Shown: positions 1 to 64,000 of the stretch, in pieces
Numbering within the stretch: the stretch's first letter is position 1
How the letters are laid out: each line of letters begins with the position of its first letter
Assembly: GCF_031457275.1 (NCBI RefSeq)
Contig: NZ_JAVDWH010000001.1
Coordinates: 2,294,001 to 2,358,000, forward strand
Direction: 5' to 3'
DNA length: 64,000 nucleotides
From: Aeromicrobium panaciterrae
GTDB taxonomy: Bacteria; Actinomycetota; Actinomycetes; Propionibacteriales; Nocardioidaceae
The notes under the pieces: generated by a model
Database searches by the model: none
Seen by the model: only the letters and a program-made list of their open reading frames with translations
Told to the model about the DNA's origin: nothing
Translations under genes and position numbers: made by a program

Positions 1-2
1 TC

Positions 3-266
3 ATGGTGCGCGACGTCCCGGAGGACAAGCGTCAGATGTACGACATGGTTGTCGTCGGCCTGGTCCACCGCCTCCTCGACGAGTGGCCCCAGCATGATCC
101 CGTCGGTCCCGCCCGCGTAACGCTGGGCGACATCGCCGCAGGCTATGACGGCGGCGACACGGCCGCGACCGAGCAGGGCGTCGGCATATTGATCGACTAC
201 GACGCGACAGAACACCTCCTGGACGTGTCGCTGATCGACGACCCAGCCACCTTGTTCGGGAACTGA
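3..266 (+). CDS. 3' end of an unidentified gene (partial)
   Basis: An open frame enters at the left edge and stops with TGA at 264-266. The first ATG in frame is at base 3, but the frame is open to the edge, so this is probably the C-terminal part of a longer protein. The visible 87 residues are acidic, without membrane segments or a motif I recognise. The next gene starts one base after the stop, so the two are almost certainly co-transcribed. Since that neighbour looks like a glycosyltransferase, a role in glycan synthesis is possible, but this is inference from context only. Confidence 0.55.
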   Translation: MVRDVPEDKRQMYDMVVVGLVHRLLDEWPQHDPVGPARVTLGDIAAGYDGGDTAATEQGVGILIDYDATEHLLDVSLIDDPATLFGN

Positions 267-267
267 C

Positions 268-2532
268 ATGAATGTCCACATGCAGGTCGGTCGGCGACGC
301 GCACTCCGCGAGACCCTCGCTGCACTTCGCCCGCTGGAACCAACGTCAGTCGCAGTGGTGACGAGCCGGTCTCGTGGGCCTTGGATACGTCGGGCGCACC
401 GCTGGTTCCCGGAAGCCAGCATTTTGGTTTTGTCGCCTGCTGGGCGCGCGTCTGCCGCACGGCCCGCGCTGCAGAACTCGAAGTTCGATGTGGTGATCGA
501 TGACGTCGCCTTCGCTCCGTCCGCCAAGACCATCTGGTGGATGTTGCGACAGGTTGAGGAGCACGGCGCCTACGTCTCGCTCGAGCGGGGCTCGAACCTT
601 GTCGATCGCCTCGCCGAGGTCCAGGCGCCAGTCGACGCGAACATGCGCGAGACCGACCCTTCCTGGGCTCGCACAGCACAACTGCGAGGCGCGCTGGGCG
701 AGGTCACGAGCGGGAAACACATCACCGTCGCCCGTCGACGAGGCCGTCGCTACCTGGTTGACCTGGCGGCCTTCGGCGACGTCTCGCAAGACAGGAGTCT
801 GATCGATCTCGGGTACGTGCACAGCATCGATTCGGTCTGGGTGAGACGACAGGCCACCACCCCCGGCGTGCTAACTGTTCAGGTGAGCAACGAGGGCACG
901 CGCTGGATCGATGTCGCCAAGATCAAGCTGACCGGCGCGAGGCACGTGGGTGTCGGACGCTTCGCCAGGCAGGTGTGGACACGACACGTGCGGCTGGTGA
1001 GTCCTGACGGCGTGGAGATCCGTGACGTCGAGGTGCGAGCACTTCCTGCTGAGAGCAGCTCGACCTTGAGACACAAGCTGGCGGTGTCGCAGCGCACCGA
1101 CGGTTTCGGCGAACGGCTCAACGCCATGGTGGCCGCCATACGCCTTGCCCGGCTGATGGGACTCACCTTCCAGTACTCGTGGACAAACCGGTACGTCGAC
1201 GACGCCTTGCACGCGATCGAGCCCGCCGCCAACATGTTCACGCAGGAGTTCCGCGACACGTACGAGGGCGAGAATGACTCGACCAACATCATCACGCTGG
1301 GGCCCGATGACCAGACCCTTGAAGAGCTGGACCGTCGACTCGTACGCGCGATCGGGCTCTCGTGCAAAAGCCACGGACTTGATCGGCACCTGTCATCGAC
1401 GGACTTTCCCGAGCTAGCCGAGAACTATTCGCGCGAGTTCAGCGAGATCGGGTTCTCTGCCCAACGGCAAGCCGCAGTGGACGCGGCGCGTGAGCTGGAC
1501 CTGGATGACGGCATGGCGGCAATCCATCTGCGCGGCGGTGACCTGATAGTCGGCTTCTTTCGCGAATCATCGCGGTTCATGTCCAAGGCGATGGCCCTCC
1601 CCGTCGCACGTGCGGCGGTCCGGCACCTACATGCGGAAGGCCGGACGGTTCTGGCCGTTGGGCAGGAGCAGGATGTGCTCGACGAGCTGCGAGACACCGA
1701 GGGCGTCATGAGCATCAATGACCTGGCGCAACCGACCTGGACCAGCAGGGCGGACAAGGCGCTGTTCGACCTCACCGTGATGACCCGCGCAGATCTGATG
1801 GTCGCGGCAACAAGTGGCTTCGCCCAGCAAGCTTCCAAGATCTCGGGGCGAGCCGTGGTGAATCCCAACGATCTGTTCTCTGCCGAGCAGCAGCACCGCC
1901 TCATCATTGATGACCTGACCCTCAACGAGAGTCGGTACCACCCGCTCCAGTCGGCCTACGCCTGGTGGTCCGCGTACCACGTGGTCCGACATTCCCTCGA
2001 TGCCGCGGAGGCCTCGCGACTTCTCTCCGCGGCCGGCAGGCTTGACCCGCAGAATCGCCTCTACCCCATCGTCGAGGCCTCGTGGTTCTACCGCGATGGC
2101 CTTGTCGACCAAGGTGACGCCGTGATCGCTGATCGCCTGAGAGCAGAGTGGCGGCTCGACCGGAGGCTCTCGCTGCTCGACCTGTTTGCGTATCGCCGAG
2201 ACAAAGAGAGCATGATCCCTGAGCAGATCGCGCTCTTTGAGCAGGTCGCCGACCATTCCGCGATAGCTCGCCTGATGCTGGCTTCCTGGGCACGCGTGCA
2301 ACCCGACATAGGCCGCGCCCATCAACTCGCGACTGCGGCCGCGGCTGAGTTGTCTTCTGGCTTGTTGGCGGATCTGGACGTCGACCTTGTGGATGCGGTC
2401 TTCACCTCCACGCCGATCCAAGACCATCCGTTCAAGTTGGAGGAACAGACGCAGCAGATCGCCGACGCGACGGCAGCCTGGGAAGCCGCTACTTCGGCCG
2501 CGGAGCCAGATTCGCCAGCGTCTCAGGTTTGA
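268..2532 (+). CDS. Multidomain protein with fucosyltransferase-like core
   Basis: A 754-residue protein of apparently mosaic build. Residues about 20-110 look like a Rossmann or methyltransferase-like fold. Residues about 162-260 resemble an F5/8 type C (discoidin) carbohydrate-binding domain (IDLGYVHSIDSVWV, VSNEGTRWIDV, RHVRLVSPDG). Residues about 265-545 resemble NodZ/GT23-type fucosyltransferases, with TDGFGERLNAMVAAIRLA near the start and HLRGGD at 420-425, the position of the nucleotide-sugar-binding HxRxGD motif. The last 200 residues look helical and TPR-like. A cell-surface glycan role is inferred. Start ATG lies one base after the upstream stop. The 3' end overlaps the convergent aspA gene by 44 bp. 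Confidence 0.6.
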   Translation: MNVHMQVGRRRALRETLAALRPLEPTSVAVVTSRSRGPWIRRAHRWFPEASILVLSPAGRASAARPALQNSKFDVVIDDVAFAPSAKTIWWMLRQVEEHGAYVSLERGSNLVDRLAEVQAPVDANMRETDPSWARTAQLRGALGEVTSGKHITVARRRGRRYLVDLAAFGDVSQDRSLIDLGYVHSIDSVWVRRQATTPGVLTVQVSNEGTRWIDVAKIKLTGARHVGVGRFARQVWTRHVRLVSPDGVEIRDVEVRALPAESSSTLRHKLAVSQRTDGFGERLNAMVAAIRLARLMGLTFQYSWTNRYVDDALHAIEPAANMFTQEFRDTYEGENDSTNIITLGPDDQTLEELDRRLVRAIGLSCKSHGLDRHLSSTDFPELAENYSREFSEIGFSAQRQAAVDAARELDLDDGMAAIHLRGGDLIVGFFRESSRFMSKAMALPVARAAVRHLHAEGRTVLAVGQEQDVLDELRDTEGVMSINDLAQPTWTSRADKALFDLTVMTRADLMVAATSGFAQQASKISGRAVVNPNDLFSAEQQHRLIIDDLTLNESRYHPLQSAYAWWSAYHVVRHSLDAAEASRLLSAAGRLDPQNRLYPIVEASWFYRDGLVDQGDAVIADRLRAEWRLDRRLSLLDLFAYRRDKESMIPEQIALFEQVADHSAIARLMLASWARVQPDIGRAHQLATAAAAELSSGLLADLDVDLVDAVFTSTPIQDHPFKLEEQTQQIADATAAWEAATSAAEPDSPASQV

Positions 2533-3898
2533 GAATCGCCTCAAGCTTCTCGCGCGGCAGCAATCCGCGCTCTAGAACGAGCTCAGCCACACCGCGCCCC
2601 GTGGCCAGCGCCTCCTTGGCGACCTCGGTCGCGGCTGCGTATCCGATGTACGGGTTGAGCGCGGTCACCAGACCGATCGAGTTCTCGACCTCAGCGCGCA
2701 AAAGCTCCACGTTCGCCGTGATGCCGTCGACGCAGCGCTTGGCCAACACCAGCACCGCCTCACGCAGCCGGGAAAGGCCGGCCGACAGCGAGTAGCAAAT
2801 GACCGGCTCAAATGCGTTGAGCTGAAGCTGCCCCCCTTCCGCTGCCATCGAGACCGTGACATCCATGCCGATGATCTGGAAGGCGACCTGGTTGACGACC
2901 TCGGGGATGACAGGGTTGACCTTGCCGGGCATGATGCTCGACCCGGCTTGCACAGCGGGGAGGTTGATCTCGTTGAAGCCTGCGCGTGGTCCGGACGAAA
3001 GGAGTCGCAGGTCATTGCAGATTTTCGAGAGCTTCACCGCGACGCGCTTCAATGTGCCGGAGTGCTGAACGAACGCACCACAATCCTGGGTCGCCTCGAT
3101 CAGGTCGACCGCGCTCTCGAGCGGGAGCCCCGTGAGCTTGGCCAGGTGCCCACAGGCTGAGGGCACGTATCCCGCGGGCGCGTTGAGCATCGTGCCAATC
3201 GCCGTGGCGCCGAGGTTGATCTCGTGCAGCAGCATCACCGACTCGGACAGGCGCGCGCGATCCTCGCCGATCATCAACGAGTAGGTGCGGAATTCCTGGC
3301 CGAGCGTCATCGGCACCGCGTCCTGAAGCTGCGTTCGGCCCATCTTGAGTACGTCGTGGAACTCGTCGGCCTTGGCCGCGAACGAGGCTTCGAGCACTTC
3401 CATCGCGTCGAGCAAAGCGTGAGTCGCCATGATGATCGCGATCTTGACCGCGGTCGGGTAGACGTCGTTGGTCGACTGGCTGAGGTTGATGTGCTCGTTG
3501 GGGTGCAGCGTGTCGTAGTCGCCCTTCTTGTACCCCATCAACTCAAGAGCGCGGTTGGCGATGACCTCGTTGGCGTTCATGTTGGTCGACGTGCCGGCGC
3601 CGCCCTGCATCACATCAACGACAAAATGATCGTGCAGCGCACCCGAGCGGATCTCCTCGCAGGCACCGCGAATTGCTGCGTACCGCTCGTCATCGAGCAG
3701 CCCAAGATCATGGTTCGCAGCAGCGGCAGCCTGCTTGACCGCGGCGAGCGACTCGACGAGGTACGGGCTCACCCCGATGGGGATACCGGTGATGGGAAAG
3801 TTCTCCAACGCCCGCAGGGTGTGTACACCCCAGTAGACGTCGGCAGGAATCTCGCGGTCACCGATCAGATCGTGTTCGGTACGCGTGACAACAGACAT
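2489..3898 (-). CDS. aspA: Aspartate ammonia-lyase
   Basis: Deaminates L-aspartate to fumarate and ammonia. The 469-residue product has the N-terminal pattern of aspartases (TRTEHDLIGDREIPADVYWG) and the fumarase/aspartase signature GSSIMPGKVNP, with the TNDVYPTA substrate-binding stretch before it. I chose the ATG at 3898, preceded by a GGAGG ribosome binding site at suitable spacing, over an in-frame start eight codons upstream that has none. It lies 108 bp downstream of ilvE on the same strand. A perfect 20-bp palindrome in the gap suggests separate regulation. Class II fumarase is the main alternative, but the N-terminus fits AspA better. Confidence 0.9.
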   Translation of the reverse strand: MSVVTRTEHDLIGDREIPADVYWGVHTLRALENFPITGIPIGVSPYLVESLAAVKQAAAAANHDLGLLDDERYAAIRGACEEIRSGALHDHFVVDVMQGGAGTSTNMNANEVIANRALELMGYKKGDYDTLHPNEHINLSQSTNDVYPTAVKIAIIMATHALLDAMEVLEASFAAKADEFHDVLKMGRTQLQDAVPMTLGQEFRTYSLMIGEDRARLSESVMLLHEINLGATAIGTMLNAPAGYVPSACGHLAKLTGLPLESAVDLIEATQDCGAFVQHSGTLKRVAVKLSKICNDLRLLSSGPRAGFNEINLPAVQAGSSIMPGKVNPVIPEVVNQVAFQIIGMDVTVSMAAEGGQLQLNAFEPVICYSLSAGLSRLREAVLVLAKRCVDGITANVELLRAEVENSIGLVTALNPYIGYAAATEVAKEALATGRGVAELVLERGLLPREKLEAILKPETLANLAPRPK

Positions 3899-3981
3899 GT
3901 GCGCCTCCAGTACAAGAGGCACATCGTTGGGCCTCTAGGCCGACACTAGGGCACGACAAGGCTCATTCCGAGCACCCGGTG

Positions 3982-4001
3982 ACTGTACTGGCCAGTACAG
4001 T
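3982..4001. promoter_or_regulatory. 20-bp perfect palindrome upstream of aspA (candidate operator)
   Basis: ACTGTACTGGCCAGTACAGT is a perfect inverted repeat with no loop, between the ilvE stop and the aspA start, about 84 bp before the aspA ATG. Without a loop it is not a terminator; a dimeric repressor or activator site is the natural reading. A weak -10 (TAGTGT, minus strand, around 3946-3951) lies between it and the start codon. The regulator is unknown, and no regulator gene is adjacent. Confidence 0.55.
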
Positions 4002-4006
4002 AAATT

Positions 4007-5110
4007 TCAGGCCGGAAGAACCTGCTGCAACCAGCCGTGACGGTCGGGTGCGCGACCGTACTGGATATCGACCAGAGCGGCCCGGAGCTCAGACGTGACC
4101 TTGCCTGCCTCGCCGTCACCGGGGACAGCCTCCCCGCCCTCCCACTTCAGCGAGCGGATCGGTGTGACGACTGCGGCCGTTCCGCAGGCGAACACCTCAG
4201 TGATCGTGCCGTCGGCACAGCCGTCGCGCCACTCGTCGATGCTGACCCGCCGCTCGACGACTTCGTGTCCGAGGTCGCGTGCCAGCGTGATGAGCGAGTC
4301 GCGGGTGATGCCCTCGAGGATCGAGCCGGAGAGCTCTGGGGTGACGATTGAGCCATCGGACTGAACGTAAAAGAGGTTCATGCCACCCAGCTCCTCGACC
4401 CACTTGTGCTCCGTGGAATCCAGGAACGCAACCTGGGCACAGCCCTGAGCTGCGGCTTCCTGCTGGGGCAGCAGACTCGACGCGTAGTTGCCGCCGCACT
4501 TGGCGGCGCCTGTGCCGCCCGCACCGGCGCGGGCGTACTCAGTCGACAGCCAGATCGAGACAGGCTTGAGACCCTCGGGGAAGTAGGCACCGGCCGGCGA
4601 ACTGATGAGTCCGTACGTGACGTGCTGGCTGGGCCGCACGCCGAGGAACCGCTCCGACGCGAACATGAATGGACGGAGGTACAGACTCTTCTCGTCACCG
4701 TTCGGAACCCATGCCGCGTCGACTTCAATGAGCGCCTTGATTGAACCGATGAACCAATCGGTCGGGAGCTCAGGCAGCGCGAGTCGATGCGCGGACCGCT
4801 GCATCCGCTCGGCATTTGCCTCGGGACGAAACAGCCAGATCGAGCCGTCGGCGTGCGCGTACGCCTTGAGTCCTTCGAAGACTTCCTGGGCGTAATGAAG
4901 AACAGCAGTGGCCGGATCAAGCGTCAGGGGGCCGTAGGGCACGATCCGTGGATAGGCCCAGCCCTCGTCCGGCGTCCACTTGGCCAAGAACATGTGGTCC
5001 GTGAAGTAGTTGCCGAAGCCTGGATTGGCGAGGATCACGCCAAGCTCGTCGCGGGTCCGCGGATGCGGATGCAGCTCGACGGTTGGGGCAAACGCGGGTG
5101 ATGCAGTCAT
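4007..5110 (-). CDS. ilvE: Branched-chain amino acid aminotransferase
   Basis: PLP-dependent transaminase making the last step to leucine, isoleucine and valine with glutamate as donor. The product is about 367 residues, as in group II BCATs. Recognisable parts are GFGNYFTDHMFLAKW near the N-terminus, VLHYAQEVFEGLKAY, the phosphate-site stretch GTGAAKCGGNYA carrying the likely PLP lysine, and LSGSILEGITRDS. A GTG three codons upstream (5119) is an alternative start; neither has a convincing Shine-Dalgarno sequence. It follows leuB with a 43-bp gap and is probably in the same transcript, under the BCAA leader upstream of leuB. Confidence 0.93.
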   Translation of the reverse strand: MTASPAFAPTVELHPHPRTRDELGVILANPGFGNYFTDHMFLAKWTPDEGWAYPRIVPYGPLTLDPATAVLHYAQEVFEGLKAYAHADGSIWLFRPEANAERMQRSAHRLALPELPTDWFIGSIKALIEVDAAWVPNGDEKSLYLRPFMFASERFLGVRPSQHVTYGLISSPAGAYFPEGLKPVSIWLSTEYARAGAGGTGAAKCGGNYASSLLPQQEAAAQGCAQVAFLDSTEHKWVEELGGMNLFYVQSDGSIVTPELSGSILEGITRDSLITLARDLGHEVVERRVSIDEWRDGCADGTITEVFACGTAAVVTPIRSLKWEGGEAVPGDGEAGKVTSELRAALVDIQYGRAPDRHGWLQQVLPA

Positions 5111-5153
5111 AGGAGTCACGGTAGTACTTTCTGAGGTCGGAGGGTAATGGTCG

Positions 5154-6212
5154 TTAACCGACCGCTACGCCTCCGGCCACGCGTGCGGCGATAGCCTCTC
5201 CCACCTCCTCTGTGCTGCGAGGAGAGGTGCCACGTGACGCGATGTCGGACTCGACAGCTGCGTTGATCTGGGCAGCCGCTTCGGGCAGACCCAGGTGATC
5301 GAGAAGGAGTGCGGCCGAAAGGATGGCGGCAGTCGGATCTGCCTTCGACTGTCCGGCGATGTCGGGGGCTGATCCATGGACCGGCTCAAACATGCTCGGT
5401 GCAGTGCCATCGGGGTTGATGTTGCCGCTGGCGGCAACACCAATGCCACCCGTTACGGCGGCGGCGAGGTCGGTCAGGATGTCGCCGAACAGGTTGTCGG
5501 TGACGATCACGTCGAAGCGTGACGGATCAGTGACCAGGAAGATCGTTGCGGCATCGACGTGAAGGTAGTCGACAGCGATGTCGGGGAACTCGGTCGCGAC
5601 AGCGTCGACCGTACGAGTCCACAGGTGTCCGGCGTGGACGAGGACGTTGTTCTTGTGTACCAGGGTGAGCTTCTTGCGAGGCCGAGCCTGGGCGCGGGCG
5701 AACGCATCGCGGACAACGCGCTCGACACCGAATGCCGTGTTGACGCTGACCTCAGTCGCGAGCTCCTGCGGCGTGCCGACGCGGATTGCGCCGCCGTTGC
5801 CGACATAGGGGCCCTCGGTGCCTTCGCGGACCACGACGAAGTCGACGACTCCGGGGTTGGCGAGAGGAGTGGGGACGCCCGGGTAGATCTTCGACGGGCG
5901 CAGGTTGACGTAGTGATCGAGCTCAAAGCGAAGCTTGAGCAGCAGTCCGCGCTCGAGGGTGCCTGAGGGCACGGTCGGATCGCCAACGGCTCCGAGCAGG
6001 ATCGCGTCGTGCGTACGGATCGAAGCGAGCTCAGCGTCAGGGAGGACTTCGCCGGTGGCGTGCCAACGCTTAGCGCCGAGGTTGAACTCGGTCTTGTCGA
6101 AGGCGACACCGTGCTCTGCAGCGACGAGGTCGAGCACCTTGAGTGCCTGGGCAGTGACTTCGGGGCCAATACCGTCACCGGGGATGACAGCAAGCTTGTA
6201 CGTGCGACTCAT
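5154..6212 (-). CDS. leuB: 3-isopropylmalate dehydrogenase
   Basis: Oxidises and decarboxylates 3-isopropylmalate to 2-oxoisocaproate with NAD in leucine synthesis. The 352-residue product begins [15 protein letters not shown] and contains [12 protein letters not shown], the TLVHKNNVL stretch, the metal-binding [16 protein letters not shown] and [15 protein letters not shown], all typical of IPMDH. A second ATG three codons upstream (6221) is possible; neither start has a strong ribosome binding site. It is preceded by a 32-codon ORF and a BCAA leader peptide with a hairpin, so transcription is probably attenuated by BCAA-tRNA supply. ilvE follows. Confidence 0.95.
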
Positions 6213-6274
6213 AGGCGTCATTCTACGGTCGTCGTCTCATGATTTGAAACAGCCGTCTTGTCATTTGGGACGCC

Positions 6275-6373
6275 TCAGTTGTCGTCGGGACGGTCGTCGA
6301 ACTCGAGCTCGAGTTCGGGGGTTGGCTCATCACGCAGATGCGCCGGTCCCCACTCCATCAGGTACGGATCCAT
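6275..6373 (-). CDS. Candidate 32-residue acidic small protein between BCAA leader and leuB
   Basis: An ORF of 32 codons starting ATG at 6373, with a near-perfect AAGGAG Shine-Dalgarno at 6381-6386 spaced 7 nt from the start, and ending TGA at 6275. The product begins MDPYLMEWGPAHLRDEP and ends in a strongly acidic tail (ELELEFDDRPDDN). It has no membrane segment. It lies 53-62 bp upstream of leuB on the same strand and downstream of the leader hairpin, so it would be co-transcribed with leuB-ilvE. The ribosome binding site is far better than leuB's own. I do not recognise the family; it could be a real microprotein or a translational coupling device. Confidence 0.5.
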   Translation of the reverse strand: MDPYLMEWGPAHLRDEPTPELELEFDDRPDDN

Positions 6374-6435
6374 GGTCTTGCTCCTTCGTTGATCGCGCCG
6401 ACGGAGGTGGCGGGTCCGCCGTTCCGCCAGACACC

Positions 6436-6454
6436 AAAACCGGAGATCATCCGG
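6436..6454 (-). terminator. Weak hairpin with U4 tail in the leuB leader
   Basis: On the minus strand CCGGA and TCCGG flank a 5-nt loop and are followed directly by TTTT. The stem is only 5 bp, so this is a weak candidate for the terminator arm of the leuB attenuator, lying between the leader peptide and the 32-codon ORF. The stronger GC-rich hairpin at 6533-6568 lacks a U-tract. Confidence 0.25.
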
Positions 6455-6532
6455 AAAGGAGAAAGAGATGCATCAACAGATCAGATCGTGATCTGGATCC
6501 CTGCGGCGGAACGGCGAGCCAATGCCGAAACT

Positions 6533-6568
6533 CCGCGGCAGGGGTGGCCCTAAGAGGCCCTGCCGCGG
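6533..6568 (-). promoter_or_regulatory. Attenuator-type hairpin overlapping the leuB leader peptide
   Basis: CCGCGGCAGGG at 6533-6543 and its exact reverse complement at 6558-6568 form an 11-bp stem with a 14-nt loop. On the minus strand the stem overlaps the last codons and the stop of the BCAA leader peptide, so a ribosome stalled on the Leu-Val-Val-Ile codons would leave the stem free to rearrange, while one reaching the stop would cover its 5' arm. Only a short GUUUC follows, so whether it is itself the terminator is uncertain. Confidence 0.6.
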
Positions 6569-6600
6569 CAAGCGATTACTACGAGCTGCTGCTTCCGCAT
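6550..6600 (-). CDS. BCAA leader peptide of the leuB-ilvE transcript
   Basis: A 16-codon ORF, MRKQQLVVIACRGRAS, on the minus strand with stop TAG at 6550-6552. The run Leu-Val-Val-Ile just before a strong hairpin is what is known for ribosome-mediated BCAA attenuators in Actinobacteria, for example the ilvB leader of Corynebacterium with its run of valines. There is no Shine-Dalgarno, but a TACTCT -10 (6607-6612) ends 6 nt before the ATG, which would put transcription start on the A of the ATG and make the leader leaderless. The ilvB leader here has the same layout. Confidence 0.7.
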   Translation of the reverse strand: MRKQQLVVIACRGRAS

Positions 6601-6606
6601 GTGTCG

Positions 6607-6612
6607 AGAGTA
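6607..6612 (-). promoter_or_regulatory. -10 element of the leuB leader transcript
   Basis: TACTCT on the minus strand, 6 nt before the leader peptide ATG. The -35 region is poor (CGGACG at 18-bp spacing). The inferred start site is 6600. Confidence 0.45.
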
Positions 6613-6716
6613 GACCGACCATTGCTGCTACGTCCGCATTTCTTCGCCGAGTCTCGATTGACGAGACGATTTGAGAGCGCCGCCAGACGTCAGTCAGTCA
6701 TGCGACACTGTCTGGC

Positions 6717-7280
6717 GTGAGCGCGCCAGCGGAAGTCCCCGAGATCGTTTCGAGCACGCTCGACCTGTCTCGCCAGCGCGGATTCATCACGTCGATTCGC
6801 AACGAGACCGGTCGATTGCTTGCCGCGCTCGCTGCCTCGCGTACGGGAACACTCGCCGAACTAGGCACCGGCTGCGGTGTCGGTTCGGCCTGGCTGTCGA
6901 GCGGCGCTCCGAAGGATGCCCGGATTGTCAGCGCCGAGCTCGACCCAGCTCTGGCCGAAGACGTTCAGAAGATCTTCGCCGAGACGCCCAATGTGGACGT
7001 CATCGCCGGCGACTGGTCGACGCTGGAGCAGTACGCACCGTTCTCGCTGTTGTTCGTTGACGTTCGCGAGGTCATGGAAGCCATCGACGTGTTCGCCGAT
7101 CTCCTTGAGCCAGGCGGCATCGTCGTGCTCGACGACTTCGAGCCGTCAGCGTTCTGGCCGCCCATCGTCGAGGGTCGCGTCGACACCATTCGTGAGCGCT
7201 GGCTGACCGACGATCGGTTCGCTGCCGTCGAGATGCTCATCGACGTCGACGCCTCGCTCATCATCGCCACTCGCCGCTGA
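6717..7280 (+). CDS. Class I SAM-dependent methyltransferase (O-methyltransferase-like)
   Basis: A 187-residue protein with the Rossmann methyltransferase core. Motif I is LAELGTGCGVGSAWL (about residues 41-55), an acidic residue ends the second strand (VSAELDPAL), and PFSLLFVDV and LEPGGIVVLDDFEP follow in the positions of motifs IV to VI. The layout resembles the O-methyltransferase family 3 / YrrM group; the substrate cannot be read. Start is GTG at 6717 with a weak GACACT -10 just upstream, so it may be leaderless. Its 3' end overlaps the convergent yczE-like gene by 135 bp. Confidence 0.8.
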   Translation: MSAPAEVPEIVSSTLDLSRQRGFITSIRNETGRLLAALAASRTGTLAELGTGCGVGSAWLSSGAPKDARIVSAELDPALAEDVQKIFAETPNVDVIAGDWSTLEQYAPFSLLFVDVREVMEAIDVFADLLEPGGIVVLDDFEPSAFWPPIVEGRVDTIRERWLTDDRFAAVEMLIDVDASLIIATRR

Positions 7281-7862
7281 CAGGTCGATCTGCGCCAACG
7301 GCAGGAAGAACTGCACGATCGGGCCGATCGTCAGGGCGTACAGGACCGTTCCGACGCCGACCGTTCCGCCGAGCAGGAAGCCGACCACGAGGACGGTGAC
7401 CTCAATCGTGGTGCGCCAGAAGCGAACGCTTCGCCGAGTCCGCTTGACCAGGGCGAGCCACAGCCCATCGCGCGGTCCCGGTCCGAGCTGAGCACCGATG
7501 TAGAGCGCGCCGGCAAAGCCGTTTCCGACGACTCCCCCGACGAGAAGGAGACCGCGCAGCCAGATGTTGTCCGGCTGGGTGATCACGGCGATGCCCAAGT
7601 CAGCAGCAAGTCCGATGATGATGACGTTGAGGACTGTGCCGATGCCTGGGATCTGCTTGAGCGGGATCCAGAGCAGCAGGACGATCGCACCCGTCACGAT
7701 GACTACTTGTCCAAAAGTCAGCGGCGCCTGCTCGGCCACGCCTTCATGGAAGACGTCCCATGGGTCAAGGCCGAGAGTCGACTCGACCATCATCGCCATC
7801 GTGAATCCGTAGAGGAACAGCCCAGCGATGAGACGAACGAGCCGCTCTGGCATGCGCGTCAT
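7146..7862 (-). CDS. yczE: YczE-like (YitT-related) integral membrane protein
   Basis: A 238-residue membrane protein with about five hydrophobic segments (GLFLYGFTMAMMV, FGQVVIVTGAIVLLLWI, VLNVIIIGLAADLGIAV, LLLVGGVVGNGFAGALYIGA, VLVVGFLLGGTVGVGTVLY) and the family-like GLDPWDVFHEG and GPGPRDGLW turns. I chose ATG 7862 because it forms an ATGA overlap with the upstream small membrane protein gene; ATG 7886 is the alternative. YczE genes are often found beside MocR-type regulators, as here; transport of a vitamin B6-related compound has been suggested for such pairs but is unproven. The last 45 residues, antisense to the methyltransferase gene, are hydrophilic and exceed the usual family length. 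Confidence 0.8.
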   Translation of the reverse strand: MTRMPERLVRLIAGLFLYGFTMAMMVESTLGLDPWDVFHEGVAEQAPLTFGQVVIVTGAIVLLLWIPLKQIPGIGTVLNVIIIGLAADLGIAVITQPDNIWLRGLLLVGGVVGNGFAGALYIGAQLGPGPRDGLWLALVKRTRRSVRFWRTTIEVTVLVVGFLLGGTVGVGTVLYALTIGPIVQFFLPLAQIDLSAASGDDERGVDVDEHLDGSEPIVGQPALTNGVDATLDDGRPER

Positions 7863-8053
7863 CGAGAAAACTGCTGCGTGATCCATGGACCCAACTCTTC
7901 CTGGTGGCTGCGTGGAGGCGGGCGTTTGCCATAGCCGTCCGTGGCGACGGCGCGGGCGAGCGCTGTCAGCGTCGCCGCGAGGGCAAGGAGCCCAACGAGG
8001 GCGAGGATCACGGTCATGACTCCATGGTGCAGCAGATTGGCATTCCAATACAT
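7859..8053 (-). CDS. Small single-pass membrane protein next to yczE
   Basis: A 64-residue product with one hydrophobic helix (MTVILALVGLLALAATLTAL) followed by a basic, proline-rich tail containing DGYGKRPPPRSH. Tails of the DGYGxRPPPxSH kind are familiar in small actinobacterial membrane proteins of unknown function. Possible starts are TTG 8059, ATG 8053 and ATG 8017. Its TGA overlaps the yczE ATG as ATGA, arguing for translational coupling and that both are real. It is transcribed divergently from the MocR regulator gene. Confidence 0.65.
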   Translation of the reverse strand: MYWNANLLHHGVMTVILALVGLLALAATLTALARAVATDGYGKRPPPRSHQEELGPWITQQFSR

Positions 8054-8060
8054 AGCCAAT
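8036..8060. promoter_or_regulatory. Inverted repeat in the yczR / small membrane protein intergenic region
   Basis: ATTGGC (8036-8041) and GCCAAT (8055-8060) form a 6-bp inverted repeat with a 13-bp spacer, over the start of the minus-strand small gene and 18 bp before the MocR start codon. It is a candidate MocR operator by position only. Confidence 0.35.
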
Positions 8061-8077
8061 TGTGAAACAGTGGCCTC

Positions 8078-10593
<2,516 letters not shown>

Positions 10594-10597
10594 CTAG

Positions 10598-11128
10598 TCA
10601 GACTGCCTGCGAGCCAGGAACGGTACGCAGGGTGCGGTCGGTGATGGAACGGGATCCGCGACCGATGGCCACGCGTCCCGACTGTGCGATCTCTCGGATC
10701 CCGAAGGGCTCCAGGACGTTGAGCATCGCGGTGAGCTTGCCGGAGTCGCCGGTTGCCTCGATCGTCACGGCGTCTGTGGCGACGTCGACGACCTTGGCGC
10801 GGAACAGCTGCACGGTCTCGAGCACCTGCCCACGAGTCTGGGCGTCAGTACGGACCTTGATCAGCATGAGCTCGCGCTCAACTGCCGTACTCGAGTCGAG
10901 CTCAACGATCTTGAGCACGTTGACGAGCTTGTTGAGCTGCTTGGTGACCTGCTCAAGCGGAAGCTCATCGACGTTGACAACGATCGTCATACGCGAGATC
11001 TCGGGGATCTCTGTCGGCCCAACAGCGAGCGAGTCGATGTTGAAGCCGCGACGCATGAACAAGCTCGAGACGCGCGCGAGAACACCCGGGGTGTTTTCGA
11101 CGAGCACGCTGAGAGTGTGGCGGGACAT
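10598..11128 (-). CDS. ilvN: Acetolactate synthase small (regulatory) subunit
   Basis: A 176-residue regulatory subunit of acetohydroxyacid synthase. It opens with an ACT domain (HTLSVLVENTPGVLARVSSLF, residues about 4-25, then RGFNIDSLAVGPTE) that normally binds valine for feedback inhibition, and continues with the C-terminal IlvN domain (LMLIKVRTD, GDSGKLTAMLNVLEPFGI). Its ATG overlaps the ilvB stop by one base as TGATG, fitting coupled translation of two subunits of one enzyme. Confidence 0.96.
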   Translation of the reverse strand: MSRHTLSVLVENTPGVLARVSSLFMRRGFNIDSLAVGPTEIPEISRMTIVVNVDELPLEQVTKQLNKLVNVLKIVELDSSTAVERELMLIKVRTDAQTRGQVLETVQLFRAKVVDVATDAVTIEATGDSGKLTAMLNVLEPFGIREIAQSGRVAIGRGSRSITDRTLRTVPGSQAV

Positions 11129-12897
11129 CAGATCATCTCCTCTGAGTCGAACTCGGGAGCCATGTCGCGAGCGATCTGGATCTCGTCATTGCTGGTGCCG
11201 GCGTGGACCATCGGCCAGACCATTGCGTCGCGCTCGACCACGAAGTCGATCACGACCGGCCGATCGGTGATCGCCATGGCCTTCTCGATCGTGGCGTCCA
11301 GGTCGGCCTCGCTGTCGCAGCGAAGTCCGACGCAGCCGTACGCGTCCGCCAACTTCACGAAGTCGGGGATACGACGAGCGCCGATCTCCTCCGGTCCGGT
11401 GTTGAGGTCGGTGTTGGAGTAGCGACCGTCGTACAGCAGCGTCTGCCACTGGCGCACCATGCCGAGTGAGGAGTTGTTGATGACCGCGACCTTGATCGGG
11501 ATGCCCTCGATCGCGCAGGTCGCGAGTTCCTGGTTGGTCATCTGGAAGCAGCCGTCGCCGTCGATGGCCCAGACGACCGTTCCGGGCAGACCGACCTGCG
11601 CGCCCATCGCGGCAGGAACGGCGTAACCCATCGTGCCGAGGCCACCGGAGTTGAGCCATTGGCGCGGACGTTCGAAGTCGACGTAGTGGGCGGCCCACAT
11701 CTGGTGCTGGCCGACGCCGGCCGTGTAGGTGGCGTCAGGTCCGGCGATCGCGCTGATGCGTTCGATGACCGTCTGCGGAGCGAGTCCCGTCTTGGGCTTG
11801 TCGTACGCGACGGGGTACTTCGCCTTCACAGCGAGCATCTGCGCCTTCCACGCGCTGCACTCAACCGTGAGCTTGTCCTCCGAGGTCTGCTTCTGCAGCA
11901 TCGCGATCAGATCAGCGATGACCTCGCGGCAGTCGCCCACGATCGGGACGTCAGCTGCGCGGTTCTTGGAGATCTCGGCAGGGTCGATGTCGGCGTGGAT
12001 GATCTTGGCGCCGGGTGCGAACGAGTCGAGCTTGCCCGTCACCCGGTCGTCGAAGCGAGCACCCAGCGAGATGAGCAGATCGCTTTTCTGCAGCGCACCG
12101 ACAGCAGCGACGGAACCATGCATACCGGGCATGCCCAGGTGCAGCTCGTGTGAATCGGGGAACGCTCCACGTGCCATCAGCGTCGTGACAACGGGGATCT
12201 GGGTCAGCTCGGCAAGAACCTTCAGCTCTTCCCATGCCTCGGCCTTGATGACGCCACCACCGACGTACAGGACCGGGCGCTCGGACTCAGCGATCAGACG
12301 CGCGGCTTCGCGCACCTGCTTGCCGTGCGGACGCGTGGTCGGGCGGTAGCCGGGCAGAGCGAGCTCGCTCGGCCAGTTGTACGTGGTCTGCGCCTGCAGC
12401 GCGTCCTTGGAGATGTCGACGAGGACTGGGCCGGGACGACCAGTGCTGGCGATGTGGAATGCCTCCGCGATGACGCGCGGGATGTCATCGGCGTTCGTGA
12501 CGAGGAAGCTGTGCTTGGTGATCGGCATCGTGATGCCGCGGATGTCGGCTTCCTGGAACGCGTCCGAGCCAATCGCGCCACTCGGGACCTGGCCGGTGAT
12601 CGCAACGATCGGGACCGAGTCCATGTGTGCGTCAGCGATTGCCGTCACGAGGTTGGTCGCGCCGGGACCCGACGTGGCCATGCAGACACCCACGCGGCCG
12701 GTGACCTGCGCGTAGCCCTGAGCCGCGTGACCTGCACCCTGCTCATGGCGTACGAGGATGTGGCGGATCTGCTTGGAGTCGAAGAGCGGGTCGTACGCAG
12801 GCAGGATCGCGCCGCCTGGGATGCCGAAGATCGTGTCGACCCCGGCCTGCTCCAGTGCCCGCACGAGGCTCTGGGCCCCGGTGAGCTGCTCGGTCAT
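11128..12897 (-). CDS. ilvB: Acetolactate synthase large (catalytic) subunit
   Basis: TPP-dependent enzyme condensing pyruvate with pyruvate or 2-oxobutyrate, the first committed BCAA step. The 589-residue protein shows [20 protein letters not shown] with the downstream catalytic glutamate in [15 protein letters not shown], the FAD-region [13 protein letters not shown], and the TPP motif beginning at [19 protein letters not shown] and ending at [13 protein letters not shown]. Start ATG 12897 has an AAGGAAG ribosome binding site. It follows a leader peptide and an intrinsic terminator 50-150 bp upstream, a textbook attenuator arrangement. Confidence 0.97.
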
Positions 12898-12952
12898 GAG
12901 TTCTTCCTTCTGTTCATTTCAGTATGCCCGTGGCTTGTCGGTGAGTTCGCAT

Positions 12953-12986
12953 AAAAAAATCCCTCGGCCGTGAGGCATTCGAGGGA
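12953..12986 (-). terminator. Intrinsic terminator of the ilvB attenuator
   Basis: On the minus strand TCCCTCG and CGAGGGA pair perfectly around a 13-nt loop and are followed by seven T. It lies between the BCAA leader peptide and ilvB, and is the clearest U-tailed terminator in the window. Read-through should depend on ribosome stalling in the leader. Confidence 0.85.
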
Positions 12987-13012
12987 GACGCGGGGCCGAT
13001 CAGGCCATCGCG

Positions 13013-13045
13013 TCAGTCATCTACTACGAGAATTTCCACGTTCAC
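13013..13045 (-). CDS. BCAA leader peptide of ilvBNC
   Basis: A 10-codon ORF, MNVEILVVDD, starting at GTG 13045 and stopping TGA at 13013-13015. Five of ten codons encode Val, Ile or Leu (V-E-I-L-V-V). It is followed 26 nt later by an intrinsic terminator ahead of ilvB. There is no Shine-Dalgarno; the promoter TTGACC (13076-13081), 18-bp spacer, AGACTT (13052-13057) puts the predicted transcription start on the G of the GTG, so the peptide is probably translated from a leaderless mRNA. Confidence 0.8.
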   Translation of the reverse strand: MNVEILVVDD

Positions 13046-13051
13046 GTCGCT

Positions 13052-13081
13052 AAGTCTCGTCCTGCGCGCCGAAATGGTCAA
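13052..13081 (-). promoter_or_regulatory. Promoter of the ilvBNC leader transcript
   Basis: TTGACC at 13076-13081 and AGACTT at 13052-13057 are separated by 18 bp; the -10 ends 6 nt before the leader GTG. It lies immediately downstream of the end of the SDR gene (stop at 13115), so ilvBNC has its own promoter apart from ilvD-SDR. Confidence 0.65.
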
Positions 13082-13114
13082 GTGCTGAGACAGGAAGTAC
13101 CAACATGTGGACGA

Positions 13115-14542
13115 TCACCAAGGTGACGGCACGTAGTCCTTGAGGAAGACGCCGAACAGGTCGGTGCCAGCCTCACCCTGGACGATCGGGTCGTACACCC
13201 GCGCGGCCCCGTCGACGAGGTCGAGAGGAGCCTTGAAGCCCTCCTCGGCCAGGCGCACTTTGGTCGGGTGCGGGCGCTCGTCCGTGATCCATCCCGTGTC
13301 GACGGCAGTCATCAGAATGCCGTCCTGCTCGAGCATCTCCCCCGCGCTGGTGCGGGTCAGCATGTTGAGCGCGGCCTTCGCCATGTTGGTGTGCGGGTGG
13401 CCCGGTCCCTTGTAGCGGCGGCTGAACTGGCCCTCCATCGCCGAGACGTTGACGACATATGTACGCCGCGCATCCGCTGCGGCCATCGATGGGCGGAGTC
13501 GGCTGACGAGGATAAACGGGGCCGTCGTGTTGCACAGCTGCACCTCGAGCAGTTCAAGGGCATCGACCTCGTGCACGCGCTGAGTCCAGCTGTTGACGTC
13601 GACAGTGTCAGGCACCAGTCCACCGGCGTCGATCCGCTCGAGATCGGCGGAACCTGCCGTAAGCGCCATCGCGGTCAGCTCCTCGGCCGTATGCGCGTCG
13701 CCGGCGAGCACAGGGTGCGAGTCGACTGAGCCGACGAGCGCCGCAGGATGCGCGTCGCTGGTGTGGCCGAACGTCAACAGCTCGGGCAACGGGCCTTCGG
13801 GGAGCGGAGCGTTCTCGGCTTCAGCCAGGGGTGCATAGGCGCCGGGCGTACGTCGTACGGTCTGCGCTGCGTTGTTGATCAGGATGTCGAGAGAGCCCTG
13901 CTCTGCCACCGAGTCGGCGAGCGCGACAACCTGTGCCGGATCGCGCAGGTCGATACCGACGATGCGCAGGCGATGCAGCCAGTCAGCGCTGTCTGGCATT
14001 GCGGTGAATCGGCGTACGGCGTCGTGCGGGAATCGCGTAGTGACCGTCGTGTGCGCACCGTCGCGCAGGAGGCGCAGTGCGATGTACATGCCGATCTTGG
14101 CGCGGCCACCCGTGAGCAGGGCCCGTTTGCCTGTCAGATCGGTATGGGCATCGCGCTTGGATCGATTGAGCGCAGCGCACTCCGGGCAGAGCTGGTGATA
14201 GAACGCGTCGACAACCGTGTACTTCTGCTTGCAGATGTAGCAAGGCCGCGCGACCTGAAGCGTCCCCGCCGTGGCGCCAGGCGCGTTGGAGACTAGCGGG
14301 ATGCCTTCGGTCTCGTCATCGATACGCGTGGGTGAACCAGTAGCGGTCACCGAGACGACAGCACGGTCCGCTGCGGCAACCTGGGCACGCTTGTCGAGTC
14401 GACGGTTCTTCTTGACGTTCTTGTAGAACTTCCCGCACGCGCGACGCAGCGCAACGTAGTCGGGATCATCTTCGATGAGCTGTTCGGCGGCCTTGAGCAC
14501 CTTCAGTGCAATGGCGAGCTCGTCCGGATCTATGTCAGACAT
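13115..14542 (-). CDS. Atypical SDR-family protein with zinc-ribbon-like insert
   Basis: A 475-residue protein. Residues 1-90 are a charged helical segment. CYICKQKY (about 101-108) and CPECAAL (about 119-125) form two CxxC knuckles like a zinc ribbon. The rest is a Rossmann short-chain dehydrogenase domain (ALLTGGRAKIGMYIALRLL, DILINNAAQ). The usual catalytic YxxxK is replaced: the lysine is in HPHTNMAKAALNM but the Tyr position is Thr. Serine is kept in VNVSAMEG. I recall this HTNMAK form from related long SDR proteins in other organisms; the function is unknown. It starts 5 nt after ilvD and is probably co-transcribed. Confidence 0.8.
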   Translation of the reverse strand: MSDIDPDELAIALKVLKAAEQLIEDDPDYVALRRACGKFYKNVKKNRRLDKRAQVAAADRAVVSVTATGSPTRIDDETEGIPLVSNAPGATAGTLQVARPCYICKQKYTVVDAFYHQLCPECAALNRSKRDAHTDLTGKRALLTGGRAKIGMYIALRLLRDGAHTTVTTRFPHDAVRRFTAMPDSADWLHRLRIVGIDLRDPAQVVALADSVAEQGSLDILINNAAQTVRRTPGAYAPLAEAENAPLPEGPLPELLTFGHTSDAHPAALVGSVDSHPVLAGDAHTAEELTAMALTAGSADLERIDAGGLVPDTVDVNSWTQRVHEVDALELLEVQLCNTTAPFILVSRLRPSMAAADARRTYVVNVSAMEGQFSRRYKGPGHPHTNMAKAALNMLTRTSAGEMLEQDGILMTAVDTGWITDERPHPTKVRLAEEGFKAPLDLVDGAARVYDPIVQGEAGTDLFGVFLKDYVPSPW

Positions 14543-14547
14543 AGGTC

Positions 14548-16233
14548 CTAGCCGCAGACGGCGCCGTCAGCGGCAGAGCTGACGAGCTTGCGGTACTTCG
14601 CGAGCACACCGGTTGTGTACTTGGGCGGCATGGGCTCCCAGCCGACCTTTCGAGCCTCGAGCTCTTCGGGTTCGACCTCGACCTCAAGCGTGCGGTTGGC
14701 CATGTCGAGGACGATCGGGTCGCCGTCCTTGACGAACGCAATGGGTCCACCGTCAACGGCCTCGGGTGCGACGTGTCCGACGCAGAGTCCGGTCGTACCG
14801 CCCGAGAAGCGACCGTCGGTCAGCAGCAGGACGTCCTTGCCGAGTCCAGCACCCTTGATGGCGCCGGTGATCGCGAGCATCTCGCGCATGCCAGGACCGC
14901 CCTTGGGTCCCTCGTTGCGGATCACCACGACGTCGTTGGCGACGATCGTGCCGTCCTCGAGGGCATCCATGGCAGCGCGCTCGCCGTCGAACACCCGAGC
15001 CGTGCCACGGAAGACATCGGAATCGAAGCCGGCGCTCTTGACGACTGCGCCATCGGGCGCAAGCGAGCCACGAAGGATCGTGAGGCCACCGGTCTTGTGA
15101 ATCGGCTTGTCGAGCGTACGGATGACATCGCCATCAAGCTTCTCGGTGATGTTGGCGAGGTTCTCGGCCATCGTCTTGCCGGTGACCGTCATGCAGTCGC
15201 CGTGCATCAGACCCGCGTCGAGCAGCGCCTTCATGATGACGGCGGTGCCGCCGGCCTTGTCGACGTCGTTCATGACATAGCGGCCGAACGGCTTGAGGTC
15301 GCCCAGGTGCGGGACCTTGTCGCCGATGCGGTTGAAGTCCTCAAGCGTCAGCGGCACCTCGGCCTCGCGGGCGATCGCCAACAGGTGGAGCACAGCGTTG
15401 GTGGAGCCGCCGAGTGCCATCGTGACGGTGATGGCGTTCTCGAACGCCTCCTTCGTCATGATCTGTCGAGCCGTGATGCCCTTGCGGAGCAGCTCGACGA
15501 CTGCCTCGCCGGAGGCGACGGCGAACTCGTCGCGGCGGCTGTCGATCGCCGGCGGTGCGGCCGATCCGGGCAGGCTCATGCCGAGTGCCTCAGCGGCCGT
15601 GGCCATGGTGTTGGCGGTGAACATGCCACCACATGCGCCTTCGCCAGGACAGATGGCGCGTTCGATCTTGTCGACCTCTTCGCGGGTGATGAGTCCCTTG
15701 ATGCACGCTCCGACTGCCTCGAAGGCGTCGATGATCGTGACGTCCTTGCCGTCGACGTTGCCGGGCATGATCGATCCGGCGTACAGGAACACGCTGGCCA
15801 GGTCGAGGCGCGCAGCTGCCATCAACATTCCGGGGAGGCTCTTGTCGCAGCCAGCGAGCAGGACGGATCCGTCGAGGCGCTCGGCCATCATGACTGTCTC
15901 GACTGAGTCAGCGATGATCTCGCGGCTCACCAGCGAGAAGTGCATGCCTTCGTGTCCCATTGAGATGCCGTCCGACACCGAGATCGTGCCGAACTCGAGC
16001 GGATAGCCACCGCCGCTGTGCACGCCGGTCTTGACCGCCTTGGCCAGCCGGTCGAGCGACAGGTTGCACGGGGTGATCTCGTTCCAGCTCGAAGCCACAC
16101 CGATCTGGGGCTTTTCCCAGTCGTCGTCACCCATGCCTACTGCGCGCAGCATGCCACGTGATGCCGTGGCCTCAAGGCCGTCTGTGACGGTACGACTGCG
16201 CGGTTTGATGTCGATGGGCTTTTCAGATGCCAT
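14548..16233 (-). CDS. ilvD: Dihydroxy-acid dehydratase
   Basis: Fe-S enzyme dehydrating 2,3-dihydroxy-isovalerate and its homologue, the third common BCAA step. The 561-residue product has the cluster-ligand stretches [15 protein letters not shown] and [16 protein letters not shown], plus [16 protein letters not shown] and [16 protein letters not shown]. The start ATG 16233 follows a TACGCT hexamer by 6 nt, with CTGACG 16 bp further up, so the mRNA is probably leaderless. Unlike ilvB and leuB, no leader peptide was found. Confidence 0.96.
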
Positions 16234-16275
16234 GCGCCAAGCGTACGACCGGGCTCCCGGACGTCAGATCGTGGC

Positions 16276-16935
16276 TCAGAACAGTGGGACGAACAGCAGT
16301 GCGAGTCCCCAGCTCACGAAGCTCCCCACGAGCACATACTCCGCGCGCAGCCCCTCGGGCTTGTCACGCGAGATTTCGGGAAACCGGAGGATGCCCTTGG
16401 CTGCGACAACCAGGGCGATGGCGGCGAGGTTGCCGGTCACGGCGCAGCCGAACACGAACCAGCGCTCCAGCGGACCGAGCACGCGACCTCCTTGGAGGTC
16501 GTCCTCCTGCTCCAGGACCCGCGGCCCGGTCAGGGTGAGAACTTCACGTACGACGACATTGGCCGCGCTGGTCAGGAACAGGACGACGCCGAGCCCCAGC
16601 GCGAAGCGATCGAACGGAACGGTCGCGAGCGAAGGTATGTCGAGGTCGTCGTACCAGCCCTGGATCGGTACGTCGTCGAACGAGAGCTGCTCCGACAGAG
16701 CGATGAGCACGACGGTGTAGACCGCGAGCAGCGTGATGCCGGCGAAGGAGTCACTCCGAGCCCCGACAATCCACACGAAGACCGCGATGCCGAGCAGCGG
16801 GGCAAGCCACAGGGTGTTCCAGCCCGCGCCGACCAGCAACAGTCCGACGATCACGACGATGAAGCCGGAGAAGATCCTCCGGCCAATCAGGTCAGCCGCG
16901 CCTATTGCCGCGAGCAGGACTGCGAGCACACTCAT
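16276..16935 (-). CDS. Multi-pass membrane protein coupled to SatD-like gene
   Basis: A 219-residue protein with about six hydrophobic stretches: SVLAVLLAAIGAADLIG, IFSGFIVVIVGLLLVGAG, LAPLLGIAVFVWIVG, ITLLAVYTVVLIAL, LGLGVVLFLTSAANVVV and later GCAVTGNLAAIALVVAAKG and FVSWGLALLFVPLF. The ATG overlaps the satD-like stop as ATGA, so the two are translationally coupled. A membrane protein beside SatD is a known pairing (SatD/SatE in streptococci, DUF3307 proteins elsewhere), so this may be the SatE-like partner; the function is not established. Confidence 0.75.
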   Translation of the reverse strand: MSVLAVLLAAIGAADLIGRRIFSGFIVVIVGLLLVGAGWNTLWLAPLLGIAVFVWIVGARSDSFAGITLLAVYTVVLIALSEQLSFDDVPIQGWYDDLDIPSLATVPFDRFALGLGVVLFLTSAANVVVREVLTLTGPRVLEQEDDLQGGRVLGPLERWFVFGCAVTGNLAAIALVVAAKGILRFPEISRDKPEGLRAEYVLVGSFVSWGLALLFVPLF

Positions 16936-17576
16936 CGAGGTACCTCCGCGATCGACTCGACCAGCACGCTGACACCGGATCGGTGACGCTGTGACACTGC
17001 GGAGGTCGAAATGCCCTCGTCGGTAGCGATCTGAGCCAGCTTCTTGCCGTCCAGAACGCCCAGCGCAATGCGTCGCTGGCGCCCGTCGAAGTCGCTCACG
17101 AGCGTGTCCCGACACAGCAGATAGGCGTTCACGACATCCCCCTGGTCAGATCCCTCGCGCACGATCCGGGTCCGAAGTCCCGGAAAATGGCGTCCCCTTG
17201 CTTTGGCGTCATCAATTGCCTCCCGAGCTGACCACCACGCCTGTCCGTCCTGTGTCAGACCGTACGCGGAGGTGCCGACGATCTCCACCTCTCCTTCGCC
17301 GATGCCGAAGCGGCAGTCCATGCTTTCGGGCAGCGCGAGCCTGACCAGCACGGTCGCGTAGAGCGCGTCGTGCAGGTTGGCGTACACACCCTGGAGCTCG
17401 TCGCCGATTGTCGGCTCGAGCTTTTGGAGTGCCGGGAGTCGCGTGTTCACGGCGTCGAGTGCCGCGAGCAGGTGCTGCTGGGCTTCTCCGCGTGACGTCT
17501 GCTGGCGAGAACCGACCAGGTCACCGATCACGGCGTACTGAAGTGCTGCATCTCGAAGTGAAGTGTTTTGCTTCAT
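16932..17576 (-). CDS. SatD-family protein with C-terminal helix-turn-helix
   Basis: A 214-residue protein. It begins near AVIGDLVGSR, the conserved opening of SatD-family proteins, and its C-terminus carries a helix-turn-helix (KKLAQIATDEGISTSAVSQRHRSG, about residues 180-203). The start ATG 17576 sits 6 nt after a CACTAT -10 and within or next to the first of three 17-bp palindromes. I infer that it binds those sites and represses itself and the divergent ATP-grasp gene. SatD biochemistry is poorly known. Confidence 0.75.
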   Translation of the reverse strand: MKQNTSLRDAALQYAVIGDLVGSRQQTSRGEAQQHLLAALDAVNTRLPALQKLEPTIGDELQGVYANLHDALYATVLVRLALPESMDCRFGIGEGEVEIVGTSAYGLTQDGQAWWSAREAIDDAKARGRHFPGLRTRIVREGSDQGDVVNAYLLCRDTLVSDFDGRQRRIALGVLDGKKLAQIATDEGISTSAVSQRHRSGVSVLVESIAEVPR

Positions 17577-17631
17577 TTCTCTATAGTGAAGCCATTTGCT
17601 TGATTTAGCAACCTTGAAGCAGATTGCTTCA
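17559..17631. promoter_or_regulatory. Three 17-bp palindromic operators at exact 28-bp spacing
   Basis: Sites at 17559-17575 (TGAAGTGTTTTGCTTCA), 17587-17603 (TGAAGCCATTTGCTTGA) and 17615-17631 (TGAAGCAGATTGCTTCA) share the pattern TGAAG-N6-TGCTTSA; the third is a perfect palindrome outside its centre. Start-to-start distances are 28 and 28 bp. The first covers the satD start codon. The third lies between the -35 (TTGAAG 17614-17619) and -10 (TAGGAT 17636-17641) of the ATP-grasp gene. This is the layout of a repressor acting on both divergent promoters. Confidence 0.8.
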
Positions 17632-17635
17632 TACA

Positions 17636-17641
17636 TAGGAT
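17636..17641 (+). promoter_or_regulatory. -10 element of the ATP-grasp gene (leaderless)
   Basis: TAGGAT lies 6 nt before the GTG start at 17648, so transcription would begin on the start codon. TTGAAG is 16 bp upstream, overlapping the third palindrome. Confidence 0.6.
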
Positions 17642-17647
17642 GGGTGC

Positions 17648-18502
17648 GTGACCATCGCTTTTGTCTCCGCTGCCCCTTTCCGTGAACTGGATGAAGACCT
17701 CCCCCTCCTGCTCGACGCAGCGAAGCAACGCGGCATCGACGCCGAGCTCGCCAACTGGGACGACCCTTCCGTCGACTGGTCCGCGTACGACGCCGTGATC
17801 GTCCGCTCGTGCTGGGACTACATCAACCGCCGCGAGGAGTTCCTCACCTGGACTGCGTCCGTGCCCAACCTCCACAACAGCCACGACGTCATCAGCTGGA
17901 ACACCGACAAGGTCTACTTGCGCCAGCTCGAAGCTGCCGGCGTACCGATCATCGAGACGCGTTGGGACATCGCAGCCGGAGATGACATCGGAGAGCACGA
18001 CGAGTGGGTCGTGAAGCCGACCGTCTCCGCCGGCTCGAAGGACACGGCGCGGTGGACCTCGCGTGACGACGTGTACGCGCATTCCGCCCAGCTCGTGGCC
18101 GCCGGTCGCACCTCGATGACCCAGCCCTACATTGCCTCTGTCGACGACGAGGGCGAGACCGCGATGCTGTTCTTCGGCGGCGTGTTCTCGCACGCGATCC
18201 GCAAGGGCGCAATCCTCGCCAAGGGCGAAGGCGTACGTCAGGACCGCGACGGACGTGGCGAGAACCCGATGTCGCGTGAGCCCTCCGAAGCTCAGCACGC
18301 CATCGCCAAGCAGGCACTCGCCGCAACCGACGAGATCCTCGGACGAAGTGCCGGGCTGATGTATGCGCGCGTCGACCTGGTGACCGCAGCCGACGGATCG
18401 CCGCTGGTCATCGAGCTCGAGCTGACCGAACCGAGCCTTTTCCTGCCGTGGTCCAACGGCGGCGCCGAGCGTCTCGTCGATGCGATTGCGACGAACCTCT
18501 GA
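17648..18502 (+). CDS. ATP-grasp domain protein, DcsG/RimK-like
   Basis: A 284-residue protein resembling the ATP-grasp family of the cycloserine enzyme DcsG. Visible marks are NWDDPSVDWSAYDAVIVRSCWDY (about residues 36-58), the SWNTDKVYLRQLEAAGVPIIET hinge, the ATP-binding EWVVKPTVSAGSKDT, the MLFFGG strand, and the metal-ligand region YARVDLVTAADGSPLVIELELTEPSLF. These enzymes ligate an amine to a carboxylate through an acyl phosphate; the substrate is unknown. Start GTG 17648 is probably leaderless and under the palindromic operators shared with satD. Stop is followed 32 bp later by the hydrolase gene. Confidence 0.8.
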   Translation: MTIAFVSAAPFRELDEDLPLLLDAAKQRGIDAELANWDDPSVDWSAYDAVIVRSCWDYINRREEFLTWTASVPNLHNSHDVISWNTDKVYLRQLEAAGVPIIETRWDIAAGDDIGEHDEWVVKPTVSAGSKDTARWTSRDDVYAHSAQLVAAGRTSMTQPYIASVDDEGETAMLFFGGVFSHAIRKGAILAKGEGVRQDRDGRGENPMSREPSEAQHAIAKQALAATDEILGRSAGLMYARVDLVTAADGSPLVIELELTEPSLFLPWSNGGAERLVDAIATNL

Positions 18503-18534
18503 CCACGACGCGGGCGGGTGCGACAATTCACGGC

Positions 18535-19419
18535 GTGACCACACCGACAGCGTTCGTGCGCTACTACGACGTCATCAGCGCCGACGGCACGAAGCTCCGG
18601 GCCTGGACCAACGATGCCGAGGGTCCCGTCGTGCTGGTGTCGAATGGCCTCGGCACCAATCCGCACGCATGGCCGTCGTTGCTCAATCCCGGCTGCGGGG
18701 TGCGCGTCATCTCGTGGAACCACCGAGGCACCGGTGGCTCGGCTCGACCTGTCGACAACCGGGTTGATCTCGATGCCTTCGTTGAGGACGCCGTCGCCAT
18801 CATGGACGACGCCGGAGTCGCGACCGCAACCGTGGTGAGCTGGTCGGCGGGAGTCACAGTCGCCTTCGAACTGGCAGGTCGCTACCCCGAGCGCGTCAAC
18901 GGGATCCTCGCTGTGGCCGGAGTCCCCGGCAACACATTCGCCACGATGCTGGCGCCGATCAAGGTGCCGCCCTTCATCGCCAAACGCCTCATGGTCGGCC
19001 TGGCGCGCTCCGGCGGATGGTCGGGGCCGGTGATCGCGCCGATCACCAAGCGCATTCCGTGGACCAATGCAACGGCCAACATGCTGCGCTGGTCACGTCT
19101 GATCAACCCAGCAGCCGACGTCGGCGAGCTGCGTACGTTGCTTCAGGAGTTCTGCACGACCCACCCGTCCTGGTACGCCAAGCTAGCCATCGGCGTCTCG
19201 GAGCACCAGCGCGTGTCATTGTCATCGATCGCCGTGCCGGCCACGTTCCTCTCCGGCAAGTGGGACATGCTCACCGGCGCCCGAGACATGCTCTCCGCTT
19301 CCAAGCGGGTCGAGGGATCGCGCTACCGAGAGCTGGCGTCGACGCACTTCATCCCGGTCGAGTTCCCCGAGATCGTGATGGAAGAGCTCGAACTACTGCT
19401 CGACCGCGTTCACGCCTGA
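18535..19419 (+). CDS. Alpha/beta hydrolase
   Basis: A 294-residue alpha/beta hydrolase without signal peptide. The nucleophile elbow is SWSAG (normally GxSxG) in ATVVSWSAGVTVAFELA, the acid is probably in SGKWDMLTG, and the histidine in STHFIPVEFPE. The N-terminal half has VVLVSNGLGTNPHAW and ISWNHRGTGGS, the usual oxyanion and second-strand regions. I chose GTG 18535 because a GACAAT hexamer lies 7 nt upstream, suggesting a leaderless start. Substrate unknown. The 3' end overlaps the convergent diguanylate cyclase gene by 10 bp. Confidence 0.8.
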   Translation: MTTPTAFVRYYDVISADGTKLRAWTNDAEGPVVLVSNGLGTNPHAWPSLLNPGCGVRVISWNHRGTGGSARPVDNRVDLDAFVEDAVAIMDDAGVATATVVSWSAGVTVAFELAGRYPERVNGILAVAGVPGNTFATMLAPIKVPPFIAKRLMVGLARSGGWSGPVIAPITKRIPWTNATANMLRWSRLINPAADVGELRTLLQEFCTTHPSWYAKLAIGVSEHQRVSLSSIAVPATFLSGKWDMLTGARDMLSASKRVEGSRYRELASTHFIPVEFPEIVMEELELLLDRVHA

Positions 19420-20459
19420 CGCGCCAACGAGCGCTCGACCGTCAGTACACGTTCACGCCCGCCCCGCTTGGCCTCGTACAACAGTCCGTCGGCGGCCCTG
19501 ACTGCATCGTCTCCACCCTCCGCGATCCCTGCGCTGAACGTCAGACCAGAGCCGTGGCCGTCCCACATCTCGGCACATCGGTCGAGGATCTCGGCGGCTT
19601 CCGCCGGTGTCGTACGAGGGAAGATCACCAGGAATTCATCGCCGCCGTAGCGGAATGCCGCATCGCCCGCGCGGGTCATCGACTGCAGCACACCGGAGAA
19701 GTCCGCGAGGGCCCGATCTCCAGAAATATGGCCCTGCGTGTCGTTGAATTCCTTGAAATGATCCAGGTCGATGACGGCAACAGCGCTGCTGTCCCCCGCC
19801 ATTTCGAGGTGCGCTTCGAGCCGCGAGCGATTCAGCAAACCCGTGAGTGGATCGGTGGTCGCGAGCAGTTCCAGAGCGCGCTGCTTGTCCCGCAGCTCAC
19901 CGAGCAGACGCGAAGGAACCTCACTGACCACGAGCCACACCAAGATGGCGAGGGGAAGTCGGATGACCGCGTCGCGGCTGCTCATGTCAGTGAGATGAAG
20001 CAAGAGCGCCGACGCGGGCAAAATGAACAGCAAGCCGGTTCCCGGCGGCTGAGTGATCCCGATGAACTGGAATGCCAGGACGATGAGGCCCGGCAGCAGA
20101 GTTCCGATGTCGCTCGAGGCCATGTGCAGAACGCCGAGTGTCGAACAGGTGGCCAGCGGCCACAGCAGGAGCGACCACCGTCGCTCCGCAAGACCGAGGT
20201 ATGTCAAAGCTCTGAACGCCGCGTACCCGACGATTGCTGCACTGAGCAAGGTGACCAACGCTGCGAAAGAAATGGTCAGGGTGACGATCTCGGCCGTCAG
20301 CATGATGACGATCGCAATCGAGAACCTCAGGGCACCCCGACGGTGCCAGACAGCAATCTGTCCAGGCTCGTTCAAATCACCTGCGAGCACGGGTCTCCCT
20401 CCCTGTACGCCACTTCTGACGTTACCGGGATGTGCGGGGATCCGAGGCAAAACGGTCAT
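19410..20459 (-). CDS. Membrane-bound diguanylate cyclase (GGDEF)
   Basis: A 349-residue protein with about six N-terminal hydrophobic helices (residues about 40-190) and a C-terminal GGDEF domain beginning at ATTDPLTGLLNRSRLEAHL. The active site RYGGDEFLVIFPR is intact, and RAGD five residues before it is a canonical RxxD inhibitory site, so the protein should make cyclic di-GMP from two GTP and be feedback inhibited. Its helical sensor region is not assigned. ATG 20459 or GTG 20465 may be the start. A Crp-like palindrome lies 41-56 bp upstream. Confidence 0.88.
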   Translation of the reverse strand: MTVLPRIPAHPGNVRSGVQGGRPVLAGDLNEPGQIAVWHRRGALRFSIAIVIMLTAEIVTLTISFAALVTLLSAAIVGYAAFRALTYLGLAERRWSLLLWPLATCSTLGVLHMASSDIGTLLPGLIVLAFQFIGITQPPGTGLLFILPASALLLHLTDMSSRDAVIRLPLAILVWLVVSEVPSRLLGELRDKQRALELLATTDPLTGLLNRSRLEAHLEMAGDSSAVAVIDLDHFKEFNDTQGHISGDRALADFSGVLQSMTRAGDAAFRYGGDEFLVIFPRTTPAEAAEILDRCAEMWDGHGSGLTFSAGIAEGGDDAVRAADGLLYEAKRGGRERVLTVERSLARQA

Positions 20460-20499
20460 ACCCACCAGACGCGCCAGATGTGCACTTATGACGCGAAAA

Positions 20500-20515
20500 T
20501 GTGACCCCAGTCACG
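20500..20515. promoter_or_regulatory. Crp/GlxR-like site upstream of the diguanylate cyclase gene
   Basis: TGTGACCCCAGTCACG matches TGTGA-N6-TCACA in nine of ten positions. It lies between the nuclease stop (20537) and the diguanylate cyclase start (20459). A cAMP-responsive regulator site here would link cAMP to cyclic di-GMP; this is inference from a single site. Confidence 0.4.
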
Positions 20516-20536
20516 TAGGGTTTTCGACTAGGCCAA

Positions 20537-21526
20537 TTACGGCAGGTGAACGCGCATTTCCATCATGTTGTGATCCGACGGGATCGTCCCGACGAAATTG
20601 CCCGCTTCGTCGAGCGACAGCACCTGTCGCCACGTCTCGACGCGGATGCCCGGCGACACATACATGTAGTCGATGTGGGTGCCGACGTCGAACTTGGTGC
20701 GTGGTGGTGTGAGATAGAAGTGGTTCGCGGAGTTGTACTGCGCGTTGATCATCGTCTCGGCAAGCGCGTTGTCACCTGCGGCCCACGAGGCTTTGGCGTT
20801 GTCGAGCGGATCGATGTAGCCGGCACCCACGAAAACCTTGTACTGGCCGTTGTATGGCTGGGCGGAGCGGCTGGAGTTCATGTCACCGAGAATCACTGTG
20901 GGGCGACCTCCGGAGTTGGCCTTCGCCAGGTCCCGAACCTGCCGCGCCTGACGGATGCGCACATCGTTGTAGGTGCTGCTCTTCTGCGATCCGGGCTCGA
21001 GGTGGGTGGTGATCGCGAAGAAGGACTTGCCGTTCAGCCGATCCTTGAAGACAGCCCACACGGCGTAGCGGCGAGCGTCACCTTTCTTCAGGAGCACCTT
21101 GACGCCGCTGCTGACCACGGACAGGCGATCTCGGTTGTACGCCAACTGTGTGCCGCTGGAGGTCGATCCGCTGGTGGCGAGGGCGTAGGGGCTGCCCAGA
21201 AGTGCGAGCAGATCAGCAAATTGCTTCTTGCCGTTCCCAGCCCACGTCTTGGGGGTCGCCTCGGACAGTCCGATGACATCGGGCGCGATGCTCAAGATGT
21301 TGTCGGCGACGGGTTGGCGACGCGCACCCCAGTCAGTTGTCGAGTAGATCTTGCGGACGTTGTAGGCCGCAATCGACAGGCCTTCCGACGGCTCGTCGGC
21401 CGTCTGGAGACCGCTCGCTGAGACAGCGCCAGCCTGCGCAGACTGCCCTGTCGCGAGTGCGCTCGCCAAGACCAGGGCCGCGAAAATGGCACGTGCTCGC
21501 GTGCGTACGACAGACGTACTCCTCAT
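20537..21526 (-). CDS. Secreted endonuclease/exonuclease/phosphatase family protein
   Basis: A 329-residue protein with a signal peptide (basic MRSTSVVRTRARA, hydrophobic IFAALVLASALATG, cleavage near AQA-GAV). The mature part has the DNase I-like fold: SIAAYNVRKIY, IGLSEATPKTW with the metal-binding Glu, AITTHLEPGS, ILGDMNSSRS and the C-terminal PSDHNMMEM. Such proteins cleave nucleic acids or phosphodiesters; which one is not readable. Start ATG 21526 has a GAGGGAG ribosome binding site. It is a single gene downstream of gatB on the same strand. Confidence 0.85.
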   Translation of the reverse strand: MRSTSVVRTRARAIFAALVLASALATGQSAQAGAVSASGLQTADEPSEGLSIAAYNVRKIYSTTDWGARRQPVADNILSIAPDVIGLSEATPKTWAGNGKKQFADLLALLGSPYALATSGSTSSGTQLAYNRDRLSVVSSGVKVLLKKGDARRYAVWAVFKDRLNGKSFFAITTHLEPGSQKSSTYNDVRIRQARQVRDLAKANSGGRPTVILGDMNSSRSAQPYNGQYKVFVGAGYIDPLDNAKASWAAGDNALAETMINAQYNSANHFYLTPPRTKFDVGTHIDYMYVSPGIRVETWRQVLSLDEAGNFVGTIPSDHNMMEMRVHLP

Positions 21527-21638
21527 GACAACTGCTCCCTCACAGCAAGACCCTCATCCTGCTCTCCCTGACACCAGTATCGGTGAACTGAAAAGAAAAT
21601 CCGGAGAATTCGGAAATCGATCCAGGAGGACTAGGGCG

Positions 21639-23132
21639 TCAGGTCAGTTTTTCGAGGATGAGCTCGCGCACGCGACCGGCGTCAGCCTGGCCGCGCATCT
21701 CCTTCATCACGGCTCCGATCAGCGCGCCAGCGACACCAAGGTTGCCGTCACGGATCTTCTGCGCCGCGTCCGGGTCACCCTCGATGGCGCGATCGACCGC
21801 TGCACCAAGCGCACCATCGTCGGAGACAACTTCGAGGCTGCGCCCGGCGATGACTTCCTCCGGAGTGCCCTCCCCAGCGATGACACCGTCAAAGACAGAG
21901 CGAGCGAGCTTGTCGTTGATACGACCTGAGTCGATCAACGCCTGGATCTCGGCGACCTGTGTCGGCGTGATGCCGAGGGTATCGAGATCCGTGCCGGTTT
22001 CGTTGGCACGTCGAGCCATCTCGCCAAGCCACCACTTCTTGGCAGCTTGCGGAGTCGTGCCAGCCTCAACCGTGGCGACGATCAGGTCGAGCGCGCCCGC
22101 ACCGATCGTGTCGCGCATGTCGAGGTCGGAGAAGCCCCAGTCGGCCTGGAGGCGAGCTCGGCGTACGGCCGGAGGCTCGGGCAGAGTCTTGCGCAGCTCT
22201 TCGACCCATTCGCGCGATGGCGAAACGGGAGCGAGGTCAGGCTCCGGGAAATAACGGTAGTCGTCAGCATCGGACTTCTCGCGACCAGAAGACGTGGTGC
22301 CGCTGTCCTCCTGGAAGTGGCGAGTTTCCTGCAGAACCTTGCCGCCCTCATCGAGGATTCCGGCGTGCCGCGAGACCTCGTACCGTACGGCTCGCTCGAC
22401 TGACCTGAACGAGTTGACGTTCTTGGTCTCGGAGCGGGTGCCGAGCGTGTCCGAGCCCTTGGGCTTGAGCGACAGGTTGACGTCAGCGCGCAGCGAGCCC
22501 TGGTCCATGCGGACATCGGAGACGCCGAGACCACCGATCAGGTCGCGCACGTGCGACACGTAGGCGCGAGCAACGGCAGGAGCCTTGTCAGCCGGAACCT
22601 CGATCGTGCGGGTGACGATCTCGATCAGCGGGATGCCGGCGCGGTTGTAGTCGACCAGCGAGTAGTCAGCACCGTGGATGCGACCCGTCGAGCCGCCCAC
22701 GTGCAGCGCCTTGCCGGTGTCTTCCTCCATGTGAGCGCGCTCGATCTCGATCCGGTAGGTCTCACCGTCGACCTCAACGTCAACGTAGCCGTCGAACGCG
22801 ATGGGCTCGTCGTACTGCGACGTCTGGAAGTTCTTGGGCATGTCCGGATAGAAGTAGTTCTTGCGCGCGAAGCGGCACCACTCGGCGATCTCGCAGTTGA
22901 GCGCGAGACCCATACGGATGGCGGACTCGACGGCCTTGGCGTTCACGACCGGCAGAGCACCTGGCAGCGCGAGACATACGGGGCACGTCTGCGTGTTGGG
23001 CTCAGCGCCGAACTCGGTCGGGCAACCACAGAACATCTTGGTCGCCGTGTTGAGCTCGATGTGGATCTCGAGACCCATCACGGGGTCGTAGCGCTCGATG
23101 GCCTCGTCGAACGGGACAAGAGTCTCAGTCAT
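21639..23132 (-). CDS. gatB: Aspartyl/glutamyl-tRNA amidotransferase subunit B
   Basis: A 497-residue subunit that phosphorylates and binds the mischarged tRNA in the GatCAB amidotransferase. Clear marks are [23 protein letters not shown], the paired zinc cysteines including [16 protein letters not shown], the [12 protein letters not shown] and [14 protein letters not shown] stretches, and the C-terminal YqeY-like tail ([22 protein letters not shown]). ATG 23132 overlaps the gatA stop as ATGA, which sets the start. It is last in gatC-gatA-gatB. Confidence 0.96.
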
Positions 23133-24640
23133 CGGGCCACCTCCAGCTCGGGGGCCTGCGCAATCAACTGGCCGCCCCACTTCTCCTCGAGGAGTCGTTC
23201 GAGTGCAGCGCCGGCGTTGTAGAGCCGGTCATCTGCCTTCTGCGGTGCGAGGAACTGCAGACCCACCGGAAGGCTGTCCTCGTCGGCGAGGCCGATCGGA
23301 AGTGACAGTCCTGGGATGCCCACGAGGTTCGCGGGGATCGTGGCTACGTCCTGCAAGTACATCGACAGCGGGTCATCGAGCTTGGCGCCAAGCTCGAACG
23401 CAGTGGTTGGCGATGTCGGCGAGACGAGCACGTCAACCTTCGCGAATGCAGCCGCGAAGTCGGAGGCGATGAGCGTGCGCACCTTCTGTGCCGAGCCGTA
23501 GTAGGCGTCGTAGTAGCCGCTCGACAGCGCGTAGGTGCCGAGGATGATGCGGCGCTTGACCTCATCGCCGAAGCCAGCGTCACGACTCGAGGCCATGACC
23601 TGCTCAGCGCTCGGATCGTCGGAACCTTCGGGCGGCACGCGTACGCCATAACGCATCGCATCGAAGCGGGCGAGGTTGCTGCTCGCTTCACTCGGCATCA
23701 CCAGGTAGTAGGCGGCGAGAGCGTGCTCGAGGCTCGGGAGTGAGACCTCGACAACCTCGGCGCCGGCGCCCGTCAGCAGGGCGACAGCCTCGTCGAAACG
23801 AGCGCGTACGCCGGGCTGGAAGCCATCGCCGCCGAGCTCCGTGATGATGCCGACCTTGAGGCCCTTGACGTCAGCCTTGCGTGCAGCGGCAACGACCGCC
23901 GGAACGGCTTCGTCAATGCTCGTCGAGTCACACGGGTCATGGCCACCGATGAGCTCGTGCAGCAGCGCTGCATCGAGGACTGAGCGGGTGACCGGGCCAG
24001 CCTGGTCGAGGCTGCTGGCCAGGGCGACGAGTCCGTAACGGCTCACTCCCCCATACGTCGGCTTCACACCAACGGTGCCGGTGAGGGCGCCAGGCTGGCG
24101 GATCGAGCCACCGGTGTCAGTGCCGATCGCAAGCGGTGCCTCGAAGGCGGCGACTGCGGCAGCGGATCCACCACCGGAACCGCCCGGGCTGCGGGTCGTG
24201 TCCCACGGGTTGAAGGTCGGCCCGTACGCGGAGTGCTCGGTCGACGAGCCCATCGCGAATTCGTCCATGTTGGTCTTGCCGAGAATCGGCAGGCCTGCAG
24301 CCTTGATGCGCTGCGTGATCGTCGCGTCGTACGGCGGGATCCAGCCGTCGAGGATCTTGGAGCCGCAGGTCGTGGGCAGGCCAATCGTCGCGACGATGTC
24401 CTTGACCGCGATCGGTACGCCGGCGAGGGCGTGCAGCTTCTCACCCTTGGCGCGGCGGGCGTCAACGTCAGCCGCCGTGGCGAGCGCACCTTCGGCGTCG
24501 ACGTGCAGGAACGCGTGAATGGCGCCGTCAACAGCGGCGATGCGGTCGATGTGCGCCTGCGTCACCTCGACCGAGCTGGTGTCACCCGCGGCGAGCTTCT
24601 GTGACAGCTCGTCGGCTGTCGACTTCGTCAGATCGCTCAT
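23129..24640 (-). CDS. gatA: Aspartyl/glutamyl-tRNA amidotransferase subunit A
   Basis: The 503-residue amidase subunit that frees ammonia from glutamine. The amidase-signature triad is present: Lys in [10 protein letters not shown], Ser in [13 protein letters not shown], and Ser in [12 protein letters not shown]. The length and C-terminal [19 protein letters not shown] fit GatA. Its ATG overlaps the gatC stop as ATGA, and its own stop overlaps gatB, so the three subunits are coupled. Without a window-wide search I cannot say whether AsnRS or GlnRS is missing in this organism. Confidence 0.96.
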
Positions 24641-24942
24641 TCTTCACCCAGAATCTTGGGCACGCCGAAGCGTCCCTGGTCCGAAGCCGGCGCCATGGCG
24701 AGCGCTTCGTCCTGCGTCAGGCTCGGGCGTACGACATCCTCACGAAACACGTTGTTGACCGGGACGGGGTGACTCATCGCTTCGACGTCATCTCCAGCAG
24801 CCTGCTGGACAGCAGCGACGTACTCGAGAATCGACGGCAGCTCGGTCGCGAGATGGTCGAGCTCGGCGTCGCTCAGATCGATGCGCGCGAGGCCGGCCAG
24901 ATGGGCGACATCGGCGCGCGAGATGCCCAAGGGCTCTGACAT
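24637..24942 (-). CDS. gatC: Aspartyl/glutamyl-tRNA amidotransferase subunit C
   Basis: A 101-residue subunit that stabilises the GatA-GatB complex. It has the family pattern [22 protein letters not shown] at the start and [25 protein letters not shown] later. ATG 24942 has an AAGGA ribosome binding site, and a TAGGAT hexamer further upstream (minus strand, about 24980-24985) is the likely -10 of the operon. It is divergent from an alpha/beta hydrolase. Confidence 0.93.
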
Positions 24943-25015
24943 ACAAATCCTTGCAAAAGAAGTCGGGGGTACTGACCCATCCTAGTGAGTGGGCAAGTTC
25001 TGAAAGGATGCTGGC

Positions 25016-25855
25016 ATGACCTCTGAGCGCATCTCCCAGTTCAGGAACGGCCGCTACACGTTCGACGTGATCGACAGCGGTCCCTTGGACGGCACTCCCG
25101 TAGTCCTCCTTCATGGCTTCCCGCAGCGCGCTGCCGCCTGGAACACCGTCGCCAGCCACCTGCACGAACGCGGACTGCGGACGTACGCACCCGATCAGCG
25201 GGGCTACTCCCCCGGCGCCCGACCGCGTACCCGCTGGGGCTACCGCGCCTCGCAGCTACGCAATGACATCCTCGCCCTGATCTCGGACATTGGCGGACCC
25301 GTACACCTGGTCGGCCACGACTGGGGCTCGACCGTCGGCTGGGCCGTATCCGCCCACTCGCCTCAGCTCGTCTCCACGTACACGGCCGTCTCAGTCGGAC
25401 ACCCAGCGGCGTTCCTCCGCTCGATGCTGAGCAGCAATCAGCTGCTGAAGTCGTACTACATGGCTCTGTTCCAGTTGCCTGTCGTTCCCGAGCTAGTGCT
25501 GAAGCAGAAGTCGCCGGTGGCCGCCAAAGGGCTGCGCAACGCGGGGATGACTCAGGAGATGGTCGAAACCTATCGGTCCGACATCCTTGACTACGGCGCT
25601 CTTACCGGAGGGATCGGTTGGTATCGCGGGCTTCTGTTCCCGCCGATCGGTGACATCGGAGGCAAGGTCTCCGTACCGACAACGATGGTCTGGAGCGACG
25701 ACGACGTTGCACTCGGGCGCAAGGGCATCGACCTCACGGAGCGCTACGTGACCGGCCCCTATGAGCTCGACGTCTACAAGGACCACACGCACTGGCTGCT
25801 CGACGAGGCACCAGAACGGCTTGCCGCGAGCATTGCCAAGCGCATCGGCGTGTAG
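25016..25855 (+). CDS. Alpha/beta hydrolase, epoxide hydrolase/haloalkane dehalogenase-like
   Basis: A 279-residue enzyme with VVLLHGFPQRAAAWN (oxyanion HGFP), the nucleophile elbow VGHDWGSTVGW with Asp in place of Ser, TMVWSDDDVALG and the catalytic His in KDHTHWLLDEAPE. An Asp nucleophile after HGFP is the hallmark of soluble epoxide hydrolases and related dehalogenases. ATG 25016 has an AAAGGA ribosome binding site. Its stop abuts the convergent flavoprotein stop with no gap. Confidence 0.83.
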   Translation: MTSERISQFRNGRYTFDVIDSGPLDGTPVVLLHGFPQRAAAWNTVASHLHERGLRTYAPDQRGYSPGARPRTRWGYRASQLRNDILALISDIGGPVHLVGHDWGSTVGWAVSAHSPQLVSTYTAVSVGHPAAFLRSMLSSNQLLKSYYMALFQLPVVPELVLKQKSPVAAKGLRNAGMTQEMVETYRSDILDYGALTGGIGWYRGLLFPPIGDIGGKVSVPTTMVWSDDDVALGRKGIDLTERYVTGPYELDVYKDHTHWLLDEAPERLAASIAKRIGV

Positions 25856-27517
25856 TCAGTCCGGCGCTGGTGCGAGGTGTGCATGCACCAGTGAGACCGC
25901 GCCCGCTCCCTCGCCGCTCGCTGATGCCACTCGCTTCATCGAGCCGGAGCGGATGTCGCCTGCGGCGAAGATGCCAGGGACCGTTGTCTCCAAGGGCGCC
26001 GGCGGAAGGCCGTCGACCCACAGCTTCTTGGGCACGTCGCGACCCGTGAGGATGAACCCGTTCTCGTCGCGCGCCACCTCCTCGGGCAGCCAGTCGCAAC
26101 CTGGCTCTGCGCCGAGCAGCAGGAACAGCCCGTCAGCAGCCAGGCGTTCGACACCATCGGTTTCCAGATCGATCCACTCCAGGCGCCCGTCGCCGCCACC
26201 ATCGACGATGCGCGAGCCCGTGCGCACCTTGATCGTGCGGTGCGTCGCTATCTCATCTACGAGATACGCCGACATCGTCTCCTCAAGGGCCCGGCGACGA
26301 ACGATGATGGTGACGCTACGCGCGAAGCGGGCGAGGTGAATCGCTGCCTGACCTGACGAGTTGCCACCGCCGACCACGAAGACATCGCGACCTTCCATCT
26401 CGCGAGCAACGCTTGTCGCGGCGCCGTAGTGCACGCCGAGCCCGACCAAATCCTCAAGCGCAGGCACGCCAAGGCGCCGGTAGCGCACGCCACATGCAAT
26501 AAGCACCGAGCGAGCCCGTATGACGCCGTCCTCGTGCGCCACCTTGTGCACGTCCCCGACGGTGAGCCCCTCGACCGGGCGGCCCGTATAGATGCGGGCA
26601 CCGAAACGGGTCGCTTGGAGTCGGGCGCGGAAGGCAAGGCGCATACCTGAGATCCCACGCGGGAAGCCGAGGTAGTTGCGGATCATCGAGCTGGTGCCGG
26701 CCTGTCCGCCCACCGCTTCCGACTCGAACACGATCGTTTGCAAGCCCTCGGATGCGCCATAGACCGCCGCGGCGAGACCCGCCGGTCCTGAGCCGATGAC
26801 GACCAGGTCCGCGACATAGTCGTCGCCGAGATCTGCAGGCGACCCATAGAACGAGCTGGCGACTAGATGCTCGTTCGCACCGACGAGCGGCGGGCGCGCG
26901 AACGCCTTCACGATCGGCAGTTCGGCACCCTCACCAGCCTCGGCGAGCAGCTCACGCCCGACCTCGCTGTCTGGCAGGTAGCGAGACCACGGAACGCCCA
27001 TCCGGTCGAGGAAGTCGCGGATGCCAGCAACGGCGGGCTGGTTGCCGTCTTCGACGATGCGCACGCCAACAACCTCTGGCGTGGACGTTGTGGTCGCCCA
27101 TTCGGACAGATATTCAGCGATCGCGGTGTGGAACTCCTCGTCGCGCGGTCCCTGCGGGATGAGCAAATACGTGTCGAGTCGACCCACGGCGAGCGCCGGC
27201 CGCAATTCTTCGAGAGACGCCTGGAACGAACTGAAGGGCGTGAGCACGATGCGACGGCTACTCGGTGACACATTGCGCAGGACGTCGAGCACGTCGACTG
27301 CGTCGATGTCGAGGTCAAAGTCGACGCAGATCAGCGCTATTGGTTGACCTTCGACGATGACGGACGCTGCATAGTCAGTGACGGTGAGGACATCGGTCAC
27401 GACGCGGATGTCGTAGTCGCGTGCGTACCGGCTCGAGAACTCGTCGGTGAGCACCGCACGGCTCGTCTCCGTCACGACGAGCAGGATCACCGGCTTCGGT
27501 CGCGGTGTCTCGGTCAT
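25856..27517 (-). CDS. Thioredoxin-reductase-like flavoprotein fused to response-regulator-like domain, lacking redox cysteines
   Basis: A 553-residue protein. Residues about 8-130 are receiver-like (VVTDVLTVTDYAA, ALICVDFDLD, RRIVLTPFSS); about 148-205 are glutaredoxin/thioredoxin-like without CxxC; from about 235 it is a thioredoxin-reductase-type FAD/NADPH domain (VIGSGPAGLAAAVYG, VVGGGNSSGQAAIHLA, GIFAAGDI). Where TrxR has CATC the sequence reads YGAATSVA (about 364-371), so disulfide reduction through that pair is not possible. NCBI-style names for similar fusions call them thioredoxin-disulfide reductases; here an NADPH-dependent sensor or other oxidoreductase is more likely. A TAGTTT hexamer 6 nt upstream suggests a leaderless start. 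Confidence 0.8.
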   Translation of the reverse strand: MTETPRPKPVILLVVTETSRAVLTDEFSSRYARDYDIRVVTDVLTVTDYAASVIVEGQPIALICVDFDLDIDAVDVLDVLRNVSPSSRRIVLTPFSSFQASLEELRPALAVGRLDTYLLIPQGPRDEEFHTAIAEYLSEWATTTSTPEVVGVRIVEDGNQPAVAGIRDFLDRMGVPWSRYLPDSEVGRELLAEAGEGAELPIVKAFARPPLVGANEHLVASSFYGSPADLGDDYVADLVVIGSGPAGLAAAVYGASEGLQTIVFESEAVGGQAGTSSMIRNYLGFPRGISGMRLAFRARLQATRFGARIYTGRPVEGLTVGDVHKVAHEDGVIRARSVLIACGVRYRRLGVPALEDLVGLGVHYGAATSVAREMEGRDVFVVGGGNSSGQAAIHLARFARSVTIIVRRRALEETMSAYLVDEIATHRTIKVRTGSRIVDGGGDGRLEWIDLETDGVERLAADGLFLLLGAEPGCDWLPEEVARDENGFILTGRDVPKKLWVDGLPPAPLETTVPGIFAAGDIRSGSMKRVASASGEGAGAVSLVHAHLAPAPD

Positions 27518-27523
27518 AGCGAG

Positions 27524-27543
27524 AAACTACCCGACCCTAGGCT
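27524..27543. promoter_or_regulatory. Face-to-face leaderless promoters of the flavoprotein and DUF2568 genes
   Basis: The intergenic gap is only 32 bp (27518-27549). Minus strand TAGTTT (27524-27529) lies 6 nt before the flavoprotein ATG; plus strand TAGGCT (27538-27543) lies 6 nt before the other ATG. No -35 elements are convincing. If both are used, each promoter upstream region lies in the other gene. Confidence 0.5.
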
Positions 27544-27549
27544 GACTCC

Positions 27550-27891
27550 ATGACCACTCAGCCGACCATCGGTGCCCGAGACCTGATCGCCTTCGCATGC
27601 GAGCTCGTGATGCTCGTCCTGCTCGTCGCCGCTGGCCACGGCATGGCGTCGGGTTGGCGCGGCTGGGCGCTCGGCATATTTCTGGCATTCGTCGCGATTG
27701 GCATCTGGTCGCAATGGATGGCCCCGACCTCGGCTCGCCGTTTGTCCAACCCGCAACGGTTCATCGCGCAGGTCATGTTGTTCGCCACCACCGCCCTGTA
27801 TGCCGCAGCCGGCGGCCTGGCCTGGTGGGGCATCGGCTTCGCTGTCTTCGCAACCGCCGCATTTGCATCCCGCGTACGCACTGATCCCTAG
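27550..27891 (+). CDS. YrdB/DUF2568-family membrane protein
   Basis: A 113-residue protein with four hydrophobic segments: LIAFACELVMLVLLVAAGHG, GWALGIFLAFVAIGIWSQWM, RFIAQVMLFATTALYAAAGG and WWGIGFAVFATAAFAS. The WSQWMAPTSARRL loop fits the DUF2568 (YrdB) family of small membrane proteins of unknown function. A TAGGCT hexamer ends 6 nt before ATG 27550, so it may be leaderless. It overlaps the convergent pseudouridine synthase by 4 bp. Confidence 0.75.
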   Translation: MTTQPTIGARDLIAFACELVMLVLLVAAGHGMASGWRGWALGIFLAFVAIGIWSQWMAPTSARRLSNPQRFIAQVMLFATTALYAAAGGLAWWGIGFAVFATAAFASRVRTDP

Positions 27892-28793
27892 AGCGGCAAT
27901 CGGCGAACGCTGCGGAACTCTCGCAAATCACCATCGAGCGGGTCGGTGAAGGACAGTTCTGCGGCGAGCAGCTGCAACGGGTGGTTGAAGTCATCGACCT
28001 CGATGTCCTGCACAACCGGGTAGAGCGGGTCATTGACGATCGGGATGCCCAGATCGTTGAGGTGTTTGCGCAGCTGGTGGGTGCGGCCGGTACGAGGCGT
28101 GAGCTTGTAGACGCCCAGAGCGGCTGACTCGGACTCCAGCTCGATCAAAGTCTCGGCGTTGACGTGGGCTCCCGGAACGACCTCGACCTGCCACGAACCA
28201 CGACGCTTCACGATGTGATTGCCAACGGTGACCGGCAACTCGAGGTCTTCGCGGATCGGCGCCAGAGCCTTGTACGTCTTGCTGACCTGGTTGTCCTGGA
28301 ACAGCGTCTGATAACTCCCCCGCCAGCGCCGCTCCGTCGCGAGCATCAGCAGGCCCGACGTCACGCGATCAAGCCGATGTAGCGGCGAGAGTTCGGGCAG
28401 ATCGAGCTCGTCGCGCAGACGTACGACCACGCTCTGGCGCACATGCCGACCGCGCGGGATCGACGACAGGAAGGCGGGCTTGTCGACGACGATCAGCCGC
28501 TCATCGCGATGGACGATGTGGATCTCGCCCGGTACGTCGACCTCGTCGACCAGATCGCGGTGGAACCACACGAACGTATGCGGCTCGTATGGATGATCCC
28601 CGGCGACTGGTTTGCCGTCGTCATAGACAAAGCGCTGGTCAGCCAGCATTCCGTCGATGTCGACTCGCTCCGGCAGGCGGTGACGGAGCCACTCGCCCAT
28701 CGTCTTCCACGGAACATCGGGCGAACGGTCAGGTGTACGAAGCCATGCCGCACCAAGCCCGTGTCGCGGCGGCAACGGTGAACGAGGAGGCAC
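27888..28793 (-). CDS. RluA-family pseudouridine synthase
   Basis: A 301-residue RNA pseudouridine synthase. The catalytic region is SPLHRLDRVTSGLLMLA (HRLDxxTSG with the essential Asp), preceded by IHIVHRDERLIVVDKPAFLSS and followed by SKTYKALAPI and TGRTHQLRKHLNDLGIPIVNDPLYP. No S4 domain is seen. The target uridine is not readable. Start is GTG 28793, directly after the DUF1272 stop, with a GAGGAGG-rich upstream; it is last in ligA-DUF1272-rluA-like. Confidence 0.9.
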   Translation of the reverse strand: MPPRSPLPPRHGLGAAWLRTPDRSPDVPWKTMGEWLRHRLPERVDIDGMLADQRFVYDDGKPVAGDHPYEPHTFVWFHRDLVDEVDVPGEIHIVHRDERLIVVDKPAFLSSIPRGRHVRQSVVVRLRDELDLPELSPLHRLDRVTSGLLMLATERRWRGSYQTLFQDNQVSKTYKALAPIREDLELPVTVGNHIVKRRGSWQVEVVPGAHVNAETLIELESESAALGVYKLTPRTGRTHQLRKHLNDLGIPIVNDPLYPVVQDIEVDDFNHPLQLLAAELSFTDPLDGDLREFRSVRRLPL

Positions 28794-31101
<2,308 letters not shown>

Positions 31102-31174
31102 TTATCGCCCGGCTCCGACACTCGCGCTGCGGTCGACTTCGGCCTAGCGTGGGCCAGGCAGGGAGGGAGTTCCC

Positions 31175-31366
31175 ATGGCAATGCGATACCCCAATCCGTA
31201 CCGCGACACCTATCTCACCGTTGCCGCCATCCTGATCGTCGGTGGTGTCATCGCCATCCTGGCGCGTGACAACGGCTGGTCGGGCTCGGGTTTCGTCACG
31301 ACGTTCTGGTCGATCATCGCGATCGTGCTCGGGCTGCTGTGCCTCAAGAAAGGAGTACGCGGCTAG
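31175..31366 (+). CDS. Small two-helix membrane protein
   Basis: A 63-residue protein with two hydrophobic helices, YLTVAAILIVGGVIAILA and FWSIIAIVLGLLCL, and a basic end (KKGVRG). ATG 31175 has a strong AGGGAGGGAG ribosome binding site, and TAGCGT about 25 nt upstream is a plausible -10. It lies between two minus-strand operons and overlaps the convergent MetE-like gene by 4 bp. Family not recognised. Confidence 0.65.
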   Translation: MAMRYPNPYRDTYLTVAAILIVGGVIAILARDNGWSGSGFVTTFWSIIAIVLGLLCLKKGVRG

Positions 31367-32334
31367 GCGTCGAGACGGTCGGCCACGGCGCGCGAAAGTG
31401 TGAGAGCGCGGCGCGCCCAGTCCGGCGATGCGCCGGCCATGCCGCAGGTCGGGCTCACCACGAGTCGGTCGGCGTATGTCTCGTCGGCGAAGCCGAGCCG
31501 GCTGAAGAATGTGTCGATTCGTCCTGCGATCTCGGTGTCGCTGACGCGCGCATCGAGCGACGGCACAGCACCGACCCACAGGTCGATGCCCTGCTCGAAC
31601 GCTTCGGCCCATTCATCCTCGGGCTTGGCCAAACCGAGGTCGAACGAGATGGCGGTGAACCCCGCGCCAGCGAGCAATGCGATCGGTACGTCGGGTGCGC
31701 ACGAGTGCAGAACGGGTCGCGCTCCGGCATCCGTGATCGAGCGGGTGATCATGCGAAGCAGCTCATCGGCTTCAGGGGGCTGCACGCTGCGGTGACGTCC
31801 GAATCCGCTCGCCGTCGGGATGCCGCCCGTCATCACGGCAACGATCGAAGGCTCGTCGATCTGCACGATCAGGTCTGCACCACTAAAGCGACGTCGTACG
31901 TCGAGCACATGCGTACGGAGTCCTTCGGCGAGTGACTCGGCGATCTCCCGGCGAGCACCGTGGTCGGCGAGCATCTTGTCGCCGCGCGGACGCTCCACCA
32001 TTGCCGCGACCGTCAGCGGACCGGCGACTTGGACCTTGATCGGTCCCGTATGTCCCGCAGCGAGCTCTTCGGCGCCGTCGAGGTCTTGTGCGAGCAGCGA
32101 TCGGGCACGACGGAGGTCGGCACCTTCGCTGGTACCGAGTCGCCAACCATCAGGCTGCAGGTCAGCTTCTATGCCCTCGAGCACCGAAAGCGCGCGGCCG
32201 ATCATCCCGGCGTGCACGCCTCTGGCGGGAAGCTCGGGAACGTATGGCAATCCGCCGACCTCACCGAGAACGATGCGAAACGACTCCGCAAAGTCAGTGC
32301 CGGGCATCGAGCCGATGCCGGTGGCGAGACTCAC
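31363..32334 (-). CDS. Core MetE-like cobalamin-independent methionine synthase homologue
   Basis: A 323-residue protein matching only the C-terminal barrel of MetE. It starts [12 protein letters not shown], has [25 protein letters not shown] with the substrate-binding Asp-Glu, the HSC ligand pair in [10 protein letters not shown] and a later Cys in SPTCGMAGA, so the zinc site (H, C, C) looks intact. The N-terminal folate-binding half is absent, so a different methyl donor is likely. GTG 32334 overlaps the mnmA stop. Homologues beside mnmA and ligA are common in Actinobacteria; the reaction is not established. Confidence 0.8.
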
Positions 32335-33419
32335 GCGGAGACGCGGCGGTCGGTACGGCTGATCGTGGCTGAGCCGACGACGCGGGTGCCGTCATAGATG
32401 ACACAGGCCTGACCAGGCGCGATGCCGCTCGCAGGATCGTGGAGCTCAACGCGAACATCGGCGCCGTCGACGAACACGGTCGCCCGGTGCTCTTCACCAT
32501 GCGCGCGGAGCTGGACCGTGCACTCGAGCGACTCGGTCGGCGCGGCGCCACACCAAAGCGGCTTGATGGCTTCGAGGAAGTCCACGCTCAGGTGCTCACG
32601 CGGTCCAACCGTCACCGTGCCGCTGACGGGCTCGATGTCGAGTACGAAGCGTGGCTTGCCATCGTCGGCCGGAATACCGAGGCGAAGGCCGCGACGCTGG
32701 CCGATCGTGAACGCGTACGAACCTTCGTGCTCACCTACGACCGCTCCGGCCTCGTCGACGATCGTGCCGGGCTTGGCGCCGAGCTTCTCGCCGAGCCAGC
32801 CGGCGTTGTCGCCGTCGGGGATGAAGCAGATGTCGTGGCTGTCGGGCTTCTGCGCGACCTGAATGTTGCGGGCTGCAGCCTCGACACGAATGACGTCCTT
32901 GGTGGTGTCGCCGAGTGGGAACAGCGAGTGCGCAAGCTGCTCCTGGGTCAGCACGCCGAGCACGTACGACTGGTCCTTGCCCATGTCGATCGCGCGATGC
33001 ATCTCGATCGTGCCGTCATCAGCGGTACGCAGTTGCGCGTAGTGACCCGTCGCCACGGCGTCGAAGCCGAGCGCCAACGCGCGGTCGAGGACGGCGGCGA
33101 ACTTGATCTTCTCGTTGCAGCGCAGGCACGGGTTGGGGGTACGACCGGCGGTGTATTCGGCGATGAAATCGTCGACGACCTCGTCGGCGAACTCCTCGCT
33201 CATGTCCCACACGTAGAACGGGACACCGAGCTCGTCGGCGGCGCGGCGAGCATCGCCGGCGTCCTCGATTGAGCAGCAACCACGAGCACCGGTCCGGTAT
33301 GAGCGCGGGTTGCGGCTCAGCGCGAGGTGTACGCCCGTGACATCGTGACCTGCGTCGACAGCACGCGCTGCGGCGACGGCGGAGTCGACACCGCCCGACA
33401 TTGCCGCGATGACCCTCAT
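32331..33419 (-). CDS. mnmA: tRNA-specific 2-thiouridylase
   Basis: Thiolates U34 of tRNA-Lys, Glu and Gln using persulfide sulfur and ATP. The 362-residue product has the ATP-binding loop [15 protein letters not shown], the first catalytic cysteine in [12 protein letters not shown], the second in [14 protein letters not shown], and [10 protein letters not shown]. It lies directly after a cysteine desulfurase, its likely sulfur donor, overlapping it as ATGA, and its stop overlaps the MetE-like start. Confidence 0.95.
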
Positions 33420-34621
33420 GACGTCGTCCGTACGAGGGCAGCGCGCTTGGCGCGTTCGTGAACGGCCGGCAGCGCAGCGATCAAAGCGTCGACATCGGCT
33501 TCGGTCGAGGTGTGGCCAAGGCTGAAGCGAAGCGATCCGCGGGCAGCGACGTCGTCGTAGCCCATTGCGAGGAGAACGTGGCTCGGCTGCGGCACTCCGG
33601 CATCACATGCCGAACCGGTGGAGCACTCGATGCCCTGAGCATCGAGCAGCATGAGCATCGCGTCGCCCTCGCAACCCGGGAAGGTCACGTGCGCGATGTT
33701 CGGCAGTCGGTGATCCGGGCCCGACAGCGGGTCGCCGTTGATGATCGCGTCGGGCACGACGTTGCGGATGCCGTCGATGAGTCGCTGCCGGAGCTTCTCG
33801 ATGCGGTCGACGGTCTCGCCCTGGCGCCCGACGGTGATGTCGACGGCCTTGGCGAACGCGGCGATCAGCGCGACGCCGATCGTGCCGGAACGGAGATCGC
33901 GCTCCTGGCCGCCACCGTGCAGAAGCGGAGTCGGCTCGACCTCGCGGCGGATCAGCAGGGCGCCAACTCCCACAGGGCCGCCGAGCTTGTGCGCGGTGAT
34001 CGTCATGGCGTCGAGGCCGCTCGCGGTGAAGTCGAGTGGCAGGTAACCAGCAGCCTGCACGGCGTCGCTGTGAACGGGGATGTCGTACTTACGGGCGATG
34101 TCGACAACCTCGGCGATCGGCTGGACGGTGCCCATCTCGTTGTTGGCCCACATCATCGTGATCGCGGCGACCTGCGACGGTGCAGCAGCCACGCTTGCGC
34201 GGAGCTCGTCGACCAGGATTCGGCCTGCCCCATCGACGGGAGTCATGTCGATCTCGGCACCCTCGTGCTTCGCGAGCCAGGTGACTGGGTCAAGCAGCGC
34301 ATGGTGCTCGATCGAGCTGAAGACGACACGGTTGCGGGCCGGATCCTGCGCCTGCCGTGACCAGTAGAGACCCTTGATCGCGAGATTGTTGGCCTCGGTG
34401 CCGCCGGAGCAGAACACGACTTCGCTCGGTCGCGCGCCGAACCGCTCAGCGATCAGCTCGCGGGCTTCCTCGACGGTACGGCGGGCGGCACGGCCAGAGG
34501 CGTGGAGCGATGACGCGTTGCCCGTACGGGCAAGCTCTTCGGCCATTACGGCGATCGCCTCGGGGACCATCGGTGTGGTGGCCGCGTGGTCGAGGTACGT
34601 CGTGCGTCCAGACTGGTTCAT
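33416..34621 (-). CDS. iscS: Cysteine desulfurase (second copy)
   Basis: A 401-residue PLP enzyme taking sulfur from cysteine. It has [18 protein letters not shown], the PLP lysine in [16 protein letters not shown] and the active cysteine in [13 protein letters not shown]. Its adjacency to mnmA suggests that it feeds tRNA thiolation. It lies 26 bp after another cysteine desulfurase gene; the two share the family fold but differ in length and loops, so they are old paralogues and not a fresh duplication. Whether it also serves Fe-S assembly is not readable. Confidence 0.92.
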
Positions 34622-34647
34622 CGCTCAACAATCTTATCCCGGCGCGA

Positions 34648-35769
34648 CTAGGCTCCGCGCCCGGTGACTGAGGCGACAGCTCGTACGAGATCGGCAGCCG
34701 CAGTGGTCAGATCGGCGGGCTTCGTGGAACGTCCGAAGGTGAACCGTACGGCGGTCTGTGCGACTTCCGCGTCGTAACCCATTGCAGTGAGCACGTGCGA
34801 GGGTTCATCGCTTCCGGCAGCGCAGGCCGAGCCACTCGAGCAGACGATGCCGCGGGATTCGAGCTCGACGAGGATCGCCTCGCCACTCGTACCTGGGAAC
34901 ACGAACGATGCACTGCCGGGCAGCCGTTGCGTCGGATGCCCCGTGAGCTGAGCGCCGGGAACCTTCTCCAACACGTCTCGGATGAAGTCGTCGCGCTTGG
35001 CGATCGTCGACAACGGCGATCCGCCAGCCGACCGAAGCGCCGTGGACATGCCAACGGCGGATGCCACGTTCTCCGTTCCGGAGCGGCGTCCAGACTCCTG
35101 TCCCCCGCCGTGAATCAGCGGTTCGAACGGAGTGCGCCGCTGGATGTAGAGCACGCCAATCCCCTTGGGGGCACCGATCTTGTGTCCCGAGATGCTCATG
35201 GCTTGCACGCCGAGCTTGGTGACATCGAGGTCGAGCCAGCCTGCGGCCTGCACCGCATCCGTGTGGAACGGTACGTCGCCCGCGATCGCGACGAGCTCGG
35301 CGATCGGCTGGATCGAGCCGACTTCGTTGTTCGCGTACTGGATGCTCACCAGCGTCGTGTCCGGGCGCAACGCTGCCGCGAGAGTTTCGGGCGCGACGAC
35401 TCCCTCGTGATCGACGTCGAGCACCGTGACGTCGTAGCCGATCCGGCCCAGCCATTCGGCTGACGCCAGTACCGCGGGATGTTCGATCGACGAGACGATG
35501 ATGTGCTTGCCGCGGGGTGCGGCGAGGGCGATGCCCTTGATCGCGGCGTTGTCGGACTCGGTGCCGCCAGAGGTGAACGTGATCTCCGATGCCTTGGCAC
35601 CCAGCACCTCGGCAACGTCGGCGCGAGCCTGGTCGAGCGCACGACGGGCGGCATCGCCCACCTCGTGGTGACTCGACGGGTTGCCGTACTCCGTGCTCAA
35701 GTACGGCCACATCGCTTCAAGAACTTCCCGTGACAAGGGAGTCGTGGCGGCCTCGTCGAGATAAATCAT
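34648..35769 (-). CDS. Cysteine desulfurase (first copy, NadS-like by context)
   Basis: A 373-residue PLP enzyme with IYLDEAATTPLSREVLEAM, the PLP lysine in SISGHKIGAPKGIGVLY and the active cysteine in GIVCSSGSACAAG. It overlaps the nadC stop as ATGA. Cysteine desulfurases inside nad operons (NadS/NifS-like) are known to help build the [4Fe-4S] cluster of quinolinate synthase; that role is inferred here from position. Confidence 0.9.
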   Translation of the reverse strand: MIYLDEAATTPLSREVLEAMWPYLSTEYGNPSSHHEVGDAARRALDQARADVAEVLGAKASEITFTSGGTESDNAAIKGIALAAPRGKHIIVSSIEHPAVLASAEWLGRIGYDVTVLDVDHEGVVAPETLAAALRPDTTLVSIQYANNEVGSIQPIAELVAIAGDVPFHTDAVQAAGWLDLDVTKLGVQAMSISGHKIGAPKGIGVLYIQRRTPFEPLIHGGGQESGRRSGTENVASAVGMSTALRSAGGSPLSTIAKRDDFIRDVLEKVPGAQLTGHPTQRLPGSASFVFPGTSGEAILVELESRGIVCSSGSACAAGSDEPSHVLTAMGYDAEVAQTAVRFTFGRSTKPADLTTAAADLVRAVASVTGRGA

Positions 35770-36608
35770 GTGACCTTGATGTCCAGCCCAAGATCGAGCG
35801 CGCGGACGCTGTGGGTCAGCGCACCTACCGAGATGACATCGACGCCGGTCGCCGCAACATCCTTGATTGTCTCGAGGGTGATGCCGCCGCTCGCCTCGAC
35901 CAGTGCCCGATCGCCGATCTGCGCCACGCCCGCACGCAGCTCGTCGAGCGAGAAGTTGTCGAGCATGATCGTGTGCGCGGCACCGGAGGCGAGGACTGCG
36001 TCGATTTGCTCAAGACGATCGACCTCGACCTCGATGTGCGTCGTGTGCGGCAGATCAGCCTTCGCCTGCTTGAGAGCAGCCGTGATGTCGTCGATGACGG
36101 CGAGATGGTTGTCCTTGGCCATCACGGCATCCGAGAGCGAGTAGCGGTGGTTGTGGCCGCCGCCGCACCGTACGGCGTGACGCTCCAGCGCACGCAGTCC
36201 CGGCGTCGTCTTGCGAGTGTCGACCACGCGAGCGTTCGTTCCCGCGACGGCGTCGACGTACGTCGCCGTGAGCGTCGCGATGCCAGTCATCCGCTGGACG
36301 AGGTTGAGTGCAACCCGCTCGGACTGCAGAACCGCTCGAGCCGGACCGCTGACGGTTGCCAACACCGCGCCCTTGTCGAACGTGTCGCCGTCAGCCGCAT
36401 GAAGCGTCACCGAGACCGTCGAGTCAAGCGTCGTCATGGCGACCTCAAACACTTCGGCACCGGCGAAGACTCCGGGCTCTCGCGCCACGAGGTCGGCCGT
36501 CGCCTTCGCCGTCACCGGTACGAGCGTCTGCGACGTGAGGTCACCGAACGGCGCATCCTCGTCGAGCGCCATGTCGACGACGGACTGAATCTGGCGGAGT
36601 TCAAGCAT
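35766..36608 (-). CDS. nadC: Nicotinate-nucleotide pyrophosphorylase (carboxylating)
   Basis: Converts quinolinate and PRPP to nicotinate mononucleotide. The 280-residue product has LTSQTLVPVTAKATA, LNLVQRMTGIATLTATYVDA, the RVVDTRKTTPGLRALERHAVRCGGGHNHRYSL block split by conserved Arg and His residues (ERHAVRCGGGHNHR), HIEVEVDRLEQ, and VEASGGITLETI with the phosphate-binding Gly. It overlaps nadB by 8 bp. Third enzyme of the nadABC pathway. Confidence 0.96.
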   Translation of the reverse strand: MLELRQIQSVVDMALDEDAPFGDLTSQTLVPVTAKATADLVAREPGVFAGAEVFEVAMTTLDSTVSVTLHAADGDTFDKGAVLATVSGPARAVLQSERVALNLVQRMTGIATLTATYVDAVAGTNARVVDTRKTTPGLRALERHAVRCGGGHNHRYSLSDAVMAKDNHLAVIDDITAALKQAKADLPHTTHIEVEVDRLEQIDAVLASGAAHTIMLDNFSLDELRAGVAQIGDRALVEASGGITLETIKDVAATGVDVISVGALTHSVRALDLGLDIKVT

Positions 36609-38133
36609 GGGACACCACCGAGGAGTGACGCGCCTGAGCGGGATCGGTCTCGGGGAAGTCGGTCCTGTAGTGGCCGCCCCGCGACTCCTTGCGGGCCAAA
36701 GCGCTCGTCACCACCGCGCGTGCGACGACAAGGAGGTTGGCATCCTCAGCCGACTTGGCGTCGTTGACGGTCGGCGCCTTGCAACGCTTGAGCTCGGCAA
36801 TCGCAGCTTCCAGGTCAGGGCCATTGCGTGCCAGTCCGGCCGCATCCCACATCAATCGCTGCAGGTCAGTGCGGTTGACGTCGTCTGCTTCGGGGTCGTC
36901 AAGAAGGTCGACGGTGATCGGCGCCGGCCACTCGTCGTCGAACGCGACGACAGGCTGCGGATCCTTGAGCCCCTCGATCACCCGGGTGCCGTAGACGGCG
37001 CCCTCAAGCAGCGAATTGGACGCGAGACGGTTGGCGCCGTGGAGGCCGTTGCAGGCTGCCTCGCCGACTGCGTACAGACCGGACAAGGACGTACGTCCCC
37101 ACTCATCCGTACGGATGCCGCCCATGTAGTAGTGAGCAGCTGGTGTCACCGGGATCGGCACCTCGCCCCAGTCGAAGCCCTGCGCACGGCAGGCCGCGTC
37201 GATGTTGGGGAATCGCTTGGCCAGGAACTCGGCCCCCAGTGCAGTCGCGTCGAGTCGTACGGGCTTGCCAGGCTGTTTGGCCATTTGCATCGCGATGCCG
37301 CGAGCCACCACGTCACGCGGCGCGAGCTCGCCGTCGGGATGCACGTCAAACATGAAGCGATTGCCGTCGGCGTCGATCAGCGTGGCGCCCTCTCCACGTA
37401 CGGCTTCGGACACCAGGAAGTTGCCCGGGGCATCCAGCGACGTGGGGTGGAATTGGTAGAACTCCAGATCCGCAGCGACGACTCCGGCTCGTAGAGCCAT
37501 ACCGAGACCATCAGCCGTCGCGATCGCGGGATTGGTCGAGTACGGGAACAGCTGTCCCGCGCCACCCGTGGCCAAGATGACGTGATCGGCGCGGAGCTCC
37601 TCGCCGCCAAGCAACATGACCCCGACGCAGCGGTCGTCTTCGATGAGCAGGTCAACCACGGTCGTCTGGGTACGAACGCTGATGTCGCTCTCGCGTACGC
37701 GGTCGATCAGCGCGTAGGCGATGCCCGCACCAGTCGCGTCGCCTCCAGCGTGCAGGATGCGCGGATAGTCGTGAGCCGCTTCGAGTCCGTGCGAGAGCTC
37801 GCCGTCGTGACGGTCGAACTTCACCCCACGCTCGATCAGTTCATCCATCGCGGCCGGGCCCTCGGCGCACAGGATGCCGACGGTGTCCTTGTCGGACAGG
37901 CCCGCGCCCGCGACCAGGGTGTTGGCGACATGGGACTCGACGGTGTCACCAAGCTTGGGTGCACCGGGGTCCTTCATGTTGTCGATGACGACAGCCACGC
38001 CGCCCTGCGCGTATCGGGTGTTGCTCTGCGCAAGCGTCGCCTTGGTCAACAGCGTGACGTCGTATGAGCCGACTGCCTCAAGGGCAGCCGTCATACCGGC
38101 GACACCGCTGCCGACGACGATGATGCTGGGCAT
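36601..38133 (-). CDS. nadB: L-aspartate oxidase
   Basis: FAD enzyme oxidising aspartate to iminoaspartate for NadA. The 510-residue product has IIVVGSGVAGMTAALEA, LLTKATLAQSNTRYAQGGVA, the VILATGGAGQLFPYSTNP loop, EFYQFHPTSL, and ARMxx-like HYYMGGIRTDEWGRTSLSGLY followed by LHGANRLASNSLLEG. It starts one base after the nadA stop and overlaps nadC. Confidence 0.96.
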   Translation of the reverse strand: MPSIIVVGSGVAGMTAALEAVGSYDVTLLTKATLAQSNTRYAQGGVAVVIDNMKDPGAPKLGDTVESHVANTLVAGAGLSDKDTVGILCAEGPAAMDELIERGVKFDRHDGELSHGLEAAHDYPRILHAGGDATGAGIAYALIDRVRESDISVRTQTTVVDLLIEDDRCVGVMLLGGEELRADHVILATGGAGQLFPYSTNPAIATADGLGMALRAGVVAADLEFYQFHPTSLDAPGNFLVSEAVRGEGATLIDADGNRFMFDVHPDGELAPRDVVARGIAMQMAKQPGKPVRLDATALGAEFLAKRFPNIDAACRAQGFDWGEVPIPVTPAAHYYMGGIRTDEWGRTSLSGLYAVGEAACNGLHGANRLASNSLLEGAVYGTRVIEGLKDPQPVVAFDDEWPAPITVDLLDDPEADDVNRTDLQRLMWDAAGLARNGPDLEAAIAELKRCKAPTVNDAKSAEDANLLVVARAVVTSALARKESRGGHYRTDFPETDPAQARHSSVVSHA

Positions 38134-38134
38134 C

Positions 38135-39412
38135 TCAGTCTCCGATCACAGGTGCGGCTTTGGGGAGCGCCGAGAGCATCCGCTCGAGGGCGACCTTGGC
38201 GTACGTCGCGGTATCACCGTCGACGATGATCTCGTTGCGGATCTCGCCCTCGACCAGACCGTCCAGAGTCCAGGCGAGATAGCCGGGATGGATGCGATAC
38301 ATCGTCGAGCACGGGCACACGACCGGGTCGAGGCAGAAGATCGTACGGTCGGGGTACTCCGCGGCGAGGCGGTTGACCATGTTGACCTCGGTGCCGATCG
38401 CGATCGTGTCGCCAGGCTGTGACGCCTCAACAAATTTGCGGATCGCGTCTGTCGAGCCTGATGCGTCAGCGGCATCAACGACCGGCATCGGCGCCTCGGG
38501 GTGGACGATGATCTTGACGCCCGGGAACTCCTCGCGGGCCTTCTTGATCTGGCCCACTGTGAAGCGCTTGTGCACTGAGCAGAAGCCGTGCCACAGGAGC
38601 ACCTTGGCGTCGAGCAGCACCTCTTCGGTGTGTCCGCCGAGCGGCTTGCGCGGGTTCCACATGGGCATCTGATCCATCGTGATGCCCATGGCCTTGGCCG
38701 TGTTGCGGCCGAGGTGTTGGTCGGGGAAGAACAGCACGCGCTGTCCGCGCTCGAAGGCCCATTCCAGGACTGTCGACGCGTTGGACGACGTGCAGACGAT
38801 GCCGCCGTTGCGTCCGCAGAACGCCTTCAGCGCTGCCGAGGAGTTCATGTAGGTCACCGGGATGACGGGCTGCTTGCCGTCGGCATCAGGCTCGCTGCCG
38901 TAGATGTCCATGAGCTCTTCCCAGCAGGCCTCGACGGTGTCTTCGTCGGCCATGTCGGCCATCGAGCAGCCGGCGGCGAGGTTGGGCAGGATGACGTGCT
39001 GCTCGGGACGGGCCAGGATGTCGGCGGTCTCGGCCATGAAGTGCACGCCGCAGAACACGATCGCCTCGGCGTCGGGCATTGTCAGGGCGGCGTTGGCGAG
39101 CTGGAATGAGTCACCGACGAAGTCGGCGTGCTGAATGACCTCATCGCGCTGGTAGAAGTGCCCCAGAATCACGAGCTTGTTGCCAAGCGTCTCCTTGGCG
39201 GCACGGATGCGCGCGTGGAGCTCGTCGTCGCTCATCTTTTGGTACGCCGCGGGCAGCTGCCCGGGACGTACGACGGGCTCGGGAATGACATCGTCCTCGG
39301 AGCACCCGGGACCGTAGCCGGGGATCGTGTCGAATTCCCACGGTCCCTTGACCAGCTCGACGTCGCAGCTCGCTGCTGGGTCGGCGGTGATGATGTCGTG
39401 GACGGAGGTCAT
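38135..39412 (-). CDS. nadA: Quinolinate synthase
   Basis: [4Fe-4S] enzyme condensing iminoaspartate with dihydroxyacetone phosphate. The 425-residue product has the cluster cysteines in AIVFCGVHFMAETADIL, IVCTSSNAS and LDPVVCPCSTMY, along with ILGHFYQRDEVIQHADFVGDS and the C-terminal TEVNMVNRLA. It is longer than E. coli NadA because of an N-terminal extension of about 60 residues, as usual in Actinobacteria. ATG 39412 overlaps the nrtR stop as ATGA. Its cluster is the likely customer of the desulfurase further down the operon. Confidence 0.96.
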   Translation of the reverse strand: MTSVHDIITADPAASCDVELVKGPWEFDTIPGYGPGCSEDDVIPEPVVRPGQLPAAYQKMSDDELHARIRAAKETLGNKLVILGHFYQRDEVIQHADFVGDSFQLANAALTMPDAEAIVFCGVHFMAETADILARPEQHVILPNLAAGCSMADMADEDTVEACWEELMDIYGSEPDADGKQPVIPVTYMNSSAALKAFCGRNGGIVCTSSNASTVLEWAFERGQRVLFFPDQHLGRNTAKAMGITMDQMPMWNPRKPLGGHTEEVLLDAKVLLWHGFCSVHKRFTVGQIKKAREEFPGVKIIVHPEAPMPVVDAADASGSTDAIRKFVEASQPGDTIAIGTEVNMVNRLAAEYPDRTIFCLDPVVCPCSTMYRIHPGYLAWTLDGLVEGEIRNEIIVDGDTATYAKVALERMLSALPKAAPVIGD

Positions 39413-40101
39413 CTGCGCTCCTCGGGAAGCGGGGTTGGCGCGCCAGCCGTGAATCGGAACAGCGCTGGTGGACGAAAGCTGGTGCCTTGGAGATAGGTGC
39501 CCGTGGCGACGAGCGTGTCGCTGGCGAGTGCCTGGCGGCGGAAGTTGGCGGGATCGAGAGACGTACGCAGCACGGCTTCGTGCACCGCGCGCAGCTCCGC
39601 GAGCGTGAACTCAGGCGGGAGGAACCCGTAGGCGATGGGCGTGTAGGTGATCTTGGCGCGCAGGCGAGCCAGCGCGTACGTGACGATCTCGGAGTGATCG
39701 AAGGCCAGCGGCGGAAGCTCGTCAGCGACGAACCACTCGACGTTCTCGCCGTCGACAGCGCGGGCGACCTCGTCGGGCTGCACGAGCGCCCAGTAGACGA
39801 TCGACACAACGCGATCGTCGGGCGAGCGGTCAAGGCTTCCGAAGGCGTAGAGCTGCTCGAGGTAGTTGGGCGTCAATCCAGTCGTACGTTCGAGCGTGTG
39901 TCGCGCGCTTGCGGCGAGGTCCTCGTTCGCTTCGAGCGGTCCCCCGGGCAATGCCCACTGACCCTCGTACGGCTCACGGATGCGGCGCACGAGCGGCAAC
40001 CACAGCGTCATCAGACCCGTAGAAGGGTGCGGACGCAGCGCGAAGATCACGGTGGAGACGGCCAGCGATACCCGCTGATCGACCTGCATTCCGATCGTCA
40101 T
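39409..40101 (-). CDS. nrtR: NrtR, Nudix-related regulator of NAD synthesis
   Basis: A 230-residue protein with an N-terminal Nudix-like domain (residues about 10-145, WALPGGPLEANEDL) whose Nudix box is degenerate: the REUxEE core reads HTLERT, so catalysis is unlikely. The C-terminal part (PEFTLAELRAVHEAVL, DPANFRRQAL) is the winged helix of NrtR. NrtR represses NAD genes and is released by ADP-ribose. It heads the nadABC operon and has an AGGAGG ribosome binding site. A repeated operator overlies its promoter, pointing to autoregulation. Confidence 0.92.
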   Translation of the reverse strand: MTIGMQVDQRVSLAVSTVIFALRPHPSTGLMTLWLPLVRRIREPYEGQWALPGGPLEANEDLAASARHTLERTTGLTPNYLEQLYAFGSLDRSPDDRVVSIVYWALVQPDEVARAVDGENVEWFVADELPPLAFDHSEIVTYALARLRAKITYTPIAYGFLPPEFTLAELRAVHEAVLRTSLDPANFRRQALASDTLVATGTYLQGTSFRPPALFRFTAGAPTPLPEERR

Positions 40102-40115
40102 TCTGCGCCTCCTGA

Positions 40116-40153
40116 CTTAGTGTCACCTCGACTCTAAGCCGGACCTTAAAGTC
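40116..40153. promoter_or_regulatory. Candidate NrtR operator array
   Basis: CTTAGTGTC (40116-40124) and GACTCTAAG (40130-40138) form an inverted repeat with one mismatch, spacer 5 bp. GACTCTAAG also pairs with CTTAAAGTC (40145-40153), one mismatch, spacer 6 bp. A fourth related half-site, TTTAGTC, is at 40163-40169. Half-sites of the TTAGWGTC type thus repeat across the promoter, covering the -10 and spacer of nrtR-nadABC. NrtR is the obvious binder. Confidence 0.65.
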
Positions 40154-40160
40154 ATGTCAA
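40131..40160 (-). promoter_or_regulatory. Promoter of the nrtR-nadABC operon
   Basis: TTGACA (40155-40160), 18-bp spacer, TAGAGT (40131-40136) on the minus strand, the most consensus-like promoter in the window, followed by an AGGAGG ribosome binding site and ATG 40101. Predicted start near 40124. Operator half-sites overlap -10 and spacer. Confidence 0.75.
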
Positions 40161-40189
40161 CCTTTAGTCGGAGATTTCGTGTCACCTCC

Positions 40190-41377
40190 ATGAGGCACGA
40201 TGAAGACGTGGATCTCCAGATACGCCAGCTGACCGACGCCGACATGAAGCAGGCGATGCGCCTGGGTTCCGAGAGCTTCGGCAATCCCCCGACTCCTGAC
40301 GAGGATCTGCCATCGTCGACTCGCGAGGGTCGCGAGTGGTTCGGCGCCTTCGACGGCGACCTCTTGGTCGCTCAGGCGATCAACCGCGAGTTCCATTCAT
40401 GGTTCGGCGGCGTCGCCATACCCACGGCTGGCGTTGCCTTCGTTGGTGTGACGGCCGAATACCGCGGCCGCGGGATAGTCCGCCCACTCCTCGAAGCCGT
40501 TCTCGCCTCCGCGGTCGATCGCGGCTCTGTGGTCTCGGCCCTGTTTCCGACAGCACCCCGCGTCTACCGCGGGCTCGGCTACGAGCGGATCACCGATCTG
40601 ATTTTCGCCACCATCCCCACCAGCGCACTCTCTGGACTCCCCCAGTCGTCAACCACCACGCGCCGCGCCACGGTCGATGACCTGGCCGCGATCCGCGAGA
40701 TCTACGACGCTTGGTCAAGCGAGCAAAACGGCCCCCTGACCAGGACCAGCCCATCCATGGGCGGCATCGTCGACGCCGACGGCCTGGCCGCCTACTCCGG
40801 CATCACGCTGGCGGTCGACAGCAACGGCACCGTCACCGGCTACGCCGCCTGGAATCGCGGCGAGGGCTATGAGGCGGACGCCAAGATCGAGGTCGCCGAC
40901 CTGATCGCCCGCAACGCCGACGCCTATGCGGCCCTTCTAAACATGCTCGGAACCTTTGCTGGGGTGGCACCGACCACCTCGATCCGAACCTCAGGAGACG
41001 ATCCCGTACGCCTGCTGCTGCCAACCTCGCATTGGCAGATCACCGCCTCGACGCCCTACATGCTCAGCATCCTTCAGGTCGACAAGGCGCTGTCGCTGCG
41101 GTCCTATCCTCGGGCGATCACTGCAGAACTGCCGTTCAGCGTCGATGGTGATCGCTACTCACTCTCCCTCGACGCCGGTACCGGCGAGTGTCAACCAACC
41201 ACACACAAGGACACCCGCGAACTCACGCCTCAGGGGCTCGCCGCGCTCTACGCCGGCGCCCAGTCGTGCGCTAACCTGCGCAGCACGAGCCAACTCACGG
41301 GTGGCGAGATCGCCGACGACGAGACCTGGGACGCCGCTTTCGGTGGACGCCAGGTGCACATCCGCGACTACTTCTAG
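40190..41377 (+). CDS. Eis-like GNAT N-acetyltransferase
   Basis: A protein of about 395 residues with the Eis-family layout: an N-terminal GNAT domain (IRQLTDADMKQAMRLGSESFG, GVAFVGVTAEYRGRGIVRPLLEA with the acetyl-CoA loop, YRGLGYERI), a second GNAT-like part and a C-terminal sterol-carrier-like domain ending in the conserved carboxylate HIRDYF. Eis homologues acetylate amines such as aminoglycosides. An ATG at 40154 is in frame but lies in the nrtR promoter; ATG 40190 or GTG 40208 are more likely. It is divergent from nrtR. Confidence 0.83.
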   Translation: MRHDEDVDLQIRQLTDADMKQAMRLGSESFGNPPTPDEDLPSSTREGREWFGAFDGDLLVAQAINREFHSWFGGVAIPTAGVAFVGVTAEYRGRGIVRPLLEAVLASAVDRGSVVSALFPTAPRVYRGLGYERITDLIFATIPTSALSGLPQSSTTTRRATVDDLAAIREIYDAWSSEQNGPLTRTSPSMGGIVDADGLAAYSGITLAVDSNGTVTGYAAWNRGEGYEADAKIEVADLIARNADAYAALLNMLGTFAGVAPTTSIRTSGDDPVRLLLPTSHWQITASTPYMLSILQVDKALSLRSYPRAITAELPFSVDGDRYSLSLDAGTGECQPTTHKDTRELTPQGLAALYAGAQSCANLRSTSQLTGGEIADDETWDAAFGGRQVHIRDYF

Positions 41378-41419
41378 CCCTGTGCGGCAGGTCACACAAT
41401 GGCCGGCTTGCATGTCGAT

Positions 41420-41463
41420 GGAACGATGTCGTACCGTCTGATGGTACGAAACAGTTTCGTTCC
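41420..41463. promoter_or_regulatory. Two palindromic TetR-type operators upstream of the tetR-MFS pair
   Basis: GGAACGA-TG-TCGTACC (41420-41435) and GGTACGAAAC-A-GTTTCGTTCC (41443-41463) are inverted repeats with one mismatch each and share GGWACGA / TCGTWCC half-sites. They lie 16-59 bp before the TetR start, whose AAGGAG ribosome binding site follows. Autoregulation of the pair by TetR is the likely role. Confidence 0.65.
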
Positions 41464-41478
41464 ATCAAGGAGCCCCGT

Positions 41479-42096
41479 ATGACCCCGGCAGAAGTAGCAG
41501 CCGCAGCTCGACCCCGTGTGGAGGGAGAGCGTGAGCAAGAGATTCTCGAAGCCACGCTCGATGTCCTCGCGGACGTCGGCTATGACCGTTTGACGATGGA
41601 CGCGGTGGCCTCGGCCGCGCGTGCATCCAAGGCAACGCTCTACCGCCGCTGGGAGACGAAGGCAAGCCTCGTTCTCGAGGCAGTCCTCGCCCAGAAGGGG
41701 CCGATTGGCGAAGCACCCGAGACCGGCTCATTGCGAGGCGACCTCATCGCTTCGTATTGCGGTCACGGCGGTCTGACAGACGAGCGCTCGCTTGCGGTGT
41801 TCGGCAGTGTCATCACCGCGCTGACTCGTGACGCCGAGTTCGCAGCAGGCTTCCGCGAGCTGTTCGTCGGCCCCAAGGTTGAGGCCACTCGCGTCCTGTT
41901 TGAACGGGCCGAGGAACGCGGCGAGATCCGCGACGACCTCGATCTCGACATTGTCGGCCCTGCACTTGCCGCCATCGTCATGCATCGCCAGTTCTTCCTG
42001 GGTCAACCAGCCACAACCGAATCCATCACCAAGGTCATCGACCAGGTGATCCTCCCCGCAGTTCTCAAACCTTCAACCCCCAAGGACGCTTCATGA
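41479..42096 (+). CDS. TetR-family transcriptional repressor
   Basis: A 205-residue regulator. The N-terminal TetR HTH is clear (ILEATLDVLADVGYDRLTMDAVASAARASKATLYRRWETK is the span, residues about 21-60; YRRW follows the recognition helix). The C-terminal ligand domain resembles the TetR_C group. Its TGA overlaps the ATG of the MFS exporter as ATGA, so it probably controls that exporter; two operator-like palindromes lie just upstream. Confidence 0.9.
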   Translation: MTPAEVAAAARPRVEGEREQEILEATLDVLADVGYDRLTMDAVASAARASKATLYRRWETKASLVLEAVLAQKGPIGEAPETGSLRGDLIASYCGHGGLTDERSLAVFGSVITALTRDAEFAAGFRELFVGPKVEATRVLFERAEERGEIRDDLDLDIVGPALAAIVMHRQFFLGQPATTESITKVIDQVILPAVLKPSTPKDAS

Positions 42097-43697
42097 CAAC
42101 CACCATCGCGGTCGAGGATCAGCCCTCGACCTCCAACGAGAAGCTGGGATGGGCGCTCGTCGTCATCTGCATGGCCCAGCTCATGGTCGTGCTCGACAGC
42201 ACGATCGCCAACATCGCACTCCCCTACATCGGTCACGACCTCGACATCACGCAGAACAACCTCCAGTGGATCGTCACGGGCTACGCCCTAGCGTTCGGTG
42301 GCCTGCTCCTGCTGGGTGGCCGCCTCGCTGACCTCTACGGACGCCGCCGAATCTTCATGCTCGGCCTCGTCTTGTTCTCGTTCGCATCGGCTCTGGGCGG
42401 TCTCGCCCAGAACGAAGCGATGCTGCTCGGCTCGCGTGGTCTGCAGGGAGTCGGTGCCGCCATGGCCGCTCCCGCTGCCCTCGCACTGATCTCGACGACG
42501 TTCCCCGCCGGTCCCCTGCGCAACCGCGCATTCTCCGTGTACGCAGCGCTGTCCGGCGTTGGCGCAGCCATCGGCCTGATCCTCGGCGGCTGGCTGACTG
42601 GCCTGGAGGTCAGCGGCCTCGAAGGATGGCGCCTGACCTTCCTGATCAACGTCCCGATCGGCCTGTTCGCAGCGTTCATCGCGCCGCGCTTCCTCAAGGA
42701 GAGCGAGCCGCAGCACACCGCCCTCGACATCCCCGGTGCAGTGTCCGGCACGCTCGGCCTCACCTCGCTGGTCTACGGACTGTCGCGCGCCGGCGACTCC
42801 CGCTACGGCTGGGGTGACTCGGTCACGATCGGCACACTGGTCGCCGCCGTGGTCCTGCTCGTCGCCTTCGTCCAGATCGAGCGCACTGTGAAGAACCCGC
42901 TCCTGCCGCTCAGCATCTTCGCCAGCCGGGCCCGCGCCACGGCACTCGTGTCGATGATGATCACGCCTGCAGCAATGTTCGCCATGTTCTTCTTCCTGTC
43001 CCTGATGGTCCAGAACGTGATGGGCTACAGCTCCCTGCGTACGGGCTTCGCGTTCCTGCCGTTCACCTTCGGCATGATCGCCGGCGCCACGATTTCGTCG
43101 AAGCTGATTGCCAAGGTCGACCCGAGGTGGCTCGCTGGTACGGGAACCATCCTCGCCGGTATGGCACTGTTCGCGTTCTCTCGCATCACCGTTGACGACA
43201 GCCCGGCCACCCTGGCCAGCCTCGCCGCCAACGGCGGATTTGCCGGCAACGACATCAACTACTGGACCGCGATTGCTCCCTGGGTCGTCCTGATGTCGTT
43301 CGGTATGGGTCTGACGTTCGTCTCGATGATGCTGGTTGCCGTGCACGGCATCCCGGATGAGGACTCGGGCATCGGCTCCGGCGTGCTCAACACGATGCAG
43401 CAGGTCGGTGGCGCCATCGGCCTCGCCGCTCTCTCGACGATCGCCGTGCACTTCACCCGCGAGCGGGCTGCGGACATCTCGGCATCGATGTCCGGTGGCG
43501 GAGGCACTCCGTCGGCTGATGTGCAGCAGCGCATCAGTGACCTGGTTGGTCAGAGCGCCTTTACGTCGGGTGCGACACACGCCTTCCTGGTCGGTGCATT
43601 CATGATTTGGACTGCCTCGGCAATCGTCTGGATCTTCCTGAACGTGAAGCACCACGAGCTGGTCGACGAGGAAGCGCCCGAGGGCGTCGTCGTCTGA
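42093..43697 (+). CDS. MFS drug exporter, DHA2 (EmrB/QacA) family
   Basis: A 534-residue protein with about 14 transmembrane helices. It begins ALVVICMAQLMVVLDSTIANIALPYIG (the DHA2 motif D1 around LDSTIANIALP is visible), with LLLGGRLADLYGRRRIFM as the A motif and GVGAAMAAPAALALIS in helix 5, where motif C lies. DHA2 members are drug/proton antiporters. The direct coupling to a TetR gene fits inducible efflux; the substrate is unknown. A 13-bp hairpin terminator follows. Confidence 0.92.
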   Translation: MTTTIAVEDQPSTSNEKLGWALVVICMAQLMVVLDSTIANIALPYIGHDLDITQNNLQWIVTGYALAFGGLLLLGGRLADLYGRRRIFMLGLVLFSFASALGGLAQNEAMLLGSRGLQGVGAAMAAPAALALISTTFPAGPLRNRAFSVYAALSGVGAAIGLILGGWLTGLEVSGLEGWRLTFLINVPIGLFAAFIAPRFLKESEPQHTALDIPGAVSGTLGLTSLVYGLSRAGDSRYGWGDSVTIGTLVAAVVLLVAFVQIERTVKNPLLPLSIFASRARATALVSMMITPAAMFAMFFFLSLMVQNVMGYSSLRTGFAFLPFTFGMIAGATISSKLIAKVDPRWLAGTGTILAGMALFAFSRITVDDSPATLASLAANGGFAGNDINYWTAIAPWVVLMSFGMGLTFVSMMLVAVHGIPDEDSGIGSGVLNTMQQVGGAIGLAALSTIAVHFTRERAADISASMSGGGGTPSADVQQRISDLVGQSAFTSGATHAFLVGAFMIWTASAIVWIFLNVKHHELVDEEAPEGVVV

Positions 43698-43712
43698 CTA
43701 GTTCTTCCAAGT

Positions 43713-43743
43713 GGCCGCAGCTTCCCTACCGGAAGTTGCGGCC
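43713..43743. terminator. Shared hairpin terminator between MFS gene and dnaE2
   Basis: GGCCGCAGCTTCC and GGAAGTTGCGGCC form a 13-bp stem (one G-U pair) with loop CTACC, followed by TGTGTTTT on the plus strand. It lies 15 bp after the MFS stop and overlaps the end of the convergent dnaE2 frame, so it can end transcripts from both sides. Confidence 0.7.
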
Positions 43744-46700
43744 GCTGTGTTTTGCGGGGATGGCGGAGGCGGCCTGTGGGTAGACCGTCTCGATGCGCTC
43801 GAGCTTGTCGGCGACCAGATTGGTCACTCCCTCATAGCGCTCAAGGGTGCCGCGAATGATCATCCCGGCCGCATTGCGGCCAACCCTGCGATAGCGCTTC
43901 CACAGCGCCTCCGAGCACACGACGTTGAGCATGCCGGTCTCGTCCTCGATGTTGAGGAAGGTCACTCCCACTGCTGTGGCCGGTCGCTGACGGTGGGTGA
44001 TGAGTCCGCCGACCTTGACCCGACGCCCTGCCTCGGCCTTGGCCAGACCCGCGACGGAGTAGATGCCCTCACTCTCCAGCAGCGGCCTCAGGTGCTCAAT
44101 CGGGTGGGTCTCGGGCGAGATACGGGTGGCCCAGAGGTCTGCCATCGTCAACTCGACATCGCTCATACCGGGCAACGTTGGTGGCGGCAGAGTGACAGAA
44201 GTGCCCTCAAGCTGGTCGGAACGCTCGGCATAACCGGCATTCCAGAGCGCCTGCCGGCGACTGATGCCAAAGCCGTCGAATGCTCCGGCTGTCGCCAGTG
44301 ACTCCATCTGGGCGACGGTCAGCTCCGCCCGGCGCGCGACATCTGCCATGTCAGCAAAAGGACGCTCGGCACGTACGGAGACGATGCGCTCGGCAATCTC
44401 GGTGCCGAGTCCTTGCACCTCGTCGAGCCCCAGGCGTACGGCAAAGGCGCCATCGCGTCGGTGCTCAGGCGTCGGATCGGCCGTGCCGCGTATGAACCGC
44501 GGCACCGGATCCTGGACACGTTCGAGGCAGACGTCTTGACCGGTTGGCCCCGTGGCTCCGAGTTCGAGGTCAGCCACGGCTCTGGAGTGCACGATGTCAG
44601 GACGCAGGATCTTCACTCCGTGGTGGCGAGCATCGGTGACCAGCGACTGCGGTGAATAGAACCCCATCGGCTGATTGCGCAGCAGCGCCGCCAGGAACGC
44701 ACCGGGATAGTGCAGCTTGAGCCATGAGCTGGCATAGACCAGCAGGGCAAAGCTCAGGGCGTGGCTCTCGGCGAAGCCGAAGTTGGCAAAGGACTGGATC
44801 TTGAGATAGATCACGTCGGACTCTTCCTCGCTGAGCCCATGCCTCGCCATACCGTCGTAGAGCTTCTCGCGCAGTGACTCAATGCGTTCGATGCCTCGCT
44901 TGGAACCCATCGCCCGGCGCAGCAGGTCGGCCTCATCACCGGTGCAGTCGCCGATCGCGATCGCCATCTGCATCAGCTGCTCCTGGAACAGCGGCACGCC
45001 CTTGGTGCGCTCCAGCACCGGCTCGAGGATCGGGTGCGGGTAGGTCACCTCCTCCTTGCCGGTGGCTCGACGTATGTAGGGGTGCACCGCGCCACCCTGG
45101 ATCGGACCTGGGCGGATCAGCGCGATCTCGATCGCCAGGTCGTAGTAGGAGCGCGGTTGCAGGCGCGGGAGTGTGCCGATCTGGGCACGGCTCTCAACCT
45201 GGAACACACCAATCGAGTCGGCGCGACACAACATGTCGTAGACCGCTGCCTCTTCCTTGGGGATCGTGTCGAGCGTCAACTCCTCCCCCAGGTGCTCGGC
45301 GACGATCTCGAGGGTGTGGTTGAGCGCGCCGAGCATGCCGAGGCCGAGCAGATCGAACTTGACCAGTCCCATCCACTCGCACGCGTCCTTGTCCCACTGC
45401 AGGACTGTGCGGTCCTTCATACGGCCGCGCTCGATGGGACACACCTCGCCGATGGGCCGCTCGGTCAGGATCATCCCGCCCGAGTGGATGCCGAGATGGC
45501 GTGGCGCCTTGATCAGCTGATTGGCCAGATCGACGACCTGTTTTGGCACCTCCGAGGTCTCGCCGGCCGAGATCGAGCTCCACCCGTCGATCTGCTTGGA
45601 CCAGGCGTCCTGTTGACCTGTTGAGTAGCCGAGCGCCTTGGCGGCATCACGGACAGCCGAGCGAGGTCGATAGCTGATGACGTTTGCGACCTGTGCCGCG
45701 TTGTGGCGACCGTAGGTCTCGTAGACCCACTGGATGACCTCCTCGCGCCGGGCTGAGTCGAAGTCGACGTCAATGTCGGGCTCCTCCTCACGGGTCGTGG
45801 CGAGAAAACGCTCGAAGGGCAGGTTGTAGAAGATTGAGTCGACTGCGGTGATGCCCAGCGCGTAGCAAAGCGCTGAGTTGGCTGACGAGCCTCGGCCCTG
45901 GCACAGGATCTTGCGCCGCTTGGCCTCCTTGACGATGTCGTGAACGATCAGGAAGTAGCCCGGGAAGTCCTTCTCCTCGATCACTGCAAGCTCCCGCTCG
46001 ATGCGTTCACGCGCCTTGTCGATGTTGTGCGCGTAGCGCGTACGTATGCCTCGATCGGCCAGCTCGCGCAGCCAGCTCATCGCAGTGTGGCCCTCGGGTA
46101 TGCCGCGGCGCGGTAGTCGCGGTGTCGCCGCCCGTAGGTCGAACGCGACCTCGTCGGCGATCCTGACGCTGTGCTGCACGGCGCCGGGGTAGCGGGCAAA
46201 ACGTCGCTGCATCTCCGCTCCCGATCGCAGGTGCGCCGAGCTCGACGTCGGCAGCCAGCCGTCCATGTCTGCCAGGCTGCGCCGCGCACGTACGGCGGCG
46301 GTTGCCGCAGCGAGCTGATGAGTTGCCGGCTTGGCGTAGTGGACGTTGTTGGTTGCCACGATCGGTAGCCCGTGATCGGCAGCAAGGGCTGCGAGCGCGT
46401 CATTGATGGCGCTGTCAGTCGGGAACCCATGGTCGATCAGCTCGACGACGACATTGTCGTGACCGAACATCGCCGTCAGTCGATCGAGTTCCTTGGCGGC
46501 TGCCTCACGCCCCCCACCTGCGAGGGCTTGGCGTACGGAACCCTTGCGGCAGCCCGTCAGCACCAACCAGTGGTCACGCCCCATCTCGGCGAGCTCGTCG
46601 AGGTCGTAGACCGGACGCCCCTTCTCGTCGCCACGGAAGTGCGCTTCGGTCATGGCACCAGCGAGCCGGTGATAGCCCTCGACCCCGCGTGCCAGCACCA

Positions 46701-47139
46701 ACAGGTGACTGCCCTCGGGATCAGCGACACCGTTCTGCGGACCGCTCAGTCCCAGCGAGAGCTCGGCCCCATAGATCGTGAGCAATTGCTCAGACTCATA
46801 CTTCTGGGCGATCTCGGCAAAGAGCGGCGCCCCGTAGAACCCGTTGTGGTCGGTGATCGCCAGACCGTGCAGTCCCAGGCTGATTGCCTCCTCGACCAAC
46901 GTATCGGGACCACTCGCACCGTCGAGGAAGCTGAAGTTGCTGTGGCAGTGCAGCTCGGCGTAGGGCACGACCGGTCCATCGGGTCGCCGGATCGTCTCGG
47001 TGGGCTCGTACGTGGGGCGCTTGCGCGAGAAGCCCGGCCCGTCGCCACCGTCAGGGACAGGACGATCATTGGGTGTCGTACGACCTGAGAGCCGCCGCTC
47101 CAGCTCCCGCCACGGCATGTCCGGATTGGACCAGCCCAT
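43726..47139 (-). CDS. dnaE2: Error-prone DNA polymerase III alpha subunit (DnaE2/ImuC)
   Basis: A 1137-residue C-family polymerase that performs translesion synthesis in the SOS mutasome. It has the PHP domain (ELHCHSNFSFLDGAS, AITDHNGFYG), GRGSSANSALCYALGI, the catalytic PDIDVDFDSARRE, FLATTREEEP, helix-hairpin-helix (VQGLGTEIAERIV) and an OB fold near the end (RVKVGGLITHRQRPATAVGV). The beta-clamp and tau regions of replicative DnaE are missing, as in DnaE2. ATG 47139 overlaps the imuB stop as TGATG. Confidence 0.94.
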   Translation of the reverse strand: MGWSNPDMPWRELERRLSGRTTPNDRPVPDGGDGPGFSRKRPTYEPTETIRRPDGPVVPYAELHCHSNFSFLDGASGPDTLVEEAISLGLHGLAITDHNGFYGAPLFAEIAQKYESEQLLTIYGAELSLGLSGPQNGVADPEGSHLLVLARGVEGYHRLAGAMTEAHFRGDEKGRPVYDLDELAEMGRDHWLVLTGCRKGSVRQALAGGGREAAAKELDRLTAMFGHDNVVVELIDHGFPTDSAINDALAALAADHGLPIVATNNVHYAKPATHQLAAATAAVRARRSLADMDGWLPTSSSAHLRSGAEMQRRFARYPGAVQHSVRIADEVAFDLRAATPRLPRRGIPEGHTAMSWLRELADRGIRTRYAHNIDKARERIERELAVIEEKDFPGYFLIVHDIVKEAKRRKILCQGRGSSANSALCYALGITAVDSIFYNLPFERFLATTREEEPDIDVDFDSARREEVIQWVYETYGRHNAAQVANVISYRPRSAVRDAAKALGYSTGQQDAWSKQIDGWSSISAGETSEVPKQVVDLANQLIKAPRHLGIHSGGMILTERPIGEVCPIERGRMKDRTVLQWDKDACEWMGLVKFDLLGLGMLGALNHTLEIVAEHLGEELTLDTIPKEEAAVYDMLCRADSIGVFQVESRAQIGTLPRLQPRSYYDLAIEIALIRPGPIQGGAVHPYIRRATGKEEVTYPHPILEPVLERTKGVPLFQEQLMQMAIAIGDCTGDEADLLRRAMGSKRGIERIESLREKLYDGMARHGLSEEESDVIYLKIQSFANFGFAESHALSFALLVYASSWLKLHYPGAFLAALLRNQPMGFYSPQSLVTDARHHGVKILRPDIVHSRAVADLELGATGPTGQDVCLERVQDPVPRFIRGTADPTPEHRRDGAFAVRLGLDEVQGLGTEIAERIVSVRAERPFADMADVARRAELTVAQMESLATAGAFDGFGISRRQALWNAGYAERSDQLEGTSVTLPPPTLPGMSDVELTMADLWATRISPETHPIEHLRPLLESEGIYSVAGLAKAEAGRRVKVGGLITHRQRPATAVGVTFLNIEDETGMLNVVCSEALWKRYRRVGRNAAGMIIRGTLERYEGVTNLVADKLERIETVYPQAASAIPAKHSGRNFR

Positions 47140-48647
47140 CAGTCATATCTCGCTTCAGTCCACCAGGTGCCGTTCTCGACGAGCATCAGCCAGGCGCTGC
47201 CGTCGACGCCGACGACCTGGAAGCGGGCCAGCCGACGCGACGAGGCTTCGTCCCACCACTGCTCGTCGACCGGCCACGGGCCTGCCCACGACGCCACGGG
47301 CTGCCAGTCGCTGCCTACGGCCGCCCTGAACCGAGCCGGCTCCCCCGTGATCACCCCGCGACCAGTGACCCCGATCGGCTGCCCTTCGGCGCCCACGACC
47401 AGAGCCTCATGCGGCTCGGTATAGACGGTTGCCGGCGCCGGCGGTGGCAGGCTGCCCGGCCACGGCAGTCCCGCGGATCGCTTGGCCACGGCACGTTCAC
47501 CCCACGGGACCAGCAGCCGCCGCTCGGCAGGACCCCGGCCGCCCTGCACCGATGCCGACACCACCGACTCATGGCCGACGATGCTCTGCACTCTTGCGAC
47601 TCCGCGCTCCACTCGCTCGTCGGGTCCACCGCCAAACAGGCTGTCGGCATGGTCGCCGAGCGGCTCAGTGACTTCGGGGATCAGTCGTACGGCATCGACG
47701 GGTGCGCGTACGGCACCATCGGCCTGCAGCTGCCAACGGACCCGGTCGATCAGATCGGTGGCACCGAACCAACGCGGATGCATCCAGCGCCGAGCCGTCG
47801 CCAACGAGCCATCGGCATCGACCTCGATCAGCACTGTCGTGCAGACCAGACCATGGGCAGCGAGATCTTTGACGAAGCCCTCGGCGGTGGTGCGCAGGCT
47901 GAACGCGATCGGCTCGATCAGCTCGAGGGGTGGCTCCAGCAGCAGCGTCGCGTCGAACTCCGGCGGCACCTGCCGACTTCCGACAGGCAGCGGGTCGAGC
48001 CCACGAGCCAGCCGGTGCAGCAACTCCCCATGCGTACCGAATCGCGTATGTACGTCAGCGGCGGGCAGCCCAGCAAAGTCACCGAGGGTCTGCAGACCCA
48101 TACGTCGCAGCAGTCCGACGAGATCGGCATCGTCGAGGGCGTCAATCGGGAGGTCGCGCAGGAAGTGCGCCGAACCACCTCGCGGGATCGCGAGACTGTC
48201 CTGCGCCAACGCCCGGCGAGCAGCCAGCTCAGCGGCAAACAATCCGTCGGCGATGCCGATGCGTACGTCCCACACACCGATGCCGACCAACCGCTCGGCG
48301 ATGACCGCCGCCGCCTCGGCCTCCCCGCCATAGAAGCGACTCGGCACCCGCAACGCGCACAATCCCGGCCGCAATGGGGCGACTCCAGGACTCAACGCCT
48401 CGATCGCGGTGAGCACCGCCTCAAATCCGCGCGCATCAGCATCGGCGTTGTAGTCGTGCAGCACCAGGCCAGGGCAGCGCGACTGGGCATCGCGGCGACG
48501 CATGCCACGGCGTACGCCCTCCGCGCGTGCCGCCTGGGAGCAGGCCAGCACCTGCCCCTTGTCGAGCACCGCAGCAGGCTGCGAAGGCGGCAGGTCTGCC
48601 GCAACGATCGGCCAGTCCGGTGCCCACATCACCATGGTCCGCGGCAT
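47139..48647 (-). CDS. imuB: ImuB, inactive Y-family polymerase homologue
   Basis: A 502-residue relative of DinB. The two acidic active-site patches are not conserved: the first reads MVMWAPDWPIVAA and the second ALRVPSRFYGGEAEA, lacking the catalytic DE pair, as known for ImuB. It keeps the fingers/palm scaffold (ADAVHTRFG-type LPAADVHTRFGTHGELL, LARGLDP) and a GLPWPG motif that could be a clamp-binding element. It bridges DnaE2 to the beta clamp. One-base overlaps with both neighbours show coupled translation. Confidence 0.92.
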   Translation of the reverse strand: MPRTMVMWAPDWPIVAADLPPSQPAAVLDKGQVLACSQAARAEGVRRGMRRRDAQSRCPGLVLHDYNADADARGFEAVLTAIEALSPGVAPLRPGLCALRVPSRFYGGEAEAAAVIAERLVGIGVWDVRIGIADGLFAAELAARRALAQDSLAIPRGGSAHFLRDLPIDALDDADLVGLLRRMGLQTLGDFAGLPAADVHTRFGTHGELLHRLARGLDPLPVGSRQVPPEFDATLLLEPPLELIEPIAFSLRTTAEGFVKDLAAHGLVCTTVLIEVDADGSLATARRWMHPRWFGATDLIDRVRWQLQADGAVRAPVDAVRLIPEVTEPLGDHADSLFGGGPDERVERGVARVQSIVGHESVVSASVQGGRGPAERRLLVPWGERAVAKRSAGLPWPGSLPPPAPATVYTEPHEALVVGAEGQPIGVTGRGVITGEPARFRAAVGSDWQPVASWAGPWPVDEQWWDEASSRRLARFQVVGVDGSAWLMLVENGTWWTEARYD

Positions 48648-49318
48648 CAGCTGACGCTCCTGAGCACGGTGGGCTTGGCCTCTGACTCAACCCGACGAAT
48701 CGCGAGATCGGCGTCAGGCAACCAGAGCCGACCCGATCGGGCGGGCGCGGTGCCTCGCTGTACGTCGACCGTCACCTGGCGTGCCTGCAGGTGACCATGC
48801 CCCTGCCCCAGCCCACCCCACTGGGCATCGCGCATCGTCAGTCGCGCCTCACATCGCGGCCAGTCGCCCCACGAGATGAGGATTGCCCCGCGTTGACGCA
48901 GTCGGGCGCTGAGTCGCGCCACCTCACCGTCGGTGATCGACGAAGGAGCGCGCAGGACCACAACGCCGAGCACGTCGATCAGCGCAGCGGTGACCTCGAG
49001 CCAAGCGTCACCCGGATCGGGAACCAGGATCGTACGGCGCAACTCGACACCAGCAGCCGCCGCAGCCTCGAGGCCCAGCTCTGCCGACCCGACGACCCCA
49101 CACCAGGCTCCATCGGCCGAAGGGCCAGCCATCAGTGCAATCGCCAGGCTCGCCGAATCGACGCCATAGCTCGATCCGGTCTGCAATTGCAGCAGACCGG
49201 CGAGCGCAGGATGTGTCGCTACGGGTTGCGAAGCTGGTCGACCCTGCATCTGGTTGACGCGTTCGCGCAGCTCGCTGAGTTTTGAGGATTCAGGGGTCGG
49301 CGAGAGGGCAACGGTCAT
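48647..49318 (-). CDS. imuA': ImuA', RecA-like mutasome accessory protein
   Basis: A 223-residue protein with a degenerate RecA-like fold (LLQLQTGSSYGVDSASLAIALMAG, VLRAPSSITDGEVARLSARLRQRGAILISW, RLTMRD) and no proper Walker A, as in ImuA' of mycobacteria. It is first in imuA'-imuB-dnaE2 and needed for damage-induced mutagenesis. The promoter reads TTGACC (49348-49353), 17 bp, GAAGAT (49325-49330), 6 nt to the ATG, with the SOS box in the spacer. Confidence 0.9.
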   Translation of the reverse strand: MTVALSPTPESSKLSELRERVNQMQGRPASQPVATHPALAGLLQLQTGSSYGVDSASLAIALMAGPSADGAWCGVVGSAELGLEAAAAAGVELRRTILVPDPGDAWLEVTAALIDVLGVVVLRAPSSITDGEVARLSARLRQRGAILISWGDWPRCEARLTMRDAQWGGLGQGHGHLQARQVTVDVQRGTAPARSGRLWLPDADLAIRRVESEAKPTVLRSVS

Positions 49319-49327
49319 CCATCAATC

Positions 49328-49345
49328 TTCGAACATCTGTTCGAA
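49328..49345. promoter_or_regulatory. LexA (SOS) box of the imuA'-imuB-dnaE2 operon
   Basis: TTCGAACATCTGTTCGAA is a perfect match to the actinobacterial LexA consensus TCGAAC-N4-GTTCGA with symmetrical flanks. It fills the spacer and overlaps the -10 of the imuA' promoter, so LexA should block transcription until DNA damage. Confidence 0.9.
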
Positions 49346-49374
49346 TGGGTCAACCCGTCAGAAGGACTACTTCG

Positions 49375-51087
49375 TCACTTTCCGAGCTCGATCGAGGCAC
49401 CGGGGATGGCATCCAGCAACTTGCGCGTGTAGGCCTCGCGCGGGTTGTCGAACACCTCGGTGACCGAAGCAGACTCCACGACCTTGCCGTCCTGCATCAC
49501 CAGCACGTTGTCAGCAATCTGACGTACGACTGCGAGGTCGTGCGTGATGAACAAGTAGCTCAGACCAAGCTCGGCCTGCAGGTCATTGAGTAGCTCCAGG
49601 ATCTGGGCCTGCACCAACACATCGAGCGCCGAGACAGCCTCATCGCAGATGACAACCTCGGGCTCAAGAGCCAGAGCACGTGCGATCGCCACGCGCTGAC
49701 GCTGACCACCCGACAACTCCCCCGGATAGCGCGACATCACCGTCGTCGGCAGCGAAACTCGATCGAGTAGATCGCGTACGCGGGCCTCGCGCTGCTTGTT
49801 GGTGCCGATGTCATGCGTGCGGAGCGGCTCCTCGATCGACTTGTAGATCGAGTAGAGCGGATCGAGTGACGCATACGGGTTCTGGAACACCGGCTGCATC
49901 TGACGACGCAGGCGCAGGCGCTCTTCCTTGGACTTGAGGTCGCGCAGGTTGTGACCGTCGAACAGCACATTGCCCGAGGTCGGCGGCAACAGGTCGAGGA
50001 CCATGCGTGCCACTGTCGACTTGCCCGAGCCGGACTCGCCAACGATTGCCGTCGTCGTACCGCGCTTGAGCGTGAACGACACGTCATCCACGGCTGCAAA
50101 CGGGATCTTCTGCCAGGGCTTGGCACCGCGCAGCGAGAAGATCTTCGTCAGGTTCTCGACCACGATGATGTCGGTCTTGCCCTTGCCGAGCTCGGTCTCG
50201 CTGTGGGCGATCTCCTCGGCGATCTCGGCGGCAGTCTGCACCGCCTGCTCCCGCACTTCCGCGCGCGCCTTGATGGACGACAGCCGCTGGGACGCCAACG
50301 ACGGCGCCTTCGAGACCAAACGCTTGGTGTACGGGTGCTCAGGGTTCTGCAGAATTGCCCGCGCCGGACCTGACTCGACGACCCGACCGCGGTACATCAC
50401 GACGAGGTGGTCGGCACGTTCTGCAGCAAGGCCGAGGTCGTGGGTGATCAGCATGACCGCGACACCGAGGTCATCTGTCAGCTTGTCGAGGTGATCGAGG
50501 ATCTGCTTCTGGACCGTCACGTCGAGAGCCGAGGTCGGCTCGTCGGCAATCAGCAGCTTCGGTCGAGCAGCAAGACCCATCGCGATCAGAGCACGCTGAC
50601 GCATTCCGCCCGAGAACTCGTGGGGGTACTGGCGTGCACGACGCTCAGCGTCCGGCAGACCAGCCTCCTCGAGCAGCTCGACGACGCGCTTGTCAGCGGC
50701 CGCACCAGTCGCAACACCGTTGGCGACGAGTGCTTCCTTGATCTGCGCTCCAACCCGCCACAGCGGGTTGAGGTTGGACATCGGGTCCTGAGGAACGAGG
50801 CCGATCGAAGATCCACGAAGTGCGAGGATCTGTCCCTTGCCGGCGTGGCTGATGTCGGCGCCATCGAACTTGATCGCACCGCCGGTCACCTTGCCGGTGC
50901 CGGGCAGCAACCCGATCACGGCGTGCGCAAGAGTCGACTTGCCCGAACCGGACTCGCCCACGATCGCAATGGTCTGACCGGGATAGATCGTCAGGTTGGC
51001 GCCATCGACGGCCGTGAGGATCTCCTTGCCAGCGTGGAAGCCGACGCTCAGGTCTTCGATCTGGAGAAGGGGTGTGGAGTTGTTCAC
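49375..51087 (-). CDS. Fused peptide ABC transporter ATPase (DppD-DppF type)
   Basis: A 570-residue protein with two ABC domains. Each has Walker [10 protein letters not shown] (about residues 45 and 350), a signature motif ([15 protein letters not shown] and [15 protein letters not shown]) and Walker B ([12 protein letters not shown] and [12 protein letters not shown]; the second has Ala at the third position instead of the usual Pro-Thr). In peptide systems these are usually two genes, DppD and DppF. It energises uptake through the permeases encoded just upstream and overlaps dppC by 4 bp. Confidence 0.93.
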
Positions 51088-52058
51088 TTCTTCCTCGCCT
51101 TCGGGTCGAGGGCTTCGCGTACGGCCTCACCCAGCAGGATGAAGCCGAGGACGGTGAGTGCTAGAGCGGCTGCCGGTACGTACATGACGTTGAGGTGCTG
51201 ACCGGAACGAACCTGCACCTGAGCATCCGACAGGTCGTTGCCCCATGAGGCAACGTTCTGCGGGAGGCCAAGGCCCAGGAATGACAGCGATGCCTCGGCA
51301 ACGATGAACACGCCCAGCGAGATCGTCGCCGTCACAATGACCGGCGCCAACGCGTTGGGGACGATGTGGCGACGAAGGTTCTTCATCTTCGATGCGCCGA
51401 TTGCGGTCGCGGCGTCGACGAACTCGAGGTTCTTGATCTCGAGCACCGCTCCTCGCATCTGGCGAGTGATCTGTGGCCAGGCAAACAAAGCAAGGGCCAT
51501 CACCACCACCAGGACTGAGGCCCAGAACCCACGATCGGGGAACGTGTTGTTGAGGACCGAGATGACCACGATGCACGCGAGCAGCAACGGGATCGAGAAG
51601 AAGATGTCGCTGAAGCGAGAGATCAACGTGTCGGCGATGCCGCCGTAGAAGCCCGCGATCGCACCCGTCACCATGCCGAGAATGGCCGTGATGATCGTGG
51701 TGAGCACTCCGACGGCAACCGAGGCACGCGCGCCGTAGACCGCGTTGGCCCACACATCTTCACCCTGCTGGTTGAAGCCGAACGGGTGACCTTCGCTCGC
51801 AGGAGCGAAGCTGTTCTCCAGCTTGCCCACGGCGTCGGCGGAAACGTCAGTGAACAACCCAGGAAGGAAGATCATCGCTGCAATGACCGCGAGGATGGCG
51901 ACGGCGAACCAGAACAGGAACGACGTCCGCAGACGCTTCCAGGCTTCCTTCCACTGGTTTTCGGGCACCGCGTCGACGTTGACTGCGTCAATCGCTCGTA
52001 GCGGGGTCTCTTCGATCGGGGCGACGAATCGCTCCTGGCCCTCTCGTGTCTCAGACAT
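51084..52058 (-). CDS. dppC: Peptide/nickel ABC permease, DppC type
   Basis: A 324-residue inner membrane permease with an N-terminal helix (FLFWFAVAILAVIAAMIFLPG), a periplasmic loop with HPFGFNQQGEDVWANAVYGARASVAVG and four to five further helices. The EAA loop region is ATAIGASKMKNLRRHIVPNALAP. ATG 52058 is chosen over an in-frame upstream start because it overlaps the dppB stop by 8 bp and matches the family length. Confidence 0.92.
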   Translation of the reverse strand: MSETREGQERFVAPIEETPLRAIDAVNVDAVPENQWKEAWKRLRTSFLFWFAVAILAVIAAMIFLPGLFTDVSADAVGKLENSFAPASEGHPFGFNQQGEDVWANAVYGARASVAVGVLTTIITAILGMVTGAIAGFYGGIADTLISRFSDIFFSIPLLLACIVVISVLNNTFPDRGFWASVLVVVMALALFAWPQITRQMRGAVLEIKNLEFVDAATAIGASKMKNLRRHIVPNALAPVIVTATISLGVFIVAEASLSFLGLGLPQNVASWGNDLSDAQVQVRSGQHLNVMYVPAAALALTVLGFILLGEAVREALDPKARKK

Positions 52059-52977
52059 AACGGATCCTCGGGTCAAGTAGGGCGTAGATCAAGTCCACCA
52101 GGAGGCTCATGAGCACGTAGACCATGACCATGAACGTCACAATTGCGACGACAGTCGAGGTCTCGCCCTTTTGGATGGCGACGTAGGCCGCGTTGCCGAT
52201 GCCCGGCACGTTGAAGATGGTCTCGGTGATGACAGCGCCAGCCATCAACGAACCGAGGTTGATGCCGATGTAAGTGACGACTGGCACCAGCGAGTTGCGG
52301 AGCACGTGGTTCCTGATGACGAGTCGCTCCGAGAGTCCCTTGGCACGAGCCGTACGTACGTGGTCGGCGCTGAGGTTCTCAGCCACCGAGGTGCGAGTGA
52401 GTCGGATTGTGTAAGCGAAGTTGGCGATGGCCAGCACGATCGCCGGAAGGATCAAGTCGCCAATCGTCCAGTCACTACCGACCGTCGGAGACGTCCATCC
52501 CAGTTTCACACCGAACACGAGCTGCATCACGAAGCCGACCACGAAGATCGGGATCGAGATGAGGAGCAGTGAGACGACCAGGGCGCTCGAGTCGAACCAG
52601 CCATTGCGGCGGAGACCGGCGAACGTACCGATGGCGATACCGAGAACCGCGTCGATCGTCAGGGCCATGAGGGCGAGGACAACGGTGACCGGGAAGGTCT
52701 GCTTGATCAGGTCGAAGACGGGCTGACCGGCGAAGGTCTCACCGAAATTGAAAGTTAGGGCGTTCTTGGCGAACTGGAACCACTGGACGAACAGCGGGTC
52801 GTCGAGGTGGTACTGCGCAGCGAGCGCGTCGCGTACTTCTTGGGAGACCGGCTTGTTGCCGGCCAAGTTGAGAATCGGGTCGCCCGGTCGCAGCTTCAGC
52901 AAGATGAAGAGGATCAGCGTGGCGCCCAGAAACACTGGGATGGTTTGCAACAACCGCTTGGCGACGTACCACCACAT
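52051..52977 (-). CDS. dppB: Peptide/nickel ABC permease, DppB type
   Basis: A 308-residue permease with six helices. MWWYVAKRLLQTIPVFLGATLILFILL is the N-terminal helix, the GDPILNLAG and LDDPLFVQW loop follows, and the EAA loop is RTARAKGLSERLVIRNHVLRNSLVPVVTYIG. ATG 52977 has an AAGGAGG ribosome binding site. It lies 141 bp after the binding-protein gene, with a strong hairpin in the gap. Confidence 0.93.
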   Translation of the reverse strand: MWWYVAKRLLQTIPVFLGATLILFILLKLRPGDPILNLAGNKPVSQEVRDALAAQYHLDDPLFVQWFQFAKNALTFNFGETFAGQPVFDLIKQTFPVTVVLALMALTIDAVLGIAIGTFAGLRRNGWFDSSALVVSLLLISIPIFVVGFVMQLVFGVKLGWTSPTVGSDWTIGDLILPAIVLAIANFAYTIRLTRTSVAENLSADHVRTARAKGLSERLVIRNHVLRNSLVPVVTYIGINLGSLMAGAVITETIFNVPGIGNAAYVAIQKGETSTVVAIVTFMVMVYVLMSLLVDLIYALLDPRIRYV

Positions 52978-53072
52978 GGGTTGGCCTCCTTGAGTCCGTG
53001 GAAGGGCAGATCACGGATGGCCGCCACGGTACTCCCCGTGTTGAACCATCCGCCTGGGAGGCCCGACGAGAC

Positions 53073-53096
53073 GGGGGCAGCCAGGTGGCTGCCCCC
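53073..53096 (-). terminator. Hairpin between binding-protein gene and dppB
   Basis: GGGGGCAGCC and GGCTGCCCCC form a perfect 10-bp stem with a 4-nt loop, 23 bp after the binding-protein stop. No U-tract follows. It may stabilise the binding-protein mRNA or partly terminate, giving more binding protein than permease. Confidence 0.6.
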
Positions 53097-53118
53097 GCTC
53101 GTTAGTCGGACCTGGCTA

Positions 53119-54756
53119 CTACTTGGTGAGCTTGTAGTAGTCGGGCTTCTGCTTCCAGTTGAACTCGAACCCGTTGAGGTCCTTGTTCGTCACTGCGGTG
53201 GCGTTCTGGTACCACAGCGGGATGGCCGGCAGTTCCTTCAGAAGGATGGCCTGAGCTTCACCGATGAGCTTGTAGCGCTCATCGCCCTCAGCGGCCGAAG
53301 CCTCCGAGATCAGCTTGTCGAATGCCGGGTTGGTGTAGTCACCGTCGTTCGAACCTGCGCCAGTGGCGTAGATCGGACCGAGGTAGTTGAGCATCGACGG
53401 GTAGTCGGCCTGCCAACCGGTACGGAAGGCGGTCTTGATCGTGCGCTCGGTGACTTCCTTGCGGAGCTCATCGAACGTCGGGTAGACCTTCGGCTCGGAG
53501 TCGATGCCGAGGACGTTCTTGACCTGGTTGGTCATCGCCTCGGTGAACTCCTTGTTGCCAGCGCCGTCAGCGTTGTAGGCGACAACGAACTTGCCGTCCC
53601 ACTTCGAGATTGCGTCAGCCTCGGCCCACTTCTTCTTGGCCTCTTCAGCGTTGAAGGTCAGGACGTCATTGCCCTCGACCTTGTCCGTCCAACCATCGAG
53701 CACGGGCGAAGTGAAGTCCTTCGCGGGTGTACGAGCGTTGTTGAAGATCTTCTCGGTGATCTCGGGGCGGTTGATGGCCAGCGAGATGGCAGCGCGACGC
53801 AGGTCGCCCTCAGCACCTTCGAAGTGAGCAAGCTTCTCGGGAATCGTCAGCGAGGAGAAGCTCGAACCGGGCTCGTTGTACGCCGCAACCTTGTCGTCGC
53901 TCTCGAATGTGGTGAGCGCGCTCGGCGGCACCTGGTCGAGAACATCGAGGTTGCCCGACTGAACGTCGGTGTAAGCAGCGTCAGTTCCGCCACCTGCGTA
54001 GAACTTGAACACCAGTCCGCCGTTCTTCGGCTTGTGGATTCCGTCGTAGTCCGGGTTGGGCTCAAGCGAGATCTGCTTGTTGCGCTCCCAGCCGCTCTTG
54101 GTCAGCTTGTACGGACCGTTACCGATCGGACGCTCGCCGAACTCCTTGGTGATCTTGCCGTCGGGGCCATAGGCGCTTTCGGGGACCGGGAAGTAAGCCG
54201 AGTAGCCGAGGCGGAGCGGGAAGTCCGACTCCGGTGCCTTCAGCGTGACGGTGAACGTGCTGTCGTCAACAACCTTCAGGCCCTTGACCGTGTCGCCGTC
54301 GACAGTGTTACCGATGTCGTCGGTGCCCTCGATCGGGTAGAAGAAGTAGTTGTTGAGCTGCTTGTTGGCAGGGTTGGCGCCGTAGTTCCACGCCTTCACG
54401 AACGAGTCAGCCGTGATGGCCTCACCGTTGGTGAACTTCTCGCCACTCTTGATCTTGACGGTCCAAACCTTCTTGGCCGCGTCAGGCTCGATGGACTCAG
54501 CGACCTCGTTGGTGACCGAACCGTCGGTGTTGTAGGCAACCAGACCCGAGAACAGGTTGTCGAGCGGGTCACCGCCACCGACCTCGTTGGTAGCCGTCGG
54601 GATCAGCGGGTTCTGCGGGTTGGTCCCGTAGACCGTGATGACCGAATCGGTTCCGCCGGACTTATCGTCGCTTCCGCCACCGCAAGCCGCCAAGGTAAGG
54701 CTGCCGACAGCGACGAATGCCACACCCGCAAGGCGTGTACGCCGAGAGAGTCGCAT
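53119..54756 (-). CDS. Peptide-binding lipoprotein of the ABC transporter (DppA/OppA type)
   Basis: A 545-residue SBP_bac_5 protein. The start ATG 54756 has an AGGAGG site and begins a lipoprotein signal MRLSRRTRLAGVAFVAVGSL with lipobox LTLAAC, so the Cys is lipidated. The mature protein has the family openings INPQNPLIPTATN and WTVKIKSGEKFTNGEAITADSFVKAW, and ends in LPLWYQNATAVTNK. First gene of binding protein-dppB-dppC-ATPase. Substrate (peptide, nickel, or other) is not readable. Confidence 0.92.
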   Translation of the reverse strand: MRLSRRTRLAGVAFVAVGSLTLAACGGGSDDKSGGTDSVITVYGTNPQNPLIPTATNEVGGGDPLDNLFSGLVAYNTDGSVTNEVAESIEPDAAKKVWTVKIKSGEKFTNGEAITADSFVKAWNYGANPANKQLNNYFFYPIEGTDDIGNTVDGDTVKGLKVVDDSTFTVTLKAPESDFPLRLGYSAYFPVPESAYGPDGKITKEFGERPIGNGPYKLTKSGWERNKQISLEPNPDYDGIHKPKNGGLVFKFYAGGGTDAAYTDVQSGNLDVLDQVPPSALTTFESDDKVAAYNEPGSSFSSLTIPEKLAHFEGAEGDLRRAAISLAINRPEITEKIFNNARTPAKDFTSPVLDGWTDKVEGNDVLTFNAEEAKKKWAEADAISKWDGKFVVAYNADGAGNKEFTEAMTNQVKNVLGIDSEPKVYPTFDELRKEVTERTIKTAFRTGWQADYPSMLNYLGPIYATGAGSNDGDYTNPAFDKLISEASAAEGDERYKLIGEAQAILLKELPAIPLWYQNATAVTNKDLNGFEFNWKQKPDYYKLTK

Positions 54757-54960
54757 GGATTCCTCCTGTGATTGTGTGTGCACGCTGAGCGCGCGCACCC
54801 CCATTGCTATCACTGGTACTGGTTCACGGAATAGCGCGGAAGGGCTCCGTAATCAAAGTGTTACCAAACTCAGGCGGGGGAAATCCGGCATACGAATTTT
54901 GAATGTCAATAGTTCCAGCGGATCACTCTGACATCGCCCGGTCGAATCAGGCGCAAATGA
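54757..54960 (-). promoter_or_regulatory. Upstream region of the peptide transporter operon
   Basis: 204 bp between the etfA terminator and the binding-protein start, AT-richer than its surroundings. Candidates on the minus strand are TTGATT with a 17-bp spacer to TATTCC, and a TTGACA at 54905-54910 without a clear -10. No gene is seen. Confidence 0.35.
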
Positions 54961-54993
54961 CGAACGGCCGGCCCCAGTGGGACCGGCCGTTCG
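54961..54993 (-). terminator. Terminator downstream of etfA
   Basis: CGAACGGCCGG and CCGGCCGTTCG form an 11-bp perfect stem, extended by CCC/GGG inside, 21 bp after the etfA stop. The minus strand continues GTCATTTGC, so it is a GC-rich, poorly U-tailed terminator of the kind common in this group. It separates etf from the peptide transporter operon. Confidence 0.75.
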
Positions 54994-55014
54994 AAAGGGT
55001 GAGCGTGTTGCTGA

Positions 55015-55956
55015 TCAGCCCTTGCGCTTCTTGATCTCATCGGTGGCCTGCGGGAGGACCGTCTTGAGGTCTCCCACGACACCGAAGTCGACGAGCTCGA
55101 AGATCGGTGCTTCGTCGTCCTTGTTGACCGCGATGATCGTCTTGGACGTCTGCATACCGGCACGGTGCTGGATCGCGCCCGAGATGCCGTTGGCGACATA
55201 CAGCTGGGGCGAAACCGTCTTGCCGGTCTGACCGATCTGGAACGAGTGCGGGTACCAACCCGAGTCAACCGCTGCGCGCGAGGCGCCAACAGCTGCACCG
55301 AGCGAGTCAGCGAATGCCTCGACCTCGGAGAAGTCACCGCCAGTACCGCGTCCACCTGCGACGACGATGGCAGCTTCGGTGAGCTCGGGGCGACCCGACT
55401 CTGCCTTGGGCTGTGAGTCAGTGATCTTGGCACCCTTGGCTGCATCCGAGATGTCGACCGAGACGGCCTCGACAGCGCCGGCGCCAGCCGATGCCTCGGG
55501 GTTGGCCGAGTTGGGCTTGACGGTGATGACCGAGGCACCCTTGGTGACCTTGGACTGGACCGTGAAGTTACCGGCGAAAACCGACTGCGTCGTCACACCA
55601 TCAGCGGTGACGTCGACAGCGTCGGTGATGAGACCCGACTCGATCTTGAGAGCGACGCGAGCGGCGATCTCCTTGCCCTCGGCGCTCGAGGACAGCAGCA
55701 CAGCTGCGGGCGACGAGTCGCCAGCAATCTTCGCGATTGCCTCAGCCTTGGGCGCGACCAGGAAGTCGGTGTAGGCAGCGTCATCGAGCTGGTAGATCTT
55801 TTCAGCGCCGTGCTCAGCGAGCACGGACGGCACAGCGCCGCCGCCGAAGTAGATCGCGGACGGCTCGCCGAGACGCTTGGCGATCGTCAGCAGTTCGAGG
55901 GTGGGCTTGGTAACGGCTCCGTCGACGTGGTCGACGACTACGAGAACTTCAGACAT
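55015..55956 (-). CDS. etfA: Electron transfer flavoprotein alpha subunit
   Basis: A 313-residue subunit carrying FAD, passing electrons from acyl-CoA and similar dehydrogenases to the quinone pool through ETF-QO. The N-terminal domain is [20 protein letters not shown]; the C-terminal FAD domain has the ETF-alpha signature around [53 protein letters not shown] and INVNK-like [23 protein letters not shown]. It lies 14 bp after etfB. Confidence 0.95.
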
Positions 55957-55970
55957 AGGTCAGTTCCTTC

Positions 55971-56750
55971 TCAGACGAACTTCTTGGAGGCAAGGAACTC
56001 GGCGAGCTTGGTGCCGCCGTCTCCCTCATCGGTCACGATTTCGCCGGCAGTGCGTGCCGGGCGGGGCTCGAACGACTCAACCTTGGACCAGGCGTTGTCG
56101 AGGCCGACGCTTGCAGCGTCGAGGCCGAGGTCAGCGAGGCTCCATTCCTGGACCTCTTTCTTCTTCGCGGCCATGATGCCCTTGAACGACGGGTAGCGAG
56201 CTTCGCCGGTCTGGTCAGTGACGCTGACGACGACCTTGCCGGTCGCCTCAACCGTCTGAGCAGCTACGTCGCCATCGCGACGGATCTTGACCGTGTCGCC
56301 ATCGACGGTGACCTCGGAAGCGAAAGTCACGGCGGGGACGCCGAGACGCTCGGCGACGAGAGTCGGGACAACGCCCATGCCACCATCAGTCGAGGTCATG
56401 CCGAAGAACAGCAGGTCGTAGTCGAGCTTCTTGATCGCTTCAGCCAACACGAGGGACGTGGCGAAGGCGTCAGAACCGTGGATCGCATCGTCCTTGACGT
56501 GTACGCCAGCATCGGCGCCCATCTGCAGAGCCTTGCGGATCGCATCAGCTGCATCGTCCGGGCCAACTGTAAGGACGGTTACTTCGCCCTCACCGGCCTC
56601 GATGATCTGCAGTGCCTGCTCGACCGCGTACTCGTCGAGCTCCGACAGCAGGCCGTCAACGCCATCACGGTCAACGGTGTTGTCAGCGTTGAACGAGCGG
56701 TTGGCGGTTGCGTCTGGGACGTACTTGACCGCAACAACGATCTTGGTCAC
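55971..56750 (-). CDS. etfB: Electron transfer flavoprotein beta subunit
   Basis: A 259-residue subunit with KIVVAVKYVPDATANRSFN at the start, LDEYAVEQALQI, VTVLTVGPDDA and the C-terminal KGIMAAKKKEVQEWSLADLG, the ETF-beta signature region. GTG 56750 has an AGGAGGG ribosome binding site. It precedes etfA. The 181-bp region upstream contains a weak TAACAT hexamer but no clear promoter. Confidence 0.95.
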   Translation of the reverse strand: MTKIVVAVKYVPDATANRSFNADNTVDRDGVDGLLSELDEYAVEQALQIIEAGEGEVTVLTVGPDDAADAIRKALQMGADAGVHVKDDAIHGSDAFATSLVLAEAIKKLDYDLLFFGMTSTDGGMGVVPTLVAERLGVPAVTFASEVTVDGDTVKIRRDGDVAAQTVEATGKVVVSVTDQTGEARYPSFKGIMAAKKKEVQEWSLADLGLDAASVGLDNAWSKVESFEPRPARTAGEIVTDEGDGGTKLAEFLASKKFV

Positions 56751-56931
56751 GAGGGACCCTCCTGTGAGTTAGGGGTGCAGAGCCACCATCCCATGGCGCA
56801 GGGCGCCGGATCGAAGTGGTCTCTTGTGACCTGAATGTTACCGAGGCGTAGCAATGGGAGCGACCCCCAGCGGCATGGGTTAGGTCACACCACGTTGCTC
56901 GCGCAACGCGTCAATTGACCGACTCCAGGAG

Positions 56932-57756
56932 TCAGTCGTCCTCGGCACGCGAACGCAGGAACGACTGCGCGAACAGACCGAGAACGAGATATCCGAGCGC
57001 TCCAAGTCCCCAGGCCACGAGTGATTCCTTGCTTTCGCCGTTGACTCCTGAGAACGAGAACAGGCCTCCAAGCGGACCGACGAGCGCATCACAGATGTTG
57101 GAGACGAGTTTGAACAGCCCGCCTTCATCCTGCGGATTGAGCGCCACCATGAACGCGCCGATCGCAAGGATCACTGAGAACACGAATCCGAGGGCTCCGA
57201 GCACAACCGCGAGGGTTGGCACGAAGTTGGACGGTGCGTCCTCGTCGTCGCCCGTCCGGTCAGCCTGTTCGGGCAGGAGTCGCTCGAGCAGAGACTTCTT
57301 GGGTTCGCGCGGGGCTTCGACGATGTGGTCGTCGTCAGCGCCCTGCGAAGGCGTTGCTGCGACCCTGACAGCCTTGGCATCCTCGCGCTCGGCCTTTGCT
57401 GCAGCCTTGGCGGCAGCAGCCTCCTCGCGCTCCTTCTGGCGTGCCGCAGCGAGCTCGGCCTTCGCAGCCTTGCGAGCCTCGGAGGCCTCGCGCTTGAGCT
57501 GTGCAGAGCGTTCCTTGGCCTCGCGCGCCTCACGCTCGCGCTGCTCTGCGTCTTCGTGGTCCTGCTGCAGCTTGGCCGCCACAGCAATCGGACGCTCTGA
57601 GCCGTCGCTGTCGTCGACGTCCGGTTCGGTCGTGGGCTGCTTGCGTGCGGCTCGAGCGGCGTCGCGGGCTTCGCGCTTGGCTTGGATAGCGGCCTCGCGT
57701 TCGAGTTTGGCTACAGCCTTGGCCTCGGCTTCATCAGCCTTGGCTCGTGCCCGCAT
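56932..57756 (-). CDS. C-terminal part of a split coiled-coil membrane protein
   Basis: From ATG 57756 this encodes 274 residues: an Ala/Glu/Lys-rich coiled coil (residues about 1-125), then two hydrophobic helices (VPTLAVVLGALGFVFSVILAIGAF and LVAWGLGALGYLVLGLFAQSFL) and an acidic end. The frame is open and coding-like upstream to a stop at 58150-58152, with no other ATG or GTG start. The same Ala/Glu-rich composition continues into the ORF upstream in another frame, so this is probably the C-terminus of one larger protein. It is not recognised as a known family. Confidence 0.65.
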   Translation of the reverse strand: MRARAKADEAEAKAVAKLEREAAIQAKREARDAARAARKQPTTEPDVDDSDGSERPIAVAAKLQQDHEDAEQREREAREAKERSAQLKREASEARKAAKAELAAARQKEREEAAAAKAAAKAEREDAKAVRVAATPSQGADDDHIVEAPREPKKSLLERLLPEQADRTGDDEDAPSNFVPTLAVVLGALGFVFSVILAIGAFMVALNPQDEGGLFKLVSNICDALVGPLGGLFSFSGVNGESKESLVAWGLGALGYLVLGLFAQSFLRSRAEDD

Positions 57757-58090
57757 TTCCTCGTCACCGTCGTCGCCTGAGGCCGCAGCTTCACGGGCTG
57801 CCAGCTTGGCTGCCCTCGCCGCCGCACGGTCCTCGTCACGGGCTGCCTTGGCGGCGGCCTTCTCCTCAGCGCGAGCTGCCCTGGCCTCGGCCTTTGCCTG
57901 CAGACGTGCTGCGCGATCGGATGCCTTGGCTTCAGCCTGCGCCTGACGGCGTTCTTCCTTCGACGGCCCAGCGTCTACGACGTCAGTGACCTCGTTGCTG
58001 CCAAAGATCGACTGAATTGCCGCTGCGGTCTTGAGGCCAGGCGCACCGCTTTGGGGCGTGGCTGACTCTTCTACCTCGAGGTCGTGAGAA

Positions 58091-60328
58091 TCACTTTCGT
58101 CGGACGACTCTTTTTTTGATCGGGGGGGCGAGGGCCTCAGACTCGTCGCTCACCGCCTCAGGCTGTTGATCGTCCGATGGTTGTTCGTCCACGAACTCGG
58201 CCACCAGCGGTTCGGGCTCCGTCAACGGAGTGGAGCCGGCCGAATGGTTGGCCATCACGATGTGTTCCTGCGCTACGCGCTCTGCTTCAGCCTCGGCTGC
58301 TGCGACCCACTCGAGTGCGGTCCGCTCGGCTTCCTGAAGCTTCTCCTCCGCGGCAACTCGCGCTGCGGCAACGGCTTGGGAGAGTCGTTCCTGAGCGTCC
58401 CGCTTGGACTGCACGGTGACTCGCTCAGCCTCAGCCTGGGCCTGCGCGACGCGGGCCTGGGCATCTTCGACCGAACGGTCGGAGAGACGCTTGGCTTCAG
58501 CCTGGGCGGCTGCGACACGTTCGGCGGCGGCCTTCTCGGCTTCCTCGATCTTCTCCTGAGCATCAAGTCGCGCTGCCTCAACATCGGCAGCGAGCTTGCG
58601 CTCGGCTTCTTTGCGAGCATCCGCAGCAGCGCGTGCGGCCTCTGCCGCATTGGCCGCAACGAGTTCGGCTTCAGCCTCGGCGATCCTGACCTTCTCGGCT
58701 GCCATCCGCTCAGCGTCAGCCAACTTGGCTGCTGCATCGGCACGCTCGGCTTCAGCCTCGCGAGCGAGCCTCTCAGCTTCCTTGTTGGCGCGTTCGACGA
58801 GAGCCTTCGCCTCGTCACGTTCACGAGCGAGCTCGGCAGCGGCTTCTTCGTGACGACGTGCGGCCTCGGCTGCGAGGCGATCGGCCTCGAGCTTGGCGGC
58901 AATGAGCTTCTCTTCGGCAGCACGCTCGGCATCGGCCACACGTACGGCGATCGCGACACGCTCGGCTGCGGACTCCTGGGCGAACTTCTCGGCTTCAGCC
59001 TTGGCTGCGGAGACGTGGCTCGCTGATGTCTGCTCGGCTTCGCGCACAATCCGCTCGGACTCGGCACGCACCTCAGCGAGACGCGCGTCTGCTTCTTCGC
59101 GTTCCTGGGCGAGCTGCGCGAGAGCGGCTTCGCGATCTGCCTTGGCCTTCGCCGAAACCTCTGCGGCTTCGGCTCGGGCCTCTTCGATGCGACGCTGTGC
59201 ATCGCGCTCTGCATCAGCCAACCTGCGCTGCGCTGCTTCTTGGGCCTCGACCTCAGCCTCAGCCATGCGACGTTCGGCTGTCGTACGGGCTTCAGCCTCC
59301 GCAGCATCGGCAAGACGCTTGGCTTCAGTCTTGGCTTCGTTGATCCGCTGTTCGGCCTGGCGGTCAGCGGCGGCCTGTGCAGCAGCGACTCGAGCGTCAG
59401 CGGCTTGCTGGAGCTCGGTGATCTTGGCGGCAGCAGCAGCGCGCTCTCGTTCGATGTCGGCTGATACGCGATCAGCTTCCTGACGGGCAGCGGACACCCG
59501 CTCGGCGGCGGCTTGTTCGGCAGCCTTCAGCTTGGCAGCGCTGACTTCGCGCTGTGCGGCTTCGTCAGCGGTCAACCTGGCGCTGACCTGAGCACGCTCG
59601 CGCGCGGCCTCTTCCATGAGACGCGCGGCTTCCTGGCGTGCAGCGGCAACGCGCTGCTGGGCAGCGGCGCTCGCTGCGGCAAGCTTCTCGGCGAACGTCG
59701 ATGCTTCGACTGGAGGTGCGTACATCTCGTCGCGCTGCGGTACGTCAGGAACGTCGTCAGCTTCGGGCTCCGACTCAGTGTCGTTCGTGCTGGTCTCGGG
59801 GTCGGGCTCTTCGCCTGCAAGTCCTGCAACGGCGAGCGCAGACTCCAGCACCGGCTCAGGTGTCGGCTCCGGCTCGCGCTCGGGCTCGGGCTCGTCTGAG
59901 AAGTCAGCGGCGGTGGGAGTGTTGCCCCAACTGATCGGCTGAGGCGGTTCTTCGGTGCCAAAATCTTCGCGGTCAGGCGGTGTCGATACAGCCTCGCGCG
60001 CTTCGTCGAGCTTCTCCGCAAGGGACTTGGTGCTCTCCTGCTCATCGCCACCGCGACGTCGCGATGCCGCGAGCTCCTTGGCAGCGGCGCGCTCCTCGCG
60101 GCGCTTGTCCAGCGCCTCCTGGCGTGCGGCACGGGCCGCAGCACGGCGAGCCCTCGGCGAATCGGACTCATCCTCGACGCGTGCATGGGAGTGACTTTCC
60201 GGCGCGCGGCGCGGGCTAGAGGTCGCCCGATCGTTGGTCGTCTCCTCCTGCGCCAGCATGTCGGCGGCAACCTGCAACGGGTCGGCCCGCTTGCGCTCGA
60301 CCGGCTGGTTGTCTTCTGAGTCAGTCAT
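58091..60328 (-). CDS. N-terminal part of a split coiled-coil protein
   Basis: 745 residues from ATG 60328, which has a GAGGGAG ribosome binding site. The first 200 residues are acidic and low-complexity; then comes a very long coiled coil of repeated Ala/Glu/Arg/Lys-rich heptads (AAAERVAAAxAEAxRL type, about residues 200-690), and a short acidic stretch before the stop just after adjacent C7 and A7 runs. No signal or membrane helix; the helices are in the downstream frame. Resembles large structural coiled coils; function unknown. Confidence 0.7.
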   Translation of the reverse strand: MTDSEDNQPVERKRADPLQVAADMLAQEETTNDRATSSPRRAPESHSHARVEDESDSPRARRAAARAARQEALDKRREERAAAKELAASRRRGGDEQESTKSLAEKLDEAREAVSTPPDREDFGTEEPPQPISWGNTPTAADFSDEPEPEREPEPTPEPVLESALAVAGLAGEEPDPETSTNDTESEPEADDVPDVPQRDEMYAPPVEASTFAEKLAAASAAAQQRVAAARQEAARLMEEAARERAQVSARLTADEAAQREVSAAKLKAAEQAAAERVSAARQEADRVSADIERERAAAAAKITELQQAADARVAAAQAAADRQAEQRINEAKTEAKRLADAAEAEARTTAERRMAEAEVEAQEAAQRRLADAERDAQRRIEEARAEAAEVSAKAKADREAALAQLAQEREEADARLAEVRAESERIVREAEQTSASHVSAAKAEAEKFAQESAAERVAIAVRVADAERAAEEKLIAAKLEADRLAAEAARRHEEAAAELARERDEAKALVERANKEAERLAREAEAERADAAAKLADAERMAAEKVRIAEAEAELVAANAAEAARAAADARKEAERKLAADVEAARLDAQEKIEEAEKAAAERVAAAQAEAKRLSDRSVEDAQARVAQAQAEAERVTVQSKRDAQERLSQAVAAARVAAEEKLQEAERTALEWVAAAEAEAERVAQEHIVMANHSAGSTPLTEPEPLVAEFVDEQPSDDQQPEAVSDESEALAPPIKKRVVRRK

Positions 60329-60440
60329 GACTCCCTCTCGTTGTAGCGCCACGCGTCTTTACGTCGATCCTCAGTATGCCCCATGCGCCCCGCCTGTCAC
60401 GTGCCCCAACATGCGATCCCGCACGTCGAAATCCGATGAG

Positions 60441-61220
60441 TCAGCGGCCGCTGAATGTGGCTTTGCCGGGCCCGTTCTCCATGAACGAGATCATGCCCGC
60501 CTTTTGGTCATCAGTCGCAAACAGCGCCGCAAACTCGTCGCGTTCAACTGCAATTCCATCCTCCAGCGACACGTCGAGGCCCTGGTCGATGGCCCGCTTC
60601 GCGGCACCCAACGCCACCTTCGGTCCACCGACGAACTGCTTCGCCCACTCGACAGCCTTGTCATAGACCTCTTCTGCGGGGTGGACCTGGTCGACGAGCC
60701 CGATGGCGAGAGCCTCCTGGGCGTCGATGAACCGTCCCGTGAAGATCAGGTCCTTGGCCTTCGCCGGACCAACCAGGCGCGCGAGACGCTGCGTACCGCC
60801 GGCGCCGGGGATGATTCCGAGCAGGATCTCGGGCTGGCCGAGTTTGGCATTGTCGGCGGCAAATCGAAGGTCTGTCGACAATGCGACCTCGCAGCCCCCA
60901 CCCAGAGCAAACCCGGTGATCGCCGAGATGGTCGGCTTGTTGATGGCTCCAAGTGATTTGGTGAAGTCCTGGAGGAGATGAGCGTGCTTCTTCATGTCCT
61001 CGTGGGACATGTCCGCCATCTCCTTGATGTCAGCGCCAGCGGCGAATACTCGCTCGCCGCCGTACACAACAACTGCGGCAACGTCGTCGCGGCTCTCAGC
61101 CTCGGCGCATACGTCAATGATCTCGCTCTGCATCTGCGCATTGAGCGCATTCATCTTGGGCCGGTCGAGGCGGATCGTTCCCACGCCGTCGCTGACTTCG
61201 AGTCGTACGAGCTCTCCCAC
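60441..61220 (-). CDS. Enoyl-CoA hydratase/isomerase family protein
   Basis: A 259-residue crotonase-fold enzyme. Both catalytic glutamates are present: Glu in GFALGGGCEVALSTDLRF and in KLGQPEILLGIIPGAGGTQRLAR, with the oxyanion region VFAAGADIKEM. Hydratase activity in fatty acid beta-oxidation is likely and fits etfBA nearby. GTG 61220 has a GGAAGG site. A start further upstream is open but gives an unusual N-terminus. Confidence 0.9.
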   Translation of the reverse strand: MGELVRLEVSDGVGTIRLDRPKMNALNAQMQSEIIDVCAEAESRDDVAAVVVYGGERVFAAGADIKEMADMSHEDMKKHAHLLQDFTKSLGAINKPTISAITGFALGGGCEVALSTDLRFAADNAKLGQPEILLGIIPGAGGTQRLARLVGPAKAKDLIFTGRFIDAQEALAIGLVDQVHPAEEVYDKAVEWAKQFVGGPKVALGAAKRAIDQGLDVSLEDGIAVERDEFAALFATDDQKAGMISFMENGPGKATFSGR

Positions 61221-61337
61221 GAGCAGGCCTTCCGGTCGATGCTGTCGTCGCGGACGAGCATAGGCGGTCACCTGTCAAAAGATGCGGATGGCTGGATCCC
61301 GCGTACGTTCGAAGTGCCCCCTACGAAAGGCACATGC

Positions 61338-61547
61338 ATGTTCATCGGCGGATCTATCTTCCTTCTCGCAGTTGGCGGAATCCTGTCGTTTGCAGTCCGC
61401 GACAACATCAACGAAGTTGACCTCGTGCAAATCGGCTACATCCTGATGGGCGCTGGAGCTCTCGGACTCATCGTGAGCCTCATCATCAATGGTCAGAACC
61501 GTGAGCGAACTGTTGTCGAGCGCCGGGATCCTCCTCCGCCAGCCTGA
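61338..61547 (+). CDS. DUF6458-type small membrane protein
   Basis: A 69-residue protein starting MFIGGSIFLLAVGGILSFAV, then RDNINEVDLVQIGYILMGAGALGLIVSLI as the second helix and a short basic, proline-ended tail. The GGSIFLxAxGxILxFAVRD opening is the DUF6458 pattern found across Actinobacteria; function unknown. A GAAAGG site precedes ATG 61338. It lies divergent to the enoyl-CoA hydratase. Confidence 0.8.
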   Translation: MFIGGSIFLLAVGGILSFAVRDNINEVDLVQIGYILMGAGALGLIVSLIINGQNRERTVVERRDPPPPA

Positions 61548-61592
61548 CCTCTGGCGCCGTGACATCGGGTCAGAGCGCTCGTTGATCCCGAC

Positions 61593-63125
61593 ATGCCTTC
61601 GCTCTCCCGCATCGCGTCCGCGGCCATGTGCTCACTGGCGCTCGTTGTCACAGCGGCTCCCGCCCACGCTGCAGCTCCCAAGCCGGGCACCCCTGAGTAC
61701 TTGGCGCGAGACCTGACCAACATCGCGAACGCCTACGGGCGCATCACAGGTCCGGGAGGCCAGCTCGCGAATCCCGCCTATCTGCCAGCGCTCGTCAAGG
61801 AGAGCAACGCGACCGCGGTTGCCCAGCTTCTCGCGCAGGCAGCCACGCCGACCCGTCTAGCGTTGACCGCTGCGATGGTGGTGCCCGGCTGGAATGTGGG
61901 CAATCCCCTGCGTGCGAGTTGGAATGGAACGCGTGGCGTCATCACTCCCGTCACGTTCACGAACCGGTACGGCGCTCTGCTCCGTGGTGACGTGTTCAGC
62001 CCCAAGCCAGGCGCAAAGGATCCGTACACGGGCGCATCGCTGAAGGGCCCCTTCCCGGGTGTCGTACTCACGCCCGGATCGGTCCAGGGCTCACAAGGCA
62101 TGTACAGGTGGCTCGCCGAGGACCTCGCCGAGCGAGGCTATGTCGTCCTTGCGTACGACGTACAGGGCCAAGGCACCAGCGAGACGCTCCCCCACCAGAC
62201 CGGCAATACGTTCCCGTTCTGCAATCCCCTCTCCGAGCCAGAACCCACTGAGATGACCGGCTGCCCCGGCTTCCCGTTCCAACAGTCGTCCAACTTCGTC
62301 AAGGGCACCGAGGACGCGACGGACTTCTTCTTCTCCACACCGACGAAGAAGTACGCGAACATCGGTGCGGCAGGTGCGAAGGTCGACTCATTCAACCCGC
62401 TGTGGAAGCAGTTCGACCGAAGCGTCGACACGCGCACCGCGACCAAGGGCCGTACAACCCGATTCGCGATCATCGGTCACTCGCTCGGTGCGTTCGCCGT
62501 GTCCAAGGTTCAAGGAACGGACAAGCGCGTGGCGGCCGTTGTCGCGCTCGACAAGCTCCAGGCTGGCGGGCTTGACGTCGGCGGCGGCCTGACCGATGTC
62601 GGCCCGGTCACGCCGTCGGTGCCGGCGTTGGGTATTCAGTCCGAGTACGGGTTCACTGTCTCACCCGCTGCGCTGTCAGGCGGCTCGTCACTGGTCCCTG
62701 CACCCGGTGACCCTGCCCCTCAGCGTGAGCGCGCGACGGGCTTCGATGCATGGCGCGCCAAGAAGGTCGACTCCATGGTGATCGTCCCGCGGGCATCGAC
62801 CCACCTCGAGTACACCGACATCCCGTTGGTCCTGCCGGCCAGCCGCTATGGGCAAGCTTTAACGAGCGTGTACGTACAGCGTTGGCTTGATCGCTACCTC
62901 AAGCACGAGAGCGTCAAGGCCAAGCCCACCGGCACGGACCCGCTGTTGGCCACGTCGTTCAAGTACCTCGAGCCGGCTGGCAACGGCGTATGGAAGCCGA
63001 CAACACTCAAACTCGATGGGGCTCTGAGCTTCTACTACTGCTCGGCCTATGCGATCACCGACCGCAACGGCAAGACCAAGCGGTTCAACGGTGACATCGC
63101 CAAGGTCGGCGGCTGCACCAACTGA
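61593..63125 (+). CDS. Secreted alpha/beta hydrolase (lipase/dienelactone hydrolase-like)
   Basis: A 510-residue protein with a signal peptide (MPSLSRIASAAMCSLALVVT, cleavage near AHA-AAP). The hydrolase core starts at PFPGVVLTPGSVQGSQGMYRW; GYVVLAYDVQGQGTSE is the second strand, the nucleophile is in IIGHSLGAFAVSK, and a His is in STHLEYTDIPLVLP. There are several Cys, probably in disulfides (FCNPLSEPEPTEMTGCPGF and the C-terminal YYCSAYAI ... GGCTN). Substrate unknown. Confidence 0.83.
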   Translation: MPSLSRIASAAMCSLALVVTAAPAHAAAPKPGTPEYLARDLTNIANAYGRITGPGGQLANPAYLPALVKESNATAVAQLLAQAATPTRLALTAAMVVPGWNVGNPLRASWNGTRGVITPVTFTNRYGALLRGDVFSPKPGAKDPYTGASLKGPFPGVVLTPGSVQGSQGMYRWLAEDLAERGYVVLAYDVQGQGTSETLPHQTGNTFPFCNPLSEPEPTEMTGCPGFPFQQSSNFVKGTEDATDFFFSTPTKKYANIGAAGAKVDSFNPLWKQFDRSVDTRTATKGRTTRFAIIGHSLGAFAVSKVQGTDKRVAAVVALDKLQAGGLDVGGGLTDVGPVTPSVPALGIQSEYGFTVSPAALSGGSSLVPAPGDPAPQRERATGFDAWRAKKVDSMVIVPRASTHLEYTDIPLVLPASRYGQALTSVYVQRWLDRYLKHESVKAKPTGTDPLLATSFKYLEPAGNGVWKPTTLKLDGALSFYYCSAYAITDRNGKTKRFNGDIAKVGGCTN

Positions 63126-63154
63126 CCCAATACGTCGGCTGGCAGGATGAACGC

Positions 63155-64000
63155 ATGACGGCGATCCTGCGCGACGACGACCTGTCGCTCGAGCCGACGA
63201 CTGGCTCGGATGAGTTCATCGGATTCGCCATCGTCATTGACGGCGAACGAGTTGGCACCGTCGCGCTCCGGCCTGAGGAGCGCAAAGCAGGATCGATCCG
63301 ATGGAACGTTGGCGCCGACAACCTCGGCGTCGCCATCCGTGCCCTGCGTCTTGCCCTCGATCACGCCTTCGGCGAACTGGGTTGGACGCGCGTCGAGGCA
63401 CGCATACCGGTGGACCGCGAGAACGACATCCGAGCTGCCTCGATCTCCGGCCTCCGGCGCGAAGGCATCACCCGTGGCGCCGGTGACGACCCGGACCGGG
63501 CTCTGCTTGCACGACTGGTTGACGATCCACCCGTGTTCAGCCGGGACGGATTCATCTCGATCCTCAACGCTGGCCTGCCGACCAAGCGCATCATCAGCCA
63601 GGGACTGCTCCGCGACGAGCAAGGTCGAGTACTGCTGTGCGAGCTGACATACAAAGACGAATGGGATCTTCCGGGCGGTGTCGTCGAGGTCGGCGAAGCT
63701 CCGGCTGTCGGGCTTGTACGCGAGCTGCAGGAAGAGCTCGGCATCACGGTCGAGGTGCAGGGTCTGATCACGGTCAACTGGTTGCCGGCCTGGCGCGGCT
63801 GGGATGACGCGTGCATCTTCTTGTTCGATCTCGGCGTTGTCGACAGCTCGATCACGGAGGGGATGGACCTGCAGGTCACCGAGATCAAATCGGTGCAGTG
63901 GTGCGACCCCGAGTCCGTACGATCCCATGGCGCGCTTGCCGCAACTGAGTTGTTGGATGCCGTCGAGGCTGGCGGCTTGGCGCCATACCGCGAAGCGCCG
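63155..64000 (+). CDS. GNAT-Nudix fusion protein (partial, runs off the end)
   Basis: From ATG 63155 the frame is open for 282 codons to the last base, so the C-terminus is missing. Residues about 20-125 look like a GNAT acyltransferase (ERVGTVALRPEERKAGSIRW, LRLALDHAFGELGWTRVEARI, DRENDIRAASISGLRREGI). Residues about 145-275 are a Nudix hydrolase with an intact box beginning GGVVEVGEAPAVGLVRELQE and ending ELGI, matching Gx5Ex7REUxEExGU. Nudix enzymes hydrolyse nucleoside diphosphate derivatives. There is a 29-bp gap to the upstream hydrolase. Confidence 0.75.
   Translation, partial: MTAILRDDDLSLEPTTGSDEFIGFAIVIDGERVGTVALRPEERKAGSIRWNVGADNLGVAIRALRLALDHAFGELGWTRVEARIPVDRENDIRAASISGLRREGITRGAGDDPDRALLARLVDDPPVFSRDGFISILNAGLPTKRIISQGLLRDEQGRVLLCELTYKDEWDLPGGVVEVGEAPAVGLVRELQEELGITVEVQGLITVNWLPAWRGWDDACIFLFDLGVVDSSITEGMDLQVTEIKSVQWCDPESVRSHGALAATELLDAVEAGGLAPYREAP

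Follow-up and report, generated by a model that had tools for sequence, protein, structure and literature searches.

In Aeromicrobium panaciterrae, three short palindromes stand at regular intervals between satD and a divergently oriented ATP-grasp gene, raising the question of which protein recognizes them and which of the neighboring genes they control. What is known of SatD is for the most part its name, which comes from the secretion and acid tolerance genes of streptococci. A preliminary description of the locus had suggested that SatD acts here as a self-regulating, two-sided switch. Based on a comparison of the locus with its relatives, we regard the array as real, conserved and probably the autoregulatory operator of SatD.

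The palindromic array

A pattern scan of the window (the whole stretch of DNA that was analysed, 64,000 nucleotides) matched TGAAG-N5-TGCTTSA with zero mismatches at 17559-17575, 17587-17603 and 17615-17631. Each dyad is 17 bp long and reads TGAAG-N7-CTTSA, and the start-to-start distances are 28 and 28 bp, exactly as the preliminary description had stated; its formula TGAAG-N6-TGCTTSA had the right motif and one base too many in the gap. The array is held in the 71 bp between the starts of satD and the ATP-grasp gene together with the first satD codons. The features of the locus are as follows, the promoter hexamers being read from the sequence:

16276..16935, minus strand: gene for a 219-aa membrane protein, the usual partner of satD; 4-nt overlap with satD
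16932..17576, minus strand: satD, 214 aa, with a class III cyclase-fold domain (predicted fold) and a C-terminal HTH; PF16264
16947..17087, minus strand: residues 164-210 of SatD, the HTH region, with its recognition helix at 191-210; from predicted secondary structure and covariation
17559..17575, no strand: dyad proximal to satD, exact match; reaches over the start codon and first codons of satD
17583..17588, minus strand: inferred satD -10, CACTAT; 6 nt before the ATG, leaderless
17587..17603, no strand: middle dyad, exact match; between -35 and -10 of the inferred satD promoter
17606..17611, minus strand: inferred satD -35, TTGCTA; 17-bp spacer to the -10
17614..17619, plus strand: inferred ATP-grasp -35, TTGAAG; overlaps the distal dyad, 16 bp to the -10
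17615..17631, no strand: dyad distal to satD, exact match; covers -35 and spacer of the inferred ATP-grasp promoter
17636..17641, plus strand: inferred ATP-grasp -10, TAGGAT; 6 nt before the GTG, leaderless
17648..18502, plus strand: ATP-grasp gene, D-cycloserine synthetase-like; NF058666, 271.6 bits, cut-off 360

Read on the satD strand, the left half of the middle dyad is TCAAG, one base off. The proximal dyad shares two bases with the satD ATG (17574-17576, minus strand), in agreement with the earlier reading that the first palindrome covers the start codon. That reading had also placed the three sites in near-identical helical register; the spacing is indeed identical, but 28 bp amounts to approximately 2.67 turns at 10.5 bp per turn, so that successive sites would face about 120 degrees apart.

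With two mismatches allowed, the window held 12 matches against 5.95 expected, a number reached in 3 of 100 shuffles with a pattern derived from the sites themselves. Throughout the single-contig 2.8-Mb genome, the tandem AAG-N7-CTT-N15-AAG-N7-CTT (at most one mismatch) was found only at the satD array, in two registers; the reversed control also gave 2 per strand, so the tandem count is no higher than that of the control. Perfect TGAAG-N7-CTTCA sites occurred at four places (control: 1 per strand), two of them in the array and the other two inside open reading frames. Judged from the tandem and the perfect sites, a genome-wide regulon was rejected, and the restriction of the tandem to satD fits the expectation for a local autoregulator.

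Conservation of the array

We sought satD in 58 genomes, including that of A. panaciterrae, and found it in 45; within the genus it was present in 31 of 36 genomes besides A. panaciterrae. To avoid the choice of a motif by eye, upstream regions were evaluated with a letter-blind score, the self-complementarity of 5-bp arms over all gaps of 1-15 and steps of 18-60 (645 combinations). Gap 7/step 28 ranked first of the 645 combinations in 56 non-redundant satD upstream loci (70 regions minus near-copies). A second set was taken from a profile search of 393 genomes of the class, in which 97 matched, 49 of them with E <1e-40; removal of near-copies left 39 later loci, none used before, including three from Aeromicrobium and 13 from one genus. 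Gap 7/step 28 again came first, and 31 of these 39 loci, which are related to one another and not independent, showed at least 8 of 10 pairs, whereas dinucleotide shuffling (60 rounds) yielded 2.7 loci on average and never more than 8.

For a pooled set, loci of less than 37% identity or with short proteins were left out, giving 86 upstream regions and 85 proteins. At step 28, the AAG/CTT core criterion was satisfied by 57 of the 85 pooled loci (shuffles: mean 0.1, maximum 2) and the core or dyad criterion by 67 (shuffles: mean 5.9, maximum 11). Counted otherwise, array loci number 49 under the dyad criterion and 66 when the core also counts; best placement without a third-site bonus gives 60 and 67. 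Array loci span Aeromicrobium, Nocardioides, Cryobacterium, Subtercola, Salinibacterium and further genera. The half-site drifts while the 28-bp step stays constant: TGAAG is found in most loci, ATAAG or ATCAG in Cryobacterium, Subtercola, Salinibacterium and one further family, and TTCAG in a Nocardioides, a same-family relative and some Aeromicrobium. Palindromes and spacing near satD, whose conservation the preliminary description had named as its check, are thus conserved far outside the genus. This recurrence in relatives argues strongly against chance palindromes, which we rejected on the shuffles and on the recurrence in the later loci.

A clear array was missing at 19 of 85 satD loci. 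One Aeromicrobium clade (L023-L029, L038, L091) keeps satD and the divergent ATP-grasp gene, with no clear array and no detectable membrane protein gene behind satD; within it, L025 has one perfect site, and L027 and L028 have a hybrid TGAAG..CTTAT site. Separately, a single species carries a second perfect GAAG-N7-CTTC tandem at step 28 on a contig other than that of satD (L163, G033:C1:1808841-1808883). This tandem, which could not be placed confidently relative to a gene, is possibly a second target or a product of chance.

Association of the array with satD and its neighbors

The membrane protein gene, absent from the preliminary description, lies behind satD at 72 of 85 loci. A Pfam search gave no family over the cut-off for this protein or for two relatives outside Actinobacteria; it may be SatE/DUF3307-like. 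Its C-terminal signature, ER ... AAKxIxRFxE ... AEYxLxGxxxS, was detected in 3 of 13 scanned loci, including 2 of 5 outside Actinobacteria, where it stands directly behind the SatD relatives of candidate division LCP-89 and WOR-3 (L074, L076). Given these two occurrences, the satD-membrane protein pair may be old. A defence system was considered and rejected, as SatD, the membrane protein and the ATP-grasp protein had no PADLOC match.

The divergent ATP-grasp gene is a less regular neighbor, found at 30 of 85 loci, and the array is present at 18 of these 30. Conversely, of 66 array loci, 48 lack an ATP-grasp gene on the divergent side. The five genus members with no satD match all possess an ATP-grasp homologue, and the tandem was found in none of them (0/5; reversed control 0/17); two of these assemblies are 99-100% complete and three 82-84%. 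The tandem was found in 12 of 12 satD-bearing genus members, but these had been chosen for having arrays. We further inspected the 150 bp before the match for nine ATP-grasp homologues located away from any satD array (the five from the satD-less members and four further homologues); the array site was absent, the best stretches reaching 6-7 of 10 matches. Ownership of the array by the ATP-grasp gene was therefore rejected and, as judged from this genomic comparison, arrays go with satD.

By eye, other palindrome-like stretches were noticed in the 150 bp that precede the ATP-grasp match in the satD-less members L168, L169 and L166 (CTGTCTGTTACTGA..TCAGTAA.AGACAG; CATTGATTC..GAATCAATG). Their sequences suggest that different local regulators may act before the ATP-grasp gene in satD-less genus members.

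These counts bear on the proposal of a true two-sided switch, by which SatD would coordinate the ATP-grasp gene with satD. The divergent arrangement with an array at 18 of 30 loci speaks for it, as does the distal dyad in the inferred ATP-grasp promoter of the window; the 48 of 66 arrays that stand apart from a divergent ATP-grasp gene, and the nine homologues without a site before them, speak against it. We consider such a switch rather unlikely, and at most lineage-specific. The array has not been conserved for the sake of controlling the ATP-grasp gene.

Inferred promoters and leaderless starts

Both the satD and the ATP-grasp messages look leaderless as read from the sequence. Among 81 loci, a TATAAT-like hexamer (at least 4 of 6 matches) was found exactly 6 nt before the most-upstream in-frame satD ATG in 35, the highest peak, the runner-up spacing accounting for 10, while a Shine-Dalgarno match of at least 5 of 6 occurred upstream of satD in only 2. 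Measured from the most-upstream satD ATG, dyad starts fall at -27 to -18 in 34 and at +1 to +19 in 35 of the 47 array loci for which an ATG was available; at several loci the most-upstream ATG used for the 81- and 47-locus counts sits within the middle dyad, which makes the true start uncertain there. On the other side of the array, the third palindrome had been described as lying between the -35 and -10 of the ATP-grasp promoter. It does cover the spacer before TAGGAT, and it also lies over the -35-like TTGAAG itself.

Sites over the promoter spacer and the start codon are the usual positions of a repressor. SatD might instead bind the array mainly to activate, or might work in two ways, repressing in one state and activating in another, ligand-bound one. 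Promoter arrays can serve both roles, and the distal dyad is situated upstream of the satD -35; the recurrence of the spacer and start-codon sites in 34 and 35 of the 47 array loci, at positions typical of repression, makes mainly activating or two-way control unlikely.

The SatD protein

SatD passes the gathering cut-off of PF16264 (58.6 bits versus 29, Pfam search). Its AF2 model (pLDDT 92.1) places C-terminal helices at residues 180-187 and 191-210, in agreement with the HTH that the preliminary description had assigned to this end of the protein; a match of the HTH to sigma-70 region 4 in Pfam is weak (E 0.026) and below the cut-off. By sequence, PDB relatives of SatD were confined to three weak HTH-only matches with E 0.64-1, TrfB among them.

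Structure comparison of the AF2 model predicts a class III nucleotide-cyclase fold for the N-terminal domain. A SatD profile compared with 30 cyclase domains gave P 8.1e-05, with an hhalign probability of only 61% and an alignment ending near residue 99. D19 and D59 are invariant in 79 sequences and align with the cyclase motifs, so that the two metal-binding aspartates are kept. By eye, Pro55 appears to stand at the position of the cyclase base-selecting lysine and Trp114 at that of the transition-state asparagine. PF00211 had no match in SatD at E 0.1 and exceeded its cut-off at two other places of the same genome (G000:C1:1511072-1511566 and 2443651-2444085). Two distant SatD relatives of the same order (L041, L042) have FVNAR/FSNAR where the group of the window has WWSAR; we take the former to be nearer to the cyclase motif VNxAxR.

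In the model the recognition helix begins with residue 191, which we compared with the outer bases of the half-site. Of 85 loci, 70 were concordant, 2 discordant and 13 ties, with Q191 accompanying AT outer bases at 22 loci and a residue other than Q accompanying TG at 48. The exceptions are L063 and L086, and A191 goes with the hybrid TGAAG..CTTAT sites in L027 and L028. On a tree of the SatD N-terminal domain, Q191 needs 7 changes and the AT label 6. Well-supported independent pairs numbered only 3 (on average 1.9 concordant, 0 discordant and 1.1 not differing), so the covariation test cannot reach significance and is limited by ancestry. Other SatD columns score about as high against site type, both in the HTH (V174, Q167, R197) and outside it (K125, G18).

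Together, arrays near satD beyond the genus, the 0 of 5 satD-less members and the HTH-site covariation favor the self-regulation by SatD that had been proposed, as far as comparison of sequences can indicate. A different regulator encoded elsewhere, for example of the MarR or TetR type, could bind the dyads and have satD merely as its target; dyads of 17 bp suit many dimeric HTH regulators, and the 19 of 85 satD loci that lack an array imply that SatD does not need one. Such a regulator would hardly account for an array that is missing in all five genus members with no satD match, adjoins satD in many families despite varied flanking genes, has outer bases tracking SatD's own recognition helix and occurs as a tandem nowhere else in the genome, and we consider it improbable. 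Chance, or palindromes acting as hairpins in the message, is extremely improbable: the proximal dyad overlaps the satD start codon and thus would fall within the transcript, but two of the three dyads precede the start point inferred for the leaderless message, and conservation is far above that of shuffles.

Proposed mechanism

The sites, their spacing and conservation, the HTH-site covariation and the predicted fold were computed, and on this basis we think it likely that SatD is a self-regulating transcription factor whose array-bound dimers repress its own leaderless operon, with the cyclase-fold domain as sensor. Binding, dimers, repression in place of activation, the promoter positions and the ligand are what we infer. 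One SatD dimer would occupy each 17-bp dyad via the C-terminal HTH, three dimers filling the array in 28-bp steps and presumably arranged at about 120-degree steps round the helix. The middle dyad would then lie in the -35/-10 spacer of satD and the proximal dyad would cover both the start point and the start codon of satD; binding should therefore repress satD and the overlapping membrane protein gene. Because the distal dyad falls within the divergent promoter in this genome, the ATP-grasp gene may be co-repressed. The N-terminal cyclase-fold domain, with both metal-binding aspartates kept, probably senses a ligand that sets DNA affinity, either releasing or tightening the dimers; its predicted class III nucleotide-cyclase fold suggests a nucleotide or a related compound as this ligand.

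More tentatively, and with some doubt, SatD proteins could represent widespread, unrecognised one-component regulators, in which a metal-intact cyclase-fold domain senses or makes a nucleotide and an attached HTH, acting through a fixed array of three dimers set 120 degrees apart, regulates a membrane protein gene that accompanies satD even beyond Actinobacteria.

Should SatD prove to be a repressor that has its own defined operator and a nucleotide-cyclase fold, a puzzle from S. pyogenes would become testable, namely that satD is essential where present, yet accessory and often absent (PMC11323703). A gene both essential and accessory would suit a repressor of something harmful. The questions would then be which ligand SatD binds and what harm a derepressed partner membrane protein does. 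The apparent code between residue 191 and the half-site offers a direct mutational test.

Comparison with known systems

In the portions of the literature available to us, satD appears mostly in tables and annotations: in S. suis it is tabulated as 'DNA-binding protein' (PMC12005413), and elsewhere there are a SatD annotation (PMC10326533), changes in SatD level (PMC10210942), tabulated satD expression (PMC5786311) and SatD tabulated as a neighbor (PMC5066943). The searched portions of the full-text literature on SatD, mostly outside subscription journals, contained no SatD operator, measured DNA binding or cyclase fold, and the searched text of a survey of actinobacterial cyclases mentions neither SatD nor an HTH (PMC2447327).

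The divergent neighbor of satD resembles DcsG, the D-cycloserine synthetase, in that NF058666 matches over nearly its whole length; its 271.6 bits are less than the NCBIfam equivalog cut-off of 360, and it is not filed as DcsG. SatD itself shares with class III nucleotide cyclases the predicted fold and two metal aspartates, whereas the PF00211 match is missing. GTP cyclohydrolase III (MJ0145) was not among the sequence matches of SatD which, unlike it, carries an HTH.

The nearest precedent in overall design is found among PucR-type regulators. In MabR (Rv2242), an HTH follows a GGDEF-like domain that belongs to the cyclase superfamily but lacks catalytic motifs (PMC11617747). A cyclase-superfamily domain joined to an HTH is thus common to MabR and SatD, and 9f80 ranked 35th in Foldseek with E 1.7e-03. 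SatD differs in being 214 aa long with no globin domain, in an HTH that matches sigma-70 region 4 below the cut-off, and in a domain nearest to class III cyclases and not to GGDEF, in which the metal-site aspartates are kept; moreover, PF13556 and PF17853 of the PucR family were not among its Pfam matches at E 0.1. As far as the literature searched shows, the general kind of regulator is therefore already known, while a defined SatD operator and the reading of SatD as a cyclase-fold protein are new.
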